Shown: one piece after another, positions 1 to 64,000 of the stretch
Position numbering within the stretch: the stretch's first letter is position 1
How the letters are laid out: the number at the start of each line of letters is the position of its first letter
Assembly: GCA_947173495.1 (NCBI GenBank)
Contig: CAMWFQ010000005.1
Location: forward strand, 1 to 64,000
DNA from: an uncultured Lachnospiraceae bacterium
GTDB taxonomy: Bacteria; Bacillota; Clostridia; Lachnospirales; Lachnospiraceae
Length of the DNA: 64,000 nt
Direction of reading: 5' to 3'
Position numbers and translations under genes: made by a program
The notes under the pieces: generated by a model
What the model was told of the DNA's origin: nothing
The model's input: only the letters and a program-made list of their open reading frames with translations
Databases searched by the model: none

Positions 1-81
1 GAGGAGAGCGAGCGGGTATGTGTGGTGGCGCGGGAATGCCGGAAGGGAGAACAAATTATGTGCAGAAGAAAGGAAGAAAAA

Positions 82-738
82 ATGAGTTATCAGATCGCGA
101 TAGACGGACCTGCAGGGGCAGGAAAAAGTACGATAGCCAGAAGGGTGGCAAAAGAGAGAGCGTATATTTACGTGGATACGGGGGCAATGTACCGCGCCAT
201 GGCGTATTACTTATTGTCCAGAGGAGTCGATCCTCTGGACAGTGAAATGATAGAAGGTACCTGCTCCGGGGCGGATATCACCATCCGCTATGAAAACGGA
301 GAGCAGGTGGTAATTTTAAACGGTGAAAATGTCAACAGCCTGATCCGCACAGAAGAAGTGGGGAATATGGCGTCCTTTACGAGTAAAAACCCAAAGGTCC
401 GCAGTCAGCTGACGGCGCTTCAGAAGGAACTTGCTCAAAAAAACAGTGTGGTTATGGATGGACGGGATATCGGTACCTGTGTACTTCCTGATGCTGACGT
501 AAAAATCTACCTGACTGCAAGTGCCCGCGTGAGAGCAAAAAGACGGTATGATGAGCTTGCGGCAAAAGGGATTTCCTGCAATATGGATGAGATTGAGGCG
601 GACATTATAAAGAGAGATGATCAGGATATGAACAGGGAGATTTCTCCGCTGCGTCAGGCGGAGGATGCGGTACTGATCGATTCCTCCGATATGAATATCG
701 ATCAGGTGGTACAGGCAATTCTGGATTTGTGTCAGTGA
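82..738 (+). CDS. cmk: Cytidylate kinase
   Basis: Transfers phosphate from ATP to CMP or dCMP in the cytoplasm, for pyrimidine nucleotide recycling and phospholipid and nucleic acid synthesis. The 218-residue product has a P-loop GPAGAGKST at residues 9-17, DTGAMYRA at 32-39, the CMP kinase signature DGRDIGT at 126-132 and a lid region with RAKRR and RDDQDMNR. I chose the ATG at 82 because AGGAAG lies just upstream and the family fold starts here; the frame stays open upstream to base 1 with no conserved residues. The ATG overlaps a TGA at 83-85 of another open frame, which may be the tail of an upstream gene but cannot be identified. It is the first of a cmk-ispH-rpsA run, an arrangement common in Clostridia. 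Confidence 0.96.
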   Translation: MSYQIAIDGPAGAGKSTIARRVAKERAYIYVDTGAMYRAMAYYLLSRGVDPLDSEMIEGTCSGADITIRYENGEQVVILNGENVNSLIRTEEVGNMASFTSKNPKVRSQLTALQKELAQKNSVVMDGRDIGTCVLPDADVKIYLTASARVRAKRRYDELAAKGISCNMDEIEADIIKRDDQDMNREISPLRQAEDAVLIDSSDMNIDQVVQAILDLCQ

Positions 739-760
739 AGGGAAGGAAAACAGATAAAGT

Positions 761-1609
761 ATGGAAGTGATACTGGCGAAAAGTGCCGGATTCTGCTTTG
801 GAGTTAAAAGAGCGATGGAGAAGGTCTATGAGCAGCTTGATTCCGGTAAAAAAATTTATACTTATGGTCCTATCATACACAATGAGGAGGTGGTGAGGGA
901 TCTGGAACAGCGGGGCGTAAAAGTGATCGAAGGGGAAGAGGAACTTTCCGCAGTCAAAGATGGAGCGGTTGTGATACGTTCTCACGGGGTACCCAGACGG
1001 ATCTATGAGCTGCTGGAGGAAAACGCGCTGGAATGTATTGATGCCACCTGCCCTTTCGTTAAAAGAATCCACAATATTGTGGAGAAGCAGAGCAGAGAAG
1101 GAAAGAAGATCGTGATCATTGGCAATGCGGGGCATCCCGAGGTGGAGGGCATCATGGGGTGGTCTCATACCCCTGCCAGTGTAGTGGGAACGGTTCAGGA
1201 AGCGGAAAATTTTTGTGAAAAAGAGCAAAAAAATATATGTATGGTGTCCCAGACGACATTTAACTACAACAAATTTAAAGAACTAGTTGAAATTTTTGAA
1301 AAAAGAGGGTACAATGTTAATGTTGTAAATACTATCTGTAACGCAACAGAAGTTCGACAAACAGAAGCTGCAGAAATTGCAGCGAAGGTTGATGCAATGA
1401 TAGTAATAGGTGGCCGGAACAGTTCCAACACACAGAAGCTGTATGAAATATGCAGCGGAAAGTGCGAAGCCACATATTTTATACAGACACTGGATAATTT
1501 GCATTTAGAACTGCCCAAGACTGCTGCTCTAGTTGGTATTACTGCCGGGGCTTCCACCCCCAACAATATTATAGAGGAGGTTCAAAATAATGTCAGAATT
1601 AACTTTTGA
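761..1609 (+). CDS. ispH: 4-hydroxy-3-methylbut-2-enyl diphosphate reductase
   Basis: Last enzyme of the MEP (non-mevalonate) isoprenoid pathway; it reduces HMBPP to IPP and DMAPP with a [4Fe-4S] cluster. The 282-residue protein has the three cluster cysteines C12 (AGFCFGVKRA), C97 (DATCPFV) and C193 (TICNAT), the substrate-binding histidines H40 (IIHNEEV), H75 (RSHGVP) and H125 (GHPEVEG), E127, and T165 in SQTTF. It starts 22 bases after cmk. Many Clostridia carry IspH fused to S1 domains in one polypeptide. Here the S1 protein is separate but starts inside the last 20 bases of ispH in another frame, so the two are probably translationally coupled. The 3-prime third is visibly more AT-rich than the first two thirds. 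Confidence 0.97.
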   Translation: MEVILAKSAGFCFGVKRAMEKVYEQLDSGKKIYTYGPIIHNEEVVRDLEQRGVKVIEGEEELSAVKDGAVVIRSHGVPRRIYELLEENALECIDATCPFVKRIHNIVEKQSREGKKIVIIGNAGHPEVEGIMGWSHTPASVVGTVQEAENFCEKEQKNICMVSQTTFNYNKFKELVEIFEKRGYNVNVVNTICNATEVRQTEAAEIAAKVDAMIVIGGRNSSNTQKLYEICSGKCEATYFIQTLDNLHLELPKTAALVGITAGASTPNNIIEEVQNNVRINF

Positions 1610-2747
1610 ACAAATGTTGGAAGAATCATTTAAGACAATACATACAGGAGAGGTAGTTGAAGGTACAGTCATTGATGTTAAACCTGAAGAGATTATTCTC
1701 AACATCGGCTATAAATCTGATGGCATCTTAACGAAGAATGAATATACCAATGAACCGAATGTGGACCTTACAACGATAGCCAAGCCGGGAGATGTGATGG
1801 AGGTGAAAGTCCTCAAGGTAAATGACAGCGAAGGACAAGTACTTTTGACTTACAAGAGGCTGGCTGCAGACCGCGGAAACAAGAGAATCGAAGAAGCCTT
1901 CAATAACAAAGAAGTGCTTACGGCCAGGGTTGCCCAGGTATTGGGAGGCGGATTAAGCGTCATTATAGATGAGATCAGGATATTTATTCCTGCAAGTCTG
2001 GTTTCTGATGTGTATGAGAAGGATCTCAATAAATATGCAGGACAGGAAATCCAGTTTGTGATCAGTGAGTACAATCCTAAGAGAAGGAGATATATCGGAG
2101 ACCGCAAGCAGCTTCTTGTAGCTGAGAAGGCGGAATTACAGAAAAAGCTTCTTGAAAGTATCCATGTAGGCGATGTGGTGGAAGGTGCTGTTAAGAACGT
2201 TACTGATTTTGGCGCTTTTATCGATATTGGCGGAGCAGATGGACTGCTTCATATTTCTGAAATGTCCTGGGGACGTGTTGAGAATCCAAGAAAGCTGTTT
2301 AAGGTTGGAGATCAGGTGAAAGCCTTTATTAAAGATATTTCCGGTACGAAGATTGCACTCAGCCTGAAATTTGAAGATGCAAATCCCTGGAAGGGGGCGG
2401 AAGAAAAGTATGCCAGCGGCAATGAAGTGACAGGAAGAGTTGCCCGTATGACGGATTTCGGTGCTTTTGTAGAATTGGAACCCGGTGTGGATGCTTTGCT
2501 TCATGTATCACAGATTTCAAAGGAACATATTGAAAAGCCATCTGATGTACTTAAGGTTGGAGATGAAGTAACTGCAAAGGTGGTTGATTTTAACAGTGAA
2601 GACAAGAAGATCAGCTTAAGCATCAAAGCGCTTATGGGCGCGGAGAACTTGCAGGATACTGAAAAGGAAGATTCTGTTGAGAACGGTGCTGTTGAAAGTG
2701 AGGCAGTATCCGCTGAGGAGTCTGCAGAAGCATCTGAGGAAAAATAA
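1590..2747 (+). CDS. rpsA: Ribosomal protein S1-like protein (four S1 domains)
   Basis: RNA-binding protein of the S1 family, expected to help position mRNA on the 30S subunit. The 385 residues hold four OB-fold S1 repeats at about 17-90, 106-180, 193-262 and 279-350. The third and fourth carry the canonical VTDFGAFIDI...GLLHISEMS and MTDFGAFVEL...ALLHVSQIS patterns; the second is the most divergent. The C-terminal 35 residues are acidic (Glu, Ser, Ala). A strong AGAGGAGG at 1572-1579, inside ispH codons, precedes the ATG. Firmicutes-type S1 is shorter than the six-repeat E. coli protein, which fits. The upstream neighbour ispH, to which S1 domains are fused in relatives, supports the identity. 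Confidence 0.92.
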   Translation: MSELTFEQMLEESFKTIHTGEVVEGTVIDVKPEEIILNIGYKSDGILTKNEYTNEPNVDLTTIAKPGDVMEVKVLKVNDSEGQVLLTYKRLAADRGNKRIEEAFNNKEVLTARVAQVLGGGLSVIIDEIRIFIPASLVSDVYEKDLNKYAGQEIQFVISEYNPKRRRYIGDRKQLLVAEKAELQKKLLESIHVGDVVEGAVKNVTDFGAFIDIGGADGLLHISEMSWGRVENPRKLFKVGDQVKAFIKDISGTKIALSLKFEDANPWKGAEEKYASGNEVTGRVARMTDFGAFVELEPGVDALLHVSQISKEHIEKPSDVLKVGDEVTAKVVDFNSEDKKISLSIKALMGAENLQDTEKEDSVENGAVESEAVSAEESAEASEEK

Positions 2748-2771
2748 AATAAGATCAGGGCGGATTCATAT

Positions 2772-3554
2772 ATGGCGTATGATTATGGAATGTTTAAAAA
2801 TGCGGTGCTCGGGCTTACCGGAATTAATCTGGATGCCTACAAAGAACAGCAGATGAAACGCAGAATCGATGCGCTGATTACTAAGCATGGCATTGATGGC
2901 TATGAAAATTATGTGCAGATTTTAAGGACAGATAAAGCTCTGTTTGAGGAATTTGTAAATTACCTTACGATCAATGTGTCAGAATTTTACAGAGATGTGG
3001 ATCAGTGGCGGATTATGGTGAATGTAGTGATTCCGGAACTGATAGCCAGGTTTGGCAAAAGGTTAAGGATATGGAGCGCTGCATGCTCTACCGGAGACGA
3101 GCCGTATTCTCTGGTAATGTCACTTTCCAGGCATATGCCATTGGATATGATCCATATTACCGCTACAGATCTAGACAAACAGGTAATTGCAAAGGCGAGG
3201 ACAGGTTTGTACAGTGAAAAGAGTATTGCTGCTGTACCGCCTGATTTAAAAAAAAGATACTTTACAAAAGTTGGGCTTTCTTATCAGATTTCAAATGAAA
3301 TCAAGTCCAGGGTAGAGTTCAGAGAACACAATCTGTTAGGAAAAGAGTTTCCGCCCAGTTATTATCATATGATAGTATGCCGGAATGTATTGATTTATTT
3401 TACGGAAGAAGCCAAGGATGAGGTGTTCAGGAAATTTTATCATTCTCTGGTACCTGGAGGGATGCTTTTTATAGGAAATTCGGAGCAGATTCTGAATTAT
3501 AAAGAAATTGGTTATAAGCGAAAAAATGCGTATTATTATGAGCGGTCTACTTAA
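2772..3554 (+). CDS. cheR: Chemotaxis protein methyltransferase CheR
   Basis: SAM-dependent methyltransferase that methylates glutamates of chemoreceptors in the adaptation arm of chemotaxis. The 260-residue protein has an N-terminal helical domain (about 1-75, including TINVSEFYRD), the SAM-binding motif WSAACSTGDEPYSL at 101-114, an ATDLD segment near 131, and the CRNVLIYF and GNSEQI motifs at 203-210 and 225-230. It has no TPR or receiver extension. No other chemotaxis enzyme lies beside it; the only receptor in the window is at 52.2 kb. It starts 24 bases after rpsA and ends in a long palindrome at 3554-3587 that could act as terminator. Confidence 0.93.
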   Translation: MAYDYGMFKNAVLGLTGINLDAYKEQQMKRRIDALITKHGIDGYENYVQILRTDKALFEEFVNYLTINVSEFYRDVDQWRIMVNVVIPELIARFGKRLRIWSAACSTGDEPYSLVMSLSRHMPLDMIHITATDLDKQVIAKARTGLYSEKSIAAVPPDLKKRYFTKVGLSYQISNEIKSRVEFREHNLLGKEFPPSYYHMIVCRNVLIYFTEEAKDEVFRKFYHSLVPGGMLFIGNSEQILNYKEIGYKRKNAYYYERST

Positions 3555-3587
3555 ATCGAGCAGGGAAGGAATCTTCCCTGCTCGATT
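3554..3587. repeat. Palindromic module B (copy 1), putative terminator of cheR
   Basis: Perfect inverted repeat with 15-base arms (AATCGAGCAGGGAAG and its complement) around a 4-base loop. The core GAGCAGGG...CCCTGCTC recurs at many gene ends in this window (module B of the mosaic repeat family). It starts at the stop codon of cheR and lies between two converging genes, so it could stop transcription from both sides, although the T-run is short. Confidence 0.8.
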
Positions 3588-3677
3588 TCCATGCACAGAG
3601 ACACACAAATGAAATTGTTGCTGGCGCAACGAGCGTCTCGCGCGGCGAGCAGGGTAAAAATGCCCCTGCTCGATTTT
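3588..3677 (+). repeat. Diverged module A followed by module B (copy 2)
   Basis: About 3600-3640 forms a nested hairpin, outer stem GAGAC/GTCTC and inner stem GTTGC/GCAAC. This repeats the layout of module A elsewhere with quite different sequence. It is followed by a second B palindrome (GCGAGCAGGG...CCCCTGCTCG, about 3643-3672) and a T-rich tail TTTTAATTTT that overlaps the stop codon of the minus-strand gene ending at 3676. Confidence 0.65.
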
Positions 3678-4779
3678 AATTTTGTAATGCCATGGCATTC
3701 AGAATATGGCTTGCATAATCAGAAAACAGCTGCCGGTTTTTTTTGATTTCATCTGTCAGTTCAAAGAACAGATCCTTGCTGTTATAATCTCTTTTAAAAA
3801 ACGGCTCCGCAAGTACTTTCCACTGAGGCAGATAGCAGGAAAATTTTCTGGTGTAGCAGTTGGAAGCAGTGGCCTGCTGTCGGTAGTCCTTATCGACAAA
3901 GGAAGCGATGGCCTTGTGCAGCGCCATGTCTTCTGTTGGAAGATAGTAATAGTCCTTGTAATTTGCATAAAAGTATTTTAATTCTTCCTCATAGATCGGG
4001 ACAATTAAAGTGCCTTCGTGGCCGTTTCCTTTAAAATGACAGCCTTTTGCCATAAAGGATATGGGAACGGGAAGACAGGAAGGAAAAATAAGCTGTAATA
4101 CCAGCTCTTTTCGCGGAATACCATGCATATCATTATAATAACTGGCCTGTACTTTGCGTGCTCTGATACTGTTATTGAACATATCATAATAAGCAAGGAC
4201 GGGAAGAATTTCAAGCATCCCCTTCATGTCATCAGAATTATGCAGGAGCAGAGTATGATACAGATTATAATCATGGGAGAATACAAATTCTCTGTAGACT
4301 CTTATCAGCTCACCGCCGCTGAATGTATCGTCCCGTTTGATTCCCAGAAACTGCTCTATTGTTTTCAGCTTACAGTCTGAGAGTTTCAGAAAATTTTTGT
4401 AAGGAGCAATGCGGCGGTAAATATCAAGTCCTTCCATTTCATTGAAATCGCAGGAGAGATCATACTTTTCGGCCTTTTGTTTTATGAAGGGCAGATCAAA
4501 GCTATTGCCGTTATAGTGGATCAGATAAGTATAGTTCCGGGAGAAAGATAAAAACGAACGTATCAGCTCTGCCTCTTCGTCGGGCGACTGAGCAAACCAT
4601 TGGCGGATGACCCAGTTTCCTTCTGAATAAAAAGCGCATCCAATCAGGTAAATTGCAGATTCGGAGGAAAGAAAGCCAGTGGTTTCTATATCGATAAATA
4701 GAATCCTGTCCAGAGGAGCCAGGCGTTCCAACGGATATTTCAGTTGAAAATTACCGAGAATGATTTCTTCTGTTTTCAT
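3676..4779 (-). CDS. Ribonuclease H-like (DEDD) exonuclease-fold protein, YprB type
   Basis: Predicted 3-prime to 5-prime nuclease of the RNase_H_2 (YprB-like) group, cytoplasmic. The 367 residues show exonuclease motif I FIDIETTG (D30, E32), motif II NGNSFDLPFI (D95) and a C-terminal acidic motif HNSDDMKGM (about 180-188), giving a complete DEDD-like acidic set. The C-terminal half (about 210-367) is a helical extension found in this family and has no recognised catalytic motif. AGGAGGT five bases upstream fixes the ATG. It is the last gene of a minus-strand run after the M23-like and bactofilin genes. The physiological substrate (DNA or RNA) is not shown by the sequence. Confidence 0.75.
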   Translation of the reverse strand: MKTEEIILGNFQLKYPLERLAPLDRILFIDIETTGFLSSESAIYLIGCAFYSEGNWVIRQWFAQSPDEEAELIRSFLSFSRNYTYLIHYNGNSFDLPFIKQKAEKYDLSCDFNEMEGLDIYRRIAPYKNFLKLSDCKLKTIEQFLGIKRDDTFSGGELIRVYREFVFSHDYNLYHTLLLHNSDDMKGMLEILPVLAYYDMFNNSIRARKVQASYYNDMHGIPRKELVLQLIFPSCLPVPISFMAKGCHFKGNGHEGTLIVPIYEEELKYFYANYKDYYYLPTEDMALHKAIASFVDKDYRQQATASNCYTRKFSCYLPQWKVLAEPFFKRDYNSKDLFFELTDEIKKNRQLFSDYASHILNAMALQN

Positions 4780-4812
4780 GAGTACCTCCTGTCGTTACTG
4801 CCGTGAGAGTTG

Positions 4813-5295
4813 TCAGTGGGATGTGCCTTTGGGCGATTTGGAATTCGTCTTATCTTTTGATTCTTCCGTAGAAGGAGTGTCCTCTGAAAGCCTGTTTACT
4901 GCCATCTGCGCGGAAGAACCGGCACTGTCATTGGCGGTAGTCATGGTACATCTGCCATCAAAATAAGCATCCTCGTCAATGATAAGAGATCTGGCGGCAA
5001 TATCACCCACAATCCGGCCGGTAGAGAGAAGCTCCAGCTTGCCATGGACAGAAATATCACCATTTACGATACCGGAAATGATCACATTCTGAGCGGATAC
5101 ATTTCCCTCAATTCTTCCCTGGGGGCCGATAATAAGCTCCTTTTCGCAGGTACAGTTACCGTTGACCCTTCCGTCTATCCGGATGGTTTCAGGGGCTTTC
5201 AGGTTACCGTCAAAGACAGCCCCCTCGCCGATCAGAGTTCCCACCTTTGTGCGGGCCTCCATTGATGAAGTGGTACTTTTTGTTTTGCCAAGCAT
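4813..5295 (-). CDS. Bactofilin family cytoskeletal protein
   Basis: Polymer-forming beta-helix protein that usually scaffolds local peptidoglycan modification. The 160-residue product has the bactofilin core at about 18-115, a run of short hydrophobic-glycine repeats (GEGAVFDGNLKAPETIRIDG, then INGDISVHGKLEL and GDIAARSLII), between a short polar N-terminus and a disordered Ser/Glu/Lys tail. I start at the ATG at 5295 because GGAGG lies 9 bases upstream; a longer reading adds ten residues without a better site. It lies 16 bases after the M23-like membrane protein gene and the two are surely cotranscribed. Bactofilin plus M23 is a recurring pair in bacteria where the peptidase shapes the wall. 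Confidence 0.88.
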   Translation of the reverse strand: MLGKTKSTTSSMEARTKVGTLIGEGAVFDGNLKAPETIRIDGRVNGNCTCEKELIIGPQGRIEGNVSAQNVIISGIVNGDISVHGKLELLSTGRIVGDIAARSLIIDEDAYFDGRCTMTTANDSAGSSAQMAVNRLSEDTPSTEESKDKTNSKSPKGTSH

Positions 5296-5311
5296 GATCG
5301 TAATCCTCCTT

Positions 5312-6046
5312 TTATCCTTTTGCATCTATAACATTAAGCGGATCTATGGCCTCATCGTTCAAAAAGACCTGATAATCCAGCTGTGTATTGTCGGCGGTGA
5401 TGACAAGCAGGGTATCGCCTGCCTGAACTGCTGCATCATCAGCTGCTTCCAGCTGTGCAGACTGACGGCACATATATCGTGTCCGGTAGCCGTTGATATG
5501 TTCGATTTCCACAATAACAGGATAGGTATCATCTGAAGTAACAGAAACGATGGTTCCATTTGCGGCAGCGACAATATGGTCTTCTATGTGAGTGTTGATG
5601 GAAAGATAAGGTGTCTCCGGAGAATAGGTTGCAATCAACAGCCCGGTCTCCGATGAAGGGTAAAGACCGGGAAAATCAGGATCGGTCTGATTTTCTTCCT
5701 CATCAGAATTATCCCTGGTGGCGGTCTGGCTCATGGCGGTTAACTGCAGCAGCCCGTTTTCTCTGGCCAGAGCAGATTTTTCTTCCTCCAGAATCTTCAT
5801 ATCTGCTTCCAATTGCTGATTCTTATGCTGCTGGGCAATGAGCTGTGCACGCAGAGCACTTTGTCTGCCGTGCTCTGTGGCGGATAAAACGATCAGCCCT
5901 ATCAGCGCAAAGACAGTCAAAGCCAATAAAAAGAAAAACAGGCGCAAACGAGCGAGAGACAGGTGAAACTGCCTGCTTTTTCCGCCGGTATGGGATATGA
6001 GAAGTAGGGAAAAGGACTCTTTATGTGGGTGTCTTTGATCTTTCAT
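5312..6046 (-). CDS. Membrane-anchored M23-like protein with lost zinc ligands
   Basis: 244-residue bitopic protein: basic cytoplasmic N-terminus, transmembrane helix at about 35-56, coiled coil at about 60-110, acidic linker, then a domain at about 150-240 with the LytM/M23 lipoyl-like pattern (AAANGTIVSV, IEHINGYRTRYM, VQAGDTLLVI, DPLNVI). In active M23 enzymes the metal ligands are HxxxD and HxH. Aligned by eye, here they are replaced (the HxH region reads QLDYQV), so it is probably a non-catalytic scaffold like SpoIIQ or EnvC-type proteins. The start at 6046 has GAGGAT 5 bases upstream; in-frame ATGs further 5-prime have worse sites. It is first in the operon with bactofilin and the YprB-like gene. 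Confidence 0.75.
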   Translation of the reverse strand: MKDQRHPHKESFSLLLISHTGGKSRQFHLSLARLRLFFFLLALTVFALIGLIVLSATEHGRQSALRAQLIAQQHKNQQLEADMKILEEEKSALARENGLLQLTAMSQTATRDNSDEEENQTDPDFPGLYPSSETGLLIATYSPETPYLSINTHIEDHIVAAANGTIVSVTSDDTYPVIVEIEHINGYRTRYMCRQSAQLEAADDAAVQAGDTLLVITADNTQLDYQVFLNDEAIDPLNVIDAKG

Positions 6047-6165
6047 AATCATCCTCATTTCGCCGCTGAAATGGCATAACATAAATTGAAAGGCGCTTGT
6101 GCCTGCCTTTCCGGTTCATTATAACATATATTAAAAAAACGGGCAAATAATTATTTTATGTGTTG

Positions 6166-6194
6166 TTGTCAATTCGACAAAAAAATAGTATATT
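6166..6194 (+). promoter_or_regulatory. Putative sigma-A promoter of the rnf operon
   Basis: TTGTCA at 6166-6171, a 17-base spacer, and TATATT at 6189-6194, in an AT-rich gap about 65 bases before rnfC. A small GC hairpin (CCGGCT/AGCCGG, about 6213-6227) lies in the predicted leader. Confidence 0.7.
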
Positions 6195-6259
6195 TAATTA
6201 GAATGAAATGTATCCGGCTGATGAGCCGGTGATTCTTACATAGAAAGGAAGGAGATCAA

Positions 6260-7576
6260 GTGGCAAGATTAACGTTTATAGGAGGAATTCATCCTTATGA
6301 CGGAAAGGATTTGTCCAGGGATAAACCGATCAGAGAGGTTTTACCCAAAGGAGATCTGGTGTATCCTTTATCCCAGCATATCGGAGCTCTGGCGCAGCCT
6401 GTAGTAAAAAAGGGAGATAGAGTACTGACAGGACAGAAGATTGCTGAGGCAGGAGGCTTTGTATCCGCACCGATACACGCGTCGGTTTCGGGAACCGTAA
6501 AGGCCATCGAGCCGCGCAGAGTGGTCACGGGCGATCTTGTGATGAGCATTGTGGTTGAAAACGATGGTCTGTATGAGGAAACAGAGTATCAGGCACCGGG
6601 GCCGTTAGAAGAGCTTACGCGGGAAGAAAAGATCAGTCTTATCAGAGAGGCGGGAATCGTGGGTATGGGGGGAGCCGGTTTCCCCACGGCGGTAAAGCTG
6701 TCTCCTAAGGATGCGTCTAAAATTGAATATGTAATCGTTAACTGCGCAGAATGTGAACCTTATCTTACCTCGGACTACCGTAAAATGCTTGAGGAGCCGG
6801 AAAAGCTGATCGGAGGTCTGAAGGTTTCTTTAAGTCTGTTCGAAAATGCCAGAGGAATTCTGGCTGTGGAGGATAACAAGCCGGATTGTATTGAGAAGCT
6901 GAAAAAGCTGACCAGAGATGAAAATAAAATTACGGTTAAGTCCATAAAGACCAAATATCCCCAGGGCTCGGAACGTCAGCTGATCTATGCCACTACAGGA
7001 AGAGCCATCAATTCTTCCATGCTTCCTGCCGATGTGGGGTGTGTGGTAAATAATGTGGATACGGTGATTGCTGTTTATAATGCGGTAGTTCATGGGAGAC
7101 CCCTGATATACCGGATTATAACAGTAACAGGGGATGCGGTGGCGGAACCCGCAAATTTCAAAGTCAGGATTGGCACCAGTTACCATGAGCTGGTGGAGGA
7201 GGCGGGAGGATTTAAGCAGAAGCCGGCCAGGATTATTTCAGGAGGTCCGATGATGGGATTCGGTATTTTTGATCTGGATGTGCCCGCTACGAAGACATCC
7301 TCCGCACTTCTGGGACTGACCAAGGATGAGGTTTCCGCATTAGAGCCTGGCCCGTGTATCAACTGTGGAAAATGCGTTGATGCATGTCCTTCCAGGATCG
7401 TGCCTCGAAAACTGGCGGATTACGCGGAGCATTATCAGGAAGAGGAGTTTGTGAAAAACAACGGCATGGAGTGTTGTGAATGTGGATGCTGCAGCTATGT
7501 CTGTCCGGCAAGACGGCATTTGACACAGGCGATCAAATCCATGCGTAAGATGCAGCTTGCAAAAAAGAAAAAGTAG
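6260..7576 (+). CDS. rnfC: Rnf complex subunit RnfC (NADH-binding, Fe-S)
   Basis: Peripheral cytoplasmic subunit of the ferredoxin:NAD+ oxidoreductase (Rnf), which couples electron transfer from ferredoxin to NAD+ with Na+ or H+ export. The 438-residue protein has an N-terminal barrel-like region, the nucleotide/FMN-binding motif GMGGAGFPTAVKL at 135-147, a soluble ligand-binding-like domain, and two ferredoxin-type motifs near the C-terminus (CINCGKCVDACP and CCECGCCSYVCP). GTG start with AAGGAAGGAG 6 bases upstream. The clostridial order C-D-G-E-A-B follows with short gaps or overlaps. No adjacent electron-transfer flavoprotein or hydrogenase gene is present. Confidence 0.96.
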   Translation: MARLTFIGGIHPYDGKDLSRDKPIREVLPKGDLVYPLSQHIGALAQPVVKKGDRVLTGQKIAEAGGFVSAPIHASVSGTVKAIEPRRVVTGDLVMSIVVENDGLYEETEYQAPGPLEELTREEKISLIREAGIVGMGGAGFPTAVKLSPKDASKIEYVIVNCAECEPYLTSDYRKMLEEPEKLIGGLKVSLSLFENARGILAVEDNKPDCIEKLKKLTRDENKITVKSIKTKYPQGSERQLIYATTGRAINSSMLPADVGCVVNNVDTVIAVYNAVVHGRPLIYRIITVTGDAVAEPANFKVRIGTSYHELVEEAGGFKQKPARIISGGPMMGFGIFDLDVPATKTSSALLGLTKDEVSALEPGPCINCGKCVDACPSRIVPRKLADYAEHYQEEEFVKNNGMECCECGCCSYVCPARRHLTQAIKSMRKMQLAKKKK

Positions 7577-7588
7577 GAGGAGAGAGAA

Positions 7589-8521
7589 ATGAGTGATTTG
7601 ATGAAGGTCTCATCCAATCCCCATGTCAGGTCAAAGGTTACTACCAGCAATATTATGCTGGCAGTGGTAATCGCGTTGCTTCCTGCGGCAGGCTTTGGCA
7701 TCTATAATTTCGGGATGGATGCACTTATTCTGATATTGATTACAGTGGCCACTACCGTTCTCACGGAACTGATTTACGAAAAGGCCATGCATAAAAAGAT
7801 AACCATCGGCGATTTTTCCGCTGTAGTGACCGGGCTTTTGCTGGCGCTGAACCTTCCTTCCACAGTGCCCTGGTGGATTGCCGTAATCGGGGGAATTTTT
7901 GCTATTTTAGTGGTCAAAATGCTGTTTGGAGGGCTGGGACAGAATTTTATGAACCCTGCCCTTGGAGCGAGATGTTTTCTCCTGATTTCCTATACATCTA
8001 TTATGTGTAACTTTGACTGTGACGCCTATACGGGGCCAACGCCTCTTGCCAGCCTGAAGGCAGGAGAGAGCGTGAATATTCTTGATATGGTGGTGGGAAA
8101 GACGGCGGGAACCATAGGCGAGACTTCCATGATTGCAATTGTGATCGGCGCATGTTTTCTGCTCCTTCTGGGTGTTATAGATCTGAAAGTCCCGGGAAGC
8201 TATCTGGTGTCTTTTGTGATTTTTATTGTGCTGTTTGCAGGGCACGGATTTGATCCCGCATATATCAGCGCGCAGCTGGCAGGGGGAGGTTTGATGCTGG
8301 GGGCCTTTTTTATGGCGACGGATTATGTCACAAGGCCTGTTACCAAAAGAGGACAATATGTGTACGGCGTCATTCTGGGAGTCCTTACGGGAATTTTCAG
8401 AATATTCGGCCCATCGGCGGAGGGTGTTTCTTATGCGATCATTCTTGGAAATCTCCTTGTGCCCCTGATTGAAAAGCTTACCATGCCGAAAGCCTTTGGA
8501 AAGGGAGGGGAGAGATCATGA
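7589..8521 (+). CDS. rnfD: Rnf complex subunit RnfD (membrane, FMN-binding)
   Basis: Integral membrane subunit thought to form part of the ion pathway and to carry covalent FMN. The 310-residue protein is mostly hydrophobic with about 8-9 helices, beginning SKVTTSNIMLAVVIALLPA. The loop YTGPTPLASL at about 147-156 corresponds to the SGATPL flavinylation motif of the family, with T151 the predicted FMN-bearing threonine; the first two motif residues differ (TGPT instead of SGAT). FMN would be attached by ApbE, encoded at 12.4 kb. It overlaps rnfG by four bases (ATGA). Confidence 0.95.
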   Translation: MSDLMKVSSNPHVRSKVTTSNIMLAVVIALLPAAGFGIYNFGMDALILILITVATTVLTELIYEKAMHKKITIGDFSAVVTGLLLALNLPSTVPWWIAVIGGIFAILVVKMLFGGLGQNFMNPALGARCFLLISYTSIMCNFDCDAYTGPTPLASLKAGESVNILDMVVGKTAGTIGETSMIAIVIGACFLLLLGVIDLKVPGSYLVSFVIFIVLFAGHGFDPAYISAQLAGGGLMLGAFFMATDYVTRPVTKRGQYVYGVILGVLTGIFRIFGPSAEGVSYAIILGNLLVPLIEKLTMPKAFGKGGERS

Positions 8522-9141
8522 AAAATATGATAAAAGATGCTGCCATCCTTTTATGTATTACCCTGTTTTCCGGATTGATTCTGGGACTGGTGTATCAGAT
8601 TACCAAGGAACCTATTGCGCTGGCAGAGGAAAGAGCAGCGCGGGAAGCTTATGGGGAAGTGTTTCCTTCCGCTGTGGATTTTAAACCATATGAAGAAAAG
8701 ATTCCGGAAGAAGGCGCGGAGCTGCCGGGCTGGAAAGAAGCCGGATTTGATAAGGTTACTGTTGAGAATGTGCTTTCCGCTCTGGACGGCGCAGGAGAGC
8801 CGATGGGCTGTGTGATCACGGTGACAACTCACGAAGGCTATGGCGGAGACATTACTCTGACAATGGGAATCGACAACAGTGGAACTCTGAACGGAATTTC
8901 GATTCTGAGTATTTCAGAGACGCCCGGACTGGGTATGCGGGCGGAGGAGGTACTTAAGCCTCAGTTTGCAGGAAAGAATGTGACGGAATTTACATATACC
9001 AAAACAGGAGCGGTTTCGGAAGACCAGGTTGATGCGATCAGCGGTGCAACGATAACAACCAATGCAGTGACCAATGCAGTCAATGGAGGGCTTTACTATT
9101 TTCAGACACAGTTAGGAGGGGGAGACAATGAAGCAGAATAG
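8518..9141 (+). CDS. rnfG: Rnf complex subunit RnfG (FMN-binding)
   Basis: Bitopic subunit with one N-terminal membrane helix (about 7-28) and an extracytoplasmic FMN-binding domain. The flavinylation motif DAISGATITT is at 172-181, T178 being the expected phosphoester-linked FMN residue and a target of ApbE. Length (207 residues) is usual. The start overlaps rnfD and the end overlaps rnfE by 14 bases, indicating coupled translation. Confidence 0.95.
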   Translation: MKNMIKDAAILLCITLFSGLILGLVYQITKEPIALAEERAAREAYGEVFPSAVDFKPYEEKIPEEGAELPGWKEAGFDKVTVENVLSALDGAGEPMGCVITVTTHEGYGGDITLTMGIDNSGTLNGISILSISETPGLGMRAEEVLKPQFAGKNVTEFTYTKTGAVSEDQVDAISGATITTNAVTNAVNGGLYYFQTQLGGGDNEAE

Positions 9142-9853
9142 TATATCAGAGCGGTTGTTGAACGGACTTGTCAGGGAAAATCCCACTTTTGTACTGATGC
9201 TGGGCATGTGCCCCACCCTTGCCGTTACAACGTCGGCGGTGAACGGGCTGGGAATGGGCCTTACCACCATGGTGGTTCTGGCTCTCAGTAATATGTTTAT
9301 ATCGCTGCTTCGAAAGATGATACCCGACAAGGTGCGTATCCCGGCTTTTATTGTGATTATAGCCTCCTTTGTGACGGTGGCGGAGCTTTTACTGAAAGCG
9401 TTCATTCCTTTTCTGTATGACGCGCTGGGACTTTATATTCCTTTGATCGTGGTAAACTGTATTATTTTAGGGCGGGCGGAAGCTTATGCATCCAAAAACA
9501 ATGTGATACTTTCCTTATTTGACGGAATCGGCATGGGCCTTGGATTTACCTGTGCTCTGACGATCATTGGCGCAATCAGGGAGCTGATAGGGGCCGGAAA
9601 GGTCTTTGGATTTTCTCTGATGCCGGAGAGTTATGTTCCCTGCAGTATTTTTGTGCTTGCACCCGGTGCGTTTTTTGTACTGGCAGCATTGACGGCCATC
9701 CAGAATAAGGTAAAGATTGCCGGAGAGAAAAAGGGAAAGGATATGTCTAAAATTCAGTCGGGATGCGGCGCAGACTGTATGAACTGCAGTGATACGGACT
9801 GCAGGATGCGAAGCGGCGGACAGGAGAGCAAAGAGGGGGAGAGCAATGATTAA
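9128..9853 (+). CDS. rnfE: Rnf complex subunit RnfE with cysteine-rich C-terminal tail
   Basis: Integral membrane subunit with about six helices; RnfA and RnfE are inverted-topology homologues that enclose an Fe-S site in the membrane. The core (about 1-195) shows the typical ENPTFVLMLGMCPTLAVT opening, whose cysteine is the membrane cluster ligand, and later NCIILGRAEA. After the last helix the protein continues for about 35 charged residues ending in a cluster of cysteines (CGADCMNCSDTDC), giving 241 residues where about 200 is usual. The tail could bind a metal or Fe-S centre on the cytoplasmic side. GGAGGGGG precedes the ATG inside rnfG. Confidence 0.94.
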   Translation: MKQNSISERLLNGLVRENPTFVLMLGMCPTLAVTTSAVNGLGMGLTTMVVLALSNMFISLLRKMIPDKVRIPAFIVIIASFVTVAELLLKAFIPFLYDALGLYIPLIVVNCIILGRAEAYASKNNVILSLFDGIGMGLGFTCALTIIGAIRELIGAGKVFGFSLMPESYVPCSIFVLAPGAFFVLAALTAIQNKVKIAGEKKGKDMSKIQSGCGADCMNCSDTDCRMRSGGQESKEGESND

Positions 9854-10424
9854 GGATTTGTTGATTATACTGATTTCATCATCATTGGTGAGCAATGTTG
9901 TATTAAGCCAGTTCCTGGGGTTATGCCCTTTCCTGGGAGTATCCAAAAAGACCGGAACTGCAGCCGGAATGGGAGCTGCGGTGATCTTTGTGATCACCCT
10001 TGCCTCCGCTGTGGCCGGTGCAATTTATCAATTTATACTGCTGCCTTTTGATCTTACTTATCTGCAGACCATAGTATTTATTCTGGTAATTGCCGCGCTG
10101 GTGCAGTTTGTGGAAATGTTTCTCAAGAAGTTCATGCAGCCGCTGTATCAGGCGCTTGGGGTTTATCTTCCGCTGATTACCACCAATTGTGCAGTGCTGG
10201 GAGTGGCTCTGACCAACGTGCAGAAAAAATACGGGATCCTCACAGGAATCGTCAATGGATTTGGGACGGCGCTTGGCTTTACCATTGCCATCATCATTCT
10301 GGCAGGGATCAGAGAAAAAATGGAATATAATGATATTCCGGAATCCTTTAAGGGAATGCCTGTGGTACTGCTTACAGCCGGACTGATGGCAATTGCCTTC
10401 TGTGGATTTTCAGGACTGCTCTAA
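9846..10424 (+). CDS. rnfA: Rnf complex subunit RnfA
   Basis: Integral membrane subunit paired with RnfE. The 192-residue product has the conserved start LIILISSSLVSNVVLSQFLGLCPFLGVSKK (cysteine in GLCPFLG) and TNCAVLGVAL in the second half, with six helices. I take the ATG at 9846, preceded by GGGGGAGAG and overlapping the end of rnfE; an in-frame upstream ATG at 9789 would add 19 polar residues absent from the family. Confidence 0.95.
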   Translation: MIKDLLIILISSSLVSNVVLSQFLGLCPFLGVSKKTGTAAGMGAAVIFVITLASAVAGAIYQFILLPFDLTYLQTIVFILVIAALVQFVEMFLKKFMQPLYQALGVYLPLITTNCAVLGVALTNVQKKYGILTGIVNGFGTALGFTIAIIILAGIREKMEYNDIPESFKGMPVVLLTAGLMAIAFCGFSGLL

Positions 10425-10435
10425 GGAGGAAGAAT

Positions 10436-11233
10436 ATGGAAATGACAGGTATTATGATATCAGTGGCTGTGGTTGGAGGTGTGGGACTGTTTATCGGTCT
10501 GTTTCTGGGAGTTGCGGCTATCTGGTTCAGGGTTCAGGTGGATGAGAAGGAGGAAGCTGTGCTGGCGGCACTGCCGGGCAACAATTGCGGAGGCTGCGGC
10601 TTTCCGGGCTGCAGTGGCCTGGCGTCTGCTATTGTTGAAGGAAAAGCGCCTGCCAATGCCTGCCCGGTGGGCGGGGAAAGCGTAGGAAAGACGATTGCAC
10701 AGATTATGGGAGTGGAAGCGCAGGAGAGCGTCAGGATGACTGCATTTGTACAGTGCAGAGGCGACTGCGATAAAACGACGCTTGATTATAATTATCAGGG
10801 AATTGAGGACTGCCGTATGCTTTCTTTTGTACCGGGAGGTGGTGCAAAGAGCTGTAATTACGGCTGTCTGGGGTTCGGAAGCTGTGTGGCGGCCTGCCCT
10901 TTTGATGCGATTCATGTTGAAAACGGTGTTGCAGTAGTGGATAAAGAAAAATGCAAGGCATGTGGAAAATGCGTGGAGGTATGTCCCAGACATCTGATTG
11001 CATTGATTCCGTATGATGCAAAATATGTGGTAGCCTGCAGCTCAAAAGATAAAGGACCGGTTACCATGAAGGGATGCGATGTGGGGTGTATTGGCTGTCA
11101 GCTCTGCAAAAGGAACTGTCCGGCGGATGCGGTGACAGTGGCTGATTTTAATGCAGCCATCGATTATGAAAAATGCGAGGGATGCGGCGCCTGCGCGGAG
11201 AAATGTCCCCGTAAATGTATTGTGACCCATTAA
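10436..11233 (+). CDS. rnfB: Rnf complex subunit RnfB (multi-cluster ferredoxin)
   Basis: Electron-input subunit: an N-terminal membrane helix (about 5-27) followed by cytoplasmic Fe-S domains in 265 residues. The first cluster motif is NNCGGCGFPGCSGL plus a downstream cysteine (NACPVGG). Four ferredoxin-type motifs follow (CNYGCLGFGSCVAACP, CKACGKCVEVCP, CDVGCIGCQLCKRNCP, CEGCGACAEKCP). It is the last gene of the operon, 11 bases after rnfA, with AAGGAGGAAG as ribosome binding site. Confidence 0.96.
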   Translation: MEMTGIMISVAVVGGVGLFIGLFLGVAAIWFRVQVDEKEEAVLAALPGNNCGGCGFPGCSGLASAIVEGKAPANACPVGGESVGKTIAQIMGVEAQESVRMTAFVQCRGDCDKTTLDYNYQGIEDCRMLSFVPGGGAKSCNYGCLGFGSCVAACPFDAIHVENGVAVVDKEKCKACGKCVEVCPRHLIALIPYDAKYVVACSSKDKGPVTMKGCDVGCIGCQLCKRNCPADAVTVADFNAAIDYEKCEGCGACAEKCPRKCIVTH

Positions 11234-11280
11234 GCCAGTATTGCCGGAGGGCAGATTTGGACGGAAAAAGGAGAAAAAAT

Positions 11281-12324
11281 ATGACAAAAAAGAGAGTAGA
11301 AGTGAGATTGGGGAGTACAGAGATTGTTGTCAACAAAAATGGGTTTGGCGCGCTTCCTGTTCAGAGAGTCGGTCTGGAAAAGGCGGTCGGGATTCTGAGA
11401 AAAGCCTATGACGGCGGGATCCGTTTTTTTGATACGGCAAGAGCCTACAGTGACAGCGAGGAAAAACTGGGGCATGCGTTTGGAGAGATCAGAGAGACTC
11501 TGTATATTGCCACCAAATCCGGCGCGGCGACAGGGGAGGCTATGAAGCGGGATCTGGAGAAAAGCCTGGAGATGCTCCGCACGGATTACATTGATATTTA
11601 TCAGTTCCACAATCCTTCCTTCTGTCCGAAACCGGGGGATGGGAGCGGTTTGTATGAAGCGGCAATGGAGGCAAAAAAAGAGGGAAAGATCCGTCATATA
11701 GGAATTACCAATCATCGTCTTTCGGTTGCCAGGGAGGCGATTGAGAGTGGACTGTATGAGACGCTTCAGTTCCCGTTCAGTTATCTTTCCTCTGAGCAGG
11801 AGGAGGAACTGGTAAAGGTATGTAAAAAGGCGGATATGGGATTTATCGCTATGAAAGCTCTTTCCGGAGGGCTGATCACCAATTCAGCTGCAGCGTATGT
11901 GCATATGGACCGGTTTGAGAATGTTCTGCCAATCTGGGGAATACAGAGGGAAGAAGAGCTGGATGAATTTCTGTCTTATATCGATCATCCACCGGTGATG
12001 ACACAGGAACTTCAGGAGGTGATAGAGAAGGACAGGGCGGAACTGGCAGGGGAATTCTGCAGAGGCTGTGGATATTGTATGCCTTGTCCTGCAGGGATCG
12101 AGATTAATAACTGTGCCAGAATGTCACTTTTGATCAGAAGATCTCCTTCTGCAAACTGGCTGACGGAAGCGGCACAGGAAAAGATGATGAAGATAGAGAA
12201 CTGCCTGCATTGTGGACAGTGTAAAAACAAGTGCCCTTACGGCCTTGATACGCCGGCCCTTCTTGCAAAAAATCTGGAAGATTACAAAAATGTCCTGGAA
12301 GGAAAGGTCTGCGTGACAGGCTGA
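11281..12324 (+). CDS. Aldo/keto reductase with C-terminal ferredoxin-type domain
   Basis: 347-residue fusion of an aldo/keto reductase barrel (about 20-245; FFDTARAYSDSEEKLG contains the catalytic Asp and Tyr, followed by YIATKS with the Lys) and a C-terminal region with two cysteine motifs, CRGCGYCMPCPAGI and CLHCGQCKNKCPYGL, that should bind two [4Fe-4S] clusters. This iron-sulfur AKR subgroup is common in Clostridia; substrates are mostly unknown. I use the ATG at 11281 (AAAAAGGAG upstream), giving MTKKRVEVRLG; upstream extension adds no conserved residues. It starts 47 bases after rnfB and may be read from the same transcript, suggesting a link to the ferredoxin or NADH pool. That link is inference. 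Confidence 0.85.
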   Translation: MTKKRVEVRLGSTEIVVNKNGFGALPVQRVGLEKAVGILRKAYDGGIRFFDTARAYSDSEEKLGHAFGEIRETLYIATKSGAATGEAMKRDLEKSLEMLRTDYIDIYQFHNPSFCPKPGDGSGLYEAAMEAKKEGKIRHIGITNHRLSVAREAIESGLYETLQFPFSYLSSEQEEELVKVCKKADMGFIAMKALSGGLITNSAAAYVHMDRFENVLPIWGIQREEELDEFLSYIDHPPVMTQELQEVIEKDRAELAGEFCRGCGYCMPCPAGIEINNCARMSLLIRRSPSANWLTEAAQEKMMKIENCLHCGQCKNKCPYGLDTPALLAKNLEDYKNVLEGKVCVTG

Positions 12325-12359
12325 AAGGAAACGCTTGTGAGAACTTGAAAAGTGAATTT

Positions 12360-13361
12360 TCAGAAATTCACATAAAAAATATCGCCGCCTTCTGTGACGA
12401 AGACTGCCTGTATGTCCGGGTGCTCTTTCAGCAGAGAGGCGGCCTTTTCATATCCCAGAATAAAGCACAGCGTGGAAAGGGCATCGCCATCCAGGGAGGC
12501 AGGACTTACGATTGTGACCTGGGAAAGGCCGCTTCGGACCGGATAACCTGTAGCGGTGGAGAGAATGTGATGATACTTTTTACCATTTTGTTCAAAAAAG
12601 CGTTCATAGTCTCCGGAGGAAACGACGCTTTTGTCGGAGATATCCAACGTAAGGAGGGGATTTCCCTGTCCGGCGGATGGATCCTGAATTCCGATGCGAA
12701 AGGGGGAACTGTCCGGTCTGTTCCCCACAGTAACCACATTTCCGCCCAGATAGATCAGAGCAGAGGAGATTTCCTGCGAAAGAAGATATTCTTTTATTTT
12801 ATCGCCGATAAAGCCTTTGGCAATGAAGCCGAGATCAATCTGAGCCTCCGGGTCTGTGAGTGTGACGCGATTCTGATTAATTTCAACACAGCTGTAGTCT
12901 ACATGTGACAAGGCCTGAGTAATATCGCCTTCATCAGGAATCTTTTCCGGGCTGGCGGAACCGAAATTCCATAGAAAAGACAGGGCGCCGATGGTGGGAT
13001 CTACTGCACCTTCAGATGATCTGGCGTAGGAAAGAGCAGCAGTAAGGATTTCCAGAGTATCTTCCGCCACAGAGGTGGGCGTTCCATTGCTGTGGTTGAG
13101 CTTCCAGATATCGCTTCCTTCGATGTAGGGACTGAGCAGCTGCTCATAGTGCGCTGCAAGTTCGATACATTGATCTGCCGCTGCCTGCGCCTCTTTTTCA
13201 TAAATCCGTACGGAGATAACCGTATCAAAATAAAAGCCGGACGCCTCGCTGAACGACTGTGCAGGGTAGGAGAGACTGCATCCGGAAAGGAGAAAAGTCC
13301 CGGAAATAAAAAGGATAAGGGTCAGGGATCGGATAAACCTGTGATGAAATAAAAAAAACAT
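12360..13361 (-). CDS. apbE: FAD:protein FMN transferase (ApbE lipoprotein)
   Basis: Exported lipoprotein that uses FAD to attach FMN covalently to threonines of Rnf subunits. The 333-residue product has a lipoprotein signal (ILFISGTFLLSGC, lipid on the Cys), then an ApbE domain with FDTVISVRIY, VDPTIGALSFLWNFG, the IDLGFIAKGFIGD segment, YLGGNVVTVG, SVVSSGDYERFF and the HHILSTATGYPV motif that binds Mg and FAD. I start at the ATG at 13361 with AGGAG 6 bases upstream. It converges on the AKR gene (35-base gap) and is near the rnf operon whose RnfD and RnfG carry flavinylation motifs, a functionally sensible neighbourhood. Confidence 0.93.
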   Translation of the reverse strand: MFFLFHHRFIRSLTLILFISGTFLLSGCSLSYPAQSFSEASGFYFDTVISVRIYEKEAQAAADQCIELAAHYEQLLSPYIEGSDIWKLNHSNGTPTSVAEDTLEILTAALSYARSSEGAVDPTIGALSFLWNFGSASPEKIPDEGDITQALSHVDYSCVEINQNRVTLTDPEAQIDLGFIAKGFIGDKIKEYLLSQEISSALIYLGGNVVTVGNRPDSSPFRIGIQDPSAGQGNPLLTLDISDKSVVSSGDYERFFEQNGKKYHHILSTATGYPVRSGLSQVTIVSPASLDGDALSTLCFILGYEKAASLLKEHPDIQAVFVTEGGDIFYVNF

Positions 13362-13416
13362 AAATACTCCTGTAAAAGATAGCGGAATCAGGGCGCGTAT
13401 CCGAAAATGTTGGATG

Positions 13417-13445
13417 TTGTAATAAAAACAGGTTTCGGTTATAAT
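13417..13445 (+). promoter_or_regulatory. Putative promoter of the GH25 gene
   Basis: TTGTAA at 13417-13422, 17-base spacer, TATAAT at 13440-13445, about 75 bases before the GH25 start, in the divergent gap with apbE. Confidence 0.6.
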
Positions 13446-13519
13446 AAGCAAAGCGCTTTAAGCATGTTACTATTATATGTTTTTATAAATGTTTTGAAAA
13501 GAGGAAGTGGTGAATTTAT

Positions 13520-14647
13520 ATGCGTATGCATGATGACTCAGATGAACGGGGAATGGGGACACCGGTGACCTATACAATCGTGGGGGTGTCGGTTTTTGTT
13601 CTGATTCTTCTTGCAGCAGTATTTATGAATAACACTGGACGGAGAAACACAAATTCCGCTGGAAAAGCCGTACAGACATCCCCTGCGCCAACTCCGGAGG
13701 AAGAGCCGGAGCAGGCGGCGGAAGGAGAGACAGACATTGAAACACTGTACAAACAAAATAAGCTCAGGTCCGAAGATCTGGATTTCTGGAACATGTATGA
13801 TGACGAACCTGTCATTCTGGCCACGCCGACTCCGAAGCCAACGCCAACGCCATCTCATGAACCTACAGACGAGGAGCTTGCAGCAGGCGGAGAGCATGTT
13901 AAAGTCACCTTAAGGGACGGGACAATAAAGTGGGTGGAGATCTCAGACCAGATTCCCCTCTACCCGTATGACTTCACAAATATCAGGATAACTGCCGGAA
14001 AAATGGAGTATTATCAGGATGGAGAGAAAAGCTCCTGTTTGGGTGTGGAGATATCCAAGGATAGCGGAAACGTTGATTTTGCCGCTTTAAAGGCTTCCGG
14101 AGTAGATTTTGTCATGATTAAAATCGGAAGCAGAGGATATGAGACAGGACTTCTCACACTGGATGAGAATTTTGAAAACAATATCAAAAAGGCCCAGGAT
14201 GCCGGTCTGGAAGTTGGGATTACTTTCTTTTCTCAGGCAGTCAGTGTGGACGAGGCTGTGGAAGAGGCGGAATTTGTAGCAGGCAACCTCACACCGTATA
14301 AAATCAATTATCCCATAGCGTTCGATATGGAATATATCGCCAATGATGAAGCCAGGATTGACTTTCTGGATGCAGATGGAAAAACGCAGATAGCGGAGGC
14401 ATTCTTATCCAGTGTGGAGAGGGAGGGATACCGCCCGATCCTTTATGGCAATAAAGACTGGCTGCTGGGGGAACTGGTTCCGGATAAACTGTTGAAAGAC
14501 TATGATGTGTGGCTGAACGATCAGTCTCCGGTGCCGGACTATCCTTATCAGTTCAGACTTTGGAAATATGCGGTGAAGCAGAAAATAAACGGGATAGAAA
14601 ATGAAACGGCTTATATTATAAGCTTTGTGGATTATACCCGCAAATAA
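13520..14647 (+). CDS. Membrane-anchored GH25 (lysozyme-like) glycosyl hydrolase
   Basis: 375 residues: short cytoplasmic N-terminus, membrane helix about 17-37, a disordered stalk with TPTPKPTPTPSHEPT, then a GH25 muramidase domain from about 170. GH25 enzymes cut the MurNAc-GlcNAc bond of peptidoglycan. Family motifs are LGVEISKDSGNVDF (the usual GIDVS has Glu for Asp), FVMIKIGSRGY, the catalytic-strand PIAFDMEYI with Asp and Glu retained, PILYGNKDWL and LWKYAV. The first conserved acidic residue is Glu rather than Asp, so activity should not be taken for granted. The ATG has GAGGAAG upstream. A terminator follows at 14712. Confidence 0.82.
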   Translation: MRMHDDSDERGMGTPVTYTIVGVSVFVLILLAAVFMNNTGRRNTNSAGKAVQTSPAPTPEEEPEQAAEGETDIETLYKQNKLRSEDLDFWNMYDDEPVILATPTPKPTPTPSHEPTDEELAAGGEHVKVTLRDGTIKWVEISDQIPLYPYDFTNIRITAGKMEYYQDGEKSSCLGVEISKDSGNVDFAALKASGVDFVMIKIGSRGYETGLLTLDENFENNIKKAQDAGLEVGITFFSQAVSVDEAVEEAEFVAGNLTPYKINYPIAFDMEYIANDEARIDFLDADGKTQIAEAFLSSVEREGYRPILYGNKDWLLGELVPDKLLKDYDVWLNDQSPVPDYPYQFRLWKYAVKQKINGIENETAYIISFVDYTRK

Positions 14648-14711
14648 TCAGAGGTATCAGATACCTTCAGGATAACGATTCGGAAAAAGTCAGATAAGAG
14701 GAACAGCAGAG

Positions 14712-14750
14712 AAAGGGTTACTCGCACAGCAGCGAGGAAGCCCTTTTTTT
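14712..14750 (+). terminator. Intrinsic terminator after the GH25 gene
   Basis: AAGGG-TT-CTCGC pairs with GCGAG-AAG-CCCTT around a short loop, followed by seven Ts (14744-14750). Confidence 0.85.
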
Positions 14751-14852
14751 GTGCAGGCCCACAAAAGGAAGTTTGCTGCTGAAGCAGCATGTGGGCCGCA
14801 CGACGAGCAGAGAGAAAATCTTCCCTGCTCGATGGAACAAGGCCCACAAAAG
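14751..14852 (+). repeat. Modules A and B of the palindromic repeat family
   Basis: Module A at 14751-14801 is a nested hairpin: outer stem GTGC.GGCCCACA with TGTGGGCC.GCAC, inner stem TGCTGCT/AGCAGCA. Module B follows at 14802-14833 (GAGCAG...CTGCTCGAT). A truncated A start (GGCCCACAAAAG) lies at 14841-14852. The rest up to 15075 is AT-rich with no gene that I can see. Confidence 0.75.
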
Positions 14853-15075
14853 TAGACGCAATTCAAACAAAAATCCTTTCCATAAAATAAATAATTTGAA
14901 ATAATTTGCCCCGTAATGAAAATTTTAGAAATATTTTTGGCAGTAACTGTATAAAATATTAAAGAACTATTACAAAAGTGTGAAAAAGAAAACGAATTTT
15001 ATTTTGCAGGTAAAGAACCGGACGGGCGTGCCTGCACATATAAACATTGTCTGAAACAAGGAAAGGATGTAGGAT

Positions 15076-15708
15076 ATGTATAGAAAATTTGTGATACAGA
15101 TGTTTCTGTGTAATCTGGTATTGATGACAGGATGGTTTTGTGTGAAGGAAGCGCAGCTTAATGCGCTGGCGGCTGCTCCTGCATTCAGAGCGGAAATGTC
15201 AGGAAGCATACCGTGTGCGGACCCCAGGGTGGACAGGTTTCACGGGACGCCCAAGAGGGCGGCATCTGGACAGAGAATCGTAGATTATACTGTTATAGAA
15301 AAAGAGTACAAGTATGACCTGGCCCAGGCGGATTATGAAGCCTTGCTGAAAATCGTACAGGCAGAGGCGGGAAATGAGGATGAAGAGGGGAAAATGCTGG
15401 TGGCAGGCGTGGTTTTGAACAGAGTGGACAACCGCCGTTTTCCGAATACGGTTACAGGAGTGGTCATGCAGCAGAAAGGGGGAAGCTATCAGTTTTCACC
15501 GGTTGCAAACGGAAACTATTATAAGGTGAAGGTCAGCCAGGATACCATTGATGCAGTGGAAAAGGTACTGAAAGGCGAAGATCTGACACAGGGAGCACTT
15601 TATTTTGTATCGAGAAAAAGTGCGGATCCTGAAAAAATGAAGTGGTTTGATGCTTCTCTGGTTAAACTGTTTGAGCATGGAGGCCATGAATTCTTTACAA
15701 ACAAGTGA
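15076..15708 (+). CDS. Cell wall hydrolase, SleB type
   Basis: 210-residue exported protein: signal-like hydrophobic N-terminus (about 5-24), linker, and a C-terminal Hydrolase_2 (SleB) domain from about 85 (LLKIVQAEAGNEDEEGKMLVAGVVLNRV, FPNTVTGVVMQ, YQFSPVANG, GALYFVSRKS). The conserved catalytic-region Glu is in QAEAGNE. SleB-type enzymes cut cortex peptidoglycan during germination, but many vegetative paralogues exist, so I do not give the gene symbol. Ribosome binding site AAGGAAAGGATG precedes the ATG. It is transcribed alone; thrC has its own promoter 7 bases after its stop. Confidence 0.85.
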   Translation: MYRKFVIQMFLCNLVLMTGWFCVKEAQLNALAAAPAFRAEMSGSIPCADPRVDRFHGTPKRAASGQRIVDYTVIEKEYKYDLAQADYEALLKIVQAEAGNEDEEGKMLVAGVVLNRVDNRRFPNTVTGVVMQQKGGSYQFSPVANGNYYKVKVSQDTIDAVEKVLKGEDLTQGALYFVSRKSADPEKMKWFDASLVKLFEHGGHEFFTNK

Positions 15709-15714
15709 TTTCCG

Positions 15715-15743
15715 TTGTCAAGGTTTGCAATGTATGATAAAAT
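15715..15743 (+). promoter_or_regulatory. Putative promoter of thrC
   Basis: TTGTCA at 15715-15720, 17-base spacer, TAAAAT at 15738-15743, 52 bases before the thrC ATG. Confidence 0.65.
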
Positions 15744-15795
15744 GGGAAACGGATTTTGGAAACAGATCTGTCAGTGAAGAACAAAGGAGCAGAAA

Positions 15796-17283
15796 ATGGA
15801 AATTTTATATAACAGTACAAGATCAAACAGAAATCCGGTCAGGGCATCGGAGGCAATTCTGAAAGGGCTCTCGGAGGATGGAGGATTATTTGTGCCGGAT
15901 AAGATTCCGGCGCTGGATAAATCCTTTGAGGAGCTTATGCAGATGAGTTATCAACAGGTGGCATATGAGGTGATGAAGCTTTTTCTGACGGATTTTACAG
16001 AGCAGGAGCTGAAAGCGTGCATTGCCAAAGCTTACGATGAAAAATTTGACACAAAGGAAATTGCGCCGGTGAAAACGGTGGAAGGGGTCCATTATCTGGA
16101 GCTGTTCCATGGAGCAACCATTGCTTTTAAAGATATGGCGTTGTCATTGCTTCCCCATTTGCTGACTACAGCAGCCAGGAAGAACCATGTGACCAATGAG
16201 ATCGTGATCCTCACAGCAACTTCCGGGGATACGGGAAAGGCCGCTCTGGCTGGTTTTTCGGATGTGGAAGGGACTCGCATTGTTGTATTTTATCCCAAAA
16301 ACGGAGTAAGTCCTGTACAGGAGCGTCAAATGGTTACGCAGAAGGGGGGAAATACATACGTAGTGGGTATTCATGGAAATTTTGATGATGCCCAGAGCGG
16401 AGTTAAAAAAATTTTTGGAGATAAAGAGCTTGCAGGATATATGGAGGAACGAGGGTTTCAGTTTTCCTCGGCAAATTCTATTAATATCGGACGTCTGGTG
16501 CCCCAGATCGTTTATTATGTATATGCTTATGTGCAGCTTCTTCAGAAAAAGAGCTTGAAAGAGTCGGAAAAGATGAATGTTGTGGTACCCACAGGAAATT
16601 TTGGAAATATTCTGGCTGCTTTTTATGCAAAACATATGGGGGTACCCATTGACAGGCTGATCTGCGCTTCCAATGAAAATAAAGTACTGTATGATTTTTT
16701 CCGATCAGGAACTTATGATAAGAACCGAGAATTTGTGCTGACCTCTTCGCCATCCATGGATATATTGATTTCAAGCAATCTGGAGAGGCTGATTTACCTG
16801 ATTGCCGGAAAGAACCCGGATCGGAATCGCGAGCTGATGGAAGCTCTTTCAAACAGGGGCGTATATACGATTACAGATGAGATGAAAGAGAAACTTATGG
16901 ATTTTTACGGGAATTATGCCAGTGAAGAAGAAACGGCGGAAGCGATCCGCGGGCTGTATGAGCGCACAGGATATGTGCTGGATCCCCACACGGCGGTTGC
17001 GTTAAGTGTCTATGAAAAATACCGGAACGAGACACAGGATCATACGCAGGCCTTGCTTGTGTCTACGGCAAGCCCGTTTAAGTTTACAAGAAGTGTCATG
17101 AAGGCGGTCGACAGCAGATATGCATCTGCAGAAGATTTTGCATTGACCGAAAAGCTCTCCGAAATAGCAGGAGTAGAGATTCCGGGGGCAATCAGTGAGA
17201 TCAGAAATGCGCCTGTACTCCACAGACATGAATGCGAGAAGGAGGAAATGAAGCAGACGGTAATGAATTTCCTGGGAATTTAA
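15796..17283 (+). CDS. thrC: Threonine synthase
   Basis: PLP enzyme converting O-phosphohomoserine to threonine. 495 residues with the N-terminal family signature (YNSTRSNRNPVRASEAILKGLSEDGGLFVP), the PLP lysine K112 in HGATIAFKDMAL, the ILTATSGDTGKAAL phosphate-binding segment, and VVPTGNFGNILAAFYAKHMG. Length fits the longer (yeast/E. coli-like) class. It is monocistronic by position, with its own promoter and a bidirectional terminator at 17337. No homoserine genes lie nearby. Confidence 0.95.
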   Translation: MEILYNSTRSNRNPVRASEAILKGLSEDGGLFVPDKIPALDKSFEELMQMSYQQVAYEVMKLFLTDFTEQELKACIAKAYDEKFDTKEIAPVKTVEGVHYLELFHGATIAFKDMALSLLPHLLTTAARKNHVTNEIVILTATSGDTGKAALAGFSDVEGTRIVVFYPKNGVSPVQERQMVTQKGGNTYVVGIHGNFDDAQSGVKKIFGDKELAGYMEERGFQFSSANSINIGRLVPQIVYYVYAYVQLLQKKSLKESEKMNVVVPTGNFGNILAAFYAKHMGVPIDRLICASNENKVLYDFFRSGTYDKNREFVLTSSPSMDILISSNLERLIYLIAGKNPDRNRELMEALSNRGVYTITDEMKEKLMDFYGNYASEEETAEAIRGLYERTGYVLDPHTAVALSVYEKYRNETQDHTQALLVSTASPFKFTRSVMKAVDSRYASAEDFALTEKLSEIAGVEIPGAISEIRNAPVLHRHECEKEEMKQTVMNFLGI

Positions 17284-17293
17284 TGGCAATGTT

Positions 17294-17330
17294 CTGCGTG
17301 GCAGCAATTTTCCATACACACCCCTGCGCA
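17294..17330 (+). repeat. Module D of the dispersed repeat family
   Basis: The 37-base stretch from CTGCGTGGCAGC to CCCCTGCGCA matches, with few changes, a stretch at 43953-43990 that is read as protein. It lies between the thrC stop and its terminator. Confidence 0.6.
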
Positions 17331-17336
17331 TAAGAA

Positions 17337-17367
17337 GAGAGGATGCCGCTTTGGAGGCATCCTCTTT
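17337..17367. terminator. Bidirectional terminator between thrC and gltA
   Basis: AGAGGATGCC pairs with GGCATCCTCT around an 8-base loop, with T-rich sequence on both strands, between converging genes. Confidence 0.85.
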
Positions 17368-17455
17368 GCGTGTCGGTCATATCAGGAAGCTTATATACAC
17401 AGCATCTCACAGGAAAAACCGGAACTATTTCCTGCACGGCCGAAAGGACATAAAT

Positions 17456-18829
17456 TCATTGACCTGAGCGGTCAGCGATGTCTATATAGGTTTTATCTGT
17501 GCCAATGGGCTTATAGGCCGGACGTATGATCTTACCGTTGTTAGCCAGTTCTTCCATGCGATGGGCGCTCCAGCCGCAGATACGCGCAATGGCAAACATA
17601 GGGGGATAGAGCTCCATGGGAAGCCCCAGCATATGATATACAAAGCCGGAATAAAAGTCTACATTGATGCTGACACCCTTATACATCTGACGTTCCGCGG
17701 AAATGATTTCCGGAGCCAGCCGCTCTACCAGAGAGTAGAGCGCAAACTCTTTTTCCAGCCCCTTTTCCATGGAAAGTTTTTCAACGAAGGACTTAAAGAT
17801 CACGGCACGCGGGTCGGATTTGGAGTAGATCGCATGACCGACACCATAGATGAGACCGGCATGGTCGAAGGCTTCCTTATGTAACAGACGGCGGAGATAA
17901 ACGCCGACTTCTTCTTCATCTGTCCAGTCTTTCACTTCCTGCTTCATCTCTTCAAACATCTGAACCACCTTGATATTGGCGCCGCCGTGGCGGGGACCTT
18001 TGAGAGAGCCGATTGCCGCTGCGATGACAGAGTAGGTATCGGTCAGCGAAGAGGTGACTACATGGGTGGTGAAAGAGGAGTTATTCCCGCCTCCATGCTC
18101 CATATGTAATACCAGCGCCACATCCAGAAGCCTGGCCTCTAAAGGGGTGTAGGACTTATCAGGGCGCAGGATCCGCAGAATGTTTTCAGCAGTGGAAAGT
18201 TCAGGCCTGGGCTGATGAATAAAGAGGCTTTTTCCATCGTGATAGTGGCAGTACGCCTGATATCCGTAAATAGATAAAAGCGGAAACATACTGATCAGCT
18301 GCAGGCACTGGCGGAGCACATTGGGCAGAGAAACGTCGTCCGCCCGCTCATCATAAGAGTAAAGGGTGAGAACACTGCGGGCCAGCGTGTTCATCATATC
18401 GCTGCTGGGCGCTTTCATGATAATATCACGTACAAAGCTGGTTGGAAGAGACCGGTATCCGGAGAGAATATTCCGGAAATTTTCAAGCTCTCCGGCATCC
18501 GGCAGTTTGTCAAACAGAAGGAGATACGTGATTTCTTCAAATCCGAAACGGTTGTCTCTGGTGAAACCGTTTACGAGATCCTTCACGTCATATCCCCGGT
18601 AAAACAGACGCCCATGTACGGGGATTTCAACGCCGTCAACCACCTTTTTGGCACGCACATCGGATATGTTGGTCAGACCGGCCAGAACGCCCTTGCCGTT
18701 TAAGTCTCTCAGCCCTCTTTTGACATCGTACCGGGTAAAAAGCTCGGTATCAATAATATCAGCCTTTTCGCTCATTTTCGCCAGACGGATAATATCAGGG
18801 GTAATTTCAGAAAAAGCATTATAATCCAT
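17456..18829 (-). CDS. gltA: Citrate synthase
   Basis: Condenses oxaloacetate and acetyl-CoA to citrate. 457 residues with citrate synthase signatures: GRLFYRGYDVKDL (near 75-87), LVLHMEHGGGNNSSF with the catalytic His region, SLKGPRHGGAN, YGVGHAIYSKSDPRA and NVDFYSGFVY with the catalytic Asp. The divergent N-terminus (about 45 residues) and the variant HMEHGGGNNSS are typical of Firmicutes type II-like enzymes; methylcitrate synthase activity cannot be excluded. Divergent from the PEP carboxykinase gene across a 378-base control region, which suggests joint control of the oxaloacetate node feeding glutamate synthesis. Confidence 0.9.
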   Translation of the reverse strand: MDYNAFSEITPDIIRLAKMSEKADIIDTELFTRYDVKRGLRDLNGKGVLAGLTNISDVRAKKVVDGVEIPVHGRLFYRGYDVKDLVNGFTRDNRFGFEEITYLLLFDKLPDAGELENFRNILSGYRSLPTSFVRDIIMKAPSSDMMNTLARSVLTLYSYDERADDVSLPNVLRQCLQLISMFPLLSIYGYQAYCHYHDGKSLFIHQPRPELSTAENILRILRPDKSYTPLEARLLDVALVLHMEHGGGNNSSFTTHVVTSSLTDTYSVIAAAIGSLKGPRHGGANIKVVQMFEEMKQEVKDWTDEEEVGVYLRRLLHKEAFDHAGLIYGVGHAIYSKSDPRAVIFKSFVEKLSMEKGLEKEFALYSLVERLAPEIISAERQMYKGVSINVDFYSGFVYHMLGLPMELYPPMFAIARICGWSAHRMEELANNGKIIRPAYKPIGTDKTYIDIADRSGQ

Positions 18830-19063
18830 ATAAAAACTCCTTTCTTTATGAGAATTATTAACTTATATTCGGCGTATATGACAAAAGACAGTAATTATGT
18901 CAGTCAGTAACAAGAAATGAAAGAACATTTCAGAAAAAAGTTAACATAACCATATTATCATGTTTGTGCATTTTCAACAAGTAAAAAATGAAGTGTTAAC
19001 AGATTGTTTAGAAATCGGAAACATTTATACATATATTAAATATTTATAAAATGGAAATGATTA

Positions 19064-19092
19064 TTGACTTTTAAAACCATGTTTGAGATAAT
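19064..19092 (+). promoter_or_regulatory. Putative promoter of pckA
   Basis: TTGACT at 19064-19069, 17-base spacer, GATAAT at 19087-19092. The leader to the ATG is about 108 bases. Confidence 0.75.
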
Positions 19093-19131
19093 ACAAAGGG
19101 TGCAGAATCATGTGCCTGTTTTATGTAAAAA

Positions 19132-19171
19132 ACCCTGATTAAGCGGAAATAATCGCTGTTTTTTTCAGGGT
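19132..19171 (+). promoter_or_regulatory. Leader hairpin with internal T-run before pckA
   Basis: Outer stem ACCCTGA/TCAGGGT encloses competing small stems (AGCG/CGCT or GATTA/TAATC) followed by seven Ts. It may be an attenuator-like structure in the pckA leader. No known riboswitch consensus was recognised. Confidence 0.4.
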
Positions 19172-19207
19172 GGAAAATATACAACTAATTTCAAGGAGGA
19201 GAATAAT

Positions 19208-20914
19208 ATGTCAACAAAAGCGTATTATCCAATTTCCGAAATCGGCAAAGGTAAGGTGGGATTTTCCAAGACCCGTTCCATTATCGAAGCCGCTTTTTAC
19301 GGAAACAATGTAGTGAAGGTAAACACATTAAAGGAAGCCTATGAATTAGCCAAGAATTCTCCCGGAACCATTGTAACAGATATGCCTGTCAAGGATGGCG
19401 AGACCTTTGGACTTGAGAAGGATGCAAAGGTTCTTTTGTTCAATGATGGCGCTGTAACGGGCCGTTATGCAGCAGCCCGCCGTATCAAGGGCGAACCCGG
19501 CGTTGACGAGGTAAAGCTTGATAAGGTTGTTATGGATGCAATTTACAAGACCCGCTGGAAAACCATGTATCATGCGGAGTGCTTCGTAGGTCTTGACCCT
19601 GAATTTATGGTGAAGGCACACCTTCTGATTCCGGAAGGAGAGGAGAACCTCCTTTATAACTGGATGATCAACTTCCAGTATATGTCTGACGAGTACGTTA
19701 AAATGTACAAGAAATCCAAACCCGTTGGCGATGGAAAAGAGCCTGACATTTATATCTTCTCCGATCCCCAGTGGGCTCCCGAGGAAGCGCCTGATGTTGA
19801 TTACAGCTGCCTGAGCGATCCTCTGACACTGTGCTATTTTGATACCAACCAGAACTGTGCGGCGATCCTGGGTATGAAATATTTTGGCGAGCATAAGAAA
19901 GGAACCCTCACCATGGCATGGGCTCTGGCCAACAGAAACGGCTACGCTGCCTGCCACGGCGGACAGAAGGAATACACCCTTGCGGATGGCTCCAAGTTTG
20001 TTGCATCTGTTTATGGTCTGTCAGGATCAGGTAAATCTACCCTGACACATGCAAAGCATGGCGGCAAATATCCGATCACTGTGCTTCACGACGACGCATT
20101 CATCATCAACACAGATACCTGCGCTTCTGTGGCGCTTGAGCCCACCTATTTTGACAAGACCGCCGATTATCCTACGGGATGTCCTGACAATGAATATCTG
20201 CTGTCCGCTCAGAACTGTTCTGCAACACTTGATGAGAACGGGAAGCTTCAGCTGGTAACAGAGGATATCAGAAACGGAAACGGACGTGCCATCAAGTCTA
20301 AATTGTGGTCTCCTAACCGCGTGGACAAGATTGATGCCCCTGTAAATGCAATTTTCTGGATTATGAAGGATCCTACGATTCCTCCGGTAGTGAAGCTGGA
20401 TGGCGCAGCGCTGGCATCCGTTATGGGCGCTACACTGGCAACCAAGACCTCTACGGCGGAGCGTGTTGCCGCAGGTACTGACCTAAATGCACTGCGTATT
20501 GTACCTTATGCAAATCCGTTCAGAACCTATCCGCTGGTGAATGACTATGAGAAGTTCAAAAAGCTGGTAGAAGAAAAGAATGTTGCATGCTATATTGTCA
20601 ACACCGGCGATTTCATGGGAACAAAGGTTAAGCCTGCCGATACGCTTGGCATTCTGGAGACTATCGTGGAAGGAAAAGCCAAATTCGAGAAATGGGGCAA
20701 CTTTGAAGATGTTGAGATCATGTATGACTGGGAAGGCAAGACCGCTGATTTCAGGCCTGACTTAAATGACGCTTCCTACAAAGCTGCATTAAAGAATGCA
20801 ATGCAGAACCGTGTGGATGCCGTTAAGGGATTTGCTGAGAAGAAGGAAGGCTATGATAAGCTTCCTGACGAGGCGCTGGCAGCTGTTCAGAAGCTGGTTG
20901 ATGCTCTCAGCTAA
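19208..20914 (+). CDS. pckA: Phosphoenolpyruvate carboxykinase (ATP type)
   Basis: Interconverts oxaloacetate and PEP with ATP; in anaerobes it often runs toward oxaloacetate. 568 residues with the P-loop GLSGSGKST at 270-278, the metal-binding VLHDDAFI near 292-299, TMYHAECFVGLD near 119 and DIRNGNGRAIKSKLWSPNRVDKID, all diagnostic of ATP-PEPCK. It is slightly longer than the 530-540 residues common in the family, with lineage-specific insertions. Strong AAGGAGG 10 bases before the ATG, and codon use rich in AAG, GGC and CTG forms, both suggest high expression. A terminator follows at 20960. Confidence 0.94.
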   Translation: MSTKAYYPISEIGKGKVGFSKTRSIIEAAFYGNNVVKVNTLKEAYELAKNSPGTIVTDMPVKDGETFGLEKDAKVLLFNDGAVTGRYAAARRIKGEPGVDEVKLDKVVMDAIYKTRWKTMYHAECFVGLDPEFMVKAHLLIPEGEENLLYNWMINFQYMSDEYVKMYKKSKPVGDGKEPDIYIFSDPQWAPEEAPDVDYSCLSDPLTLCYFDTNQNCAAILGMKYFGEHKKGTLTMAWALANRNGYAACHGGQKEYTLADGSKFVASVYGLSGSGKSTLTHAKHGGKYPITVLHDDAFIINTDTCASVALEPTYFDKTADYPTGCPDNEYLLSAQNCSATLDENGKLQLVTEDIRNGNGRAIKSKLWSPNRVDKIDAPVNAIFWIMKDPTIPPVVKLDGAALASVMGATLATKTSTAERVAAGTDLNALRIVPYANPFRTYPLVNDYEKFKKLVEEKNVACYIVNTGDFMGTKVKPADTLGILETIVEGKAKFEKWGNFEDVEIMYDWEGKTADFRPDLNDASYKAALKNAMQNRVDAVKGFAEKKEGYDKLPDEALAAVQKLVDALS

Positions 20915-20959
20915 GTTGAAGTATAACAGTCTTTGCATAATCAGAATCTGATATGTTTT

Positions 20960-20993
20960 AAATGCGGGTATGGAAAACATACCCGCATTTTAT
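20960..20993 (+). terminator. Terminator after pckA
   Basis: AAATGCGGGTATG pairs with CATACCCGCATTT around a short A-rich loop, ending in TTTT. Confidence 0.85.
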
Positions 20994-20995
20994 GG

Positions 20996-21024
20996 TTGTA
21001 TTTTTCTGTCAGATTGGATATAAT
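20996..21024 (+). promoter_or_regulatory. Promoter of the 6S RNA gene
   Basis: TTGTAT at 20996-21001, 17-base spacer, consensus TATAAT at 21019-21024. The predicted start, about 21031, coincides with the 5-prime end of the 6S closing stem. Confidence 0.75.
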
Positions 21025-21030
21025 AAGATA

Positions 21031-21218
21031 AACCTGAAATGTGCGACAACTCTTGTCATTTTGAACCTACAGATACTTTAAACGGGATTCCTATATCGTC
21101 AGACAGCTGCCAAGCCTCCACTCGCAAGAGGACTGCAGGGGAAGGCAAAAGTCTCGGCTGCGGTTACCCACCTGGCTTAGGCTAGGAGTCAAAAGACAGG
21201 AACCGGCATTTCGGGTTC
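21031..21218 (+). ncRNA. ssrS: 6S RNA (RNA polymerase-binding regulatory RNA)
   Basis: A non-coding stretch of about 188 bases whose ends pair (AACCTGAAATG with CATTTCGGGTT) and whose interior has features I recognise from Firmicutes 6S RNA: an ACCTACA segment, GGGATTCCTATATCG, GCCAAGCCTCC...GGAGG-like repeats, CTGCAGGGGAAGGC and GCTGCGGTTACCCACCTGGC followed by GCTAGGA. 6S RNA mimics an open promoter and sequesters the housekeeping RNA polymerase. It has its own consensus promoter and no ORF. The assignment rests on memory of the consensus and the closed overall fold. Confidence 0.75.
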
Positions 21219-21248
21219 TAAAAAAACACGCATGTGTCATAGGAAATC

Positions 21249-21300
21249 AATCAGGCAGGGGAGGATTGTGCCCCTGTTTGTCGCGCGGCCCGTCAGTTGT
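21249..21300 (-). repeat. Inverted partial copy of modules B and A
   Basis: GGCAGGGG...CCCCTGTT followed by GCGCGGCCCG resembles modules B and A read on the minus strand. With the forward copy at 21381-21452 it brackets the terminator at 21343. Confidence 0.4.
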
Positions 21301-21342
21301 GTCAACAGTAAATTTCTTTATGCGGGTTTTGTGCATACAAAA

Positions 21343-21373
21343 GAAAAAGCAGCCTCTAACAGGCTGCTTTTTC
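21343..21373 (+). terminator. Intrinsic terminator downstream of 6S RNA
   Basis: AAAAAGCAGCCT pairs with AGGCTGCTTTTT around TCTAAC, with a T-run. It is about 125 bases after the predicted 6S end. Confidence 0.85.
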
Positions 21374-21380
21374 TTATAAT

Positions 21381-21452
21381 GCACACGGGGCGCACCAAAA
21401 GTTGACGGGTGCACGGTGCGCGAGCAGGGAAAGAGCATCCCCTGCTCGATTA
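21381..21452 (+). repeat. Short module C and module B
   Basis: GGGGCGCACC...GACGGGTGCACGG (shortened module C) and then GAGCAGGGA...TCCCCTGCTCGATT (module B at about 21420-21452). From here to the SpoIID-domain gene a hairpin AAGGATGT/ACATCCTT (about 21496-21525) is the only other structure. Confidence 0.6.
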
Positions 21453-21546
21453 ATAAGCTGACTTGCGAAGCGCGGCGGCGTGTTTGTTTTAACATAAGGA
21501 TGTTTGGCGCAGCTGACATCCTTCGTTAGATTGCGGGGAGATTTGC

Positions 21547-23970
21547 ATGGAAAAAAGAGCAAGAATGCTGGTCAAAATTCTGATAACGATTGTGCTGGTT
21601 TTTATCCTGATCTGGCTGATTTATTCCGACGAGAGAGTGCTGCAGCCGGAGCAGCCGGAAGGCGAGCTGGTCCGGAGAAAGGATGTAGAAATTCTGGTAA
21701 ATGAGCTGTGGTCGGCAACAGGAAAACAGACGGAGAATGACCTGTGGAACCAGATGCCGGATGAAACCCCGGAGACGGATGAGACAGATGAATATTTCAG
21801 TTATCGATCTTATCTTAAGCTGCTTGATGTGCTGCTGCCGGAGAAAACGTCTGAGTCAAATGATCGGATCAGAGACAGGCTTACATATAAAAATAAATAC
21901 AGAGATACGTTTCTTTTGCTGAAAGAAGACTGGTATGACAGTTTCGACCTGATGATAAAAGAATGGGGACTTGGGGATATTATCAGGAAGGAGAAGGTGG
22001 AGATTCTTTGTGGAAATCAGAATCTGACAGGGGAGGAGAAGTTGGGAGAAGGATGTATTCTTGACAGGAACGGAAGGGTTTATCGCTGTTTGTCTGAAGA
22101 TGCGGCAGGGCTGACCTTCAGCTGTGCGGAAGTATATGTGCGGGAGGAGCGTATCCTGACGCTGTTCAGGGTATTGCCGGATCAAATCCATCTTACAAAT
22201 GTATGGATTATGGAAGCCTGGGAGGATGAAATTCAGTTTTTTTACAGGGGATATGAGATCCTGGCTGAAAAAACGCAGGCAGGGCAGGAGATTGGACAAA
22301 TGCGGGAGCAGATAGGAGATTTCAGTTTTCAGGAGGGAAGTATTTCTGATGTTTCTGTTAAAAACGAACGAATCGGAGGAAAGCTTCTGGGCATTTCAGA
22401 AGAAGAGCTGGAAATTGAAGGCTATGGAAAGGTGCCGATTCAGGAGGAATGCGTGGGATATCAGCTGTATGAGACGTTGAGAAATGCGGACAGAAACGAG
22501 CTTCTGGTGGGATATGATTTCGCGGATTTTGTACTGGAGAAAGGTGAAATATGTGCCTTTCTGCTGGCAAGGAAAGAGTCAATGGAGACGATACGGGTGG
22601 CAGTTAAAACGAATCATTTTGCCAGTCTGTATCATGACAGGATCACGCTGCTCTCCCAGGATGATATGACCCTTACCTATGGCAGCTACGGGGAGAGAAA
22701 AACGGAGGAGATTGCAGGGGGCGAGACATTTACAATAGAACCGGGAGATAAGTGGTTTTCAGGGGAGAGAGTGGAGGTGGAGACTGTAACAAATACAGGG
22801 AAAATCCAGGTTTCTTCTCTGGAACGCAGTCAGGGCATTCCGGCCTACCGGGGGAAAATGGAGATCGTGGAAACAGAGGAAGGGCTTGTGCTGATTAATG
22901 AAGTGCCGCTGGAGGAGTATCTTTATTCAGTGGTTCCCAGTGAGATGCCAGCGAAATATCCCATAGAAGCGCTGAAGGCGCAGGCTGTAAGCGCCAGAAC
23001 ATACGGGTATCGTTATCTTTTACAGCCCGGATATCAATCACTGGGAGCGCATGTGGATGACAGTGTGGGATATCAGGTATATAACAATATAGAAGAAAAT
23101 GTAAATTCTACCAGAGCGGTTAAAGATACAACGGGGATGCTGCTTTTGTATGAAGAAGAGCCAGTGAGTACCTATTACTATTCGACCTCCTGTGGATTTG
23201 GGGCAGATGCGGGAATATGGAATGAAGATAAGAAAGAGGAGCTGCCGTATATCAATTCTGTGTATATTGCAAAAGAAGCGGACGCTGCTGCCGGGAAGGC
23301 TGACGCAGAGGAGAAGCTGAGCGAAGAGCCTGCAGGGTATTCGCCGCAGGATCTGTCTGATGAAGAGAAATTCAGAAATTATATATATGGTGTGGATGAA
23401 AATGCTTATGAGAGAGAAGAAGCCTGGTTCAGATGGCATTATTATGTGGAGGAAATTGATGCGGAACTTATGTTTCAGAAACTGAAGAACCGGTATGAGG
23501 CGGGGCAGACAAAGGTCTTAACGTTCACAGGCAGCGGAGATGCGGCAGAAGCGGAAGAAGAGGATTTTGCGTCTGAGGAGCCGGTAAAATTCGATGCTGT
23601 ACGTGAGATACAAAGCCTCCGGAGACGGGATGGAGGCGTTATGGATGAGCTTCTGATTGTGACAGACAGGAATACATATAAGATAAAATCAGAATATAAT
23701 ATCCGTTATATTTTAAATCAGGGAGGGGAGGTGATCAGACAGGATGGCTCTTCAAATGAAGGGATGTCGCTTTTGCCAAGTGCGTATCTGGCAATCGATA
23801 CTTTAAAAGAAGAAGAAAATGTGATAGGATATACTATTGTTGGCGGTGGCTATGGTCATGGAGCGGGAATGTCCCAGAACGGAGCAAGAGCCATGGGGAT
23901 GGAGGGGAAGGGATATGAGGAAATCCTGTCCTTCTTTTTCAGAGACTGCCGGATTGAAAAGATATATTGA
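21547..23970 (+). CDS. SpoIID/LytB-domain protein with large N-terminal extension
   Basis: 807 residues: membrane helix at about 8-27, a long region of unknown fold (about 30-430), and a C-terminal SpoIID domain from about 435. The domain shows YRGKMEIVETEEGLVLINEVPLEEYLYSVVPSEMP, IEALKAQAVSARTYGYR, YSTSCGFGAD and the terminal GGGYGHGAGMSQNGARAMG. SpoIID is a lytic transglycosylase that cuts stem-less glycan during engulfment; the catalytic-region Glu corresponds to SEMP. About 110 acidic residues are inserted inside the domain (about 570-690). True SpoIID is about 330 residues, so this is a larger relative whose role in sporulation is inferred only. GGGGAG precedes the ATG. Confidence 0.82.
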   Translation: MEKRARMLVKILITIVLVFILIWLIYSDERVLQPEQPEGELVRRKDVEILVNELWSATGKQTENDLWNQMPDETPETDETDEYFSYRSYLKLLDVLLPEKTSESNDRIRDRLTYKNKYRDTFLLLKEDWYDSFDLMIKEWGLGDIIRKEKVEILCGNQNLTGEEKLGEGCILDRNGRVYRCLSEDAAGLTFSCAEVYVREERILTLFRVLPDQIHLTNVWIMEAWEDEIQFFYRGYEILAEKTQAGQEIGQMREQIGDFSFQEGSISDVSVKNERIGGKLLGISEEELEIEGYGKVPIQEECVGYQLYETLRNADRNELLVGYDFADFVLEKGEICAFLLARKESMETIRVAVKTNHFASLYHDRITLLSQDDMTLTYGSYGERKTEEIAGGETFTIEPGDKWFSGERVEVETVTNTGKIQVSSLERSQGIPAYRGKMEIVETEEGLVLINEVPLEEYLYSVVPSEMPAKYPIEALKAQAVSARTYGYRYLLQPGYQSLGAHVDDSVGYQVYNNIEENVNSTRAVKDTTGMLLLYEEEPVSTYYYSTSCGFGADAGIWNEDKKEELPYINSVYIAKEADAAAGKADAEEKLSEEPAGYSPQDLSDEEKFRNYIYGVDENAYEREEAWFRWHYYVEEIDAELMFQKLKNRYEAGQTKVLTFTGSGDAAEAEEEDFASEEPVKFDAVREIQSLRRRDGGVMDELLIVTDRNTYKIKSEYNIRYILNQGGEVIRQDGSSNEGMSLLPSAYLAIDTLKEEENVIGYTIVGGGYGHGAGMSQNGARAMGMEGKGYEEILSFFFRDCRIEKIY

Positions 23971-23988
23971 AAGCACAAAAGGAGCTAT

Positions 23989-24846
23989 ATGTTAAAAAGA
24001 TTATTGTTTATCGGATATGATTTTGGAAAGCATATGAACAGAAGGAATATCAGCGCCTTTGCATCAAGCACTGCTTTTTTCCTGTTTTTGTCGTTGATTC
24101 CGGCACTTATGCTTTTATGCTCGATCCTGCCCTATACCCCTCTGACCAAAGCGAACCTGATGTATGTGGCCAGAGAGATCTCTCCGGACGCGATGGATTC
24201 GCTGCTGATCAGTATTATTTCAGATGTGTATGACCAGTCTGTGGGGATCATCTCCCTCACGGCGGTGGGAACTTTGTGGTCGGCCGGAAAAGGAGTACTG
24301 GCACTGATGCGTGGGCTGAATGCCATCAATGATGTGGAAGAAAACAGAAACTATGTGCTGCTGCGTCTGGTGGCATGTGTTTATACGGTTCTGATGCTGG
24401 TGGCGCTCTTACTCTCTCTGATCATCATGGTATTTGGAAAGTCACTGATCGGGCTGATAGAAGGCTTCCTGCCTCAGACATCGTACCTGTTTGATCTGAT
24501 GCTGCATTTCAGGACACCTTTTGTGTGGGCGGTTCTCACGCTGGTAATCGCACTGATGTATACGTATGTGCCGGGAGAAAAGATGAGTTTTAAAATCCAG
24601 CTGCCCGGCGCTGTTTTTGCGGCAGTAGGATGGAGTGTCATGACCTGGGCGTTTTCCATTTATGTGGATGAATTTAACGGATTCAATACCTATGGAAACC
24701 TGACGACGATTATCATATTGATGCTCTGGCTTTATGCCGCGATGTATATCATTCTGGCAGGAGCTTATATCAACCGCTATTTTAAACCTGCTTTTCTGTT
24801 TTTTGTGGGGAAAAAGCATATTGACAAGAAGAAAAAGATTGGTTAA
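23989..24846 (+). CDS. YihY/BrkB family membrane protein
   Basis: 285-residue polytopic membrane protein (about six helices) of the YihY/virulence factor BrkB family, once misnamed RNase BN. Features are AFASSTAFFLFLSLIPALMLLCSILPY near the N-terminus, LWSAGKGVLALMRGLNAI in the middle, and GFNTYGNLTTIIILMLWLYAAMYIILAGAYINR near the end. Its molecular function is unknown. It starts 19 bases after the SpoIID-domain gene and is probably cotranscribed. The promoter of the next transcription unit lies in its last codons. Confidence 0.88.
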   Translation: MLKRLLFIGYDFGKHMNRRNISAFASSTAFFLFLSLIPALMLLCSILPYTPLTKANLMYVAREISPDAMDSLLISIISDVYDQSVGIISLTAVGTLWSAGKGVLALMRGLNAINDVEENRNYVLLRLVACVYTVLMLVALLLSLIIMVFGKSLIGLIEGFLPQTSYLFDLMLHFRTPFVWAVLTLVIALMYTYVPGEKMSFKIQLPGAVFAAVGWSVMTWAFSIYVDEFNGFNTYGNLTTIIILMLWLYAAMYIILAGAYINRYFKPAFLFFVGKKHIDKKKKIG

Positions 24847-24849
24847 AAT
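24821..24849 (+). promoter_or_regulatory. Promoter of the pheS T-box leader
   Basis: Consensus TTGACA at 24821-24826, 17-base spacer, TAAAAT at 24844-24849, overlapping the 3-prime end of the YihY gene. Predicted start about 24856. Confidence 0.8.
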
Positions 24850-24855
24850 GAGTGA

Positions 24856-25155
24856 CAGTTGGATAGAGGAAAGGCAATGAAGGTGTTAAGTAGCGGATTA
24901 TCTTCTGACAGAGAGAGGAAGTCACCGGCTGAAAGCTTCCTTAAGTTCAGATAATTGAAACAGCAGCGAATTTCCCACCGGAGCTTTCAGGCCCAACACG
25001 GAGAGCGCTTATCAGCAGGGCTTTTTGTAAGTAGGTTTGAACGTGACACGCGTTAAGTGAATGAAGAGCCTGCCCGCAGTTTGACTGAGGCAGGAAACTG
25101 GGTGGTACCGCGGATTTGATTCGTCCCTTGTAAATGAGCAAGGGGCTTTTTCATT
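24856..25155 (+). promoter_or_regulatory. T-box riboswitch (tRNA-Phe responsive, predicted)
   Basis: Leader of about 300 bases with stem I elements (GAGAGAGGAAGTCACCGGC, GAAAGCTTCCTT), the T-box core AACTGGGTGGTACCGCG at 25096-25112, the TTCGTCCC segment, and a terminator CCCTTG/CAAGGG (25125-25144) with a T-run at 25146-25151. It binds uncharged tRNA to allow readthrough into pheST. The specifier codon should be a Phe codon; TTC at 24972-24974 (within GAATTTCCC) is my best candidate and TTC at 24986-24988 an alternative. Confidence 0.93.
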
Positions 25156-25194
25156 TTACACGAAAATTTTTTGGATTCTTCAGGAAACCAAAGC

Positions 25195-25305
25195 TTTTAT
25201 GCGCAGGAGTGTATATGGTGTATATGGAAACACTCCACGGCGGGCAGGAGTAAAAGCTTCTCCTGTTCGATTGTTCAGAGAGAAAATCATCCCTGCTCGA
25301 TGGAG
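25195..25305 (+). repeat. Diverged palindromic modules between T-box and pheS
   Basis: A hairpin GGAGTGT/ACACTCC (about 25206-25236), a diverged B palindrome (GGCAGGAG...CTCCTGTTCGATT, about 25242-25272), and a lone right arm of B (TCCCTGCTCGATGG, about 25289-25302). The layout hairpin-then-B matches the A+B pairs elsewhere. Confidence 0.55.
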
Positions 25306-25313
25306 GAGAGAAA

Positions 25314-25397
25314 ACAAGTTTGTGTCCGCATGGCATCCGCAAGCTTGTCAGGGCCAGGCATATATGCCTGCGAAAAAAGCCGTGCAGAAATGAGGAG
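25314..25397 (+). promoter_or_regulatory. Pseudoknot-capable leader before pheS
   Basis: P1 is ACAAGTTT (25314-25321) with AAGCTTGT (25341-25348), 8 pairs including one G-U. Its loop contains CCGCATGGC (25326-25334), which can pair with GCCGTGCAG (25379-25387), directly before the shared tail AAATGAGGAG holding the Shine-Dalgarno. A small perfect hairpin AGGCATATATGCCT lies between. Same layout as the leaders of leuS, leuC, leuD and the chemoreceptor. Confidence 0.5.
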
Positions 25398-25402
25398 AGA
25401 AA

Positions 25403-26428
25403 ATGGGAATGAAAGAAAAACTGGAACAGATCAAGGAAGAGGCGTTAAAGCAGATCCAGAGCAGCGATGCTCTGGACAGACTCAATGAGATCAGAGTGAA
25501 CTATCTGGGTAAAAAGGGAGAGCTGACTGCCGTCCTGAAAAGTATGAAGGATGTTGCTGCCGAGGAGCGGCCCCGAGTCGGGCAGATGGTAAACGATGCC
25601 AGAGCAGAGATTGAAGCGGTTCTGGAGGAGGCGAAGAGCCGCATGGAAAAGGCGGCATTGGACGCGAGGCTGAAAAGCGAGACCATTGATGTGACGCTTC
25701 CCGCAAAGAAGAACAATGTAGGGCACAGACACCCGAATACCATTGCATTAGAGGAGATTGAAAGAATTTTTATAGGTATGGGGTATGAGGTGGTGGAAGG
25801 ACCGGAAGTGGAAACGGATTATTACAATTTTGAGGCATTGAATATTCCGGCGGATCATCCGGCCAAGGATGAACAGGATACCTTTTATATCAACGGAGAC
25901 TTCCTCTTGAGAACACAGACTTCCGGCACGCAGGTTCACGAGATGGAAAAGGGAAAGCTTCCGATCAGAATGATTGCCCCCGGCCGTGTATTCCGATCGG
26001 ATGAGGTGGATGCAACGCATTCCCCTTCGTTTCATCAGGTGGAAGGTCTTGTGATCGATAAACATATTACGTTTGCGGATCTGAAAGGGACGCTGGCGGA
26101 ATTTGCAAGGGAGTTGTTCGGAGAGGAAACGAAAGTAAAATTCCGGCCGCATCACTTTAACTTTACAGAACCCAGTGCGGAGATGGATGTTTCCTGCTTT
26201 AAATGTGGCGGAAAGGGATGTCGATTCTGTAAAGGCTCCGGATGGATTGAAATTCTGGGATGTGGAATGGTTCATCCCAATGTACTGAGAATGAGCGGAA
26301 TTGATCCGCAGGAGTATTCCGGATTTGCTTTTGGCGTCGGACTGGAGAGGATCGCGCTTTTAAAATACGAGATCGACGATATGCGTCTGCTTTACGAAAA
26401 CGATATCAGATTTTTAAGACAGTTTTAA
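25403..26428 (+). CDS. pheS: Phenylalanyl-tRNA synthetase alpha subunit
   Basis: Catalytic subunit of the class II alpha2beta2 enzyme that charges tRNA-Phe. 341 residues: N-terminal coiled coil (about 1-85), then the class II core with [43 protein letters not shown], motif 2 region [24 protein letters not shown], and motif 3 region [15 protein letters not shown]. The ATG at 25403 has GAGGAG 5 bases upstream. Under T-box control and probably also subject to the structured leader just before it. pheT follows after 33 bases. Confidence 0.97.
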
Positions 26429-26461
26429 GACGATAATCAAGAAAAGAAAGGAAGAACAAGA

Positions 26462-28915
26462 ATGAATTCAGCATTATCATGGATAAAAGCATATGTACCG
26501 GATCTTACCTGTAGCGACCAGGAATACTGTGATGCAATGACACTTACCGGGACAAAGGTAGAAAACTATGCCAGACTGGATAAAAATCTGGAAAAGATCG
26601 TAGTAGGTCAGATTGAAAAGATTGAAAGGCATCCTGATGCGGATAAACTGATCGTGTGTCAGGTAAATGTGGGAAACGAAGTGATTCAGATCGTGACAGG
26701 CGCGCCTAATGTGAAAGAAGGGGATAAGGTGCCTGTGGTGCTGGATGGCGGAAAGGTGGCAGGAGGCCACGATGGTTCTCCCATGCCGGAGGATGGAATT
26801 GAGATCAGGGCAGGGAAGCTGAGAGGAATTGAATCAAAGGGTATGATGTGTTCTATCGAGGAGCTGGGCTCAGACAGAAATATGTATCCTGAGGCGCCGG
26901 AATATGGAATCTATATTTTCCCTGAGGATGCGCCGGTGGGGGGAGATGTTCCGGAGCTTCTGGGAATGAGGGATACGGTATTTGAATATGAGATCACATC
27001 CAATAGAGTGGACTGCTACAGTATACTTGGAATTGCCAGGGAAGCGGCAGCAACCTTCCGTAAGCCTTTTTATGCACCGGTAGTGGAGGTAAAGGAAAAC
27101 AAAGATTCCATCAGCGATTATATCTCTGTCGAAGTGAAGGATCCGGATTTGTGTTCCCGGTACTGCGCAAGAGTCTGCACCAATATCCGGATCGAGCCTT
27201 CTCCGGAGTGGATGCAGAAAAGACTGCGGGCAAGCGGAATCCGTCCGATTAATAATCTGGTCGATATTACCAATTATGTCATGGAGGAATATGGCCAGCC
27301 CATGCATGCCTTTGATCTGGATACCATTGCAGGCCATAAGATCATCGTCCGTCGTGCAAAGGATGGGGATCAGTTCCAGACACTGGATGAACAGGTCAGA
27401 ATTATGGATCAGGATATTCTGATGATCTGCGATGCAGAGAAAGAGATCGGTATTGCAGGAATCATGGGGGGTGAAAACAGCAAGATTACGGATGATGTAA
27501 AAACGGTTCTTTTTGAAGCGGCAACCTTTAATGGGCCCAACATCCGGAAGTCTGCCAAGAGGCTGGGACTGCGGACAGACGCGTCGGGCAAGTTTGAAAA
27601 AGGACTTGATCCTCACAATGCGGAAGCCGCCATTAACCGTGCCTGTCAGCTGATCCAGGAGCTGGGATGCGGAGAAGTGGTAAGCGGTATGGTGGACGTC
27701 TGCCAGCCAATGAAAGAGGAAGCCAGGATTCTGTTTGAACCTGACCGTATCAATGATCTGCTGGGAACCGGGGTTTCCAGGCAGGAAATGCTGGAGATTT
27801 TCCGGATGCTGGAGATCCAATATGAGGAAACTGCCAATGAGCTGGTTATTCCTACATGGAGACAGGATCTGGAATGTTGTGCGGACATTGCAGAGGAAGT
27901 GGCAAGATTTTTCGGATATGATAAGATTCCCACGACGCTGCCCACGGGAGAGGCTACCACAGGGAGACTTTCCTATAAGCTGCGCATTGAGCAGAAGGCA
28001 AGAGACATTGCGGAGTACTGTGGATTTTCGCAGGGGATGGTCTACTCTTTTGAGAGCCCCAAAGTATTTGATAAATTATTGCTTCCGACAAATTCTCCTT
28101 TGAGAAAGACCATTGTGATTGCGAATCCCCTGGGAGAGGACTTTTCCATCATGAGGACCATCTCATTGAACGGGATGCTCACCTCTCTGGCCACGAATTA
28201 TAATAGAAGAAACAAGGACGTAAGGCTTTATGAGCTGGGAAATATTTACCTGCCCCATCAGTTTCCGCTGACAGAGCTCCCGGATGAAAGAATGCAGTTT
28301 ACACTGGGAATGTATGGAAGCGGTGATTTCTACACCATGAAAGGAGTGGTGGAGGAATTCTTCGATGCCGTCGGCCTTACAGGAACTTCTTCGGCCAGTG
28401 CTTTTGGAAAGAAAAAGAAAGTGGTTTATAACCCGCAGTCGGGGAAACCATTCCTTCATCCGGGGCGTCAGGCAGATATTGAGTATGAAGGCAGGGTGAT
28501 TGGATATCTGGGAGAAGTGCATCCGCTGGTATGCAAAAACTATGATATCGGTACCAGAGTTTATGTAGCAGTTCTGGATATGCCCTGTATCGTAGAGCAG
28601 GCGACTTTTGACAGAAAATATGAAGGAATTGCAAAATATCCGGCGGTTTCAAGAGATATCAGTATGGTAGTTCCGAAGGAGATTCTGGCGGGCCAGATCG
28701 AAGCCATGCTGGAACAGAGAGGCGGAAAGATACTGGAAAGCTGTCAACTGTTTGATATTTATGAAGGAGAACAGATAAAAGAGGGGTATAAATCGGTGGC
28801 ATACTCCATAACCTTCCGGGCAAAGGACCGTACCCTGGAAGAGAGCGACGTGTCCGCCGTAATGAAAAAAATACTGAACGGACTTGAAGGAATGGGAATT
28901 GAATTAAGACAGTAA
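26462..28915 (+). CDS. pheT: Phenylalanyl-tRNA synthetase beta subunit
   Basis: 817 residues with the full domain set: N-terminal tRNA-binding OB domain (IEKIERHPDADKLIVCQVNVG, about 45-150), B3/B4 editing domain (residues about 200-400), B5 domain (FEPDRINDLLGTGVS), catalytic-like core, and C-terminal ferredoxin-like anticodon-binding domain (KYPAVSRDISMVVPKEI and SITFRAKDRTLEESDV). It edits misacylated Tyr-tRNA-Phe and binds tRNA. Ribosome binding site AAAGAAAGGAAG. Same operon as pheS. Confidence 0.97.
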   Translation: MNSALSWIKAYVPDLTCSDQEYCDAMTLTGTKVENYARLDKNLEKIVVGQIEKIERHPDADKLIVCQVNVGNEVIQIVTGAPNVKEGDKVPVVLDGGKVAGGHDGSPMPEDGIEIRAGKLRGIESKGMMCSIEELGSDRNMYPEAPEYGIYIFPEDAPVGGDVPELLGMRDTVFEYEITSNRVDCYSILGIAREAAATFRKPFYAPVVEVKENKDSISDYISVEVKDPDLCSRYCARVCTNIRIEPSPEWMQKRLRASGIRPINNLVDITNYVMEEYGQPMHAFDLDTIAGHKIIVRRAKDGDQFQTLDEQVRIMDQDILMICDAEKEIGIAGIMGGENSKITDDVKTVLFEAATFNGPNIRKSAKRLGLRTDASGKFEKGLDPHNAEAAINRACQLIQELGCGEVVSGMVDVCQPMKEEARILFEPDRINDLLGTGVSRQEMLEIFRMLEIQYEETANELVIPTWRQDLECCADIAEEVARFFGYDKIPTTLPTGEATTGRLSYKLRIEQKARDIAEYCGFSQGMVYSFESPKVFDKLLLPTNSPLRKTIVIANPLGEDFSIMRTISLNGMLTSLATNYNRRNKDVRLYELGNIYLPHQFPLTELPDERMQFTLGMYGSGDFYTMKGVVEEFFDAVGLTGTSSASAFGKKKKVVYNPQSGKPFLHPGRQADIEYEGRVIGYLGEVHPLVCKNYDIGTRVYVAVLDMPCIVEQATFDRKYEGIAKYPAVSRDISMVVPKEILAGQIEAMLEQRGGKILESCQLFDIYEGEQIKEGYKSVAYSITFRAKDRTLEESDVSAVMKKILNGLEGMGIELRQ

Positions 28916-28929
28916 GGAGGAGAAAGAAA

Positions 28930-30369
28930 ATGGAGCAGAAAAATACCTGGGAGACGTATCAGGAAGGACAGCTGAGAGAGGTTGACGAGCTGTCCGGTGA
29001 ATACAGAAAATTCCTTGATGAGGGAAAGACGGAACGGGAATGTGTGGATTATATCGTGAATGCGGCAGAAGAACAGGGATACAGAGAACTGCAGGAACTG
29101 ATAAAAGAAGGCGGACATCTGAAAAAGGGGGATAAGGTATATGCGGTATGTATGAACAAATCTGTTGCCCTGTTCCGTATTGGGGAGCGTCCCATGACAG
29201 AAGGAATGAACATTTTAGGAGCGCATATTGATTCTCCCAGACTGGATATCAAGCAGAACCCGTTGTACGAAGAAGGAGGATACGCTTATCTGGATACACA
29301 TTACTATGGAGGCGTCAAGAAGTATCAGTGGGTGGCGATTCCTCTGGCACTTCACGGTGTGATAGTGAAGAAGGATGGTACTACGGTAGAGATCAATATT
29401 GGAGAAAATGAGGATGATCCGGTATTTTTTATCTCAGATCTGCTGATTCATCTTTCCCAGGAACAACTGGAAAAGAAAGCTTCCAGGGTGATCGAGGGGG
29501 AGGCCCTTGATCTGATCATAGGAAATAAGCCGATTCTGCTAAAGAAGGATTCTTCAGAGGAAGAGCTTTCAAAAGAAAAAAAGGACAAAAAGAAGCGCGC
29601 CAAAGAAGCGGTCAGGAAAGGGATTCTCGACATTCTGAAGAAGAACTATGACGTTGAGGAAGAGGATTTTATCTCCGCTGAGCTGGAAGTGGTGCCGGCA
29701 GGAAAGGCAAGAGAGGCAGGTCTGGACCGCAGCATGATTCTGGGCTATGGGCAGGATGACAGAGTCTGTGCATTTACTTCGCTGAAAGCCATGTTTGAGG
29801 TGGAGGAAAGTGAAAAAACGGCCTGCTGCCTGCTGGTGGATAAAGAGGAGGTAGGAAGTAAGGGCGCTACCGGGGCGCAGTCGCGGTTCTTTGAAAATGC
29901 AGTGGCAGAAGTGATGAATCTGACGGGAGAATATTCAGAATTAAATGTAAGAAGGTGTCTGGCAGCCTCCTGTATGCTTTCTTCAGATGTGAGCAGCGCC
30001 TTTGATCCGGCCTTTGCCGCCAGCTTTGATAAAAAGAATGTAGCTTACCTGGGATGCGGTATGGTATTTAATAAATTTACGGGCAGCAGAGGAAAATCAG
30101 GATCCAATGATGCCAATGCGGAATTTCTGGCATATATCCGGGATATTCTTGAGAAAGAAAAAGTGAATTTCCAGACGGCAGAGATGGGAAGAGTCGATTT
30201 GGGAGGCGGCGGAACGATTGCCTATATTCTGGCGCTTTATGGGATGAATGTGGTTGACAGCGGCGTGGCAGTGCTGAGCATGCATGCGCCCTGGGAAGCT
30301 ACCAGCAAGGCGGATATTTATGAGGCGAAGCGCGGATATGTGGCATTCTTAAAGGGGGCCGGTCTGTAA
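28930..30369 (+). CDS. M18 family zinc aminopeptidase
   Basis: 479-residue metallo-aminopeptidase of the M18 (aspartyl aminopeptidase / aminopeptidase I) family, cytoplasmic, removing N-terminal residues from peptides. Metal and active-site motifs are [15 protein letters not shown] (His and Asp ligands), [30 protein letters not shown] (catalytic Glu and ligand), [12 protein letters not shown] and [17 protein letters not shown] (last His ligand). A lysine-rich insert occurs near 215-232. It starts 14 bases after pheT with AAGGAGGAG and overlaps queA by one base, so it belongs to the pheS-queA transcription unit. Confidence 0.92.
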
Positions 30370-31433
30370 TGGACGATCGCAGTCTTCGAACATCAGATTT
30401 TTACTTTGATCTGCCTCAGGATCTGATTGCCCAGGATCCTTTGAAAGACAGAAGTGCATCCAGAATGCTCATGGTAGACATAGCCACCGGAAAACGGAAG
30501 CACGAAAGCTTTAAAAATATCACGGACTATCTGCATAAGGGAGACTGCCTGGTACTGAATAACACAAAAGTGCTTCCGGCAAGGCTCCTGGGAATAAAAG
30601 AAGATACAGGAGCGGGAGTAGAGATCCTTCTTCTTAAGAAAAAAGAAAAGGATGTGTGGGAAACCCTGGTAAAGCCAGGGAAAAAAATGAGGCAGGGCGC
30701 GCGTCTTCTTTTTGGCGATGGCAGTTTAAGGGCGGAGGTTCTGGACATTCTGGAAGGAGGAAACCGGCTGATCCGTTTTCAATATGAAGGGATTTTTGAA
30801 GAGATTCTGGATGCTCTGGGCGAGATGCCGCTGCCGCCTTACATCACGCACAAGCTTCAGGATAAGAACCGCTATCAGACCGTGTATGCCAGATATGAAG
30901 GATCAGCGGCGGCTCCCACAGCAGGACTACATTTCACAGGAGATTTGCTGAATGAAATTGAAAACAGGGGAGTAAAACTGGCATATGTGACACTTCACGT
31001 AGGATTGGGAACCTTCCGGCCGGTAAAAGCAAAGCATATTCTGGATCATCACATGCACGCCGAACACTATCAAATTTCTGCAGAGGCCGCCGGCCTTATC
31101 AATGAAACCCGGCAAAAGGGAGGAAGGGTGATCTGTGTGGGGACAACCAGCTGCAGAACGCTGGAAAGCGCCGCAGACGAGCAGGGGCGGGTCAGAGAAT
31201 GCAGCGGTGATACAGAAATTTTCATTTATCCCGGATACAGATTTAAAATCACGGACTGTCTGATCACGAATTTTCATCTTCCGGAGTCCACTCTGGTAAT
31301 GTTGGTCAGTGCTCTGGCGGGACGCGAGAACGTACTGAATGCCTACAGAGAGGCTGTGGAGGAAAGATACCGATTTTTTTCTTTTGGCGATGTCTGCTTT
31401 TTTACGGACGACTTTACAAAAGGTTTGGGATAG
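30369..31433 (+). CDS. queA: S-adenosylmethionine:tRNA ribosyltransferase-isomerase
   Basis: Transfers and isomerises the ribosyl part of SAM to preQ1 in tRNA, giving epoxyqueuosine at the wobble position of His, Asp, Asn and Tyr tRNAs. The 354-residue protein has the N-terminal [24 protein letters not shown], the [12 protein letters not shown] segment, [28 protein letters not shown] and [12 protein letters not shown] signatures. The ATG shares a base with the stop of the M18 gene. No tgt or other queuosine gene is adjacent. Confidence 0.96.
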
Positions 31434-31510
31434 TTTATGATAAGAATAGAAAACGCAGCCGGCATGTCTGTTCCTGAAGAGGAGGGGCGCCGGCGCAGAT
31501 GGAGGTATCT

Positions 31511-31852
31511 ATGGAGGAGAGAAGAAGAAAAAAACGCAGGACATTAGCTTCCAAGCTTGTGGTAAAGAGACTGGATGGCGGCGGAAACGAAGAGGCGGAA
31601 ATTAACATTGTGGACGTATCAAAGACGGGAATTGGCTTTGAGTGTAATAAGCTGTTGGATATCGGCGCTGTGTATGAATCCTTTTTAAGGATATGGACGC
31701 AGGAAGTGCTTCATGCCTTTCTGGAAATTGTCAGAATTGAGAAAAAAGGCCCCAGCTACAGTTACGGAGCCATATTCATTGGCATGCCCGAATCGGATGC
31801 AGCCAGAATAGAAGCATATGATACGATAGAGAGTATGCGTGAAGACAGTTAA
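31511..31852 (+). CDS. PilZ-domain protein (predicted c-di-GMP receptor)
   Basis: 113 residues forming one PilZ domain. The c-di-GMP-binding pattern is present: an Arg cluster EERRRKKRR at the N-terminus and DVSKTGIGF about 30 residues later (D/NxSxxG). I start at the ATG at 31511, with GGAGG 5 bases upstream; an in-frame ATG at 31499 has a much poorer site. It overlaps the next gene by 14 bases. Which process it controls is not shown. Confidence 0.82.
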   Translation: MEERRRKKRRTLASKLVVKRLDGGGNEEAEINIVDVSKTGIGFECNKLLDIGAVYESFLRIWTQEVLHAFLEIVRIEKKGPSYSYGAIFIGMPESDAARIEAYDTIESMREDS

Positions 31853-32378
31853 ACGTGATCAAAACCTGAATAGAAGGGAAATTTATACAATAACAGCAGG
31901 AAGCTTATTAGTCCTGCTGTATATTGTTATATTCTGCTTTTCTTCAGAAGATGGAACGCAGTCTTCCCAGGTCAGTAAGGCAGTAACCCGGGTCCTGCTG
32001 AAAGGATATTATGGGATTACCGGGCAAAAATGGGGGACTCTGGCAGGGATGGTTGTCAGGCTGGAGGGATTTGTCAGAAAGATGGCACATTTCCTGGAGT
32101 ATTTCTGTGTCGGTTTTTTATCCTTCAGCCTGGTTGTTGTATGGAACAGACCTGTCAGGAAAGGCGCGCTTCTGGTCCTGGGACAGCTCCTGCTGTCGGC
32201 GGCACTGGACGAACTTCATCAGTATTTTGTTCCCGGCAGATGGGCGTCGATGAAAGACGTTATCATTGACACTGCCGGAGGAATTGCGGGAATGCTTTTT
32301 TGGCTGCTGATTTATGGCTGTATTCTTCTTTACAGACGAAAAATCAGTAGATTGTATATCCACGGGCAGAGAGAATAG
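31839..32378 (+). CDS. VanZ-like membrane protein
   Basis: 179-residue membrane protein with four predicted helices and VanZ-family motifs: IVIFCFSSEDGTQSSQVS, VRKMAHFLEYFCVGFLS, LLSAALDELHQYFVPGRWASMKDVIIDTAGGIAG. VanZ gives low-level teicoplanin resistance in enterococci, but most family members are of unknown role and no van cluster is present. The start is GTG at 31839 inside the PilZ gene. The 3-prime end overlaps the 3-prime end of tyrA on the other strand by 35 bases, with no room for a separate terminator. Confidence 0.82.
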   Translation: MKTVKRDQNLNRREIYTITAGSLLVLLYIVIFCFSSEDGTQSSQVSKAVTRVLLKGYYGITGQKWGTLAGMVVRLEGFVRKMAHFLEYFCVGFLSFSLVVVWNRPVRKGALLVLGQLLLSAALDELHQYFVPGRWASMKDVIIDTAGGIAGMLFWLLIYGCILLYRRKISRLYIHGQRE

Positions 32379-33438
32379 CAGAAGCTGCTTTTATGCTTTC
32401 CTCCTGATAGAATTCTACATTCAGGACGCCTTCCGCCTGTTCTCTGTTGTGGGTAATTCCGATATTCTTGATGCTGATCTGGTGGAGGGCGAGAAGCGTG
32501 GCTACGGCTGCCAGGGCGCCGGGCTCGTCAGCGATGTCAATGCGAAGAGAAAACGATTTTTTGATAGGACCGCTGGAGGATTCTGCAAAGGAATCACGGT
32601 AACTTCTGGCTCCATCAAAAAAATGATACAGTTCTTCGGAGGCCGCCTGATCTATGGCTGCTTTAATCTGTTGCAAAGAAGTGATATAATCCTGCAGCAA
32701 TGTTGTGATATTCTCCTTGTTTGTGAGGCAGATCTGCTGCCACATAACGGGAGATGAGGATGCGATACGGGTGATATCCTTGAAGCCTCCTGCCGCGATC
32801 ATTTTCATAATTCCTGTCTCTGAATCCGAGTTTTTGATCAGATGAACCAGAGAGGCCGCCACAACGTGGGGCAGATGACTTACAGCAGCTGTAACATAGT
32901 CATGCTGTTCATAGGGAAGAATAAGAGGAATGGCGCCCAGGGAGCGGATCAGCTCCTGGAAATTCAGCACCTGTTCTTCGCATACTTCTTTGGAGGGAGT
33001 CAGAATATAATAGATATTTTCAAGGAGCAGGGCTTTGGAGTTAAGGTAGCCTGTTCTTTCGCTCCCGGCCATGGGGTGGCCGCCGATGAACTGCCGGGAC
33101 AGATGCGCTCGCTCAATATGTCTGTGGATATCTGTTTTCACACTGCCCACATCGGTGAGCAGGCAGGCGGGAGACAGATATTTTTTTATCCTGGACAGAT
33201 TATGGTCGTTTTCTGATACAGGCGCGCACAAAAAGAGATAGTCACAGCAGGAGATTTCTTCTCCGATTGCATGTAAGGGCATGTCAATCACGCCATCCTT
33301 ATAAGCAGCATCAAGTGCGGTTTGATTGATGTCATATGCCAGCAGGCGGGAGCAGGGGTGATTCTGGCGGATGGCTCTTGCGATAGATCCGCCGATCAGG
33401 CCCAGTCCAATAAAACCGCAGGTAAAATCTTGTTTCAT
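32344..33438 (-). CDS. tyrA: Prephenate dehydrogenase with ACT domain
   Basis: Oxidatively decarboxylates prephenate to 4-hydroxyphenylpyruvate on the tyrosine branch. 364 residues: NAD-binding GFIGLGLIGGSIARAI at the N-terminus, DVGSVKTDIHRHI and FIGGHPMAGSERTGYLN in the catalytic domain, helical dimerisation domain, and a C-terminal ACT domain from about 290 (SLRIDIADEPGALAAVATLLA) likely to give feedback control by an aromatic amino acid. GGAGG lies 6 bases before the ATG. It follows aroF by 19 bases in a two-gene aromatic operon. Confidence 0.94.
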   Translation of the reverse strand: MKQDFTCGFIGLGLIGGSIARAIRQNHPCSRLLAYDINQTALDAAYKDGVIDMPLHAIGEEISCCDYLFLCAPVSENDHNLSRIKKYLSPACLLTDVGSVKTDIHRHIERAHLSRQFIGGHPMAGSERTGYLNSKALLLENIYYILTPSKEVCEEQVLNFQELIRSLGAIPLILPYEQHDYVTAAVSHLPHVVAASLVHLIKNSDSETGIMKMIAAGGFKDITRIASSSPVMWQQICLTNKENITTLLQDYITSLQQIKAAIDQAASEELYHFFDGARSYRDSFAESSSGPIKKSFSLRIDIADEPGALAAVATLLALHQISIKNIGITHNREQAEGVLNVEFYQEESIKAASAILSARGYTIY

Positions 33439-33457
33439 AGAAATCCTCCATCGTTTC

Positions 33458-34474
33458 TTAGGGAAAGCTTCTGCCCATCAGATCACAAAACGGCTTCAAT
33501 TCTTCTGTCAGCGCGGCAAATTTGGTGAAATTCAGAGACTGAGGTCCGTCAGAGAGCGCATGGGCCGGATCGTTATGCACCTCGATCATCAGTCCGTCCG
33601 CATCGCAGGCTACGGCCGCCTTTGCCATGGGGGGCACATATCGGTATGAGCCTGTGGAATGGGAAGGGTCCACAATAATGGGCAGATGAGTCATTCTGCG
33701 GAGTACGGGAACCGCACTTAAATCCAGCGTGTTTCTGGTGGCGGTTTCAAAGGTGCGGATGCCTCTTTCACAAAGCACGACATTGGGATTACCCTCTGCT
33801 ATGATATATTCGGCGGCATTGAGCCATTCGTCAATGGTCGCGCACAGCCCCCGTTTCAGAAGAACAGGAAGACCGGACTGACCGGCTTCCTTTAACAGGA
33901 TAAAGTTCTGCATATTACGGGCGCCGATCTGAATCATATCCACATATTTCACAGCAGCTTCAATTGCCTCCAGGCTTACCACCTCACAGATGGTGGAAAG
34001 GCCCGTGGCCTCTTTTGCCTCCTGCATGTATTTCAGACCTTCTTCTTCAAGTCCCTGGAAGGAATAAGGAGAGGTGCGCGGCTTGTAGGCGCCGCCCCTT
34101 AGAATCGTGGCGCCGGCCTTTCTGACCTCTCTGGCGATGGTAAGGAGCTGCTCTTTGCTTTCCACAGCACAGGGGCCTGCCATAATGGTGAGAGAACCGG
34201 GACCGATGCTGGTATTTCCCACTTTGACGGTGGTGGGATTGGGGTGGAACTTTTTATTGGCAAGCTTGTAACTTTCGGTCACGGGAACGATGCGGTCCAC
34301 ATCTTTAAATATGATCAGATTTTCGGTGGAAAGCTTTGTTTTATCTCCTACGATTCCAATGATTGTGACTTCCTCGCCTCTGGAAAGATGAACCTGGAGC
34401 CCGTGTTCTTCAATATATCCGGTAACAGTTCGGATGCTCTGTTCCGACGCCTGTGGTTTCATTACAATGATCAT
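33458..34474 (-). CDS. aroF: 3-deoxy-7-phosphoheptulonate synthase (DAHP synthase)
   Basis: First step of the shikimate pathway, condensing PEP and erythrose 4-phosphate. The 338-residue protein has an N-terminal ferredoxin-like regulatory domain (MIIVMKPQASEQSI...VGDKTKL, about 1-68) and a class I beta barrel with MAGPCAVES, GGAYKPRTSPYSFQGLEEEGL, QIGARNMQNFILLKEAG and PIIVDPSHSTGSYRYV. I choose the ATG at 34474, consistent with the family N-terminus; AGGAG lies 11 bases upstream. A consensus promoter at 34523-34551 drives it, and tyrA follows. Confidence 0.94.
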   Translation of the reverse strand: MIIVMKPQASEQSIRTVTGYIEEHGLQVHLSRGEEVTIIGIVGDKTKLSTENLIIFKDVDRIVPVTESYKLANKKFHPNPTTVKVGNTSIGPGSLTIMAGPCAVESKEQLLTIAREVRKAGATILRGGAYKPRTSPYSFQGLEEEGLKYMQEAKEATGLSTICEVVSLEAIEAAVKYVDMIQIGARNMQNFILLKEAGQSGLPVLLKRGLCATIDEWLNAAEYIIAEGNPNVVLCERGIRTFETATRNTLDLSAVPVLRRMTHLPIIVDPSHSTGSYRYVPPMAKAAVACDADGLMIEVHNDPAHALSDGPQSLNFTKFAALTEELKPFCDLMGRSFP

Positions 34475-34522
34475 TTCTTCTGTAACTCCTTTCCTGGAAA
34501 CTGAATGATTCTTCGTTTTAAC

Positions 34523-34551
34523 AATATAGCACTTCAACGTGTGAAAGTCAA
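34523..34551 (-). promoter_or_regulatory. Promoter of the aroF-tyrA operon
   Basis: On the minus strand, TTGACT (34551-34546), 17-base spacer, TATATT (34528-34523), about 50 bases before aroF. Confidence 0.75.
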
Positions 34552-34616
34552 CAGCCATTCTTTTGGGATATTCATGGCTGGTCCGGTGGAATGTACATTT
34601 TTATTAATGATTTTAC

Positions 34617-34645
34617 TTGTATAACTTCCAAATATTTAGTAGAAT
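34617..34645 (+). promoter_or_regulatory. Promoter of the EF-G-like gene
   Basis: TTGTAT at 34617-34622, 17-base spacer, TAGAAT at 34640-34645, about 85 bases before the ATG and divergent from the aroF promoter. Confidence 0.65.
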
Positions 34646-34729
34646 GTACACATGGGAATTAAAAAGCCAAAATAAATTTGTAAAAAATGCGGCGTAATAC
34701 CCAAAAATGCTGAAAATGGAGGAACTTAT

Positions 34730-36820
34730 ATGAATATTTACACAACTGACAAAATTAGAAACGTGGCTTTGCTGGGACATGGCGGATGCGGAAAGACAAG
34801 CCTGGTGGAAGCTATGGCATATTTGTCGGGTATTACATCCAGAATGGGGAAAGCAGACGATGGCAATACAGTCAGCGATTTTGGAAAGGAAGAACAGAAG
34901 AGGAAAATTTCGATCAGTACCTCCGTTATTCCCATTGAATGGGAAGGACATAAGATCAATATATTAGACGCTCCGGGATTTTTTGATTTTGCAGGCGAGA
35001 TGGAAGAGGCTATCAGTGCTGCCGGAGCAGCGATCATCGTGATAAACGGTAAAGCAGGTGTTGAAGTAGGCGCTCAGAAGGCATGGGAAATGTGCGAGAA
35101 GTATAAGCTTCCCAGAATGATCTATGTCAGCAACATGGATGTGGATAACGCCTCCTTCCGGCAGGTAGTAGAGGATATGACTGAAATGTTCGGTAAGAAA
35201 ATGGCTCCCTTTAACCTGCCTATCCGCGAAAATGAAAAATTTGTAGGATATGTGAATGTAATCACAGAGACGGGCCACAGATGGCAGGGGAAGGAAGTTG
35301 TGGACTGTGAGGTTCCGGAGTACACAAAAGCAAATCTTCAGATCTGCCGCGATACCCTGATGGAGGCAGTGGCAGAGACCAGTGAAGAGATGATGGAGCG
35401 GTATTTCAGCGGCGAAACATTCTCTGACGCGGAGATCAGGGCGGCTCTTCGCAGTAATGTATGTGATGGAAGTATCGTGCCCATGACTATGGGATCCAGT
35501 GTGTTATGTCAGGGAATCTATACATTGCTGGATGATATCGTGAAGTATTTCCCCAGCCCTGAAAACAGAGTGGTGGCCGGTATCAATATGAAGACCAATG
35601 ATATTTATCATGCGGATTATGATTTCTCCAAGGCAAAATCCGCTTACATCTGGAAAACCATTGTGGATCCTTTCATCGGCAAGTATTCTCTGATCAAGGT
35701 GAATTCCGGTGTTCTTAAAGCAGATGATGTTATTTATAATATCGATAAAGATGTGGAGGAGAAAATCGGTAAGCTTTATGTGCTGCAGGGAAGCAAGCCC
35801 ATTGAAATCAAGGAGCTGCATGCAGGAGATATTGGCGCTCTTGCCAAACTGACTGCGGCCAGAACAGGAGACAGTCTTGCCACTAAGGCGACTCCTATTA
35901 AGTTTGGTAAGTGGGAGATGCCCAGACCTTATACATATAAGAGATATAATCCCAGGAACAAGGGAGATGTTGACAAGATTTCCCAGGCTCTTCAGAAGAT
36001 TTCTCATGAAGATCAGACCATGAAGTATGTGAATGATTCTGAAAACAGACAGATGCTTCTCTACGGAATGGGAGATCTGCATCTGGAGGTGATTGCCAGC
36101 AAGCTGTTAAATGAATATAAAGTGGAAATTGAACTGACAGAACCCAAGGTTGCTTTCAGGGAAACCATCCGGAAGACCTCGGATGTGGAATACAAATACA
36201 GAAAACAGTCCGGCGGACATGGGCAGTATGGTCATGTTAAGATGAAGTTTGAACCCCTGGGAACGCTGGATGAAGCCTATGAGTTTGAACAGATGGTGGT
36301 GGGCGGTGCCGTTCCCAAGAACTATTTTCCGGCGGTGGAAAAGGGAATCCAGGATTCTGTGGTGAAGGGACCTCTGGCTGCTTATCCGGTAGTAGGCGTT
36401 AAGGCAATTCTTTATGATGGTTCTTATCATCCCGTAGATTCGTCAGAAATGGCATTTAAGATGGCAACTATTCAGGCCTTCAAGAAAGGTTTCATGGAAG
36501 CGCATCCTGTGCTTCTTGAGCCTATCGTATCCTTAAAGGTGACAGTACCTGACGCCTATACAGGCGATGTTATGGGGGATCTGAACAAGAGAAGAGGAAG
36601 AGTGCTGGGAATGAATCCTGCGCCCGGCGGCAAACAGGTGATTGAGGCGGATGTTCCCATGATGGGACTCTTTGGATATTGCACGGATCTTCGTTCCATG
36701 ACAGGCGGCCGCGGCGAATACGAATATGAATTCTCCCGTTATGAGCAGGCGCCCAGCGATGTTCAGGAGAAGGAAGTTGCCGCAAGAGCTGCAAGCCTGG
36801 CTGAAGGCTCAGAAGACTGA
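34730..36820 (+). CDS. EF-G-like translational GTPase (second EF-G paralogue)
   Basis: 696 residues with all five EF-G domains. The G1 motif is GHGGCGKTSL (about 16-25) and G3 is DAPGFFDFAGE instead of the canonical DTPGHVDF. G4 reads SNMDVDN instead of NKxD. Domain IV shows KQSGGHGQYGHVKMKFEPL and domain V shows GDVMGDLNKRRGRVLGM. These changes mark the EF-G2-like paralogue group, not the main FusA, which is normally encoded with rpsL and rpsG. Its function is unsettled; the missing switch II His predicts altered GTP hydrolysis. It is monocistronic, with own promoter and a hairpin terminator at 36856. Confidence 0.88.
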   Translation: MNIYTTDKIRNVALLGHGGCGKTSLVEAMAYLSGITSRMGKADDGNTVSDFGKEEQKRKISISTSVIPIEWEGHKINILDAPGFFDFAGEMEEAISAAGAAIIVINGKAGVEVGAQKAWEMCEKYKLPRMIYVSNMDVDNASFRQVVEDMTEMFGKKMAPFNLPIRENEKFVGYVNVITETGHRWQGKEVVDCEVPEYTKANLQICRDTLMEAVAETSEEMMERYFSGETFSDAEIRAALRSNVCDGSIVPMTMGSSVLCQGIYTLLDDIVKYFPSPENRVVAGINMKTNDIYHADYDFSKAKSAYIWKTIVDPFIGKYSLIKVNSGVLKADDVIYNIDKDVEEKIGKLYVLQGSKPIEIKELHAGDIGALAKLTAARTGDSLATKATPIKFGKWEMPRPYTYKRYNPRNKGDVDKISQALQKISHEDQTMKYVNDSENRQMLLYGMGDLHLEVIASKLLNEYKVEIELTEPKVAFRETIRKTSDVEYKYRKQSGGHGQYGHVKMKFEPLGTLDEAYEFEQMVVGGAVPKNYFPAVEKGIQDSVVKGPLAAYPVVGVKAILYDGSYHPVDSSEMAFKMATIQAFKKGFMEAHPVLLEPIVSLKVTVPDAYTGDVMGDLNKRRGRVLGMNPAPGGKQVIEADVPMMGLFGYCTDLRSMTGGRGEYEYEFSRYEQAPSDVQEKEVAARAASLAEGSED

Positions 36821-36855
36821 TGACATAAGATGAGTTCTTTTTAGAAAGAAGGTAT

Positions 36856-36889
36856 GAGGTGCTGCATATGGGGGTATGCAGCACCTTGT
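36856..36889 (+). terminator. Terminator after the EF-G-like gene
   Basis: GGTGCTGCATA pairs with TATGCAGCACC around a G-rich loop, followed by TTGTT. Confidence 0.75.
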
Positions 36890-36894
36890 TGCGC

Positions 36895-37237
36895 AGGCCC
36901 ACAAAAGGAAGTTTGCTGCTGAAGCAGCATGCGGGCCGCGCACGAGTAGTGGAGAGGTACATTCCCCTACTCGATTGCACGGGGCACCCAGAGGAGAAAT
37001 GTCAGCAGGAGCTGACGGGTGCCCGGCACGCGAGCAGGGAGAAAACCGCCCCTGCTCGATTGCATAGGCCCACAAAAGGAATTTTGCTGCTGAAGCAGCA
37101 TGCGGGCCGCGCACGAGTAGTGGAGAGGTACATTCCCCTACTCGATTGCACGGGGCACCCAGAGGAGAAATGTCAGCAGGAGCTGACGGGTGCCCGGCGC
37201 GCGAGGAGGGAGAAAACCTTCCCTACTCGATTGCACA
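36895..37237 (+). repeat. 171-bp tandem duplication of modules A-B-C-B
   Basis: Two direct copies, 36896-37066 and 37067-37237, differ at only a few positions. Each contains module A (GGCCCACA...TGCGGGCC with inner GCTGCT/AGCAGC), module B in a GAGTAG/CTACTC version, module C (GGGCACCC...GGGTGCCC with inner GTCAGC/GCTGAC), and a second module B. The period equals 57 codons, so any open frame entering the first copy stays open through both. This fills the 464-base gap between the EF-G-like gene and the next real start. Confidence 0.9.
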
Positions 37238-37284
37238 GGAAGCGGCCCGTATTCAGGCGGGGGATAAATCAAAGGGAGATTTCA

Positions 37285-38934
37285 ATGAAAAGAAAAAAAA
37301 TAATAAGAAATATCATATTTGTTCTGGCGGGTCTGACCGCCCTGGGGATTTATTACTATGTGACAATCCCCGCGGTCAATATTCATTCTGCAGGTACCTG
37401 GGGGGGCATGCTGCTTCTTGTGCTCGTGTTGCTTTTCCTGTCGGTATTCAGACAGCTTCGGGGAGGCGGCAGAGCAGATGTGGAGGGAGGATATTCCATA
37501 CATTTCAGTATCAGAGAAAGCAGTCTGCTCACCAAAGTTCTGGGGGGAGTTCTGCTTCTTTTACTGGTTTTGTATGCGGCCGGTTCTCTTTTATCTTCTC
37601 CCTTTTTTAATGCGGCCAGATATCAGGCGTTGATGAGTATTGAGGAGCGGGAATTTACAGATGATATCAAGGAGGTGGATTATAAGACCATCCCTCTTCT
37701 GGATAAGGATTCGGCATCTTTGCTTGGCAACCGGAAAATGGGCAGTATGGTGGATATGGTTTCTCAGTTTGAGGTATCGGGGGACTATTCGCAGATCAAT
37801 TATCAGGGAAAGCCTGTCCGTGTGACGCCGCTTACGTATGCCAGTCCCATTAAATGGCTGACCAATCAGAAAAATGGAATCCCGGCCTATATTCTGATTG
37901 ATATGACTACTCAAAACACTGAATGTGTGAAGCTCTCGGAAGGAATCCGCTATTCCAAAGGGGAATATTTTAACAGGAATATCTACAGGCATTTGAGATT
38001 CCATTTTCCCACCTATATTTTTGACGATCAGATTTTCTTCGAGATTGACGAAGAAGGAACGCCGTACTGGGTGTGTCCGGTAAAGAAATTCAATATCGGT
38101 TTGTTTGGAGGCCAGACGATAGGGAGAGTGGTGCTCTGTAATGCCCAGACCGGAGAATGCGTGGATTATGCGGTGGAGGATGTGCCCTCCTGGATTGATA
38201 AGGTCTATTCGGCGGATCTTCTGGTGAATCTCTATGATTATTCAGGGCTGCTAAAACATGGATTCTGGAATTCCATACTGGGACAGAAGGATTGTCTGCA
38301 ATCCACCAACGGCTACAACTACATTGCGCTGGAGGATGATGTATGGGTATACACAGGCATCACCAGTGTAAGCGGGGATCAGTCAAATGTGGGCTTTGTT
38401 CTCATGAATCAGCGGACCATGGAGACCCGCTCCTATAAGGTGGAGGGAGCCATTGAGGATTCGGCCATGTCTTCGGCGGAAGGACAGGTGCAGAATCTGG
38501 GATATTGTGCAACATTCCCGCTTCTTTTGAATATTGCAGACGAGCCGACATACTTCATGGCGCTGAAGGATGGAGCCGGTCTGGTAAAAAAGTATGCAAT
38601 GGTAAATGTGCAGAAATATCAGTGGGTGGCGATCGGCGATACGGTTCAGGAGTGCGAGAAAAGCTACACCGATCTGTTGAGTACCAATGGAATTGTCAGT
38701 GAGGCGGCGGAAGCATCCAGGAGTCTGACAGGAAAGATTGAGAGCATTGTTCCGGTGGTTATAGATGGAAATACACATTGTTATTTCTGTCTGGAACACC
38801 AGCAGGATATCTTTGATGTGGATCTCTCGGATACCTCGCTGATACAGATTATAAAATACAAAGAGGGAGATCAGATCAGTATCGAGTATCTGGAGGGCTA
38901 CGGCCTGAATGAGGTTATTGACATTTTACCATAA
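37285..38934 (+). CDS. Unknown membrane protein with large extracytoplasmic domain
   Basis: 549 residues, not assigned to a family. Visible are three N-terminal membrane helices (about 8-28, 36-52 and 75-100) and then about 440 residues, rich in aromatic and acidic residues, presumably outside the membrane (for example LTYASPIKWLTNQKNGIPAY, YWVCPVKKFNIGLFGG, GYNYIALEDDVWVYTG). The start at 37285 is chosen because AAAGGGAGA lies 6 bases upstream and the sequence becomes protein-like only there; the same frame is open back to 36859 only because it crosses the 171-bp repeats. The leuS promoter lies over its last codons. No function is proposed. Confidence 0.75.
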   Translation: MKRKKIIRNIIFVLAGLTALGIYYYVTIPAVNIHSAGTWGGMLLLVLVLLFLSVFRQLRGGGRADVEGGYSIHFSIRESSLLTKVLGGVLLLLLVLYAAGSLLSSPFFNAARYQALMSIEEREFTDDIKEVDYKTIPLLDKDSASLLGNRKMGSMVDMVSQFEVSGDYSQINYQGKPVRVTPLTYASPIKWLTNQKNGIPAYILIDMTTQNTECVKLSEGIRYSKGEYFNRNIYRHLRFHFPTYIFDDQIFFEIDEEGTPYWVCPVKKFNIGLFGGQTIGRVVLCNAQTGECVDYAVEDVPSWIDKVYSADLLVNLYDYSGLLKHGFWNSILGQKDCLQSTNGYNYIALEDDVWVYTGITSVSGDQSNVGFVLMNQRTMETRSYKVEGAIEDSAMSSAEGQVQNLGYCATFPLLLNIADEPTYFMALKDGAGLVKKYAMVNVQKYQWVAIGDTVQECEKSYTDLLSTNGIVSEAAEASRSLTGKIESIVPVVIDGNTHCYFCLEHQQDIFDVDLSDTSLIQIIKYKEGDQISIEYLEGYGLNEVIDILP

Positions 38935-38946
38935 TATAGGTAAAAT
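38918..38946 (+). promoter_or_regulatory. Promoter of leuS
   Basis: Consensus TTGACA at 38918-38923, 17-base spacer, TAAAAT at 38941-38946, overlapping the stop codon of the upstream gene. Predicted start about 38953. Confidence 0.8.
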
Positions 38947-38985
38947 TAGGACTGACTTTAGAGGATACAGAGAATTGCGAAAGAG

Positions 38986-39056
38986 CCTGTGCGTGCGCGG
39001 AACGGCACAGGAAGACCAAAAGCAGGATATGAAAAGCGCCGCGCAGAAATGAGGAG
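38986..39056 (+). promoter_or_regulatory. Pseudoknot-capable leader before leuS
   Basis: P1 is CCTGTGC (38986-38992) with GCACAGG (39005-39011). The loop holds TGCGCGG (38994-39000), fully complementary to CCGCGCA (39039-39045), which is followed by the shared tail GAAATGAGGAG with the Shine-Dalgarno. The two pairings cross, so they form a pseudoknot or exclude one another. No T-box sequence is present before leuS. Confidence 0.55.
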
Positions 39057-39058
39057 AA

Positions 39059-41470
39059 ATGACAGTACCGTATAATCACAGAGAAGTGGAAACCAAATGG
39101 CAGAAGATATGGGATGAAGAAAAGGCATTTAAAACCTCCGAGGACCATTCCAGGCCGAAATATTATGCGCTGGTGGAGTTTCCCTATCCTTCAGGGCAGG
39201 GATTGCATGTGGGACATCCAAGGCCGTACACGGCGCTGGATATTGTAGCCAGAAAAAGAAGAATGCAGGGATATAATGTATTATATCCCATGGGCTGGGA
39301 TGCGTTTGGACTTCCCACAGAGAATTATGCCATTAAGAATCATATTCATCCGAAGATTGTCACTCAGAATAATGTGGCGCGTTTTAAAGGGCAGCTTCAC
39401 GCTCTGGGCTATTCCTTCGACTGGGACAGGGAAGTTAATACCACGGATCCCAAATACTATAAGTGGACACAGTGGATTTTTCTGAAGCTGTTTAAGGCCG
39501 GACTGGCTTATAAGGCGGAGATGCCGATCAACTGGTGTACCTCCTGTAAGGTGGGACTTGCAAATGAAGAAGTGGTTAACGGCGTATGCGAGCGCTGTGG
39601 CGGCGAAGTAGTCCGTAAGGTGAAGAGCCAGTGGATGCTGAAGATTACAGATTATGCAGACCAGCTTCTGGAAGGGCTTGATACAGTGGATTATGTGGAG
39701 AGAATCAAGGTTTCCCAGAAGAACTGGATCGGAAAGTCAACAGGAGCTGAGGTTGATTTTATCCTGAAGGGAAAAGAGGATAAGATGACCATCTATACCA
39801 CCAGGCCGGATACTCTTTTTGGCGTTACGTATATGGTTATGAGTCCCGAGCACCCTTTCATCGAAAAATATAAAGAGGATATTGAAAACTGGGAGGAGGT
39901 AGTTGCTTATAGAGAAATGGCCTCCAGAAAGTCCGATTTTGAGCGTACAGAGCTGGCAAAAGAAAAAACAGGCGTGATGTTGAAGGGGCTTTCGGCTGTA
40001 AATCCTGTCAATAACAAGGAAATCCCCATCTGGATTTCCGACTATGTTCTCATGTCTTACGGAACAGGAGCGATTATGGCGGTGCCAGCTCATGATGAAC
40101 GTGACTGGGAATTTGCCAAAAAATTTAATATGCCAATTATAGAAGTGGTGGCGGGAAGCCCGGTGGATGTAAATGAGGCTGTTTTTACGGATGTAGAGAC
40201 AGGAACACTGGTAAATTCTGATTTCTTAAACGGTCTGTCCGTGGCGGAAGCGAAGGAAAAAATTATCAGTTTTCTGACAGAAAAAGGAATCGGACATCCT
40301 AAGACCAATTTCAAGCTTCGTGACTGGGTATTTTCCAGACAGCGCTATTGGGGGGAGCCTATTCCTATTGTTAAATGTGAGAAGTGTGGATATGTTCCTT
40401 TACCTGAAAGCGAGCTTCCATTAGAACTTCCCGAGGTGGAGAGCTATATGCCTACAGATAATGGTGAATCGCCACTTGCAAAAATGACCGACTGGGTCAA
40501 TACGATTTGCCCTTGCTGCGGCGGACCGGCACAGCGGGAAACAGATACCATGCCGCAGTGGGCAGGGTCTTCCTGGTATTTCCTGCGCTATACGGATCCT
40601 TTAAATGAGCAGGCGCTGGCGAGTAAGGAGGCACTGGAATACTGGATGCCGGTGGACTGGTATAATGGAGGGATGGAGCATACCACACTGCATTTGCTTT
40701 ATTCCCGTTTCTGGCACAGGTTTTTGTTCGATGAAAAAGCGGTTCCCTGCCCGGAGCCCTATGCCAAAAGAACTTCTCATGGTATGATTCTTGGTTCTAA
40801 TGGGGAGAAGATGAGCAAGTCCAGAGGAAATGTGGTGAATCCGGACGATATTGTGAGAGAATATGGAGCAGATACGCTGCGCACCTATGAGATGTTTATC
40901 GGCGCTTTTGACTTAAGCGCAGCATGGTCCGATGAAGGTGTGAAGGGGTGCCGGAGGTTCCTGGAAAGAGTGTGGAAGCTGCAGGATATCCTGACAGAAG
41001 AAGAAGGGTATTCCAGGGATCTGGAAGTTAAGATGCATCAGACCATCAAAAAGGTCAGCAATGATTTCGAGAGCCTGAAATATAATACGGCGATTGCAGC
41101 TATGATGGCTCTGATCAATGAGTTTTATAAAAAAGGCAGGGTTACAAAGGGAGAATTTAAAACACTGCTCACACTCCTTAATCCGGTAGCGCCTCATATA
41201 ACAGAAGAAATCTGGGAGAGAACCGGATTTGGCGGCCGCATTTATCAGACCATATGGCCATTGTTTGATGAAGCGAAGACGGTGGAAGATACCATAGAAA
41301 TTGCCGTTCAGATCAATGGGAAGACCAGAGCGACAATGGATATTGCAAGAGAGGAAGAAAAATCCTCCGTCATTGCCAGAGCAAGGGAAACCGTATCAGA
41401 TAAGCTGACAGGAAATGTAGTGAAAGAGATCTATGTACCTGGCAGACTGGTAAATCTGGTTATGAAATAG
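39059..41470 (+). CDS. leuS: Leucyl-tRNA synthetase
   Basis: Class I synthetase charging tRNA-Leu, 803 residues. HIGH-equivalent motif is [16 protein letters not shown] (about 40-55). The zinc-region cysteines are in [25 protein letters not shown], the CP1 editing domain lies at about 220-400 ([29 protein letters not shown]), [10 protein letters not shown] is in the middle, and the KMSKS motif reads [14 protein letters not shown] (about 581-594). The length is usual for the bacterial form. Preceded by a strong promoter and the structured leader. Confidence 0.97.
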
Positions 41471-41516
41471 CATGCTTTATGCTATGCAATGCATGCTTTA
41501 TGTTATGATATGCCGT

Positions 41517-41567
41517 GCCATTGCCATGCTTTGCAGGATTTGTTATGCAATGCATGGCAATTTTGCG
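41517..41567 (+). terminator. Terminator-like hairpin after leuS in an ATGC-rich repeat tract
   Basis: ATTGCCATGC..TGCA pairs with TGCA..GCATGGCAAT, followed by TTTT. The 50 bases before it are made of direct repeats of GCATGCTTTATG and related words, which could form alternative hairpins. Confidence 0.6.
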
Positions 41568-41594
41568 CGGCAGTTTTGCTTCAGGAGAGCGGTG

Positions 41595-41864
41595 TTATTT
41601 TCTTGACCGCATGGCCATAACTTTTTCAATTTTGGAAAGTTCTTCCGCAGAGGCATGCTTTCTCAAAACTTCTACAATCATCTCAATCTCCCTGTCAGAA
41701 AAAGAGACCTTTTTTTCCTGTCCGCGTTTGGCCACAGCCATTAAAAACGGAAGCATTTGCTCTTTTTTCAGACCGCTGCTCTCAAAAACAAGAGCCTGAA
41801 GAAACTCCAGCTTGTAGGGATCGATCTCTTTCAGAGATTCATCCTTCATCCAGTCATTCTGCAT
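41595..41864 (-). CDS. Small protein of unknown function
   Basis: 89 residues, hydrophilic and mostly helical by appearance (IDPYKLEFLQALVFESSGLKKEQMLPFLMAVAKRG, then SFSDREIEMIVEVLRKHASAEELSKIEKVMAM). I do not recognise the family. The start at 41864 is chosen because GGAGG, inside the upstream gene's codons, lies 8 bases before it; an upstream in-frame ATG lacks a site. It overlaps the upstream 188-residue gene by 11 bases and is surely cotranslated with it. Both contain a phrase about an oligomer of methionine-rich helices, but nothing diagnostic. Confidence 0.65.
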   Translation of the reverse strand: MQNDWMKDESLKEIDPYKLEFLQALVFESSGLKKEQMLPFLMAVAKRGQEKKVSFSDREIEMIVEVLRKHASAEELSKIEKVMAMRSRK

Positions 41865-42420
41865 TTTGTTCACCTCCAAACATTTTGTAGAACTGTTTCT
41901 GCTCTGGTGTGAGCATATTCATCAGCATGTTCATGATATCGAAACCTCCTGCTCCGGCGCCGGAGGAGGAATCCGACCGGTCAGAAGAGCCGGATCCTTC
42001 GCAGGAATCAGATTCCTCGTCTGTAGCGGAAGCATTGCCGATAAAGGAGGATATATCCGGCATGAAATCCTTCATCATATCCATAGTCTTACTCATTTCC
42101 TTATATAGCTCCATGCTCTGGAACAGATTTTGGATTTGCTCAAGCTGTTTCTTTTCCCTTTCCGTACAGAAAGGGAGCAGCTCTGAGCATACCTGAAAAA
42201 AATCGGGAGAGGTTTCCCTCTCAGCACAGCCATACAGGGAATAAGGATTTCTTTTGAAATATTCAATGGTATAATTTAATTCCAGAAGCTTGATATAAAT
42301 AGCCATAGACTTCTGGGCCTTATGATCCATATAGGGTAAGAGAACTTTCATCATTTGTATATGATTGGTGCAAAAGAGAGTGTCAAATGCAATAACCTTA
42401 TTGTGCTCATTTGAATCCAT
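41854..42420 (-). CDS. Unknown protein with Ser/Gly linker and Met-rich C-terminus
   Basis: 188 residues, not recognised. The N-terminal part (about 1-125) is helical (IQMMKVLLPYMDHKAQKSMAIYIKLLELNYTIEYFK, YKEMSKTMDMMKDFMPDISSFIG). A low-complexity acidic Ser/Gly linker follows (about 128-158), then a Met-rich helix FDIMNMLMNMLTPEQKQFYKMFGG. The layout of two helical pieces joined by a flexible linker resembles small regulatory or sporulation-associated clostridial proteins, but that is only an impression. First gene of a two-gene minus-strand unit. Confidence 0.65.
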   Translation of the reverse strand: MDSNEHNKVIAFDTLFCTNHIQMMKVLLPYMDHKAQKSMAIYIKLLELNYTIEYFKRNPYSLYGCAERETSPDFFQVCSELLPFCTEREKKQLEQIQNLFQSMELYKEMSKTMDMMKDFMPDISSFIGNASATDEESDSCEGSGSSDRSDSSSGAGAGGFDIMNMLMNMLTPEQKQFYKMFGGEQNAE

Positions 42421-42476
42421 AGAAACTCCTTTCCACCTGTTTTAATATTTTTATGTTTTTGATCTGCCTGATATGC

Positions 42477-42509
42477 AGAAAAGTAGGCTCTTTTCAGAGC
42501 CTACTTTTC
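42477..42509. terminator. Terminator between the Cys/Gly-rich gene and the two-gene unit
   Basis: AAAAGTAGGCTCT pairs with AGAGCCTACTTTT, a near-perfect palindrome usable on both strands; it ends the minus-strand transcript of the 82-residue gene. Confidence 0.85.
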
Positions 42510-42539
42510 AGACATGATGAAAAGAATCCTTTGTTTTGA

Positions 42540-42788
42540 TCAGCATCCGCAGCCGCATCCGTTGCCGCCGCAGCAGGACAGTAAAAGGATGATCCAGAGA
42601 AGGTCACAGCATCCGTTATCAGAATTGCCGTTGAAGAGCCCGAATCCGCCGCCGCATCCACAGCCGTTTCCATTCCCACAGAAACACAGCAGAATGATGA
42701 GCCAGATCAGAGAACCACATCCGAATCCATTGCCGGAGTTGCCGGAACCATTGCCACATCCACATCCAGTAGCTGTTAAATCACTCAT
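42540..42788 (-). CDS. Glycine/cysteine-rich small protein (chorion-like high-cysteine type)
   Basis: 82 residues, with 14 Cys and many Gly and Asn. Two similar hydrophobic segments, SLIWLIILLCFCG and DLLWIILLLSCCGG, are each flanked by CGCG-type stretches, so the protein looks internally duplicated. In Lachnospiraceae such proteins carry the uninformative label chorion class high-cysteine protein. The composition suggests an insoluble, cross-linked or metal-binding surface or spore-coat component; this is inference. GGAGG lies 11 bases before the ATG, and a terminator follows directly. Confidence 0.7.
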   Translation of the reverse strand: MSDLTATGCGCGNGSGNSGNGFGCGSLIWLIILLCFCGNGNGCGCGGGFGLFNGNSDNGCCDLLWIILLLSCCGGNGCGCGC

Positions 42789-42952
42789 AATATAATTGCC
42801 TCCAAAATTTTATTTTGTTTTATGGTTTATCATATGTGGCAGGGCTTGTAAGTGTTTCTTCCAAATATAAAAAATATATGTAGAGTTTTTATGGACATTT
42901 ATTGATTAATATCTTAAAATATAGACAAATATCTTGTGAAAGAGGAGAACAA

Positions 42953-43582
42953 ATGAGCGAAGAGAAGAAAATATATTGTACCCAGTGCGGGAACCAAAAT
43001 GATGTGTCCTCTAAATTCTGTTGCAATTGCGGCGCAAAACTGTCACAGCCGGATGCCCAGGATTCTAAAACAGTTTCGGGACAGAACGAAGGAATTTTTT
43101 CGGGGGAGGAGACCGTTCCCGTCTACGAAAAAATAACAGATGCCGAGGAAGAGAAGCCTGTGCAGAATCCCTATCAGGATGATATACAGATCAATTATGG
43201 ATCGGATCAGCCGAACTATTATCAAAATACATCGCAGGGCAGTACTTATTACGATCCGTCACAATCACAGTACTATTCTCCGGAAGGAAATAAGGAGCCG
43301 GCAGGGGGTGGAAATATTGGCATTGCCATTGCTTCCCTGGTGTGTGGGATTCTTTCTCTGATCTGCTGCTGTACAGGATTATTCAGTGCCATACTGGCCG
43401 TTGCGGCAGTGGTACTGGGTATTATTACGCTTTGCTTTAAATATGATGGAAAAGGGATGGCTATTGCGGGAATTTCTACGGGGGCGGTTACTCTGGTGAT
43501 TCTGGTGCTTGCACTGATTCTGAGTGGCACATCGTTCTATACGGATATGGCGTATGACTTTTTTGATGAATTCTATTATTAA
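42953..43582 (+). CDS. Zinc-ribbon protein with DUF4190-like membrane domain
   Basis: 209 residues: N-terminal zinc ribbon (YCTQCGNQNDVSSKFCCNCGAKL, two CxxC knuckles), a disordered Gln/Tyr/Pro-rich linker, and a C-terminal pair of membrane helices (IGIAIASLVCGILSLICCCTGLFSAILAVAAVVLGIITL and GMAIAGISTGAVTLVILVLALILSG) typical of DUF4190. Start at 42953 with GAGGAG upstream. Such proteins are frequent in Clostridia and lack a defined role. It overlaps the following DUF2752 gene by 17 bases, which suggests a functional pair. Confidence 0.82.
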   Translation: MSEEKKIYCTQCGNQNDVSSKFCCNCGAKLSQPDAQDSKTVSGQNEGIFSGEETVPVYEKITDAEEEKPVQNPYQDDIQINYGSDQPNYYQNTSQGSTYYDPSQSQYYSPEGNKEPAGGGNIGIAIASLVCGILSLICCCTGLFSAILAVAAVVLGIITLCFKYDGKGMAIAGISTGAVTLVILVLALILSGTSFYTDMAYDFFDEFYY

Positions 43583-44090
43583 AAAAGAAAAGAAAGAAGG
43601 GTATCGGGCGGACTGGTTATGTTATCAGATTGGAAAGGGAATCTGGCTGCCCTTTTGTCTTGGCGGGATCTGGTTTGCCCAAAGAGGGTATGACAGGTAT
43701 GGAACGCAGATGACATGTGCGGTTCGCAGGATATGCGGATTTCCCTGCCCCGGATGCGGTGGGACCAGAGCATTTTACTATCTGTTTAAAGGAGAACTGA
43801 TAAGAAGTCTCCGGCTGAATCCGGCGGTCTTATTTGGATTATTTGCCTATCTTCATTTTATGCTTCTGTATTTTTACCGGAAACGAAAAGCGTATATAAG
43901 TGGAAAATCGAGCAGGGAAGATTCCTTCCCCTGCTTACGCCCAGGGGGCATGCTGCGCGGGCGGCAGATTTCCACATATACCCCTGCGCAAAAAGAAATC
44001 CATATGCGGTATTATGCATATGGATTTCTTGGAGTTATTCTGATCCAGTGGCTGATTAAAATGATAAGTTTTTTTCTGTCTGTCGGCTGA
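43566..44090 (+). CDS. DUF2752 membrane protein carrying an in-frame repeat insertion
   Basis: 174 residues with the DUF2752 signature CPGCGGTRAF (61-70, preceded by ICGFP) and three likely helices at about 24-40, 86-104 and 150-172. Residues about 114-142 (from KSSREDS to TYTPAQ) are encoded by a B palindrome plus a D module of the dispersed repeat family, read in frame between the second and third helix. Family members normally have a short loop here. The start is uncertain: ATG at 43566 lies inside the upstream gene without a clear ribosome binding site, and a GTG at 43524 is an alternative. Genes for DUF2752 and DUF4190 proteins are often adjacent. Confidence 0.78.
   Translation: MNSIIKKEKKEGYRADWLCYQIGKGIWLPFCLGGIWFAQRGYDRYGTQMTCAVRRICGFPCPGCGGTRAFYYLFKGELIRSLRLNPAVLFGLFAYLHFMLLYFYRKRKAYISGKSSREDSFPCLRPGGMLRGRQISTYTPAQKEIHMRYYAYGFLGVILIQWLIKMISFFLSVG
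43905..43990 (+). repeat. Modules B and D inside a coding sequence
   Basis: Module B (ATCGAGCAGGGAAG...CTTCCCCTGCTT) at 43905-43936 and module D at 43953-43990. The latter differs from 17294-17330 at few positions. The right arm of B is slightly decayed compared with the perfect copy at 3554. Confidence 0.75.
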
Positions 44091-44115
44091 ACGCTTCCAT
44101 CAAAACACTTTCGAT

Positions 44116-44745
44116 TCATTCTGCATCTTCAGAGCCCGGGGGATCTTCTACGAAGGATTCTTCACCGGAAGAATCTTCTCCGGAAGAATCTTCACCGGAA
44201 GAATCTTCCGGTGCACTCATATCTTCCGCAGAACCGGTATCTTCGGGCGCTTCAGTACCGGTTTCCCCGGCTGCGGTGTCATCGTCCTCGTAGGTAAAAA
44301 TTTCTTCCGGAATATTTCCATGCAAAATAGAGATGATGTACTGGAGCCGTATGTTGGCACACTCATAATTCTGACGGGCGGCGTCTTCCAGAGAAGCATT
44401 GAAGCTTTCGCCTTCATAAGCCTGGTGATAAAGGGAAACAGCCTCCGACATATATTCACTGGCTTCAGAGGCAAGGTCCGCTACGCCTGGAAAGCCGTCA
44501 GGAACCTCAAGGGAAGCCATCTGCTGAAAGGAAGTATCCATGGAATCCAAAAGAGCGAGCAGATCGGAGACGGCTGTTTCGGATTCGGGGTTGCCCGCAA
44601 GAGCGTTGATAGACGAGTCAAAAATTTTAATATTTTCAAAAAACTGATTCATGTTGGCTTTGTAATTCTCAAGTTCAGCACTTTTCCCGCAGCCGGTCAT
44701 GATAAAGATAAGTAAAAAACAAAATATAAGCCTGAGGTTTTTCAA
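44116..44745 (-). CDS. Putative lipoprotein with acidic repeat tail
   Basis: 209 residues: signal peptide with lipobox (LLIFIMTGC, lipid on the Cys), a helical region with heptad-like spacing (about 25-140) and a disordered acidic tail with four copies of a five-residue Glu-Asp-Ser-Ser-Gly-like unit encoded by 15-bp DNA repeats. I do not recognise the central domain. No ligand-binding motif was found. Minus strand, convergent with the DUF2752 gene. Confidence 0.72.
   Translation of the reverse strand: MKNLRLIFCFLLIFIMTGCGKSAELENYKANMNQFFENIKIFDSSINALAGNPESETAVSDLLALLDSMDTSFQQMASLEVPDGFPGVADLASEASEYMSEAVSLYHQAYEGESFNASLEDAARQNYECANIRLQYIISILHGNIPEEIFTYEDDDTAAGETGTEAPEDTGSAEDMSAPEDSSGEDSSGEDSSGEESFVEDPPGSEDAE
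44152..44209 (+). repeat. 15-bp tandem repeats in the lipoprotein tail
   Basis: Four consecutive units of the type GGAAGAATCTTCACC (44152-44166, 44167-44181, 44182-44196, 44197-44209). Unit length is a multiple of three, so copy-number change would alter tail length without a frameshift. Confidence 0.8.
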
Positions 44746-44861
44746 AGTGATTTCTCCCTGCCTGTCATTTTATCCATTATTAAGGTATCACAGATGATGT
44801 CTGAAAGCAAGGAATATGAAGAAAGTTTAATGTTTTTGGAGAAAAATGATATATTTGTAAA

Positions 44862-44890
44862 TTGTAGTTTTTATAAATTTATGGTAACAT
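44862..44890 (+). promoter_or_regulatory. Possible promoter of metH
   Basis: TTGTAG at 44862-44867, 17-base spacer, TAACAT at 44885-44890. This is a weak match; no SAM or cobalamin riboswitch was recognised before metH. Confidence 0.4.
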
Positions 44891-44955
44891 TGATAAATGA
44901 TGCTGAGAAATAAGGAATTTAACCAGTCAAAAACAGCATAAAGCAGGAGGTCAAT

Positions 44956-47430
44956 GTGACAATTACCGAGTGGAAACAATATACAGAAAACAGGCTGATC
45001 TATCTGGATGGAGCAACGGGGTCTAATCTGATGAAGCAGGGAATGGGCGCAGGCACTTGCCCTGAAAAGTGGATCTTAGAGCATCCGGAAATCTTTCTGA
45101 AGCTGCAGAGGGCGTATGTGGAGGCGGGAAGTAACATTATTTATGCTCCTACCTTTACGGCCAATCGGATCAAGCTTGAGGAATACGGATTGGAGAATCA
45201 GCTGGAAGAGATGAACCGACGTCTGGTTTCTCTTTCAAAAGAGGCCGCCGGTTTGAAGGCGCTTGTGGCAGGCGATATTACCATGACTGGCAGGCAGCTC
45301 GCTCCGGCAGGAAATATGGATTTTGAGGAGCTGGTTGCAATTTATAAAGAGCAGATCGGTATTCTGGCCGATGCCGGTGTGGATGTGCTGGTGGTGGAAA
45401 CTATGATGAGTCTGCAGGAGACAAGGGCTGCTCTGATTGCGGCGAAGGAGGTCTGCGAGCTTCCGGTTATGACCACACTCACTTTTGAGCCGGATGGAAG
45501 AACGCTTTTTGGTACGGATGCAGTGACGGCGGCGGTAACACTGGAGAAGCTGGGAGCCTGTGCGGTTGGGGCAAACTGCTCTACTGGTCCTGAAAAAATG
45601 AGAGAGCTGATCCGGGAGATCTCCCGGGCAGTATCCGTGCCGGTGATTGCCAAGCCCAATGCGGGAATGCCTTCTTTGAACGAAGAGGGAGAAACCGTCT
45701 ATGACAGAGAGCCGGAGGAATTTGCCGTTGAAATGACAGAGCTGGTGAAGGCAGGCGCCGGCATATTGGGCGGATGCTGTGGGACCGGCCCTCAATACAT
45801 TAAAAAGCTTGTGGAAGCCACAAAGGGAATGAAACCCATTAAAAGAGAAGCGACGGGGATACGCTATCTCTCAAGTGAGCGGAAAACGGTGGCTTTCGGG
45901 CCGGATTCGCCGTTTATGATTATTGGAGAGCGTATTAATCCCACCGGGAAAAAGAAGCTTCAGGAGGAGCTGCGCAGAAAAAGCCTTGACCTGGTATTAT
46001 CCTTTGCCGGTGAGCAGGAGGAATGCGGAGCTTCACTGCTGGATGTGAATATGGGCATGAGCGGTATTGATGAGAAGGAAATGATGCTTAAAGTGACAGA
46101 GGAGCTTTCACTGGCAACCAACCTTCCCCTCTGTATTGATTCCAGCCATGTGGATGTAATAGAGGCGGCTTTGCGCAGGTATCCGGGCAGGGCGCTGATC
46201 AATTCCATATCGGGAGAAAAGGAAAAGCTGGAGAAGCTTCTTCCCCTGGCGAAAAAATACGGGGCAATGTTTATCCTGCTCCCCCTTTCGGATAAAGGAC
46301 TTCCGGAAAATCTCGAGGAGAAGATCAGCATTATTGATCAGATCAGCAAAGAAGCGCTGTCACTTGGTATGACAAAGGAAGATATTATCGTAGATGGACT
46401 GGTAACGACAGCGGGAGCAAATCCGAAAGCGGCGGGGGAGGTTCTTGAAACCATCCGGTATTGCAGGGAAAATGGTTTTGCCACAGTCTGCGGCCTTTCC
46501 AATATTTCCTTTGGCCTGCCTGAAAGAAGTTTTATAAATACAGCCTTTCTTACTATGGCGATTCGTGAAGGTCTTACCATGGCCATTGCAAATCCTTCCC
46601 AGAATCTCCTGGTTAATATTGCCTGCGCCTCCGATCTTTTGTTGAATAAGGAAGGGGCGGATACCCGCTATATTGAGCAGATGGCATTATATCAGGAGAA
46701 AAAAGCGACGCAGGGCGTTTTAAATCCGGTTCCGGGAGACCAGCCCCGGCGTTTCGAAGAAATCAGGGAAGAAAAAGCGCCCGGAGAGAGCGGCTCTGCT
46801 ATCACAAAACATCCGATTTATCAGGATGTCCTCAAGGGGAACCGCAGAAAGATTGAGGAACATACCAGGGCAGCCCTTGAGAGCGGAGATAATGCCTCAG
46901 CATTGCTGAATGAATTTCTGATTCCTGCTATCAACGAAGTGGGAGATCTGTTTGATAAAGGAAAATATTTTCTTCCTCAGCTGATTGCCAGTGCGGAAGC
47001 CATGAAGATTTCCATTGAGTATCTGGAGCCGTTCCTTGCGGAGAAAGAACAGGAGGCGGAAATGCCAGTGGTGGTAATCGCTACGGTGGCCGGCGATATT
47101 CATGATATTGGAAAAAATCTGGTAGCTCTTATGCTGAAAAACCAGGGGTTCCGGGTGATGGATCTGGGGAAGGATGTTCCAAGGGAGACCATTGTGGAGG
47201 CAGCTGTCCGGAATCATGCCGCAATCATTGCGCTTTCAGCGCTCATGACCACCACGATGCAGGAAATGAAGCGGGTGGTAGAGTATGCGAAACAAAAACG
47301 TGTAAAGGCAAAGATTATGATTGGCGGCGCGGTGATCACACCGGAATATGCCAGGGAAATCGGCGCTGATGCATATTCAAAAGATGCGGCAGATGCCGTC
47401 AGGACAGCCCGCCGGCTTATAGAAGGATGA
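44956..47430 (+). CDS. metH: Cobalamin-dependent methionine synthase (no reactivation domain)
   Basis: Transfers methyl from methyl-tetrahydrofolate to homocysteine through cobalamin. 824 residues with three modules: homocysteine-binding barrel (about 1-290, zinc cysteines in GANCS and LGGCCGTG), pterin-binding barrel (about 310-590, IGERINPTGKKKLQEEL, DVNMG and CIDSS), and B12 cap plus Rossmann domain (about 620-824) with GDIHDIGKNLVALML, whose His ligates cobalt. The C-terminal SAM-binding reactivation domain of E. coli MetH is absent; in Clostridia a separate activation protein serves, and none is in this window. The start is GTG with AGGAGG upstream. Confidence 0.95.
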   Translation: MTITEWKQYTENRLIYLDGATGSNLMKQGMGAGTCPEKWILEHPEIFLKLQRAYVEAGSNIIYAPTFTANRIKLEEYGLENQLEEMNRRLVSLSKEAAGLKALVAGDITMTGRQLAPAGNMDFEELVAIYKEQIGILADAGVDVLVVETMMSLQETRAALIAAKEVCELPVMTTLTFEPDGRTLFGTDAVTAAVTLEKLGACAVGANCSTGPEKMRELIREISRAVSVPVIAKPNAGMPSLNEEGETVYDREPEEFAVEMTELVKAGAGILGGCCGTGPQYIKKLVEATKGMKPIKREATGIRYLSSERKTVAFGPDSPFMIIGERINPTGKKKLQEELRRKSLDLVLSFAGEQEECGASLLDVNMGMSGIDEKEMMLKVTEELSLATNLPLCIDSSHVDVIEAALRRYPGRALINSISGEKEKLEKLLPLAKKYGAMFILLPLSDKGLPENLEEKISIIDQISKEALSLGMTKEDIIVDGLVTTAGANPKAAGEVLETIRYCRENGFATVCGLSNISFGLPERSFINTAFLTMAIREGLTMAIANPSQNLLVNIACASDLLLNKEGADTRYIEQMALYQEKKATQGVLNPVPGDQPRRFEEIREEKAPGESGSAITKHPIYQDVLKGNRRKIEEHTRAALESGDNASALLNEFLIPAINEVGDLFDKGKYFLPQLIASAEAMKISIEYLEPFLAEKEQEAEMPVVVIATVAGDIHDIGKNLVALMLKNQGFRVMDLGKDVPRETIVEAAVRNHAAIIALSALMTTTMQEMKRVVEYAKQKRVKAKIMIGGAVITPEYAREIGADAYSKDAADAVRTARRLIEG

Positions 47431-47510
47431 GAGCAATGGGGCCGGGCTTCATGTACTTTCTACCGCTCTGAATTAGATAACATATGTAATATGAAGGAAA
47501 TGAATGGAAA

Positions 47511-47972
47511 ATGAATCAAAATTATGAAGAAATTAAAGAAATCCTGCAAAATGAGCCTGAAAATCCTGCAAAAGAAGAGCTGCTGACCCGTCTGGCCGCC
47601 AATTCTGAAAAGCAATTGTTCTATGCGAGGCTCAGGACATTGATTCTGCTGGCCGCCGTTGCCGTTATGGTTTTGTGTCTGGTAATGATCGTGCCGGCAG
47701 TACTCAGAAGTATTTATCAGGCGGATGAGCTAATGGACCAGGTGTCGGAGACACTTGCCCTTGCGGATCAGGCGATTGCAAGTGTGACAGAGATGAGTGA
47801 TTCCATAACGGAAATCGGAGAAAATATGGATACCTTTCTGGAGGATAATGCAGAAAATGCCGCGGGAGTTATGGAAAAGATAGAGGCTGTGGATTTTGAG
47901 GGACTGAATAAGGCGATCCGGGATCTGGGCGATGTGGTAGAGCCTATTGCAAAGCTTTTTAATAAATTTTAA
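47511..47972 (+). CDS. Unknown bitopic membrane protein with coiled coil
   Basis: 153 residues: cytoplasmic N-terminus (about 1-42), one membrane helix (about 43-68, LILLAAVAVMVLCLVMIVPAVL) and a predicted coiled-coil extracytoplasmic part (MDQVSETLALADQAIASVTEMSDSITEIGENM...). The last part contains a receptor-like heptad pattern but no known domain. Ribosome binding site GAAGGAAATGAATGG is modest. It lies between metH and ilvB and ends 44 bases before ilvB, perhaps cotranscribed with it. Confidence 0.65.
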   Translation: MNQNYEEIKEILQNEPENPAKEELLTRLAANSEKQLFYARLRTLILLAAVAVMVLCLVMIVPAVLRSIYQADELMDQVSETLALADQAIASVTEMSDSITEIGENMDTFLEDNAENAAGVMEKIEAVDFEGLNKAIRDLGDVVEPIAKLFNKF

Positions 47973-48016
47973 GTCAAATGCCGCGAAGGCTGGTTTTTAA
48001 TGAAAGGATGAGAAAA

Positions 48017-49648
48017 ATGACAGGAGCAGATGCAATTGTAAAATGTTTGGAAGAAGAAGGTGTGGAATATGTATTTGGCTATCCGGGAGTGGCCATCTGT
48101 CCCTTCTATAACAGTATTTTAAGTTCACCTATTCAGACGGTTCTGATCAGAACCGAGCAGAATGCCGCCCATGCGGCCAGCGGATTTTACAGGGTTTCCG
48201 GAAAGGTCGGAGTCTGTGCTGTGACGTCAGGACCGGGCGCTACGAATGTGATCACGGGAGTTGCCACGGCCTTTGCGGACAGTATCCCCATGATCTGTAT
48301 TACCGGACAGGTCAAGTCAGAGCTGATCGGCAGCGATGTCTTTCAGGAGGCGGATATTACAGGCGCTGTGGAATCTTTTGTGAAATACAGTTATCTGGTG
48401 AAGGATGTAAATGAAATTCCCCGGATTTTCAAAGAGGCGTTTCATATTGCAAATACAGGAAGAAAAGGACCGGTTTTAATTGATGTGCCGATTGATATCC
48501 AGAATGCGGATCTGAAGAAATTTGTGTATCCTGAAAGCGTACATATGCGTACCTATAAACCTACTGTGAGGGGCAATATGGTGCAGATCAAAAAGGTTGC
48601 CGCAGAGCTGGAAAAGGCCGTAAGACCCCTTATCTGCGCGGGCGGAGGAATTCTTCTTTCAGGAGGCGAGAAAGAACTTCTTGCTTTTGCTGAAAAACAT
48701 CAGGTACCGGTGGTTTCGACTATGATGGGAATCGGAACACTGCCCACAAAACATCCTCTGTATTTCGGCATGGTGGGGAATAATGGAAAGCCTTACGCGA
48801 ACCGGGCCATGAATGAATCGGATCTCCTGATCATGGTAGGAGCAAGAGTGGCAGACCGTGCGGTGAACCAGCCGGATGTGATCACTGCCAATAAAGTGTT
48901 GATTCATATCGATGTGGATCCGGCGGAAATCGGCAAAAATGTAGGACCTGCCATTCCATTGGTGGGAGACGCAAAATATATTTTTGAGGATCTTCTTCAG
49001 CAGGAGATTACCTGTGCGCATTCGGACAGCCGGCATGAAGAGTGGATCAGAACTTTAAGTGAATACAGGGAGACTATGGAGCGGAAAAGAAATCCCAATC
49101 CCGCCTATGTGGATCCGGCCGGCTTTATTACAATGCTCTCCGAAAAAATGCAGGAGGATGGAATCTATGTTGCGGATGTAGGCCAGAATCAGATCTGGTC
49201 CTGCGGTTATCATGTCGTGAAGAAAGGGAGATTTTTAACCTCCGGCGGAATGGGAACCATGGGCTATTCCATTCCCGCCGCTATGGGGGCGAAGCTGGCG
49301 GAAAAAGAGAAGCAGGTGATCGCTGTGTGCGGAGACGGTTCTTTCCAGATGTCCATGATGGAGCTCGCCACGATGCGGCAGCATCAGGTACCGGTCAAAA
49401 TTGTTGTGCTGAAAAATAACTATCTGGGAATGGTGAGAGAATTTCAGCATTATAACTATAAGGATCACTATTCTGTGGTGGATTTGTCAGGAAGCCCGGA
49501 TCTCGAAAAGCTTTCAGGAGCCTATGATATGAAATTCCTGCGCCTTGAGAATATGGAGAAGGCGGAGGAAATTCTGGATGAGTTTCTGAAAGAGGATGAA
49601 TCCGTGCTGCTGGAATGCATCATTGATCCTATGGATCTGGTAAATTAG
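48017..49648 (+). CDS. ilvB: Acetolactate synthase large subunit
   Basis: ThDP enzyme making 2-acetolactate or 2-aceto-2-hydroxybutyrate for Val, Leu and Ile. 543 residues with the catalytic Glu E47 in IRTEQNAAHAASGF, the GYPGVAICP region, FAD-type beta domain (AELEKAVRPLICAGGG) and the ThDP/Mg motif GDGSFQMSMMELATM...VVLKNNYLGMV. The ATG at 48017 is preferred (AAAGGATG upstream) to in-frame upstream ATGs. It heads the branched-chain cluster ilvB-ilvN-ilvN2-ilvC-leuC-leuD. No ilvD, leuA or leuB is in the window. Confidence 0.94.
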   Translation: MTGADAIVKCLEEEGVEYVFGYPGVAICPFYNSILSSPIQTVLIRTEQNAAHAASGFYRVSGKVGVCAVTSGPGATNVITGVATAFADSIPMICITGQVKSELIGSDVFQEADITGAVESFVKYSYLVKDVNEIPRIFKEAFHIANTGRKGPVLIDVPIDIQNADLKKFVYPESVHMRTYKPTVRGNMVQIKKVAAELEKAVRPLICAGGGILLSGGEKELLAFAEKHQVPVVSTMMGIGTLPTKHPLYFGMVGNNGKPYANRAMNESDLLIMVGARVADRAVNQPDVITANKVLIHIDVDPAEIGKNVGPAIPLVGDAKYIFEDLLQQEITCAHSDSRHEEWIRTLSEYRETMERKRNPNPAYVDPAGFITMLSEKMQEDGIYVADVGQNQIWSCGYHVVKKGRFLTSGGMGTMGYSIPAAMGAKLAEKEKQVIAVCGDGSFQMSMMELATMRQHQVPVKIVVLKNNYLGMVREFQHYNYKDHYSVVDLSGSPDLEKLSGAYDMKFLRLENMEKAEEILDEFLKEDESVLLECIIDPMDLVN

Positions 49649-49651
49649 GAA

Positions 49652-49755
49652 GCAAGAATGGAGGTTTACTATGAAAGTCAGGGACTTTCATAGCATGGAT
49701 GGCCATGCGGCCCGTGAAAGCGGCAGGCTGAGCAAGATGGAGGTTTACTATGAAA
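49652..49755 (+). repeat. Direct repeat of the ilvN translation start region
   Basis: AAGAATGGAGGTTTACTATGAAA (49654-49676) is repeated, less one base, as AAGATGGAGGTTTACTATGAAA (49733-49754), both with GGAGG and an ATG. The second is the ilvN start. The 54 bases between contain the palindrome ATGAAAGTC/GACTTTCAT. The first ATG (49671) opens a 54-codon frame that ends at 49835 inside ilvN in a different frame, so initiation there could compete with ilvN. Confidence 0.7.
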
Positions 49756-50235
49756 AAAATATATTCCGTACTGGTGGAAAACCGTTCCGGTGTGTTGTGC
49801 AAGGTTGCAGGACTTTTTTCAAGGCGCAGCTTTAACATTGATTCTCTTGCAGTGGGAGAGACCGATGACAGTGCCGTTTCCTGTATGACGATCGTGAGCA
49901 GCGGGGACAAACGTACCATAGAGCAGATCGAAAAGCAGCTGAATAAAAAGCTGGATGTAATTAAGGTAAAGACCTTTGACGAGGAGAGCAGCATCAGCAG
50001 AGAGCTGCTTCTGATGAAGGTAAAATATAACAAGAGCAACCGCAGGGATATTATGGAGATCTGTGAGATCATGAATGCGCAGATTGTGGATATGTCCAAG
50101 AATCTGATGCTGATTCAGATGTGTGATATTCCTGAACGGATCCAGCTTCTGATCAGTATGTTCAAGTCGGTAAGCATCGTGGAGGTGGCCCGGACCGGGA
50201 CTCTGGCCCTTCAGAAATGCCGGGAAACGGATTAA
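49750..50235 (+). CDS. ilvN: Acetolactate synthase small (regulatory) subunit, copy 1
   Basis: 161 residues: N-terminal ACT domain (KKIYSVLVENRSGVLCKVAGLFSRRSFNIDSLAVGETDD, about 1-75) and the C-terminal small-subunit domain (about 80-158). It activates IlvB and gives valine feedback control. The start at 49750 has GGAGG 5 bases upstream, itself part of a duplicated start region. A second, clearly different small subunit follows 106 bases later. Confidence 0.9.
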   Translation: MKKIYSVLVENRSGVLCKVAGLFSRRSFNIDSLAVGETDDSAVSCMTIVSSGDKRTIEQIEKQLNKKLDVIKVKTFDEESSISRELLLMKVKYNKSNRRDIMEICEIMNAQIVDMSKNLMLIQMCDIPERIQLLISMFKSVSIVEVARTGTLALQKCRETD

Positions 50236-50284
50236 GAACTGACTATAAGCATAAAATAAATCAATAGGCCATTAATTCAGTACG

Positions 50285-50313
50285 TTGACTTTTGATGGGG
50301 ATATTGATAGAAT
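50285..50313 (+). promoter_or_regulatory. Internal promoter before the second ilvN
   Basis: TTGACT at 50285-50290, 17-base spacer, TAGAAT at 50308-50313. It would make a short-leader transcript of the second ilvN and ilvC. Confidence 0.7.
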
Positions 50314-50341
50314 ATCCTTTGGATATTTAGGAGGGAATGAA

Positions 50342-50839
50342 GTGAACAGAAAAGTTTTTCAGCTTTTAGTAGATAATACGGCGGGTGTACTGAGCCGGAT
50401 CTCAGGTCTTTTCTCAAGAAGAGGTTATAATATTGAGAGTATTACGGCAGGTATTACGTCGGATGAGCGTTACACCAGGATTACCATTGTAACTTCAGGA
50501 GACGATGAGATTCTGGATCAGATTGAAAAGCAGGTGGCCAAGCTGGTAGATGTGCGTAATATTAAGGAGCTGGCACCGGATAACAGCGTATACCGGGAAC
50601 TTGTACTGATTAAAGTGAAGGCGGGAAATGAAGACCGGCAGGGGATTATTGCAGTGGCCGATATCTTCCGGGCTAAAATCGTTGATGTGGCGCCTGACAG
50701 CCTTATTATTGAGCTTACCGGCAATCAGAGTAAAATCGACGCGTTCATCAGCCTTCTTGCCGGCTATGAGATTCTGGAGATTGCCAGAACAGGTATTGCA
50801 GGACTGGGAAGAGGAACGGAAACCGTTACTTATCTGTAA
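50342..50839 (+). CDS. Acetolactate synthase small subunit, copy 2
   Basis: 165 residues with the same two-domain layout as copy 1: ACT domain (NRKVFQLLVDNTAGVLSRISGLFSRRGYNIESITAGITSDE) and C-terminal domain ending in ARTGIAGLGRG. The ACT motif is closer to the common bacterial IlvN/IlvH consensus than copy 1. The start is GTG at 50342 with GGAGGG 6 bases upstream; the frame is open back to 50285 but that part overlaps the promoter. The two copies are diverged paralogues, so they may form IlvB holoenzymes with different feedback sensitivity. Confidence 0.9.
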   Translation: MNRKVFQLLVDNTAGVLSRISGLFSRRGYNIESITAGITSDERYTRITIVTSGDDEILDQIEKQVAKLVDVRNIKELAPDNSVYRELVLIKVKAGNEDRQGIIAVADIFRAKIVDVAPDSLIIELTGNQSKIDAFISLLAGYEILEIARTGIAGLGRGTETVTYL

Positions 50840-50856
50840 GATACAGTTGAGTATAG

Positions 50857-51894
<1,038 letters not shown>

Positions 51895-51942
51895 AGAATG
51901 TGAGCGGAATCAACGCTGACGTACTTCGTAAACCGGCTTATG

Positions 51943-51987
51943 TAAAAAGAGCTGATGACCAAATTAGTCAACAGCTCTTTTTTTTGA
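51943..51987 (+). terminator. Terminator after ilvC
   Basis: AAAAGAGCTG.TGAC pairs with GTCA.CAGCTCTTTT around AAATTA, followed by a run of Ts. Confidence 0.9.
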
Positions 51988-52057
51988 GATTTCATTTTTT
52001 GGATAATTGTGGTAAAATTCTTAATATAGAAATTATATTTATGCAGGGCAGCGCATA

Positions 52058-52178
52058 TTGACGATGAAAGATTGAAAATTATAGTTTTCAATCGCGAGAT
52101 TTGTGCCTGCGCGTTGCTTGACACAAACTTGTTAAGCATAGCTTTGCGCAACAAAGCAGCGCAGAAATGGAGTAAAAT
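52058..52178 (+). promoter_or_regulatory. Leader element L1 before the chemoreceptor gene
   Basis: First of three near-identical elements. A 5-prime hairpin GATTGAAAA/TTTTCAATC (52070-52093) is followed by P1 TTTGTG/CACAAA (52100-52127). The P1 loop CTGCGC.TGCTT pairs with AAGCA.GCGCAG (52154-52164), directly before AAATGGAG. Base changes in the first hairpin create TATAGT (52080-52085), 16 bases from TTGACG (52058-52063), a possible promoter absent from the other copies. The element's ATG (52179) opens a 14-codon frame ending ATGA at the receptor start. The rest of the 325-base gap after ilvC holds only the ilvC terminator and AT-rich sequence. Confidence 0.6.
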
Positions 52179-52219
52179 ATGATACTCCCTCAAAAAAAGA
52201 AAGAAAGAGAGGATCAGAG

Positions 52220-54223
52220 ATGAGCCAGACAAAAGTGACAAAGCCTGAAAGGAAAGGTTCAAGGCGGCGGGGGCTTGGGATCACGGTGAAATTAGTGGCG
52301 GCAGTTGTTGTAAGCGCGGTTATAGCTGTATCAGCCCTTCTGGCAGTAGTATATGACCGGATGTCACAGACACTGTTGGAGAAGAGCGAAGAAATACTGC
52401 ATACCACTACCGACAAGACACTTCAGGAGACAAAGGCGTGGATGAACAGAACGCTTACCATGTTGGAAACCCAGAGAGATACCATAGAGTATGAGGATAT
52501 GAAAGTGCCTGAAATGACAGAATATATCAGGCATACAGCCGGTCAGAACGACGCTTATCCGGCCGGGCTTTATGTAGCGCTGACGGACGGATCTCTGTAT
52601 CATGCTTCTTTCGTACCGGGGCCGGAGTTTAATGCGCTGGTAAAAAGCTGGTATCTGGATGGACTGGATTCGGAAGCGTTTATACTGGGAGATGTTTATT
52701 TTGATGAGGACAGTCAATCTTATGTGGTGGGCGCATCCGGCGTACTGAAGGACAGAAACGGTACGGTACGGGGTGTTGCGGCAGCGGATGTATATCTGGA
52801 TTCTATTTCCGATATTGTCAGCAATATTCAGATTGAGGATACGGGCGGCATTTTTCTGGTTGATACACGAACAGATACGATTATCGGACACAGGGACGAG
52901 GAGATTGTCGGACAAAAGCTGAGCGAAGCCGATGGAATGTATGCTTATGCAGAGGAGCAGATACAGGCCGGAAATATGGGGATTGGCCTGTATGAGGATA
53001 CTTACATTGAGATTGCCGAGGTTGAAGGAAGCAGCTGGATAGCGGTAGCTTATGTGTCCAGGGCAGAGGTGCTGGCGGAACTTTATGATCTGACACGTAT
53101 CATGGTGGGAGTATCGATTATAGCGGTGCTGTTTCTCACTGTTCTTGTCGTGATCCAGATCAGGAGAATCATCGGCAGGCCGGTAAAGGAACTGAGTAAG
53201 GCTGCGACTCTGATTGCAGAGGGGGAACTGAACCAGACCATTCGTTACAGTTCCAGAGACGAGCTGGGCGTTCTGGCAGATGACTTTAATCAGGTTACTA
53301 TGAGATTACGTGATTACATAAAATATATCAATGAAATTTCAGATACCCTGCGGGAGATAGCCAGGGGAAATCTGGCATATGAACTGAAGAGTGAATATGC
53401 CGGTGAATTTGCAAAGATTAAAGAATCTCTGGAAGCAATTTCGGTTGAACTTAATATTACTATGGGTCAGCTGCGCGCCTCTTCGAGAGATGTTGCCGCC
53501 GGTGCGGCTCAGATTTCTGACAGTGCGGTGAGTCTGTCCCAGGGATCCACAGAGCAGGCGGCGGAGGTGGATGCGCTGGCCGGACATATTGGAAAGGTGT
53601 CCGACAGTGTACAGAAGATTGCTCAGGGAGCACAGAGGGCCAGCGGAATTTCAAAAGAGGTCGGAAAAGGGCTTTTAGAGAGCAATACAAAGATGCAGAA
53701 TATGACCGAGGTGATGCAGAAGATCAGCGAAAAATCCAATGCAATTCATAAGATTGTAAAAACCATTGACGATATTGCATTCCAGACGAATATTCTTGCG
53801 CTGAATGCGGCAGTGGAAGCAGCCAGGGCAGGTGAGGCGGGAAAAGGTTTTGCAGTAGTGGCGGAGGAGGTCCGGACACTGGCAGGCAAGACCGCCGACG
53901 CCGCCAGGGAGACGACAGAACTCCTGGGAGAAACGATAGGCTCTATGGAAGAAGGGGTAAGCGCGGCCGACGATACAGCCGAATCTATGCTGACAGCAGC
54001 GAAGTTGGCGGAGGAAATGGACAGCCTGATAGGCGGAATCGCAGATTATACAGCGCAGCAGGCGACCGCAGCAGAAGAAATCAGCCATGGAATTGATCAG
54101 ATTGCGATTGTTGTCCAGAGCAATGTAAGTACAGCAGAATCCAGTGCCGCTGCCAGTGAGGAGCTGTCCGGCCAGGCCAATGCGCTGAAAGAACTGGTAT
54201 CAAGATTCCAGCTGAAGGCATGA
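52220..54223 (+). CDS. Methyl-accepting chemotaxis protein (dCACHE-type receptor)
   Basis: 667-residue transmembrane chemoreceptor: basic N-terminus, helix at about 22-46, periplasmic-type double CACHE ligand domain (about 50-285, with [19 protein letters not shown] and [20 protein letters not shown]), helix at about 292-313, HAMP (about 315-367), and the signalling hairpin with the conserved tip [40 protein letters not shown]. dCACHE domains often bind amino acids; its place between ilvC and leuC suggests, but does not show, an amino-acid ligand. No C-terminal pentapeptide tether. The start overlaps a 14-codon upstream frame (ATGA). Confidence 0.92.
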
Positions 54224-54265
54224 GAACTGTGAATGTAAAAAGTGATAGCACATTCATAAATGGAG

Positions 54266-54298
54266 GAGGGAATGTCTCTTTGAGATATTCCTTCTTTT
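54266..54298 (+). terminator. Terminator after the chemoreceptor gene
   Basis: GAGGGAATGTCTC pairs with GAGATATTCCTTC (13 pairs including two G-U) around TTT, followed by TTTT. Confidence 0.85.
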
Positions 54299-54426
54299 GT
54301 TTGCTGGATGCCGGGAGGCTCAGGCGTTAACGAAGCATTCATGCGGCGCTCCACCATAAATGAAAGTCAGTGTTACGATTCATGGTCAATGTCAGTTTCA
54401 GAAGGATGATGTTAATTTATTACCGC

Positions 54427-54455
54427 TTCTCAAATTCTTTATTATATGTTAGAAT
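54427..54455 (+). promoter_or_regulatory. Possible promoter of leuCD
   Basis: TTCTCA at 54427-54432, 17-base spacer, TAGAAT at 54450-54455. The predicted leader to leuC is about 185 bases and contains element L2. The remainder of the 424-base gap holds the receptor's terminator and nothing else recognised. Confidence 0.5.
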
Positions 54456-54532
54456 CAAACAGAGCTTATACGAAAAGGGCGTCGGAAGGTTTTTGAGTAT
54501 CCGCCGCCGGAATATTTTTGCAGGAGGAGATA

Positions 54533-54645
54533 AGATTGAAAATTAAAATTTTCAATCGCGAGATTTGTGTCTGCGCGTTGCTTGTCACAAACTCGTTAAG
54601 CCATTCATGGCTTTGCGCAACAAAGCAGCGCAGAAATGGAGTAAA
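54533..54645 (+). promoter_or_regulatory. Leader element L2 before leuC
   Basis: GATTGAAAAT/ATTTTCAATC hairpin (54534-54557), P1 TTTGTG (54564-54569) with CACAAA (54586-54591), internal hairpin AAGCCAT/ATGGCTT (54598-54613). The P1-loop sequence TCTGCGC.TGCTT (54570-54583) pairs with AAGCA.GCGCAGA (54623-54634), directly before AATGGAG. An AGGAGG at 54522-54527 lies 8 bases before a TTG that would open a small leader frame, and is displaced 120 bases from the leuC ATG. Confidence 0.65.
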
Positions 54646-54647
54646 TT

Positions 54648-55910
54648 ATGGGAATGACAATGACCCAGAAAATACTGGCGGCACATGCAGGGCTTGCGTC
54701 TGTGGAAGCCGGACAGCTGATTGAGGCGGATTTGGATCTGGTTCTCGGAAATGATATTACAAGCCCGGTGGCGATCAAAGAAATGGAAAAAATGAAAGGA
54801 AAGGGTGTGTTTGATAAGGATAAGATCGCGCTTGTCCCGGATCATTTTGTGCCTAACAAAGATATTAAGTCCGCCGAGCATTGCAAGTGTCTGAGGGAGT
54901 TTGCACGCCGCAATGAGATTACCAATTATTTTGAAGTGGGTGAGATGGGAATTGAACATGCCCTGCTTCCCGAAAAAGGACTGACTGTGGCGGGAGATGT
55001 GGTGATTGGCGCAGATTCTCATACCTGTACCTATGGTGCGCTGGGGGCATTCTCGACAGGAGTGGGAAGTACGGATATGGCCGCCGGTATGGCTACCGGA
55101 AAGGCATGGTTTAAGGTTCCCGGAGCCATTCGGTTTCATCTGACGGGAAAACCTTCTAAATGGGTCAGCGGCAAAGATGTGATTCTGCATATTATCGGCA
55201 GGATCGGCGTGGACGGGGCTTTATATAAATCTATGGAATTTACCGGGGATGGCATACAGAATCTCTCTATGGATGACCGTTTTACCATAGCGAACATGGC
55301 CATCGAAGCGGGCGGAAAGAACGGCATTTTCCCGGTGGATGATCTGGCCGTTGCTTATATGAAGGAGCATTCAAAGAAAGAATTTAAAATTTATGAAGCG
55401 GATGAGGATGCAGTTTATGATGAAGAGTATACCATTGACTTAAGTAGTCTGCGGCCTACCATTGCATTTCCGCATCTTCCGGAGAATACCAAAACGATTG
55501 ATGAGATCAGAGAAGAAGTCCGGATCGACCAGGTAGTGATCGGCTCCTGCACCAACGGAAGGATGGATGATATGCGTATCGCTGCGGAGGTTTTGAAGGG
55601 ACGTCATGTAGCCGGAGGAATGCGCTGTATCGTGATTCCGGCAACCCAGGCTGTCTATATGCAGGCCATGGAAGAAGGACTTCTTAAGATCTTTATCGAG
55701 GCAGGCGCTGTGGTCAGCACGCCTACCTGTGGTCCCTGTCTGGGCGGATATATGGGAATATTAGCAGAGGGCGAGCGCTGCGTTTCAACGACAAACCGTA
55801 ATTTCGTGGGACGTATGGGCCATGTGGGTTCAGAGGTTTATCTGGCGAGCCCGGCAGTTGCGGCGGCAAGTGCTGTCACAGGCAGGATCTCCAGTCCGGA
55901 GCAGTTATAA
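54648..55910 (+). CDS. leuC: 3-isopropylmalate dehydratase large subunit
   Basis: Aconitase-family enzyme with a [4Fe-4S] cluster that isomerises 2- to 3-isopropylmalate in leucine synthesis. 420 residues, the shorter large-subunit type shared with archaea and Clostridia. Cluster cysteines are in [11 protein letters not shown] and [13 protein letters not shown]; other signatures are [24 protein letters not shown] and [24 protein letters not shown]. Translation starts at 54648 using GGAG supplied by element L2. leuD follows after 148 bases, most of them element L3. Confidence 0.94.
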
Positions 55911-55926
55911 ACATTCAGGAGGTAAA

Positions 55927-56056
55927 AGATTGAAAATTAAAATTTTCAATCGCGAGATTTGTGTCTGCGCGTTGCTTGACACAAACTTGTTAAGCTATTA
56001 TATGCTTTAGTCATATAATGGTTTTGCGCAATAAAGCAGCGCAGAAATGGAGTAAA
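55927..56056 (+). promoter_or_regulatory. Leader element L3 between leuC and leuD
   Basis: Third copy, with the best P1: TTTGTGTC (55958-55965) and GACACAAA (55978-55985), whose 12-base loop TGCGCGTTGCTT pairs with AAGCAGCGCA (56034-56043) just before GAAATGGAG. The internal hairpin is longer than in L2 (AAGCTATTATATG with CATATAATGGTTT, including G-U pairs). AGGAGG at 55917-55922 lies 7 bases before a TTG (55930) that opens a 26-codon frame containing five Leu codons and ending at 56010; it is displaced about 135 bases from the leuD ATG. Confidence 0.65.
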
Positions 56057-56058
56057 TT

Positions 56059-56547
56059 ATGAAAGCGGCAAAAGGGATTGTTTTTAAATACGGCGATAAT
56101 GTTGACACGGATGTAATCATTCCTGCAAGATATCTGAATTCGTCCGATCCGGCGGAGCTGGCATCTCACTGTATGGAGGATATTGACAGGGACTTTATTC
56201 ACAATGTCAGAAAGGGAGATATTATGGTGGCTGACAAAAATTTCGGGTGCGGTTCCTCCAGAGAGCATGCACCCATAGCCATCAAGGCGGCAGGGATAAG
56301 CTGCGTCATTGCAGAAACCTTTGCCAGGATCTTTTACAGAAATGCCATCAACATCGGACTGCCCATTATTGAATGCCCGGAGGCATCCAGAGGGATCGAG
56401 GCAGGAGACGAGGTGGAGGTCGATTTTGATTCCGGTATGATCTATAATCTGTCAAAAGGTACAGAGTTTAAAGGACAGGCGTTTCCTGAATTTATGCAGA
56501 AGATTATTGATGCCGAGGGGCTGGTCAATTATATTAATCAGAAATAA
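56059..56547 (+). CDS. leuD: 3-isopropylmalate dehydratase small subunit
   Basis: Swivel-domain partner of LeuC, 162 residues. Motifs are [64 protein letters not shown] and a short C-terminus typical of the two-subunit enzyme. The ATG uses GGAG supplied by element L3. leuB is not adjacent; an unrelated gene follows. Confidence 0.95.
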
Positions 56548-56689
56548 AAGTTCTTTCCTTTCATAGAAAAATGTAGTAAAATATCAAAAGTGCATTCACA
56601 GAACAGACACATTTTTCTGATAGGATATGTTTTGGGAAAATGCCTTTGAAGAAAATACAAGTGATTTTATGCAAGGAGGAGCTTGATTG

Positions 56690-57943
56690 ATGGCACAGCT
56701 GAAAAATGGGAAAAACGGACCTGAAGCGGAAAAGGAGCAGAAGGTTCAGACGAAATACGATCTTAAGATGGAGAGGAGAAAGCAGCAAAAGCTGAAAGAG
56801 GCAAGACAGGATAAGATAATCCGTATCGTTGCCGGTACAGTGGGAGCCGTACTTGTCGCGGCAGTGGTACTTTCGGTTGCGGCCTCTTTGATCAGAAAGA
56901 ATAATGTTCTGCGCGGAACCTATGTAAAAGCAGGCGATCATGAACTTACAGAGCTGGAATATGATTACTATTACCATTCATCGGTAAATAATTATATTAT
57001 GTCTTATTCTTCCATTCTGCCTTATATGGGACTGGATACTTCTGTTGCTTTTGATCAACAGCAGTACACAGAAGATCTTACCTGGAAAGATATGTTTGAT
57101 GAAATGACAATGGAGCAGGTCAGGCAGACAAAGGCCCTTGTAGACGATGCGGAGAAGGCAGGATATGTCTATGATCCCACCCCGGAATATGCGCAGTACC
57201 AGGAAGAGCTGAAAGAATATGCGGCTTCTGAAGGCATCACTGTTAAAGAGTATTACAAAGAGAGCTTTGGTCCCTATGCCACAGAGAAAAATATAGAGCC
57301 TCTGGTCAGGGAAGGAATGCTTGCCAATGCCTACTATAATGAAATGCTTGTAAAGAATGCGCCCTCTGAGGAAGAGGTAAAGGCTTATTATGAGGAGAAC
57401 AAGCAGAGCTATGACAGGGTAGATTACCATAGTTTTGCTTTTGATGCCGAACTGGAGGAGGATGCGGACGAGGAAGCAATAAACACCGCCATGAAGGAGA
57501 TTCAAAATAAGGCGCAGGCCATGATGGAAGCACGTCAGGCAGGAGAGGATTTTGAAGCTCTTTGTATTGAGAATGCATCTGAAGAGGATAAGGCTGATTA
57601 TGAAGATGAACAGACGGAACGCTCTTTAAGTGAAGGGAGGACTTATGCGGGAACTGCAGCCGTTTTGTCAGACTGGCTGTTTGCAGATGAGCGTAAGGAA
57701 GGAGATATTGCCGTTTTGGAGGACGAGGTCAGCCACAGATACTATGTGGTGGAATTTTCCAGGCGGTATTTTGACGAGGCTGATAATGAAACGATCTCAA
57801 GTACGATTGCAAGCCAGAGAACATCTGATTATGTAGCCGGACTTGTAGAAAATTATCAGGTAGTGGATATCAAAGGGAATCTTAAGTATCTCACAGTTGA
57901 CAGAAGCGAATCTGAGGATACAGAAGAAGAGAATGCAGAATAA
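56690..57943 (+). CDS. Membrane-anchored SurA/PpiC-like protein
   Basis: 417 residues: basic coiled-coil cytoplasmic N-terminus (about 1-45), one membrane helix (about 46-70, IVAGTVGAVLVAAVVLSVAASLI), then a SurA_N-like chaperone region (about 80-215) and a parvulin-like region (about 225-385: VKAYYEENKQSYDRVDYHSFAF, ADWLFADERKEGDIAVLEDEVSHRYYVVEFSRRY). The parvulin part lacks obvious catalytic residues, so it may be a foldase-like chaperone without isomerase activity (PrsA-like). ATG at 56690 with AAGGAGGAG 8 bases upstream. Confidence 0.75.
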   Translation: MAQLKNGKNGPEAEKEQKVQTKYDLKMERRKQQKLKEARQDKIIRIVAGTVGAVLVAAVVLSVAASLIRKNNVLRGTYVKAGDHELTELEYDYYYHSSVNNYIMSYSSILPYMGLDTSVAFDQQQYTEDLTWKDMFDEMTMEQVRQTKALVDDAEKAGYVYDPTPEYAQYQEELKEYAASEGITVKEYYKESFGPYATEKNIEPLVREGMLANAYYNEMLVKNAPSEEEVKAYYEENKQSYDRVDYHSFAFDAELEEDADEEAINTAMKEIQNKAQAMMEARQAGEDFEALCIENASEEDKADYEDEQTERSLSEGRTYAGTAAVLSDWLFADERKEGDIAVLEDEVSHRYYVVEFSRRYFDEADNETISSTIASQRTSDYVAGLVENYQVVDIKGNLKYLTVDRSESEDTEEENAE

Positions 57944-57993
57944 ATAACAGAAGCAGACGCCGTTACGTTTCGCGGGCCGGCCGATTGTAAGAA

Positions 57994-58016
57994 AAGGACT
58001 CCGTTTCGGAGTCCTT
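57994..58016. terminator. Hairpin between converging genes
   Basis: AAGGACTCCG pairs with CGGAGTCCTT around TTT. The T-run is on the minus-strand side, so it mainly ends the phosphatase gene. Confidence 0.8.
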
Positions 58017-58020
58017 GTGC

Positions 58021-58803
58021 TTATCCCTGAAATGCTTCTGTGAAGGAACCGGCGGAGGAAATCGCCTCTCCGGCGGAGAGAAGGTGATTGACATCTCCAA
58101 TTGCCTGTGCCCGGAAGTAGGCTTCATTGCTCCAGCGCTCTTCACTCGAAAGGATTGTGAGAGAAGATGTGGGAAGGAAGATGCCATGGACCAGCAGTGG
58201 GAAAGGGATATTCAGTAAATGGGAGAGAACCACGCAGGTAATGCCAAGATGGCAGAAGATGACAATTACCGGCTCTTCTTTGTTTTCGGGAAGCTCCAGT
58301 ACTTCCACATCATCCGGTGCGACTGTCCTGGGAATAAACCGTTCCGGTGCGTCCGGCATACGGTAAAAATGATGTTCCCGTACATAGCCATAGGAAGCCA
58401 AAAGAGCGTCCATGCTGGTACATACCTGTTTGAACTGAGTTGCAATCTGGGGATTTTGCTTCATTACATCAGCCTGTATCCAGTGTTCTGCATCCATCAT
58501 AAGAGGATCGCTGCTCCAGAAAGAGGGAACAAAATCCCAGGGAATTTTGTGTCTGCCTGTGATCGGATCGTCGATCAGATAAGTAAATTCCTGCATCCAG
58601 TCAAGCGTAACAGCCTGCCGGTGCAGTTTTTCCAGGGTGGGAGAAGCAGTGTCACGGGCACGTCCCAAAGGAGAGCAATAAAATTCCGTGACATTCCATT
58701 TGCTGATGCGTTCTGCCAGAAGCCGGGCTTCACGCCAGCCTTTTTCTGTTAACGAGTCATGTGCATAGTCTGGTTCGCCGTGTCGAACAAATATGATTCT
58801 CAT
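58021..58803 (-). CDS. Histidine phosphatase family protein
   Basis: 260-residue member of the phosphoglycerate-mutase-like superfamily. The phosphohistidine motif is IIFVRHGEPDY at the N-terminus, followed by LTEKGWREA, YCSPLGRARDTASPT, and a second histidine in IVIFCHLGITCVVLSHL. Relatives include CobC- and broad-specificity phosphatases; the substrate is unknown. Convergent with the SurA-like gene. Ribosome binding site GAAAGGAAC. Confidence 0.85.
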   Translation of the reverse strand: MRIIFVRHGEPDYAHDSLTEKGWREARLLAERISKWNVTEFYCSPLGRARDTASPTLEKLHRQAVTLDWMQEFTYLIDDPITGRHKIPWDFVPSFWSSDPLMMDAEHWIQADVMKQNPQIATQFKQVCTSMDALLASYGYVREHHFYRMPDAPERFIPRTVAPDDVEVLELPENKEEPVIVIFCHLGITCVVLSHLLNIPFPLLVHGIFLPTSSLTILSSEERWSNEAYFRAQAIGDVNHLLSAGEAISSAGSFTEAFQG

Positions 58804-58895
58804 TGCATTGTTCCTTTCATAATTGATATGAATTACAGTTTACCATAAAAATGCAGTATTTGTCATCAGAAGCAGGATGAGGAATCAGGTATTTT

Positions 58896-59279
58896 ATGAG
58901 CAGGTTAAAGAAAGATATGATCCTTGTAGGCGGAATTCTTTTTACAGCATTTCTATTATGGCTGATCCCGGTTCTGGCGAATCCTTTTTGGGACAGGGAA
59001 AGCGGATGGGTGAGAGTGCTCCAGGAAGGAAAAGAGACGGGAAGATATTCCATGGACAGGGATAAAACGATCAGAATTTTATATGGAGAAAAAAATTATA
59101 ATCTGGTGTCTATTCATGATGGGCAGGTATCTGTCCTGGAGGCGGATTGTCCCGATGGTCTCTGCATCAGCCAGAAAGAGATTTCCAGAAACGGGGAGAG
59201 TATTATCTGTCTTCCTCACAGGCTGGTACTTCAGATAAGTTCGGGAAGGGAAGGGGAAACGGATGCAGTTGCCTACTAG
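58896..59279 (+). CDS. NusG domain II-containing protein
   Basis: 127 residues: membrane helix (about 8-27) and an extracytoplasmic NusG_II-type beta domain (TIRILYGEKNYNLVSIHDGQVSVLEADCPDGLCISQKEIS...SIICLPHRLVLQIS), with two conserved cysteines (CPDGLC) and a third in ICLPH. This family is typically encoded with Gx-type membrane proteins and often near Rnf or ApbE genes in Clostridia. It overlaps the next gene by 17 bases. Confidence 0.85.
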   Translation: MSRLKKDMILVGGILFTAFLLWLIPVLANPFWDRESGWVRVLQEGKETGRYSMDRDKTIRILYGEKNYNLVSIHDGQVSVLEADCPDGLCISQKEISRNGESIICLPHRLVLQISSGREGETDAVAY

Positions 59280-59787
59280 AGAAAAAAGGTATCGGCCGGC
59301 TTATATGGGGCTTTTGCTGGCTTTTGCACTTATTCTGTCTTATGTTGAATCCCTGCTTCCTTTGCAGACAGGAATTCCGGGAGCAAAGCTGGGACTCGCC
59401 AATCTGGCAGTGATTCTGTGCCTGTATCTGCTGGGCTGGAGAGAGGCAGTTCTTTTGACTACCCTCAAAGCACTTCTTGCGGGTTTTTTGTTTGGAAATC
59501 TTCTCATGATTGCTTATTCTCTTGCCGGAGCCTGGACAAGCGTTCTTGTCATGATTCTCCTGAAAAAAACAGAGTGGTTCCATATACCGGTGGTGAGCGG
59601 AGCAGGGGGTGTTGCTCATAATATGGGGCAGCTTATTGTGGCCGTCTTCACAGTAAATACATATGGCGTTTTTTATTATATGCCCGTGTTGACCCTAACA
59701 GGATTATTGACCGGACTGGTAAACGGGTTTGCGGCGGCGTTGTTGCTGCCTTATATAAAAAAAATAATGGCGAAGGGGAGAAGTTAA
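59263..59787 (+). CDS. Gx transporter / heptaprenyl diphosphate synthase component I-like membrane protein
   Basis: 174-residue membrane protein with five to six helices of the Hpre_diP_synt_I family (LLAFALILSYVESLLPLQTGIPGAKLGLANLAVILCLYLLG, GGVAHNMGQLIVAVF, LTGLVNGFAAALLLPYI). The annotation as a prenyl synthase component is historical; the fold resembles ECF-type substrate-binding subunits. Cotranslated with the NusG_II gene and directly abutting ruvA (stop then ATG). The pair is generally thought to serve flavin or quinone-related transport, which is unproven. Confidence 0.8.
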   Translation: MQLPTREKRYRPAYMGLLLAFALILSYVESLLPLQTGIPGAKLGLANLAVILCLYLLGWREAVLLTTLKALLAGFLFGNLLMIAYSLAGAWTSVLVMILLKKTEWFHIPVVSGAGGVAHNMGQLIVAVFTVNTYGVFYYMPVLTLTGLLTGLVNGFAAALLLPYIKKIMAKGRS

Positions 59788-60384
59788 ATGATTGGTTTTG
59801 TGAAAGGGAAAATAGATGATATAACAGAAGAAAATGTGGTAGTGGATGTGGGAGGAATAGGAATCAATGTGAAAATTTCCACGAAAACAGCGGCTCTCCT
59901 TCCTGGAACTGATCAGGAGATCAAGCTTTATACCTATACCTGTGTGAGAGAGGATCTGATGAACCTGTACGGATTTTTGACACGGGACGATCTGGAGATA
60001 TTCAAAAAATTGATTACAGTAAATGGGGTCGGGCCTAAAGGGGGTCTTGCGATCCTTTCTGTCATGAGCGCAGACGATCTTCGCTTTGCCATTATTTCAG
60101 GAGATGCGGCTGCTCTTTCCAGAGCCCCCGGTATTGGAAAAAGAACGGCGGAAAGGCTGATTCTGGATTTAAAGGATAAGATTTCGCTGGAAGATACTCT
60201 GATTCGTAAAGAAATGCAGCAGGAAGAGCCGGGGATGGATCAGGCAAGAAAGGAAGCTGTGGAAGCGCTTACCGCGCTGGGATATTCTGCATCGGATGCT
60301 CTCCGCGCTGTGAAGGAGGTTTCGCCGGATGCGGAAAAAGATGTGGAAAAGATACTGAAACTTGCCCTCAAAAATATGTTTTAA
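59788..60384 (+). CDS. ruvA: Holliday junction branch migration protein RuvA
   Basis: Tetrameric DNA-binding subunit that loads RuvB on Holliday junctions. 198 residues with OB fold ([28 protein letters not shown]), helix-hairpin-helix pairs ([17 protein letters not shown] and [23 protein letters not shown]) and the C-terminal domain III that binds RuvB ([27 protein letters not shown]). It starts right after the stop of the Gx gene and is followed by ruvB after 44 bases. Confidence 0.96.
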
Positions 60385-60428
60385 AAAGTTGGATCAGGCT
60401 GAAACTGAATGTCAGCAGGGAGCAGAAG

Positions 60429-61427
60429 ATGGCTAAAAGAATGATTGAAACAGATTTACAGGAAGAGGATTTAAAAGTAGAGGGGTCTTTGCGTCCCCGA
60501 AGGCTTGATGACTATATCGGTCAAACCAAAATCAAAGAGAGCCTTAAAATTTATATTGAAGCGGCAAAGCAAAGAAAGGATTCCCTGGATCATGTTCTCT
60601 TCTATGGGCCTCCTGGTTTGGGGAAAACAACGCTGGCAGGAATCATTGCCAATGAGATGGGAGTGAATGTGAAGATCACCAGCGGACCGGCTATCGAGAA
60701 GCCGGGAGAGATGGCGGCGATTCTTAATAATCTGCAGGAGGGAGATCTGTTGTTTGTGGATGAAATCCACAGGCTGAACCGCCAGGTCGAAGAAGTACTG
60801 TATCCGGCCATGGAGGATTTTGCAATCGATATTATGCTGGGCAAGGGACCCACTGCCAGGTCAATCCGGCTGGATCTTCCGCGCTTTACTCTTGTTGGCG
60901 CAACTACAAGAGCCGGACTTTTATCGGCGCCGTTAAGAGACCGGTTCGGGATTATCCATCGTCTTGAGTTTTATTCGGCCGAGGAACTGCAGATGATCAT
61001 CATGCATTCCGCCAGGGTTTTGGAAGCGGAAGTGGCGTTGGCAGGTGCTATGGAGATGGCCAGGCGAAGCCGGGGCACCCCGCGCCTTGCTAACAGAATC
61101 CTGAAGAGGGTGAGGGATTATGCCCAGGTAAAGCATGATGGCGTTATTACGGAGGAAGTTGCAATGACGGCTCTGGATCTTATGGATGTGGACCGGATGG
61201 GACTGGACCACATTGACAGAAATATTCTTCTGACCATGATCCATAAGTTTGCAGGAGGCCCGGTGGGGCTGGATACCCTTGCAGCTTCTATTGGAGAAGA
61301 TTCCGGCACCATTGAGGAGGTTTATGAACCGTACCTTCTGAAGAACGGATTTATCAACCGGACGCCCCGTGGGCGTGTGGTCACAGAGCAGGCATACCAT
61401 CATTTAGGACTTGAAATTCCGGAATAA
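60429..61427 (+). CDS. ruvB: Holliday junction helicase RuvB
   Basis: AAA+ hexameric motor driving branch migration. 332 residues: Walker [10 protein letters not shown], Walker [10 protein letters not shown], sensor 1 [18 protein letters not shown] with the arginine finger, and a winged-helix C-terminal domain ending in [27 protein letters not shown]. Ribosome binding site AGGGAGCAG. The zapA promoter lies across its stop codon. Confidence 0.97.
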
Positions 61428-61439
61428 TCTGAGTATAAT
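61411..61439 (+). promoter_or_regulatory. Promoter of zapA
   Basis: TTGAAA at 61411-61416, 17-base spacer, consensus TATAAT at 61434-61439, overlapping the end of ruvB. Confidence 0.75.
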
Positions 61440-61475
61440 AAAACTGTATAACTTTAATTATGAAGGGGCAGCGGA

Positions 61476-61874
61476 ATGTCAGTTAAAACAGATACAGAAG
61501 TAATCATTGGCGGTAAGGTATTTACGCTGAGCGGGTATGAAAGTGAAGAATATCTGCAGAAGGTAGCGTCCTATATCAATAATAAGACAGCTGAGTACAG
61601 CAAGGTTGATTCCTTCAAAAGACAGCCTCTGGATACACAGAATGTGCTGCTTCAGCTGAATATCGCTGATGATTATTTCAAAGCAAAAAAGCAGATCAGC
61701 CTTCTGGAGGAAGAAATTCAGGGGAAGGAAAAAGAACTGTATAACTTAAAGCATGAACTGATTGCATCTCAGATTAAACTTGAAAACACTGAGAAAAATG
61801 TCAAGTCCCTTCAAAAGGAAGTAAATGAAAACGCAAAAAAGATCATCCGGCTTGAAACAGAATTGAAAAAATAG
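61476..61874 (+). CDS. zapA: Cell division protein ZapA
   Basis: FtsZ-associated protein that bundles protofilaments at the division ring. 132 residues with the N-terminal globular part (DTEVIIGGKVFTLSGYESEEYLQKVASYINNKTAEYSK) and a long C-terminal coiled coil (about 70-132). The C-terminal coil is longer than in the roughly 100-residue ZapA of model species. GAAGGGG precedes the ATG. Confidence 0.9.
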   Translation: MSVKTDTEVIIGGKVFTLSGYESEEYLQKVASYINNKTAEYSKVDSFKRQPLDTQNVLLQLNIADDYFKAKKQISLLEEEIQGKEKELYNLKHELIASQIKLENTEKNVKSLQKEVNENAKKIIRLETELKK

Positions 61875-61990
61875 TAAAACAAGAGATAATGTTTTCGCAG
61901 GAGATTTTTATGTTAACAAATGCTGCCGTGTTTTTCAGAACAGCCTGTTATCATGAAGTTGTTACGCTTCGAAAATCAGTTTATTAATGA

Positions 61991-62016
61991 AAGCTGTCTG
62001 AGTCAGGCAGCTTTTT
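61991..62016 (+). terminator. Terminator after zapA
   Basis: AAGCTGTCTG pairs with CAGGCAGCTT (one G-U) with a tiny loop, followed by five Ts. Confidence 0.85.
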
Positions 62017-62024
62017 GCAGTATA

Positions 62025-62073
62025 CAGGCCTGTAAAGGGAAGTTTGCCGCAGAAGCAGCATGCGGGCCGCCCG
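62025..62073 (+). repeat. Module A of the palindromic family
   Basis: CAGGCCTG...GGAAGTTTGCCGC.AGAAGCAGCATGCGGGCCGCC, a diverged module A without a following B, placed 24 bases before the U32 gene start. Confidence 0.6.
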
Positions 62074-62096
62074 TGGGCATAAAAAAGGAACAGCAT

Positions 62097-64000
62097 ATGA
62101 AAAAAGTGGAATTGCTGGCTCCGGCAGGAAATTATACAGCCCTGGAAGGAGCTATAAACGCTGGCGCGGATGCGATATATCTTGGAGGCGAACAATATGG
62201 CGCCCGCGCCTATGCAGATAATTTTACACAGGATGAAATTTGTGCGGGGATCCGCATGGCGCATGTATTCGGAAGGAAGATTTATTTAACCGTTAACACC
62301 CTGGTCAAGGAAGAAGAGCTCCGGAGACTTCCGGCTTTTCTGCAGCCTCTTTATGAGGCCGGGCTGGATGGGGTAATCCTCCAGGATCTGGGTGCCTTGC
62401 GCTGTATCAGATCATATTTCCCGGGTCTGAAGCTTCATGCAAGTACTCAGATGACACTGACAGGAAAGGAAGGCGTGTCGTTTGTAAAAAAAGAAGGGAT
62501 CTGCAGGATTGTCCCGGCCAGGGAGCTTTCGCTGGAAGAGCTGAAAGAGCTGAAAAAAGAAACGGGAGTGGAAGTCGAGGCATTTATTCACGGAGCTATG
62601 TGCTATTGTTATTCGGGACAATGTCTGTTCAGCAGTATTCTTGGAGGACGAAGCGGCAACAGGGGAAGATGCGCGCAGCCCTGCCGTCTGCCTTATGAGG
62701 CAGGAAAGGGAAGACAGCAGTACCTTTTGAGCATGCGGGATATGTGCACGATTCATTTGATTCCGGAGCTGATCGATGCGGGGATTGACTCCTTCAAAAT
62801 TGAGGGAAGAATGAAAAATCCTGCCTATGGGGCGGGGGTAACCGCCGTTTATCGTAAATATATTGATCTTTATTATCAGGATAAAGATCATTATCAGGTT
62901 GACAGACAGGATCTGAAAGTGCTTGAATCTTTATATATCAGAAGTGAGATCGGGGAGGGATATTATCATGATGCAAACGGAAAAAAGATGATAAGTCTTT
63001 CTTCTCCGGCTTATTCCCCTACAGAGGAAGCTCTGCTGTCTTCCATTCGGGAAAAATATATGGATAAAAAGCCCGGAATAGATGGAGTGGCCAGGCTCAC
63101 GCTTAAGGAAGAAGAGCCGGCGGAGCTTTTGCTGCAGAGCGGAGATACGACTGTCATATGCAGGGGAGACCAGGTACAAAAAGCTGTGAAACAACCACTG
63201 ACGCGGGAAAAAGTGAAAGAGCAGCTTCAAAAGACCGGAAACAGCCTGATCAAGATTCGCCGGTCAGAGATCCATATGACAGAGGGACTGTTTTTGCCGC
63301 TGAAGTCTGTAAATGAACTGCGGAGAGCCGCCGTTGCGGCTATGGAGGATGCCCTGATTTCCCGGAATGGGCTGCAGTATGAGAGCAGAAGGATTTTGGC
63401 GGATGGGACGGAGAAGATAGGGACGTTTTCCCCTGCTGCTGTAAAACGGGCACAGGAGGATGCGAAGAAGTCTCAAGGACGGCAGATTCATGTGTCTGTC
63501 CGGACGACGGAGCAGTTGGAGGCGGCGTTGGAGGCAAAGGTGAGCAGGATCTATCTGGATTACAGCTTTTTTGAGAGAGGGACGCCCGAATCCCTCAAAC
63601 ATTTTGGAGAAAGAGCTGTGAATCAGAACACAGCATTTTATATTGCCGCACCTTATATTGTAAGAAAAAAGGATTGGAATTATCTGGAGAAGATCGTAAA
63701 GCTTTTCAGGGAAGAAAAGATAAGCGGCGTCCTGGTACGGAATCTGGAGAGCTTTGGATTTCTGGAAAAAGAACTCCCTGCCCAAAAACTTGTGCTGGAT
63801 GCCAATTTGTATATCTGGAACAGTCAGGCGCTTATGTTTTGGGAGGGACGGGCGGGAGAGTTTTATCTTCCGCTGGAATGCAATGCCGGAGAATGGAGAG
63901 GAATTTTGGCGTCCTGCCACGGAAGTACAATGCAGGCCTCTGCAGTGATTTATGGCAGGCTTCCCATGATGATCACTGCAAACTGTCTGAAAAAAACTAT
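62097..64000 (+). CDS. Peptidase U32 family protein with DUF3656 region (partial)
   Basis: The first 634 codons, with no stop before the window ends. The U32 barrel begins VELLAPAGNYTALEGAINAGADAIYLGG; the family cysteines are in FIHGAMCYCYSGQCLFSS and RGRCAQPCRLPYE, followed by LSMRDMCTIHLIPELIDAGIDSFKIEGRMKNPAYGA. These match the Fe-S-cluster U32 proteins that hydroxylate RNA (RlhA and TrhP types). The second part (from about 400) resembles the DUF3656 extension, so the full protein should be 700-800 residues. The start ATG has AAAAAAGGAAC upstream. Confidence 0.9.
   Translation, partial: MKKVELLAPAGNYTALEGAINAGADAIYLGGEQYGARAYADNFTQDEICAGIRMAHVFGRKIYLTVNTLVKEEELRRLPAFLQPLYEAGLDGVILQDLGALRCIRSYFPGLKLHASTQMTLTGKEGVSFVKKEGICRIVPARELSLEELKELKKETGVEVEAFIHGAMCYCYSGQCLFSSILGGRSGNRGRCAQPCRLPYEAGKGRQQYLLSMRDMCTIHLIPELIDAGIDSFKIEGRMKNPAYGAGVTAVYRKYIDLYYQDKDHYQVDRQDLKVLESLYIRSEIGEGYYHDANGKKMISLSSPAYSPTEEALLSSIREKYMDKKPGIDGVARLTLKEEEPAELLLQSGDTTVICRGDQVQKAVKQPLTREKVKEQLQKTGNSLIKIRRSEIHMTEGLFLPLKSVNELRRAAVAAMEDALISRNGLQYESRRILADGTEKIGTFSPAAVKRAQEDAKKSQGRQIHVSVRTTEQLEAALEAKVSRIYLDYSFFERGTPESLKHFGERAVNQNTAFYIAAPYIVRKKDWNYLEKIVKLFREEKISGVLVRNLESFGFLEKELPAQKLVLDANLYIWNSQALMFWEGRAGEFYLPLECNAGEWRGILASCHGSTMQASAVIYGRLPMMITANCLKKT

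Follow-up and report, generated by a model that had tools for sequence, protein, structure and literature searches.

The five leaders that precede pheS, leuS, a chemoreceptor gene, leuC and leuD in the 64,000-nucleotide stretch of DNA analysed here (the window) belong, on the evidence of sequence, to a dispersed Lachnospiraceae RNA element. Its core is predicted to be an H-type pseudoknot, formed by a hairpin, P1, and a crossing helix, P2, between the P1 loop and the bases preceding a tail; the core is followed by this tail, GCAGAAAUGRGG, which carries a Shine-Dalgarno sequence (SD). In our judgement the element is probably a mobile translation-initiation cassette, which inserts in the interval between SD and start codon and replaces the SD.

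Read directly from the sequence, the five leaders lie where a preliminary description had placed them and follow the plan that it gave, and P1 and P2 pair in all five, as it had claimed. P2 is GCATGGC/GCCGTGC in the pheS leader, TGCGCGG/CCGCGCA in the leuS leader and CTGCGC(GT)TGCTT/AAGCAGCGCAG in the chemoreceptor, leuC and leuD leaders. These last three are near copies of one sequence, and pheS and leuS have the same plan in other letters. The idea of one RNA family, with crossing helices that change yet stay paired and an SD in a common tail, stands. The extents need revision, since in three of the five places the full element begins earlier, with AAGA-TTG and a further hairpin, H0 (at 54532 for leuC). 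The chemoreceptor leader is present as described, but it directly precedes a 14-codon ORF at 52179, and the chemoreceptor start is at 52220. Pfam identifies the five downstream genes as a Phe-tRNA synthetase, a Leu-tRNA synthetase, an MCP and two aconitase-family proteins, calls that fit PheS, LeuS, a chemoreceptor, LeuC and LeuD. The copies and their parts are as follows.

25314 to 25397, plus strand: pheS copy, H0-less and sequence-divergent (P1 25314-25348; P2 25328-25334 with 25379-25385; tail 25386-25397; ATG 25403)
38986 to 39056, plus strand: leuS copy, H0-less and the most divergent (P1 38986-39011; P2 38994-39000 with 39039-39045; tail 39046-39056; ATG 39059)
52068 to 52176, plus strand: full element of the 14-codon ORF and chemoreceptor (P1 52095-52131; P2 52107-52119 with 52154-52164; tail 52165-52172; ATG 52179)
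54522 to 54527, plus strand: native SD AGGAGG of leuC, upstream of the element; the empty site in relative G001 reads 'tttttgcAGGAGGTAAAAATCATGGGAATGACA'
54532 to 54645, plus strand: full leuC element, AAGATTG ... GCAGAAATGGAGTAAA
54534 to 54557, plus strand: H0 hairpin of the leuC copy, with TTG (54536-54538) at the leader start-codon position
54559 to 54595, plus strand: P1 hairpin of the leuC copy, CGAG-A-TTTGTG (54559-54569) with CACAAACTCG (54586-54595)
54571 to 54583, plus strand: P2 5' strand of the leuC copy within the P1 loop, CTGCGC gt TGCTT
54598 to 54613, plus strand: small L3 hairpin of the leuC copy, AAGCCATTCATGGCTT
54623 to 54633, plus strand: P2 3' strand of the leuC copy, AAGCAGCGCAG
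54634 to 54641, plus strand: tail of the leuC copy, AAATGGAG, including the element's SD; leuC ATG at 54648
55917 to 55922, plus strand: native SD AGGAGG of leuD, upstream of the element
55926 to 56056, plus strand: full leuD element (P1 55953-55989; P2 55965-55977 with 56034-56044; tail 56045-56052; ATG 56059)

No clear native SD was seen upstream of the chemoreceptor copy. The tail pattern CAGAAATGN{0,3}GAG occurs five times in the window (shuffle mean 0.32; 0 of 100 shuffles reach five), and GCAGAAATGN{0,3}GAG occurs 59 times in the 4.58-Mb genome against three times for the backwards pattern; on reading, a minority of the 59 are chance strings within genes or bare tails. The layout of the repeat is an AAGA-NTG hairpin (H0), P1, small hairpins, the P2 3' strand and the tail. 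The small L3 hairpin is a module present zero to four times per copy in this genome, and some copies lack part of their 5' side. A covariance model trained on 31 of the genome's own copies gives 126 matches there at E≤1. It scores the five leaders at 101.1, 96.8, 89.3, 52.4 and 37.0 bits, against 11.4 bits for the next best place in the window, values that are not independent because the leaders belong to the training set. The model search found over 100 further hits before genes, as the preliminary description had required of such a family. The whole-genome run scored 150 of 1788 candidates and missed the leuS copy, so that genome counts are lower bounds; own copies left unread are those at C28, C27:18842, C36:10898, C48 and C51. 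Many near-identical copies at unrelated loci are what defines a small interspersed repeat, and that is what we find.

Within the genus, 25 of 37 genomes have a match at E≤0.01, and copy number ranges from 0 to 107: the own genome has 107 copies, three others have 59, 53 and 26, and 12 of the 37 have none. Under stricter filters, seven of 295 genomes of the order match at E≤0.001, the own genome included, in six genera. A pattern scan of named genomes returned at least 112 stretches; among the 80 matches listed, most carry the name of Lachnospiraceae or its genera (including Parablautia intestinalis and P. muri), some are labelled just Clostridium sp. or Bacterium, and one is a MAG labelled Ruminococcaceae. 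On plasmid or phage carriage, an idea that was set aside, a search with one 109-nt own copy gave no match in plasmids and ten in a phage collection, all on unannotated human faecal scaffolds, and the downstream ORFs, read in four of these ten, were taken by eye as bacterial. IMG/VR contains one exact-pattern match, before an unannotated 333-aa ORF (within the sequence examined).

Covariation, which the preliminary description had named as a check, is present in a larger alignment, as judged by shuffle and slide controls and not by R-scape. When the 31 own copies were first aligned, pairing held in 92.3% of cells, and seven pairs showed both-side changes against a mean of 2.3 in shuffles that ignore relatedness (0 of 500). 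A multi-species alignment placed 186 of 200 copies by P1 pairing, P2 playing no part, and dropped 14 (ten for P1, four for the tail); the pairing tables comprise 49 distinct short-loop and 45 distinct long-loop copies, 28 with other loop lengths being left out. In the short-loop copies, which come from several species, 90.0% of P2 cells are paired versus 9.8-47.2% when slid. One P2 pair occurs in T-A, G-C and A-T forms, with 18 both-side changes, and is paired in 40 of 49 copies, a number reached in 0 of 1000 shuffles (mean 21.4; relatedness ignored). Another takes G-C and A-T forms (17 of 1000 shuffles; relatedness again ignored), and P2 pairs 0, 3, 5 and 7 have no both-side change in the short-loop table. 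At each of its six pairs P1 is paired in 47-49 of the 49 copies, a percentage that is partly by construction, as copies were placed by P1, and five of the six show both-side changes.

Two crossing, covarying helices are clear in the short-loop copies and weak for the long-loop P2. Across the 45 distinct long-loop copies, pairing reaches 80-89% in the six P2 columns, with both-side changes so few that the covariation is weak. The long-loop type accounts for 83 of the 186 usable copies and differs from the short type in its P1 loop and L2. The short type has conserved loop bases: a U in L1 (45/49), a U in L2 (44/49) and the AAA in which the third loop, L3, ends (45-48/49). The AAA following P2 is invariant in the 49 short-loop copies, copies without it having been dropped beforehand (4 of 200). 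The SD lies outside P2, 4-5 nt behind it.

Folding estimates of -10.9 to -14.3 kcal/mol for P2 alone and -6.1 to -12.8 kcal/mol for P1 pieces, loop costs excluded, suggest that the pseudoknot should be stable. If only nested pairs are allowed, the leuC and leuS leaders keep P2 and lose P1, and in the chemoreceptor and leuD leaders a local hairpin takes the place of P2; the SD of the chemoreceptor leader is then paired with bases downstream of it (unpaired probability 0.00-0.03). The crossing helices had been read as either a pseudoknot or a two-state switch. Of these, the pseudoknot is the conserved feature, and the data do not support a switch as a general property. Of the 157 distinct copies, 66 have the alternative local hairpin, of five Watson-Crick pairs, where L3 shuffles would give about 4.5. 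Among the 43 copies with a P2 3' core other than GCGCA, just 3 retain it, which argues that it is not a conserved second state, and an obligate two-state switch was rejected on this ground.

For the placement of the copies, the set comprised 113 places with E up to about 0.01, the leuS copy being added by hand, and 111 were evaluable. In 101 of these an ORF of at least 50 aa starts 0-13 nt past the tail, 75 at exactly 6 nt. Among the ten that do not fit are degenerate copies, copies in front of short ORFs, one with a second copy behind it and one whose ORF begins 24-25 nt on. The same holds in other species, where 80 of 89 copies lie 0-13 nt before an ORF (47 at 6 nt and 24 at 5 nt). On the reverse strand 38 of 110 are open for at least 20 aa, which is not a matched control. 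The spacer behind the tail is conserved at positions 3-4 (1.74 and 1.55 bits) and less so at positions 1-2 (0.52 and 0.76) and 5-6 (0.38 and 0.40), after which the start codon follows.

At the left edge AAGA hardly varies among the 55 copies scored, and G and A abound in the flank at -6 to -12. Among the 83 copies with H0, the start-like codon is TTG in 59, GTG in 21 and CTG in 3, and GGAG or GAGG stands at -16 to -4 of this NTG in 57 (against 3 of 79 in the next upstream window) and is absent in 26. By our scoring rule, which misses some, 116 of 199 copies are without H0. With GGAG or GAGG upstream and an ORF start downstream, the element lies between the native SD and the start codon wherever the native SD is visible. 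Pairing of the tails with the anti-SD is estimated at -9.3 to -10.2 kcal/mol in two blocks, using an assumed 16S end. The assumed pattern was not found in the own genome or the seven relatives searched, so that extended anti-SD pairing stays a lead.

The copies are lineage-specific, a point that the preliminary description had missed: readable relatives are without the element at the leuC, leuD and pheS orthologues. It is found in none of the 24 readable relatives (of 29) at leuC, none of 23 at leuD and none of 20 (of 21) at pheS, so that even the sequence-divergent pheS copy is absent there. Two leuC/leuD starts in relatives hold the bare string GCAGAAAGG, to which the model gives no score. 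For trpB (a tentative name, given, like trxB, purA, guaA, secE, hom and carB, by eye from the N-terminus), 21 of 23 relatives are readable: 19 have no element, G007 has a different copy and G060 a weak one (model E 0.003). A model search of 76 loci, own included, at E≤0.01 returned the own copies, the trpB copies of G007 and G060 and one copy at the pheS locus of G007, which by an N-terminus read by eye lies before pheT. The trpB start reads ACACAGAAACGAGGTATGAAA-ATGACAAATCC in the near relative G012 and ACACAGAAAAGAGGTTAT, the element and ATGACAAATCC in the own genome; by eye the G012 flank is itself like an old element tail. Nesting occurs in 4 of 110 own copies, which follow directly on a tail resembling another copy's. 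The trxB copies of G021 and G023 have common flanks and one different L3 hairpin (by eye). L3 hairpins specific to single species point to separate amplification. No target-site duplication was seen by eye at leuC, leuD or trpB, and H0 is a palindrome at the 5' side only.

We infer that insertion is the cause of the pattern established by sequence comparison, namely the repeat family, its covarying short-loop pseudoknot, its placement and the empty sites. In this scenario, a cassette of about 60-140 nt would come to lie between a gene's own SD and its start codon and would supply a replacement ribosome-binding site. In the mRNA the P1 loop would pair with the bases before the tail (P2), giving an H-type pseudoknot with an A-rich third loop, whose end would lie 4-5 nt before the SD, itself about 6 nt before the start codon. 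Action would most likely be at initiation, where the pseudoknot may wall the SD off from upstream sequence and AGAAAU(G)RGG would be presented to the 30S subunit. With its SD shielded and presented in this way, the gene would stay translated after insertion and depend less on its old context. As an alternative to shielding, the pseudoknot could serve as a standby platform, like that of tisB; we suspect either an insulating or a standby effect. In copies with H0 the old native SD would face the NTG of H0, and that NTG may serve as the start of a short leader ORF running through the element, though not as a general rule.

Dispersed repeats are normally viewed as junk excluded from genes. This element is found almost only between SD and start codon, where insertion should stop translation, and it brings the part that sustains translation. 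We know of no mobile element that targets the interval between SD and start codon and of no mobile ribosome-binding site. Literature queries, most of which covered part of the matching literature, returned no description of the element. The cassette would be a natural portable insulator of ribosome-binding sites and a route by which many genes gain the same 5' leader at once. It raises the questions of how a small element could be targeted to translation starts and what role a pseudoknot abutting the SD has in initiation. More tentatively, and with some doubt on our part, the element could home to start sites: a dedicated mechanism would recognise initiation regions by their SD and start codon, at the level of DNA or mRNA, and place the pseudoknotted cassette between the two in a fixed orientation, so that unrelated genes would come to share one network under pseudoknot control of translation.

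No mobilising enzyme was found among the candidates looked at, PF01797 and reverse transcriptases. Mobilisation of the REP/IS200-IS605 kind was rejected, the Y1 transposase domain PF01797 having no match at E≤1e-10 in the own genome (107 copies; assembly 97.41% complete). Reverse-transcriptase mobilisation was also rejected: the own genome has two reverse transcriptases, and by eye their occurrence does not track copy number consistently through the genus. The two are encoded on the minus strand. At L378 (G000:C5:209800-215000) a 935-aa ORF with a reverse transcriptase and a TOTE-type primase domain adjoins Cas1, and at L377 (G000:C12:104300-107300) there is a 418-aa reverse-transcriptase ORF that open frames of equal length match in G012 and G028.

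The proteins encoded downstream are of many kinds. Among 30 of the 96, taken as a systematic sample, Pfam finds aminoacyl-tRNA synthetases, purine genes, ArgR and MarR regulators, ABC transporter parts, glycosidases, peptidases, a c-di-AMP receptor, a rhodanese and others, with four proteins without a match at E≤1e-6. The Leu/Phe theme suggested by the preliminary description is therefore a coincidence of the window. An amino-acid or purine regulon was likewise set aside on gene diversity, though purine and amino-acid genes recur across species. Nor are the sampled genes those of one pathway, as they would be behind a riboswitch.

Three other explanations account for part of these data. The pseudoknot could bind a protein or small ligand that opens or closes the SD, so that about 100 genes answer to one signal, in the manner of a riboswitch or of the gp32 and S15 operators. 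The conserved loop bases of the short type (L1 U, L2 AUC, L3 AAA) are what a ligand site would show, the distance from P2 to SD to start codon is near-fixed, and copies occur in more than one species at trpB, purC, trxB, a LysR gene and a response regulator (N-termini by eye). We nevertheless find such a regulon rather unlikely, given that the 30 sampled proteins have no functional theme, that the 83 long-loop copies among the 186 usable ones have a P1 loop and an L2 of another kind, and that species of one genus differ between 0 and 107 copies. That the element is a plain parasitic repeat, similar to a MITE or BOX, whose structure serves its own mobility and is merely tolerated by translation, is unlikely in our view, even though near-identical dispersed copies, species-specific bursts and nesting are typical of such repeats and pneumococcus has small repeats with variable internal modules (PMC3049150). 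Against a parasite speaks the scarcity of copies in neutral places, with 101 of the 111 own copies lying directly at an ORF start in sense orientation. A parasite would also have little use for P2, a covarying helix that bridges a loop and a remote strand; terminal inverted repeats require neither.

Translational attenuation, by which ribosomes from the native SD would start at the H0 NTG, translate into P1 and P2 and so control reinitiation at the main start, seems to us quite improbable. It draws on the NTG in H0 (TTG 59, GTG 21 and CTG 3 of 83) with GGAG or GAGG upstream in 57 of 83, and on a leader frame that in 32 of the 52 copies scored meets no stop before the main start, versus 0 and 2 in the other frames. 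This frame comparison is weak because NTGA by itself brings a stop in frame +1 and the copies are related to one another. Moreover, 20 of the 52 leaders stop before the main start, the frame relative to the main gene is mixed (24, 15 and 13), the TTG and GTG subfamilies read the peptide in different frames, and many copies, those of pheS and leuS included, have no H0. The leader frame is open and continues in frame into the downstream gene in eight copies (L113, L090, L054, L128, L136, L092, L088 and L032), where a TTG start would add an element-encoded N-terminus.

Among known systems, translational riboswitches of the preQ1 and SAM-II type place an H-type pseudoknot, its third loop A-rich, beside the SD. 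The element is like them in this architecture, but its SD is outside P2, it has no metabolite gene theme, it is dispersed in more than 100 copies and it matches nothing in Rfam. The preliminary description had not recognised a known RNA class, and a search of the whole window with Rfam 15 at E≤1 agrees, giving no match to a known family, T-box included, at the five leaders. At 19 further loci of the own and other species, the same collection and threshold give no sense match at any element. The two matches in that run are both below the gathering score and on the other strand; a U4 match of 24.7 bits, below its cut-off of 46, overlaps the L063 copy in antisense.

The BOX, RUP and SPRITE repeats of pneumococcus are dispersed, structured when transcribed and inserted into one another, and BOX has an internal module in variable number (PMC3049150, PMC10969869). 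Our element resembles them in being dispersed and structured, with a variable L3 module and nested copies. As described there, BOX is over-represented between convergent genes (16 there versus 70 upstream of a CDS, P 0.0017), and ORFs tested in large BOX elements were without good SD candidates (PMC3049150). Compared with that description of BOX, the element is nearly always in sense before a start codon, carries an SD and has a covarying crossing helix; with 101 of 111 own copies before an ORF start, it has no such enrichment between convergent genes. The element is a small interspersed repeat that lacks the placement of BOX, fails the Y1-transposase test for REP/IS200 in its own genome and matches no Rfam class.

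In T4 gene 32 and in rpsO (S15), a pseudoknot close to the ribosome-binding site forms part of a translational operator; that of gene 32 lies 67 nt upstream of the initiation codon (PMC3014915). Those operators serve autoregulation of a single gene by a known protein, whereas our element is a repeat family that is not known to have a binder. For tisB, PMC7708055 describes a standby-site pseudoknot needed for binding of 30S and S1 to a structured leader. There the ribosome-binding site is sequestered, with a single-stranded standby region 100 nt upstream at one locus, and our element is a repeat. A set of 250 mobile or repeat candidates has been described, and the string Lachnospir is absent from the main text (PMC11109978). 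The small interspersed repeat as a kind is already known; what appears to be new is one that carries an SD and a covarying pseudoknot and sits at start codons.

The window contains several other features of interest. Rfam 15 places a T-box at 24868-25131, upstream of the pheS copy, so that at pheS a T-box is followed by what may be a translational leader, and a 6S RNA at 21028-21221. A second interspersed repeat, AGGCCCACAAAAGGAAGTTTGCTGCTGAAGCAGCATGTGGGCCGC, has four window copies, at 14746, 36886, 37057 and 62017, and positions 36889-37230 are a tandem duplication of 171 nt that is 95% identical. A palindromic repeat, CGAGCAGGGAA...TTCCCTGCTCG, has window copies at 3557, 14804, 21393, 25272, 37031, 37202 and 43905. 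By eye, sequence like it lies upstream of pheS in some relatives and upstream of the pseudoknot copy at C4:73557.
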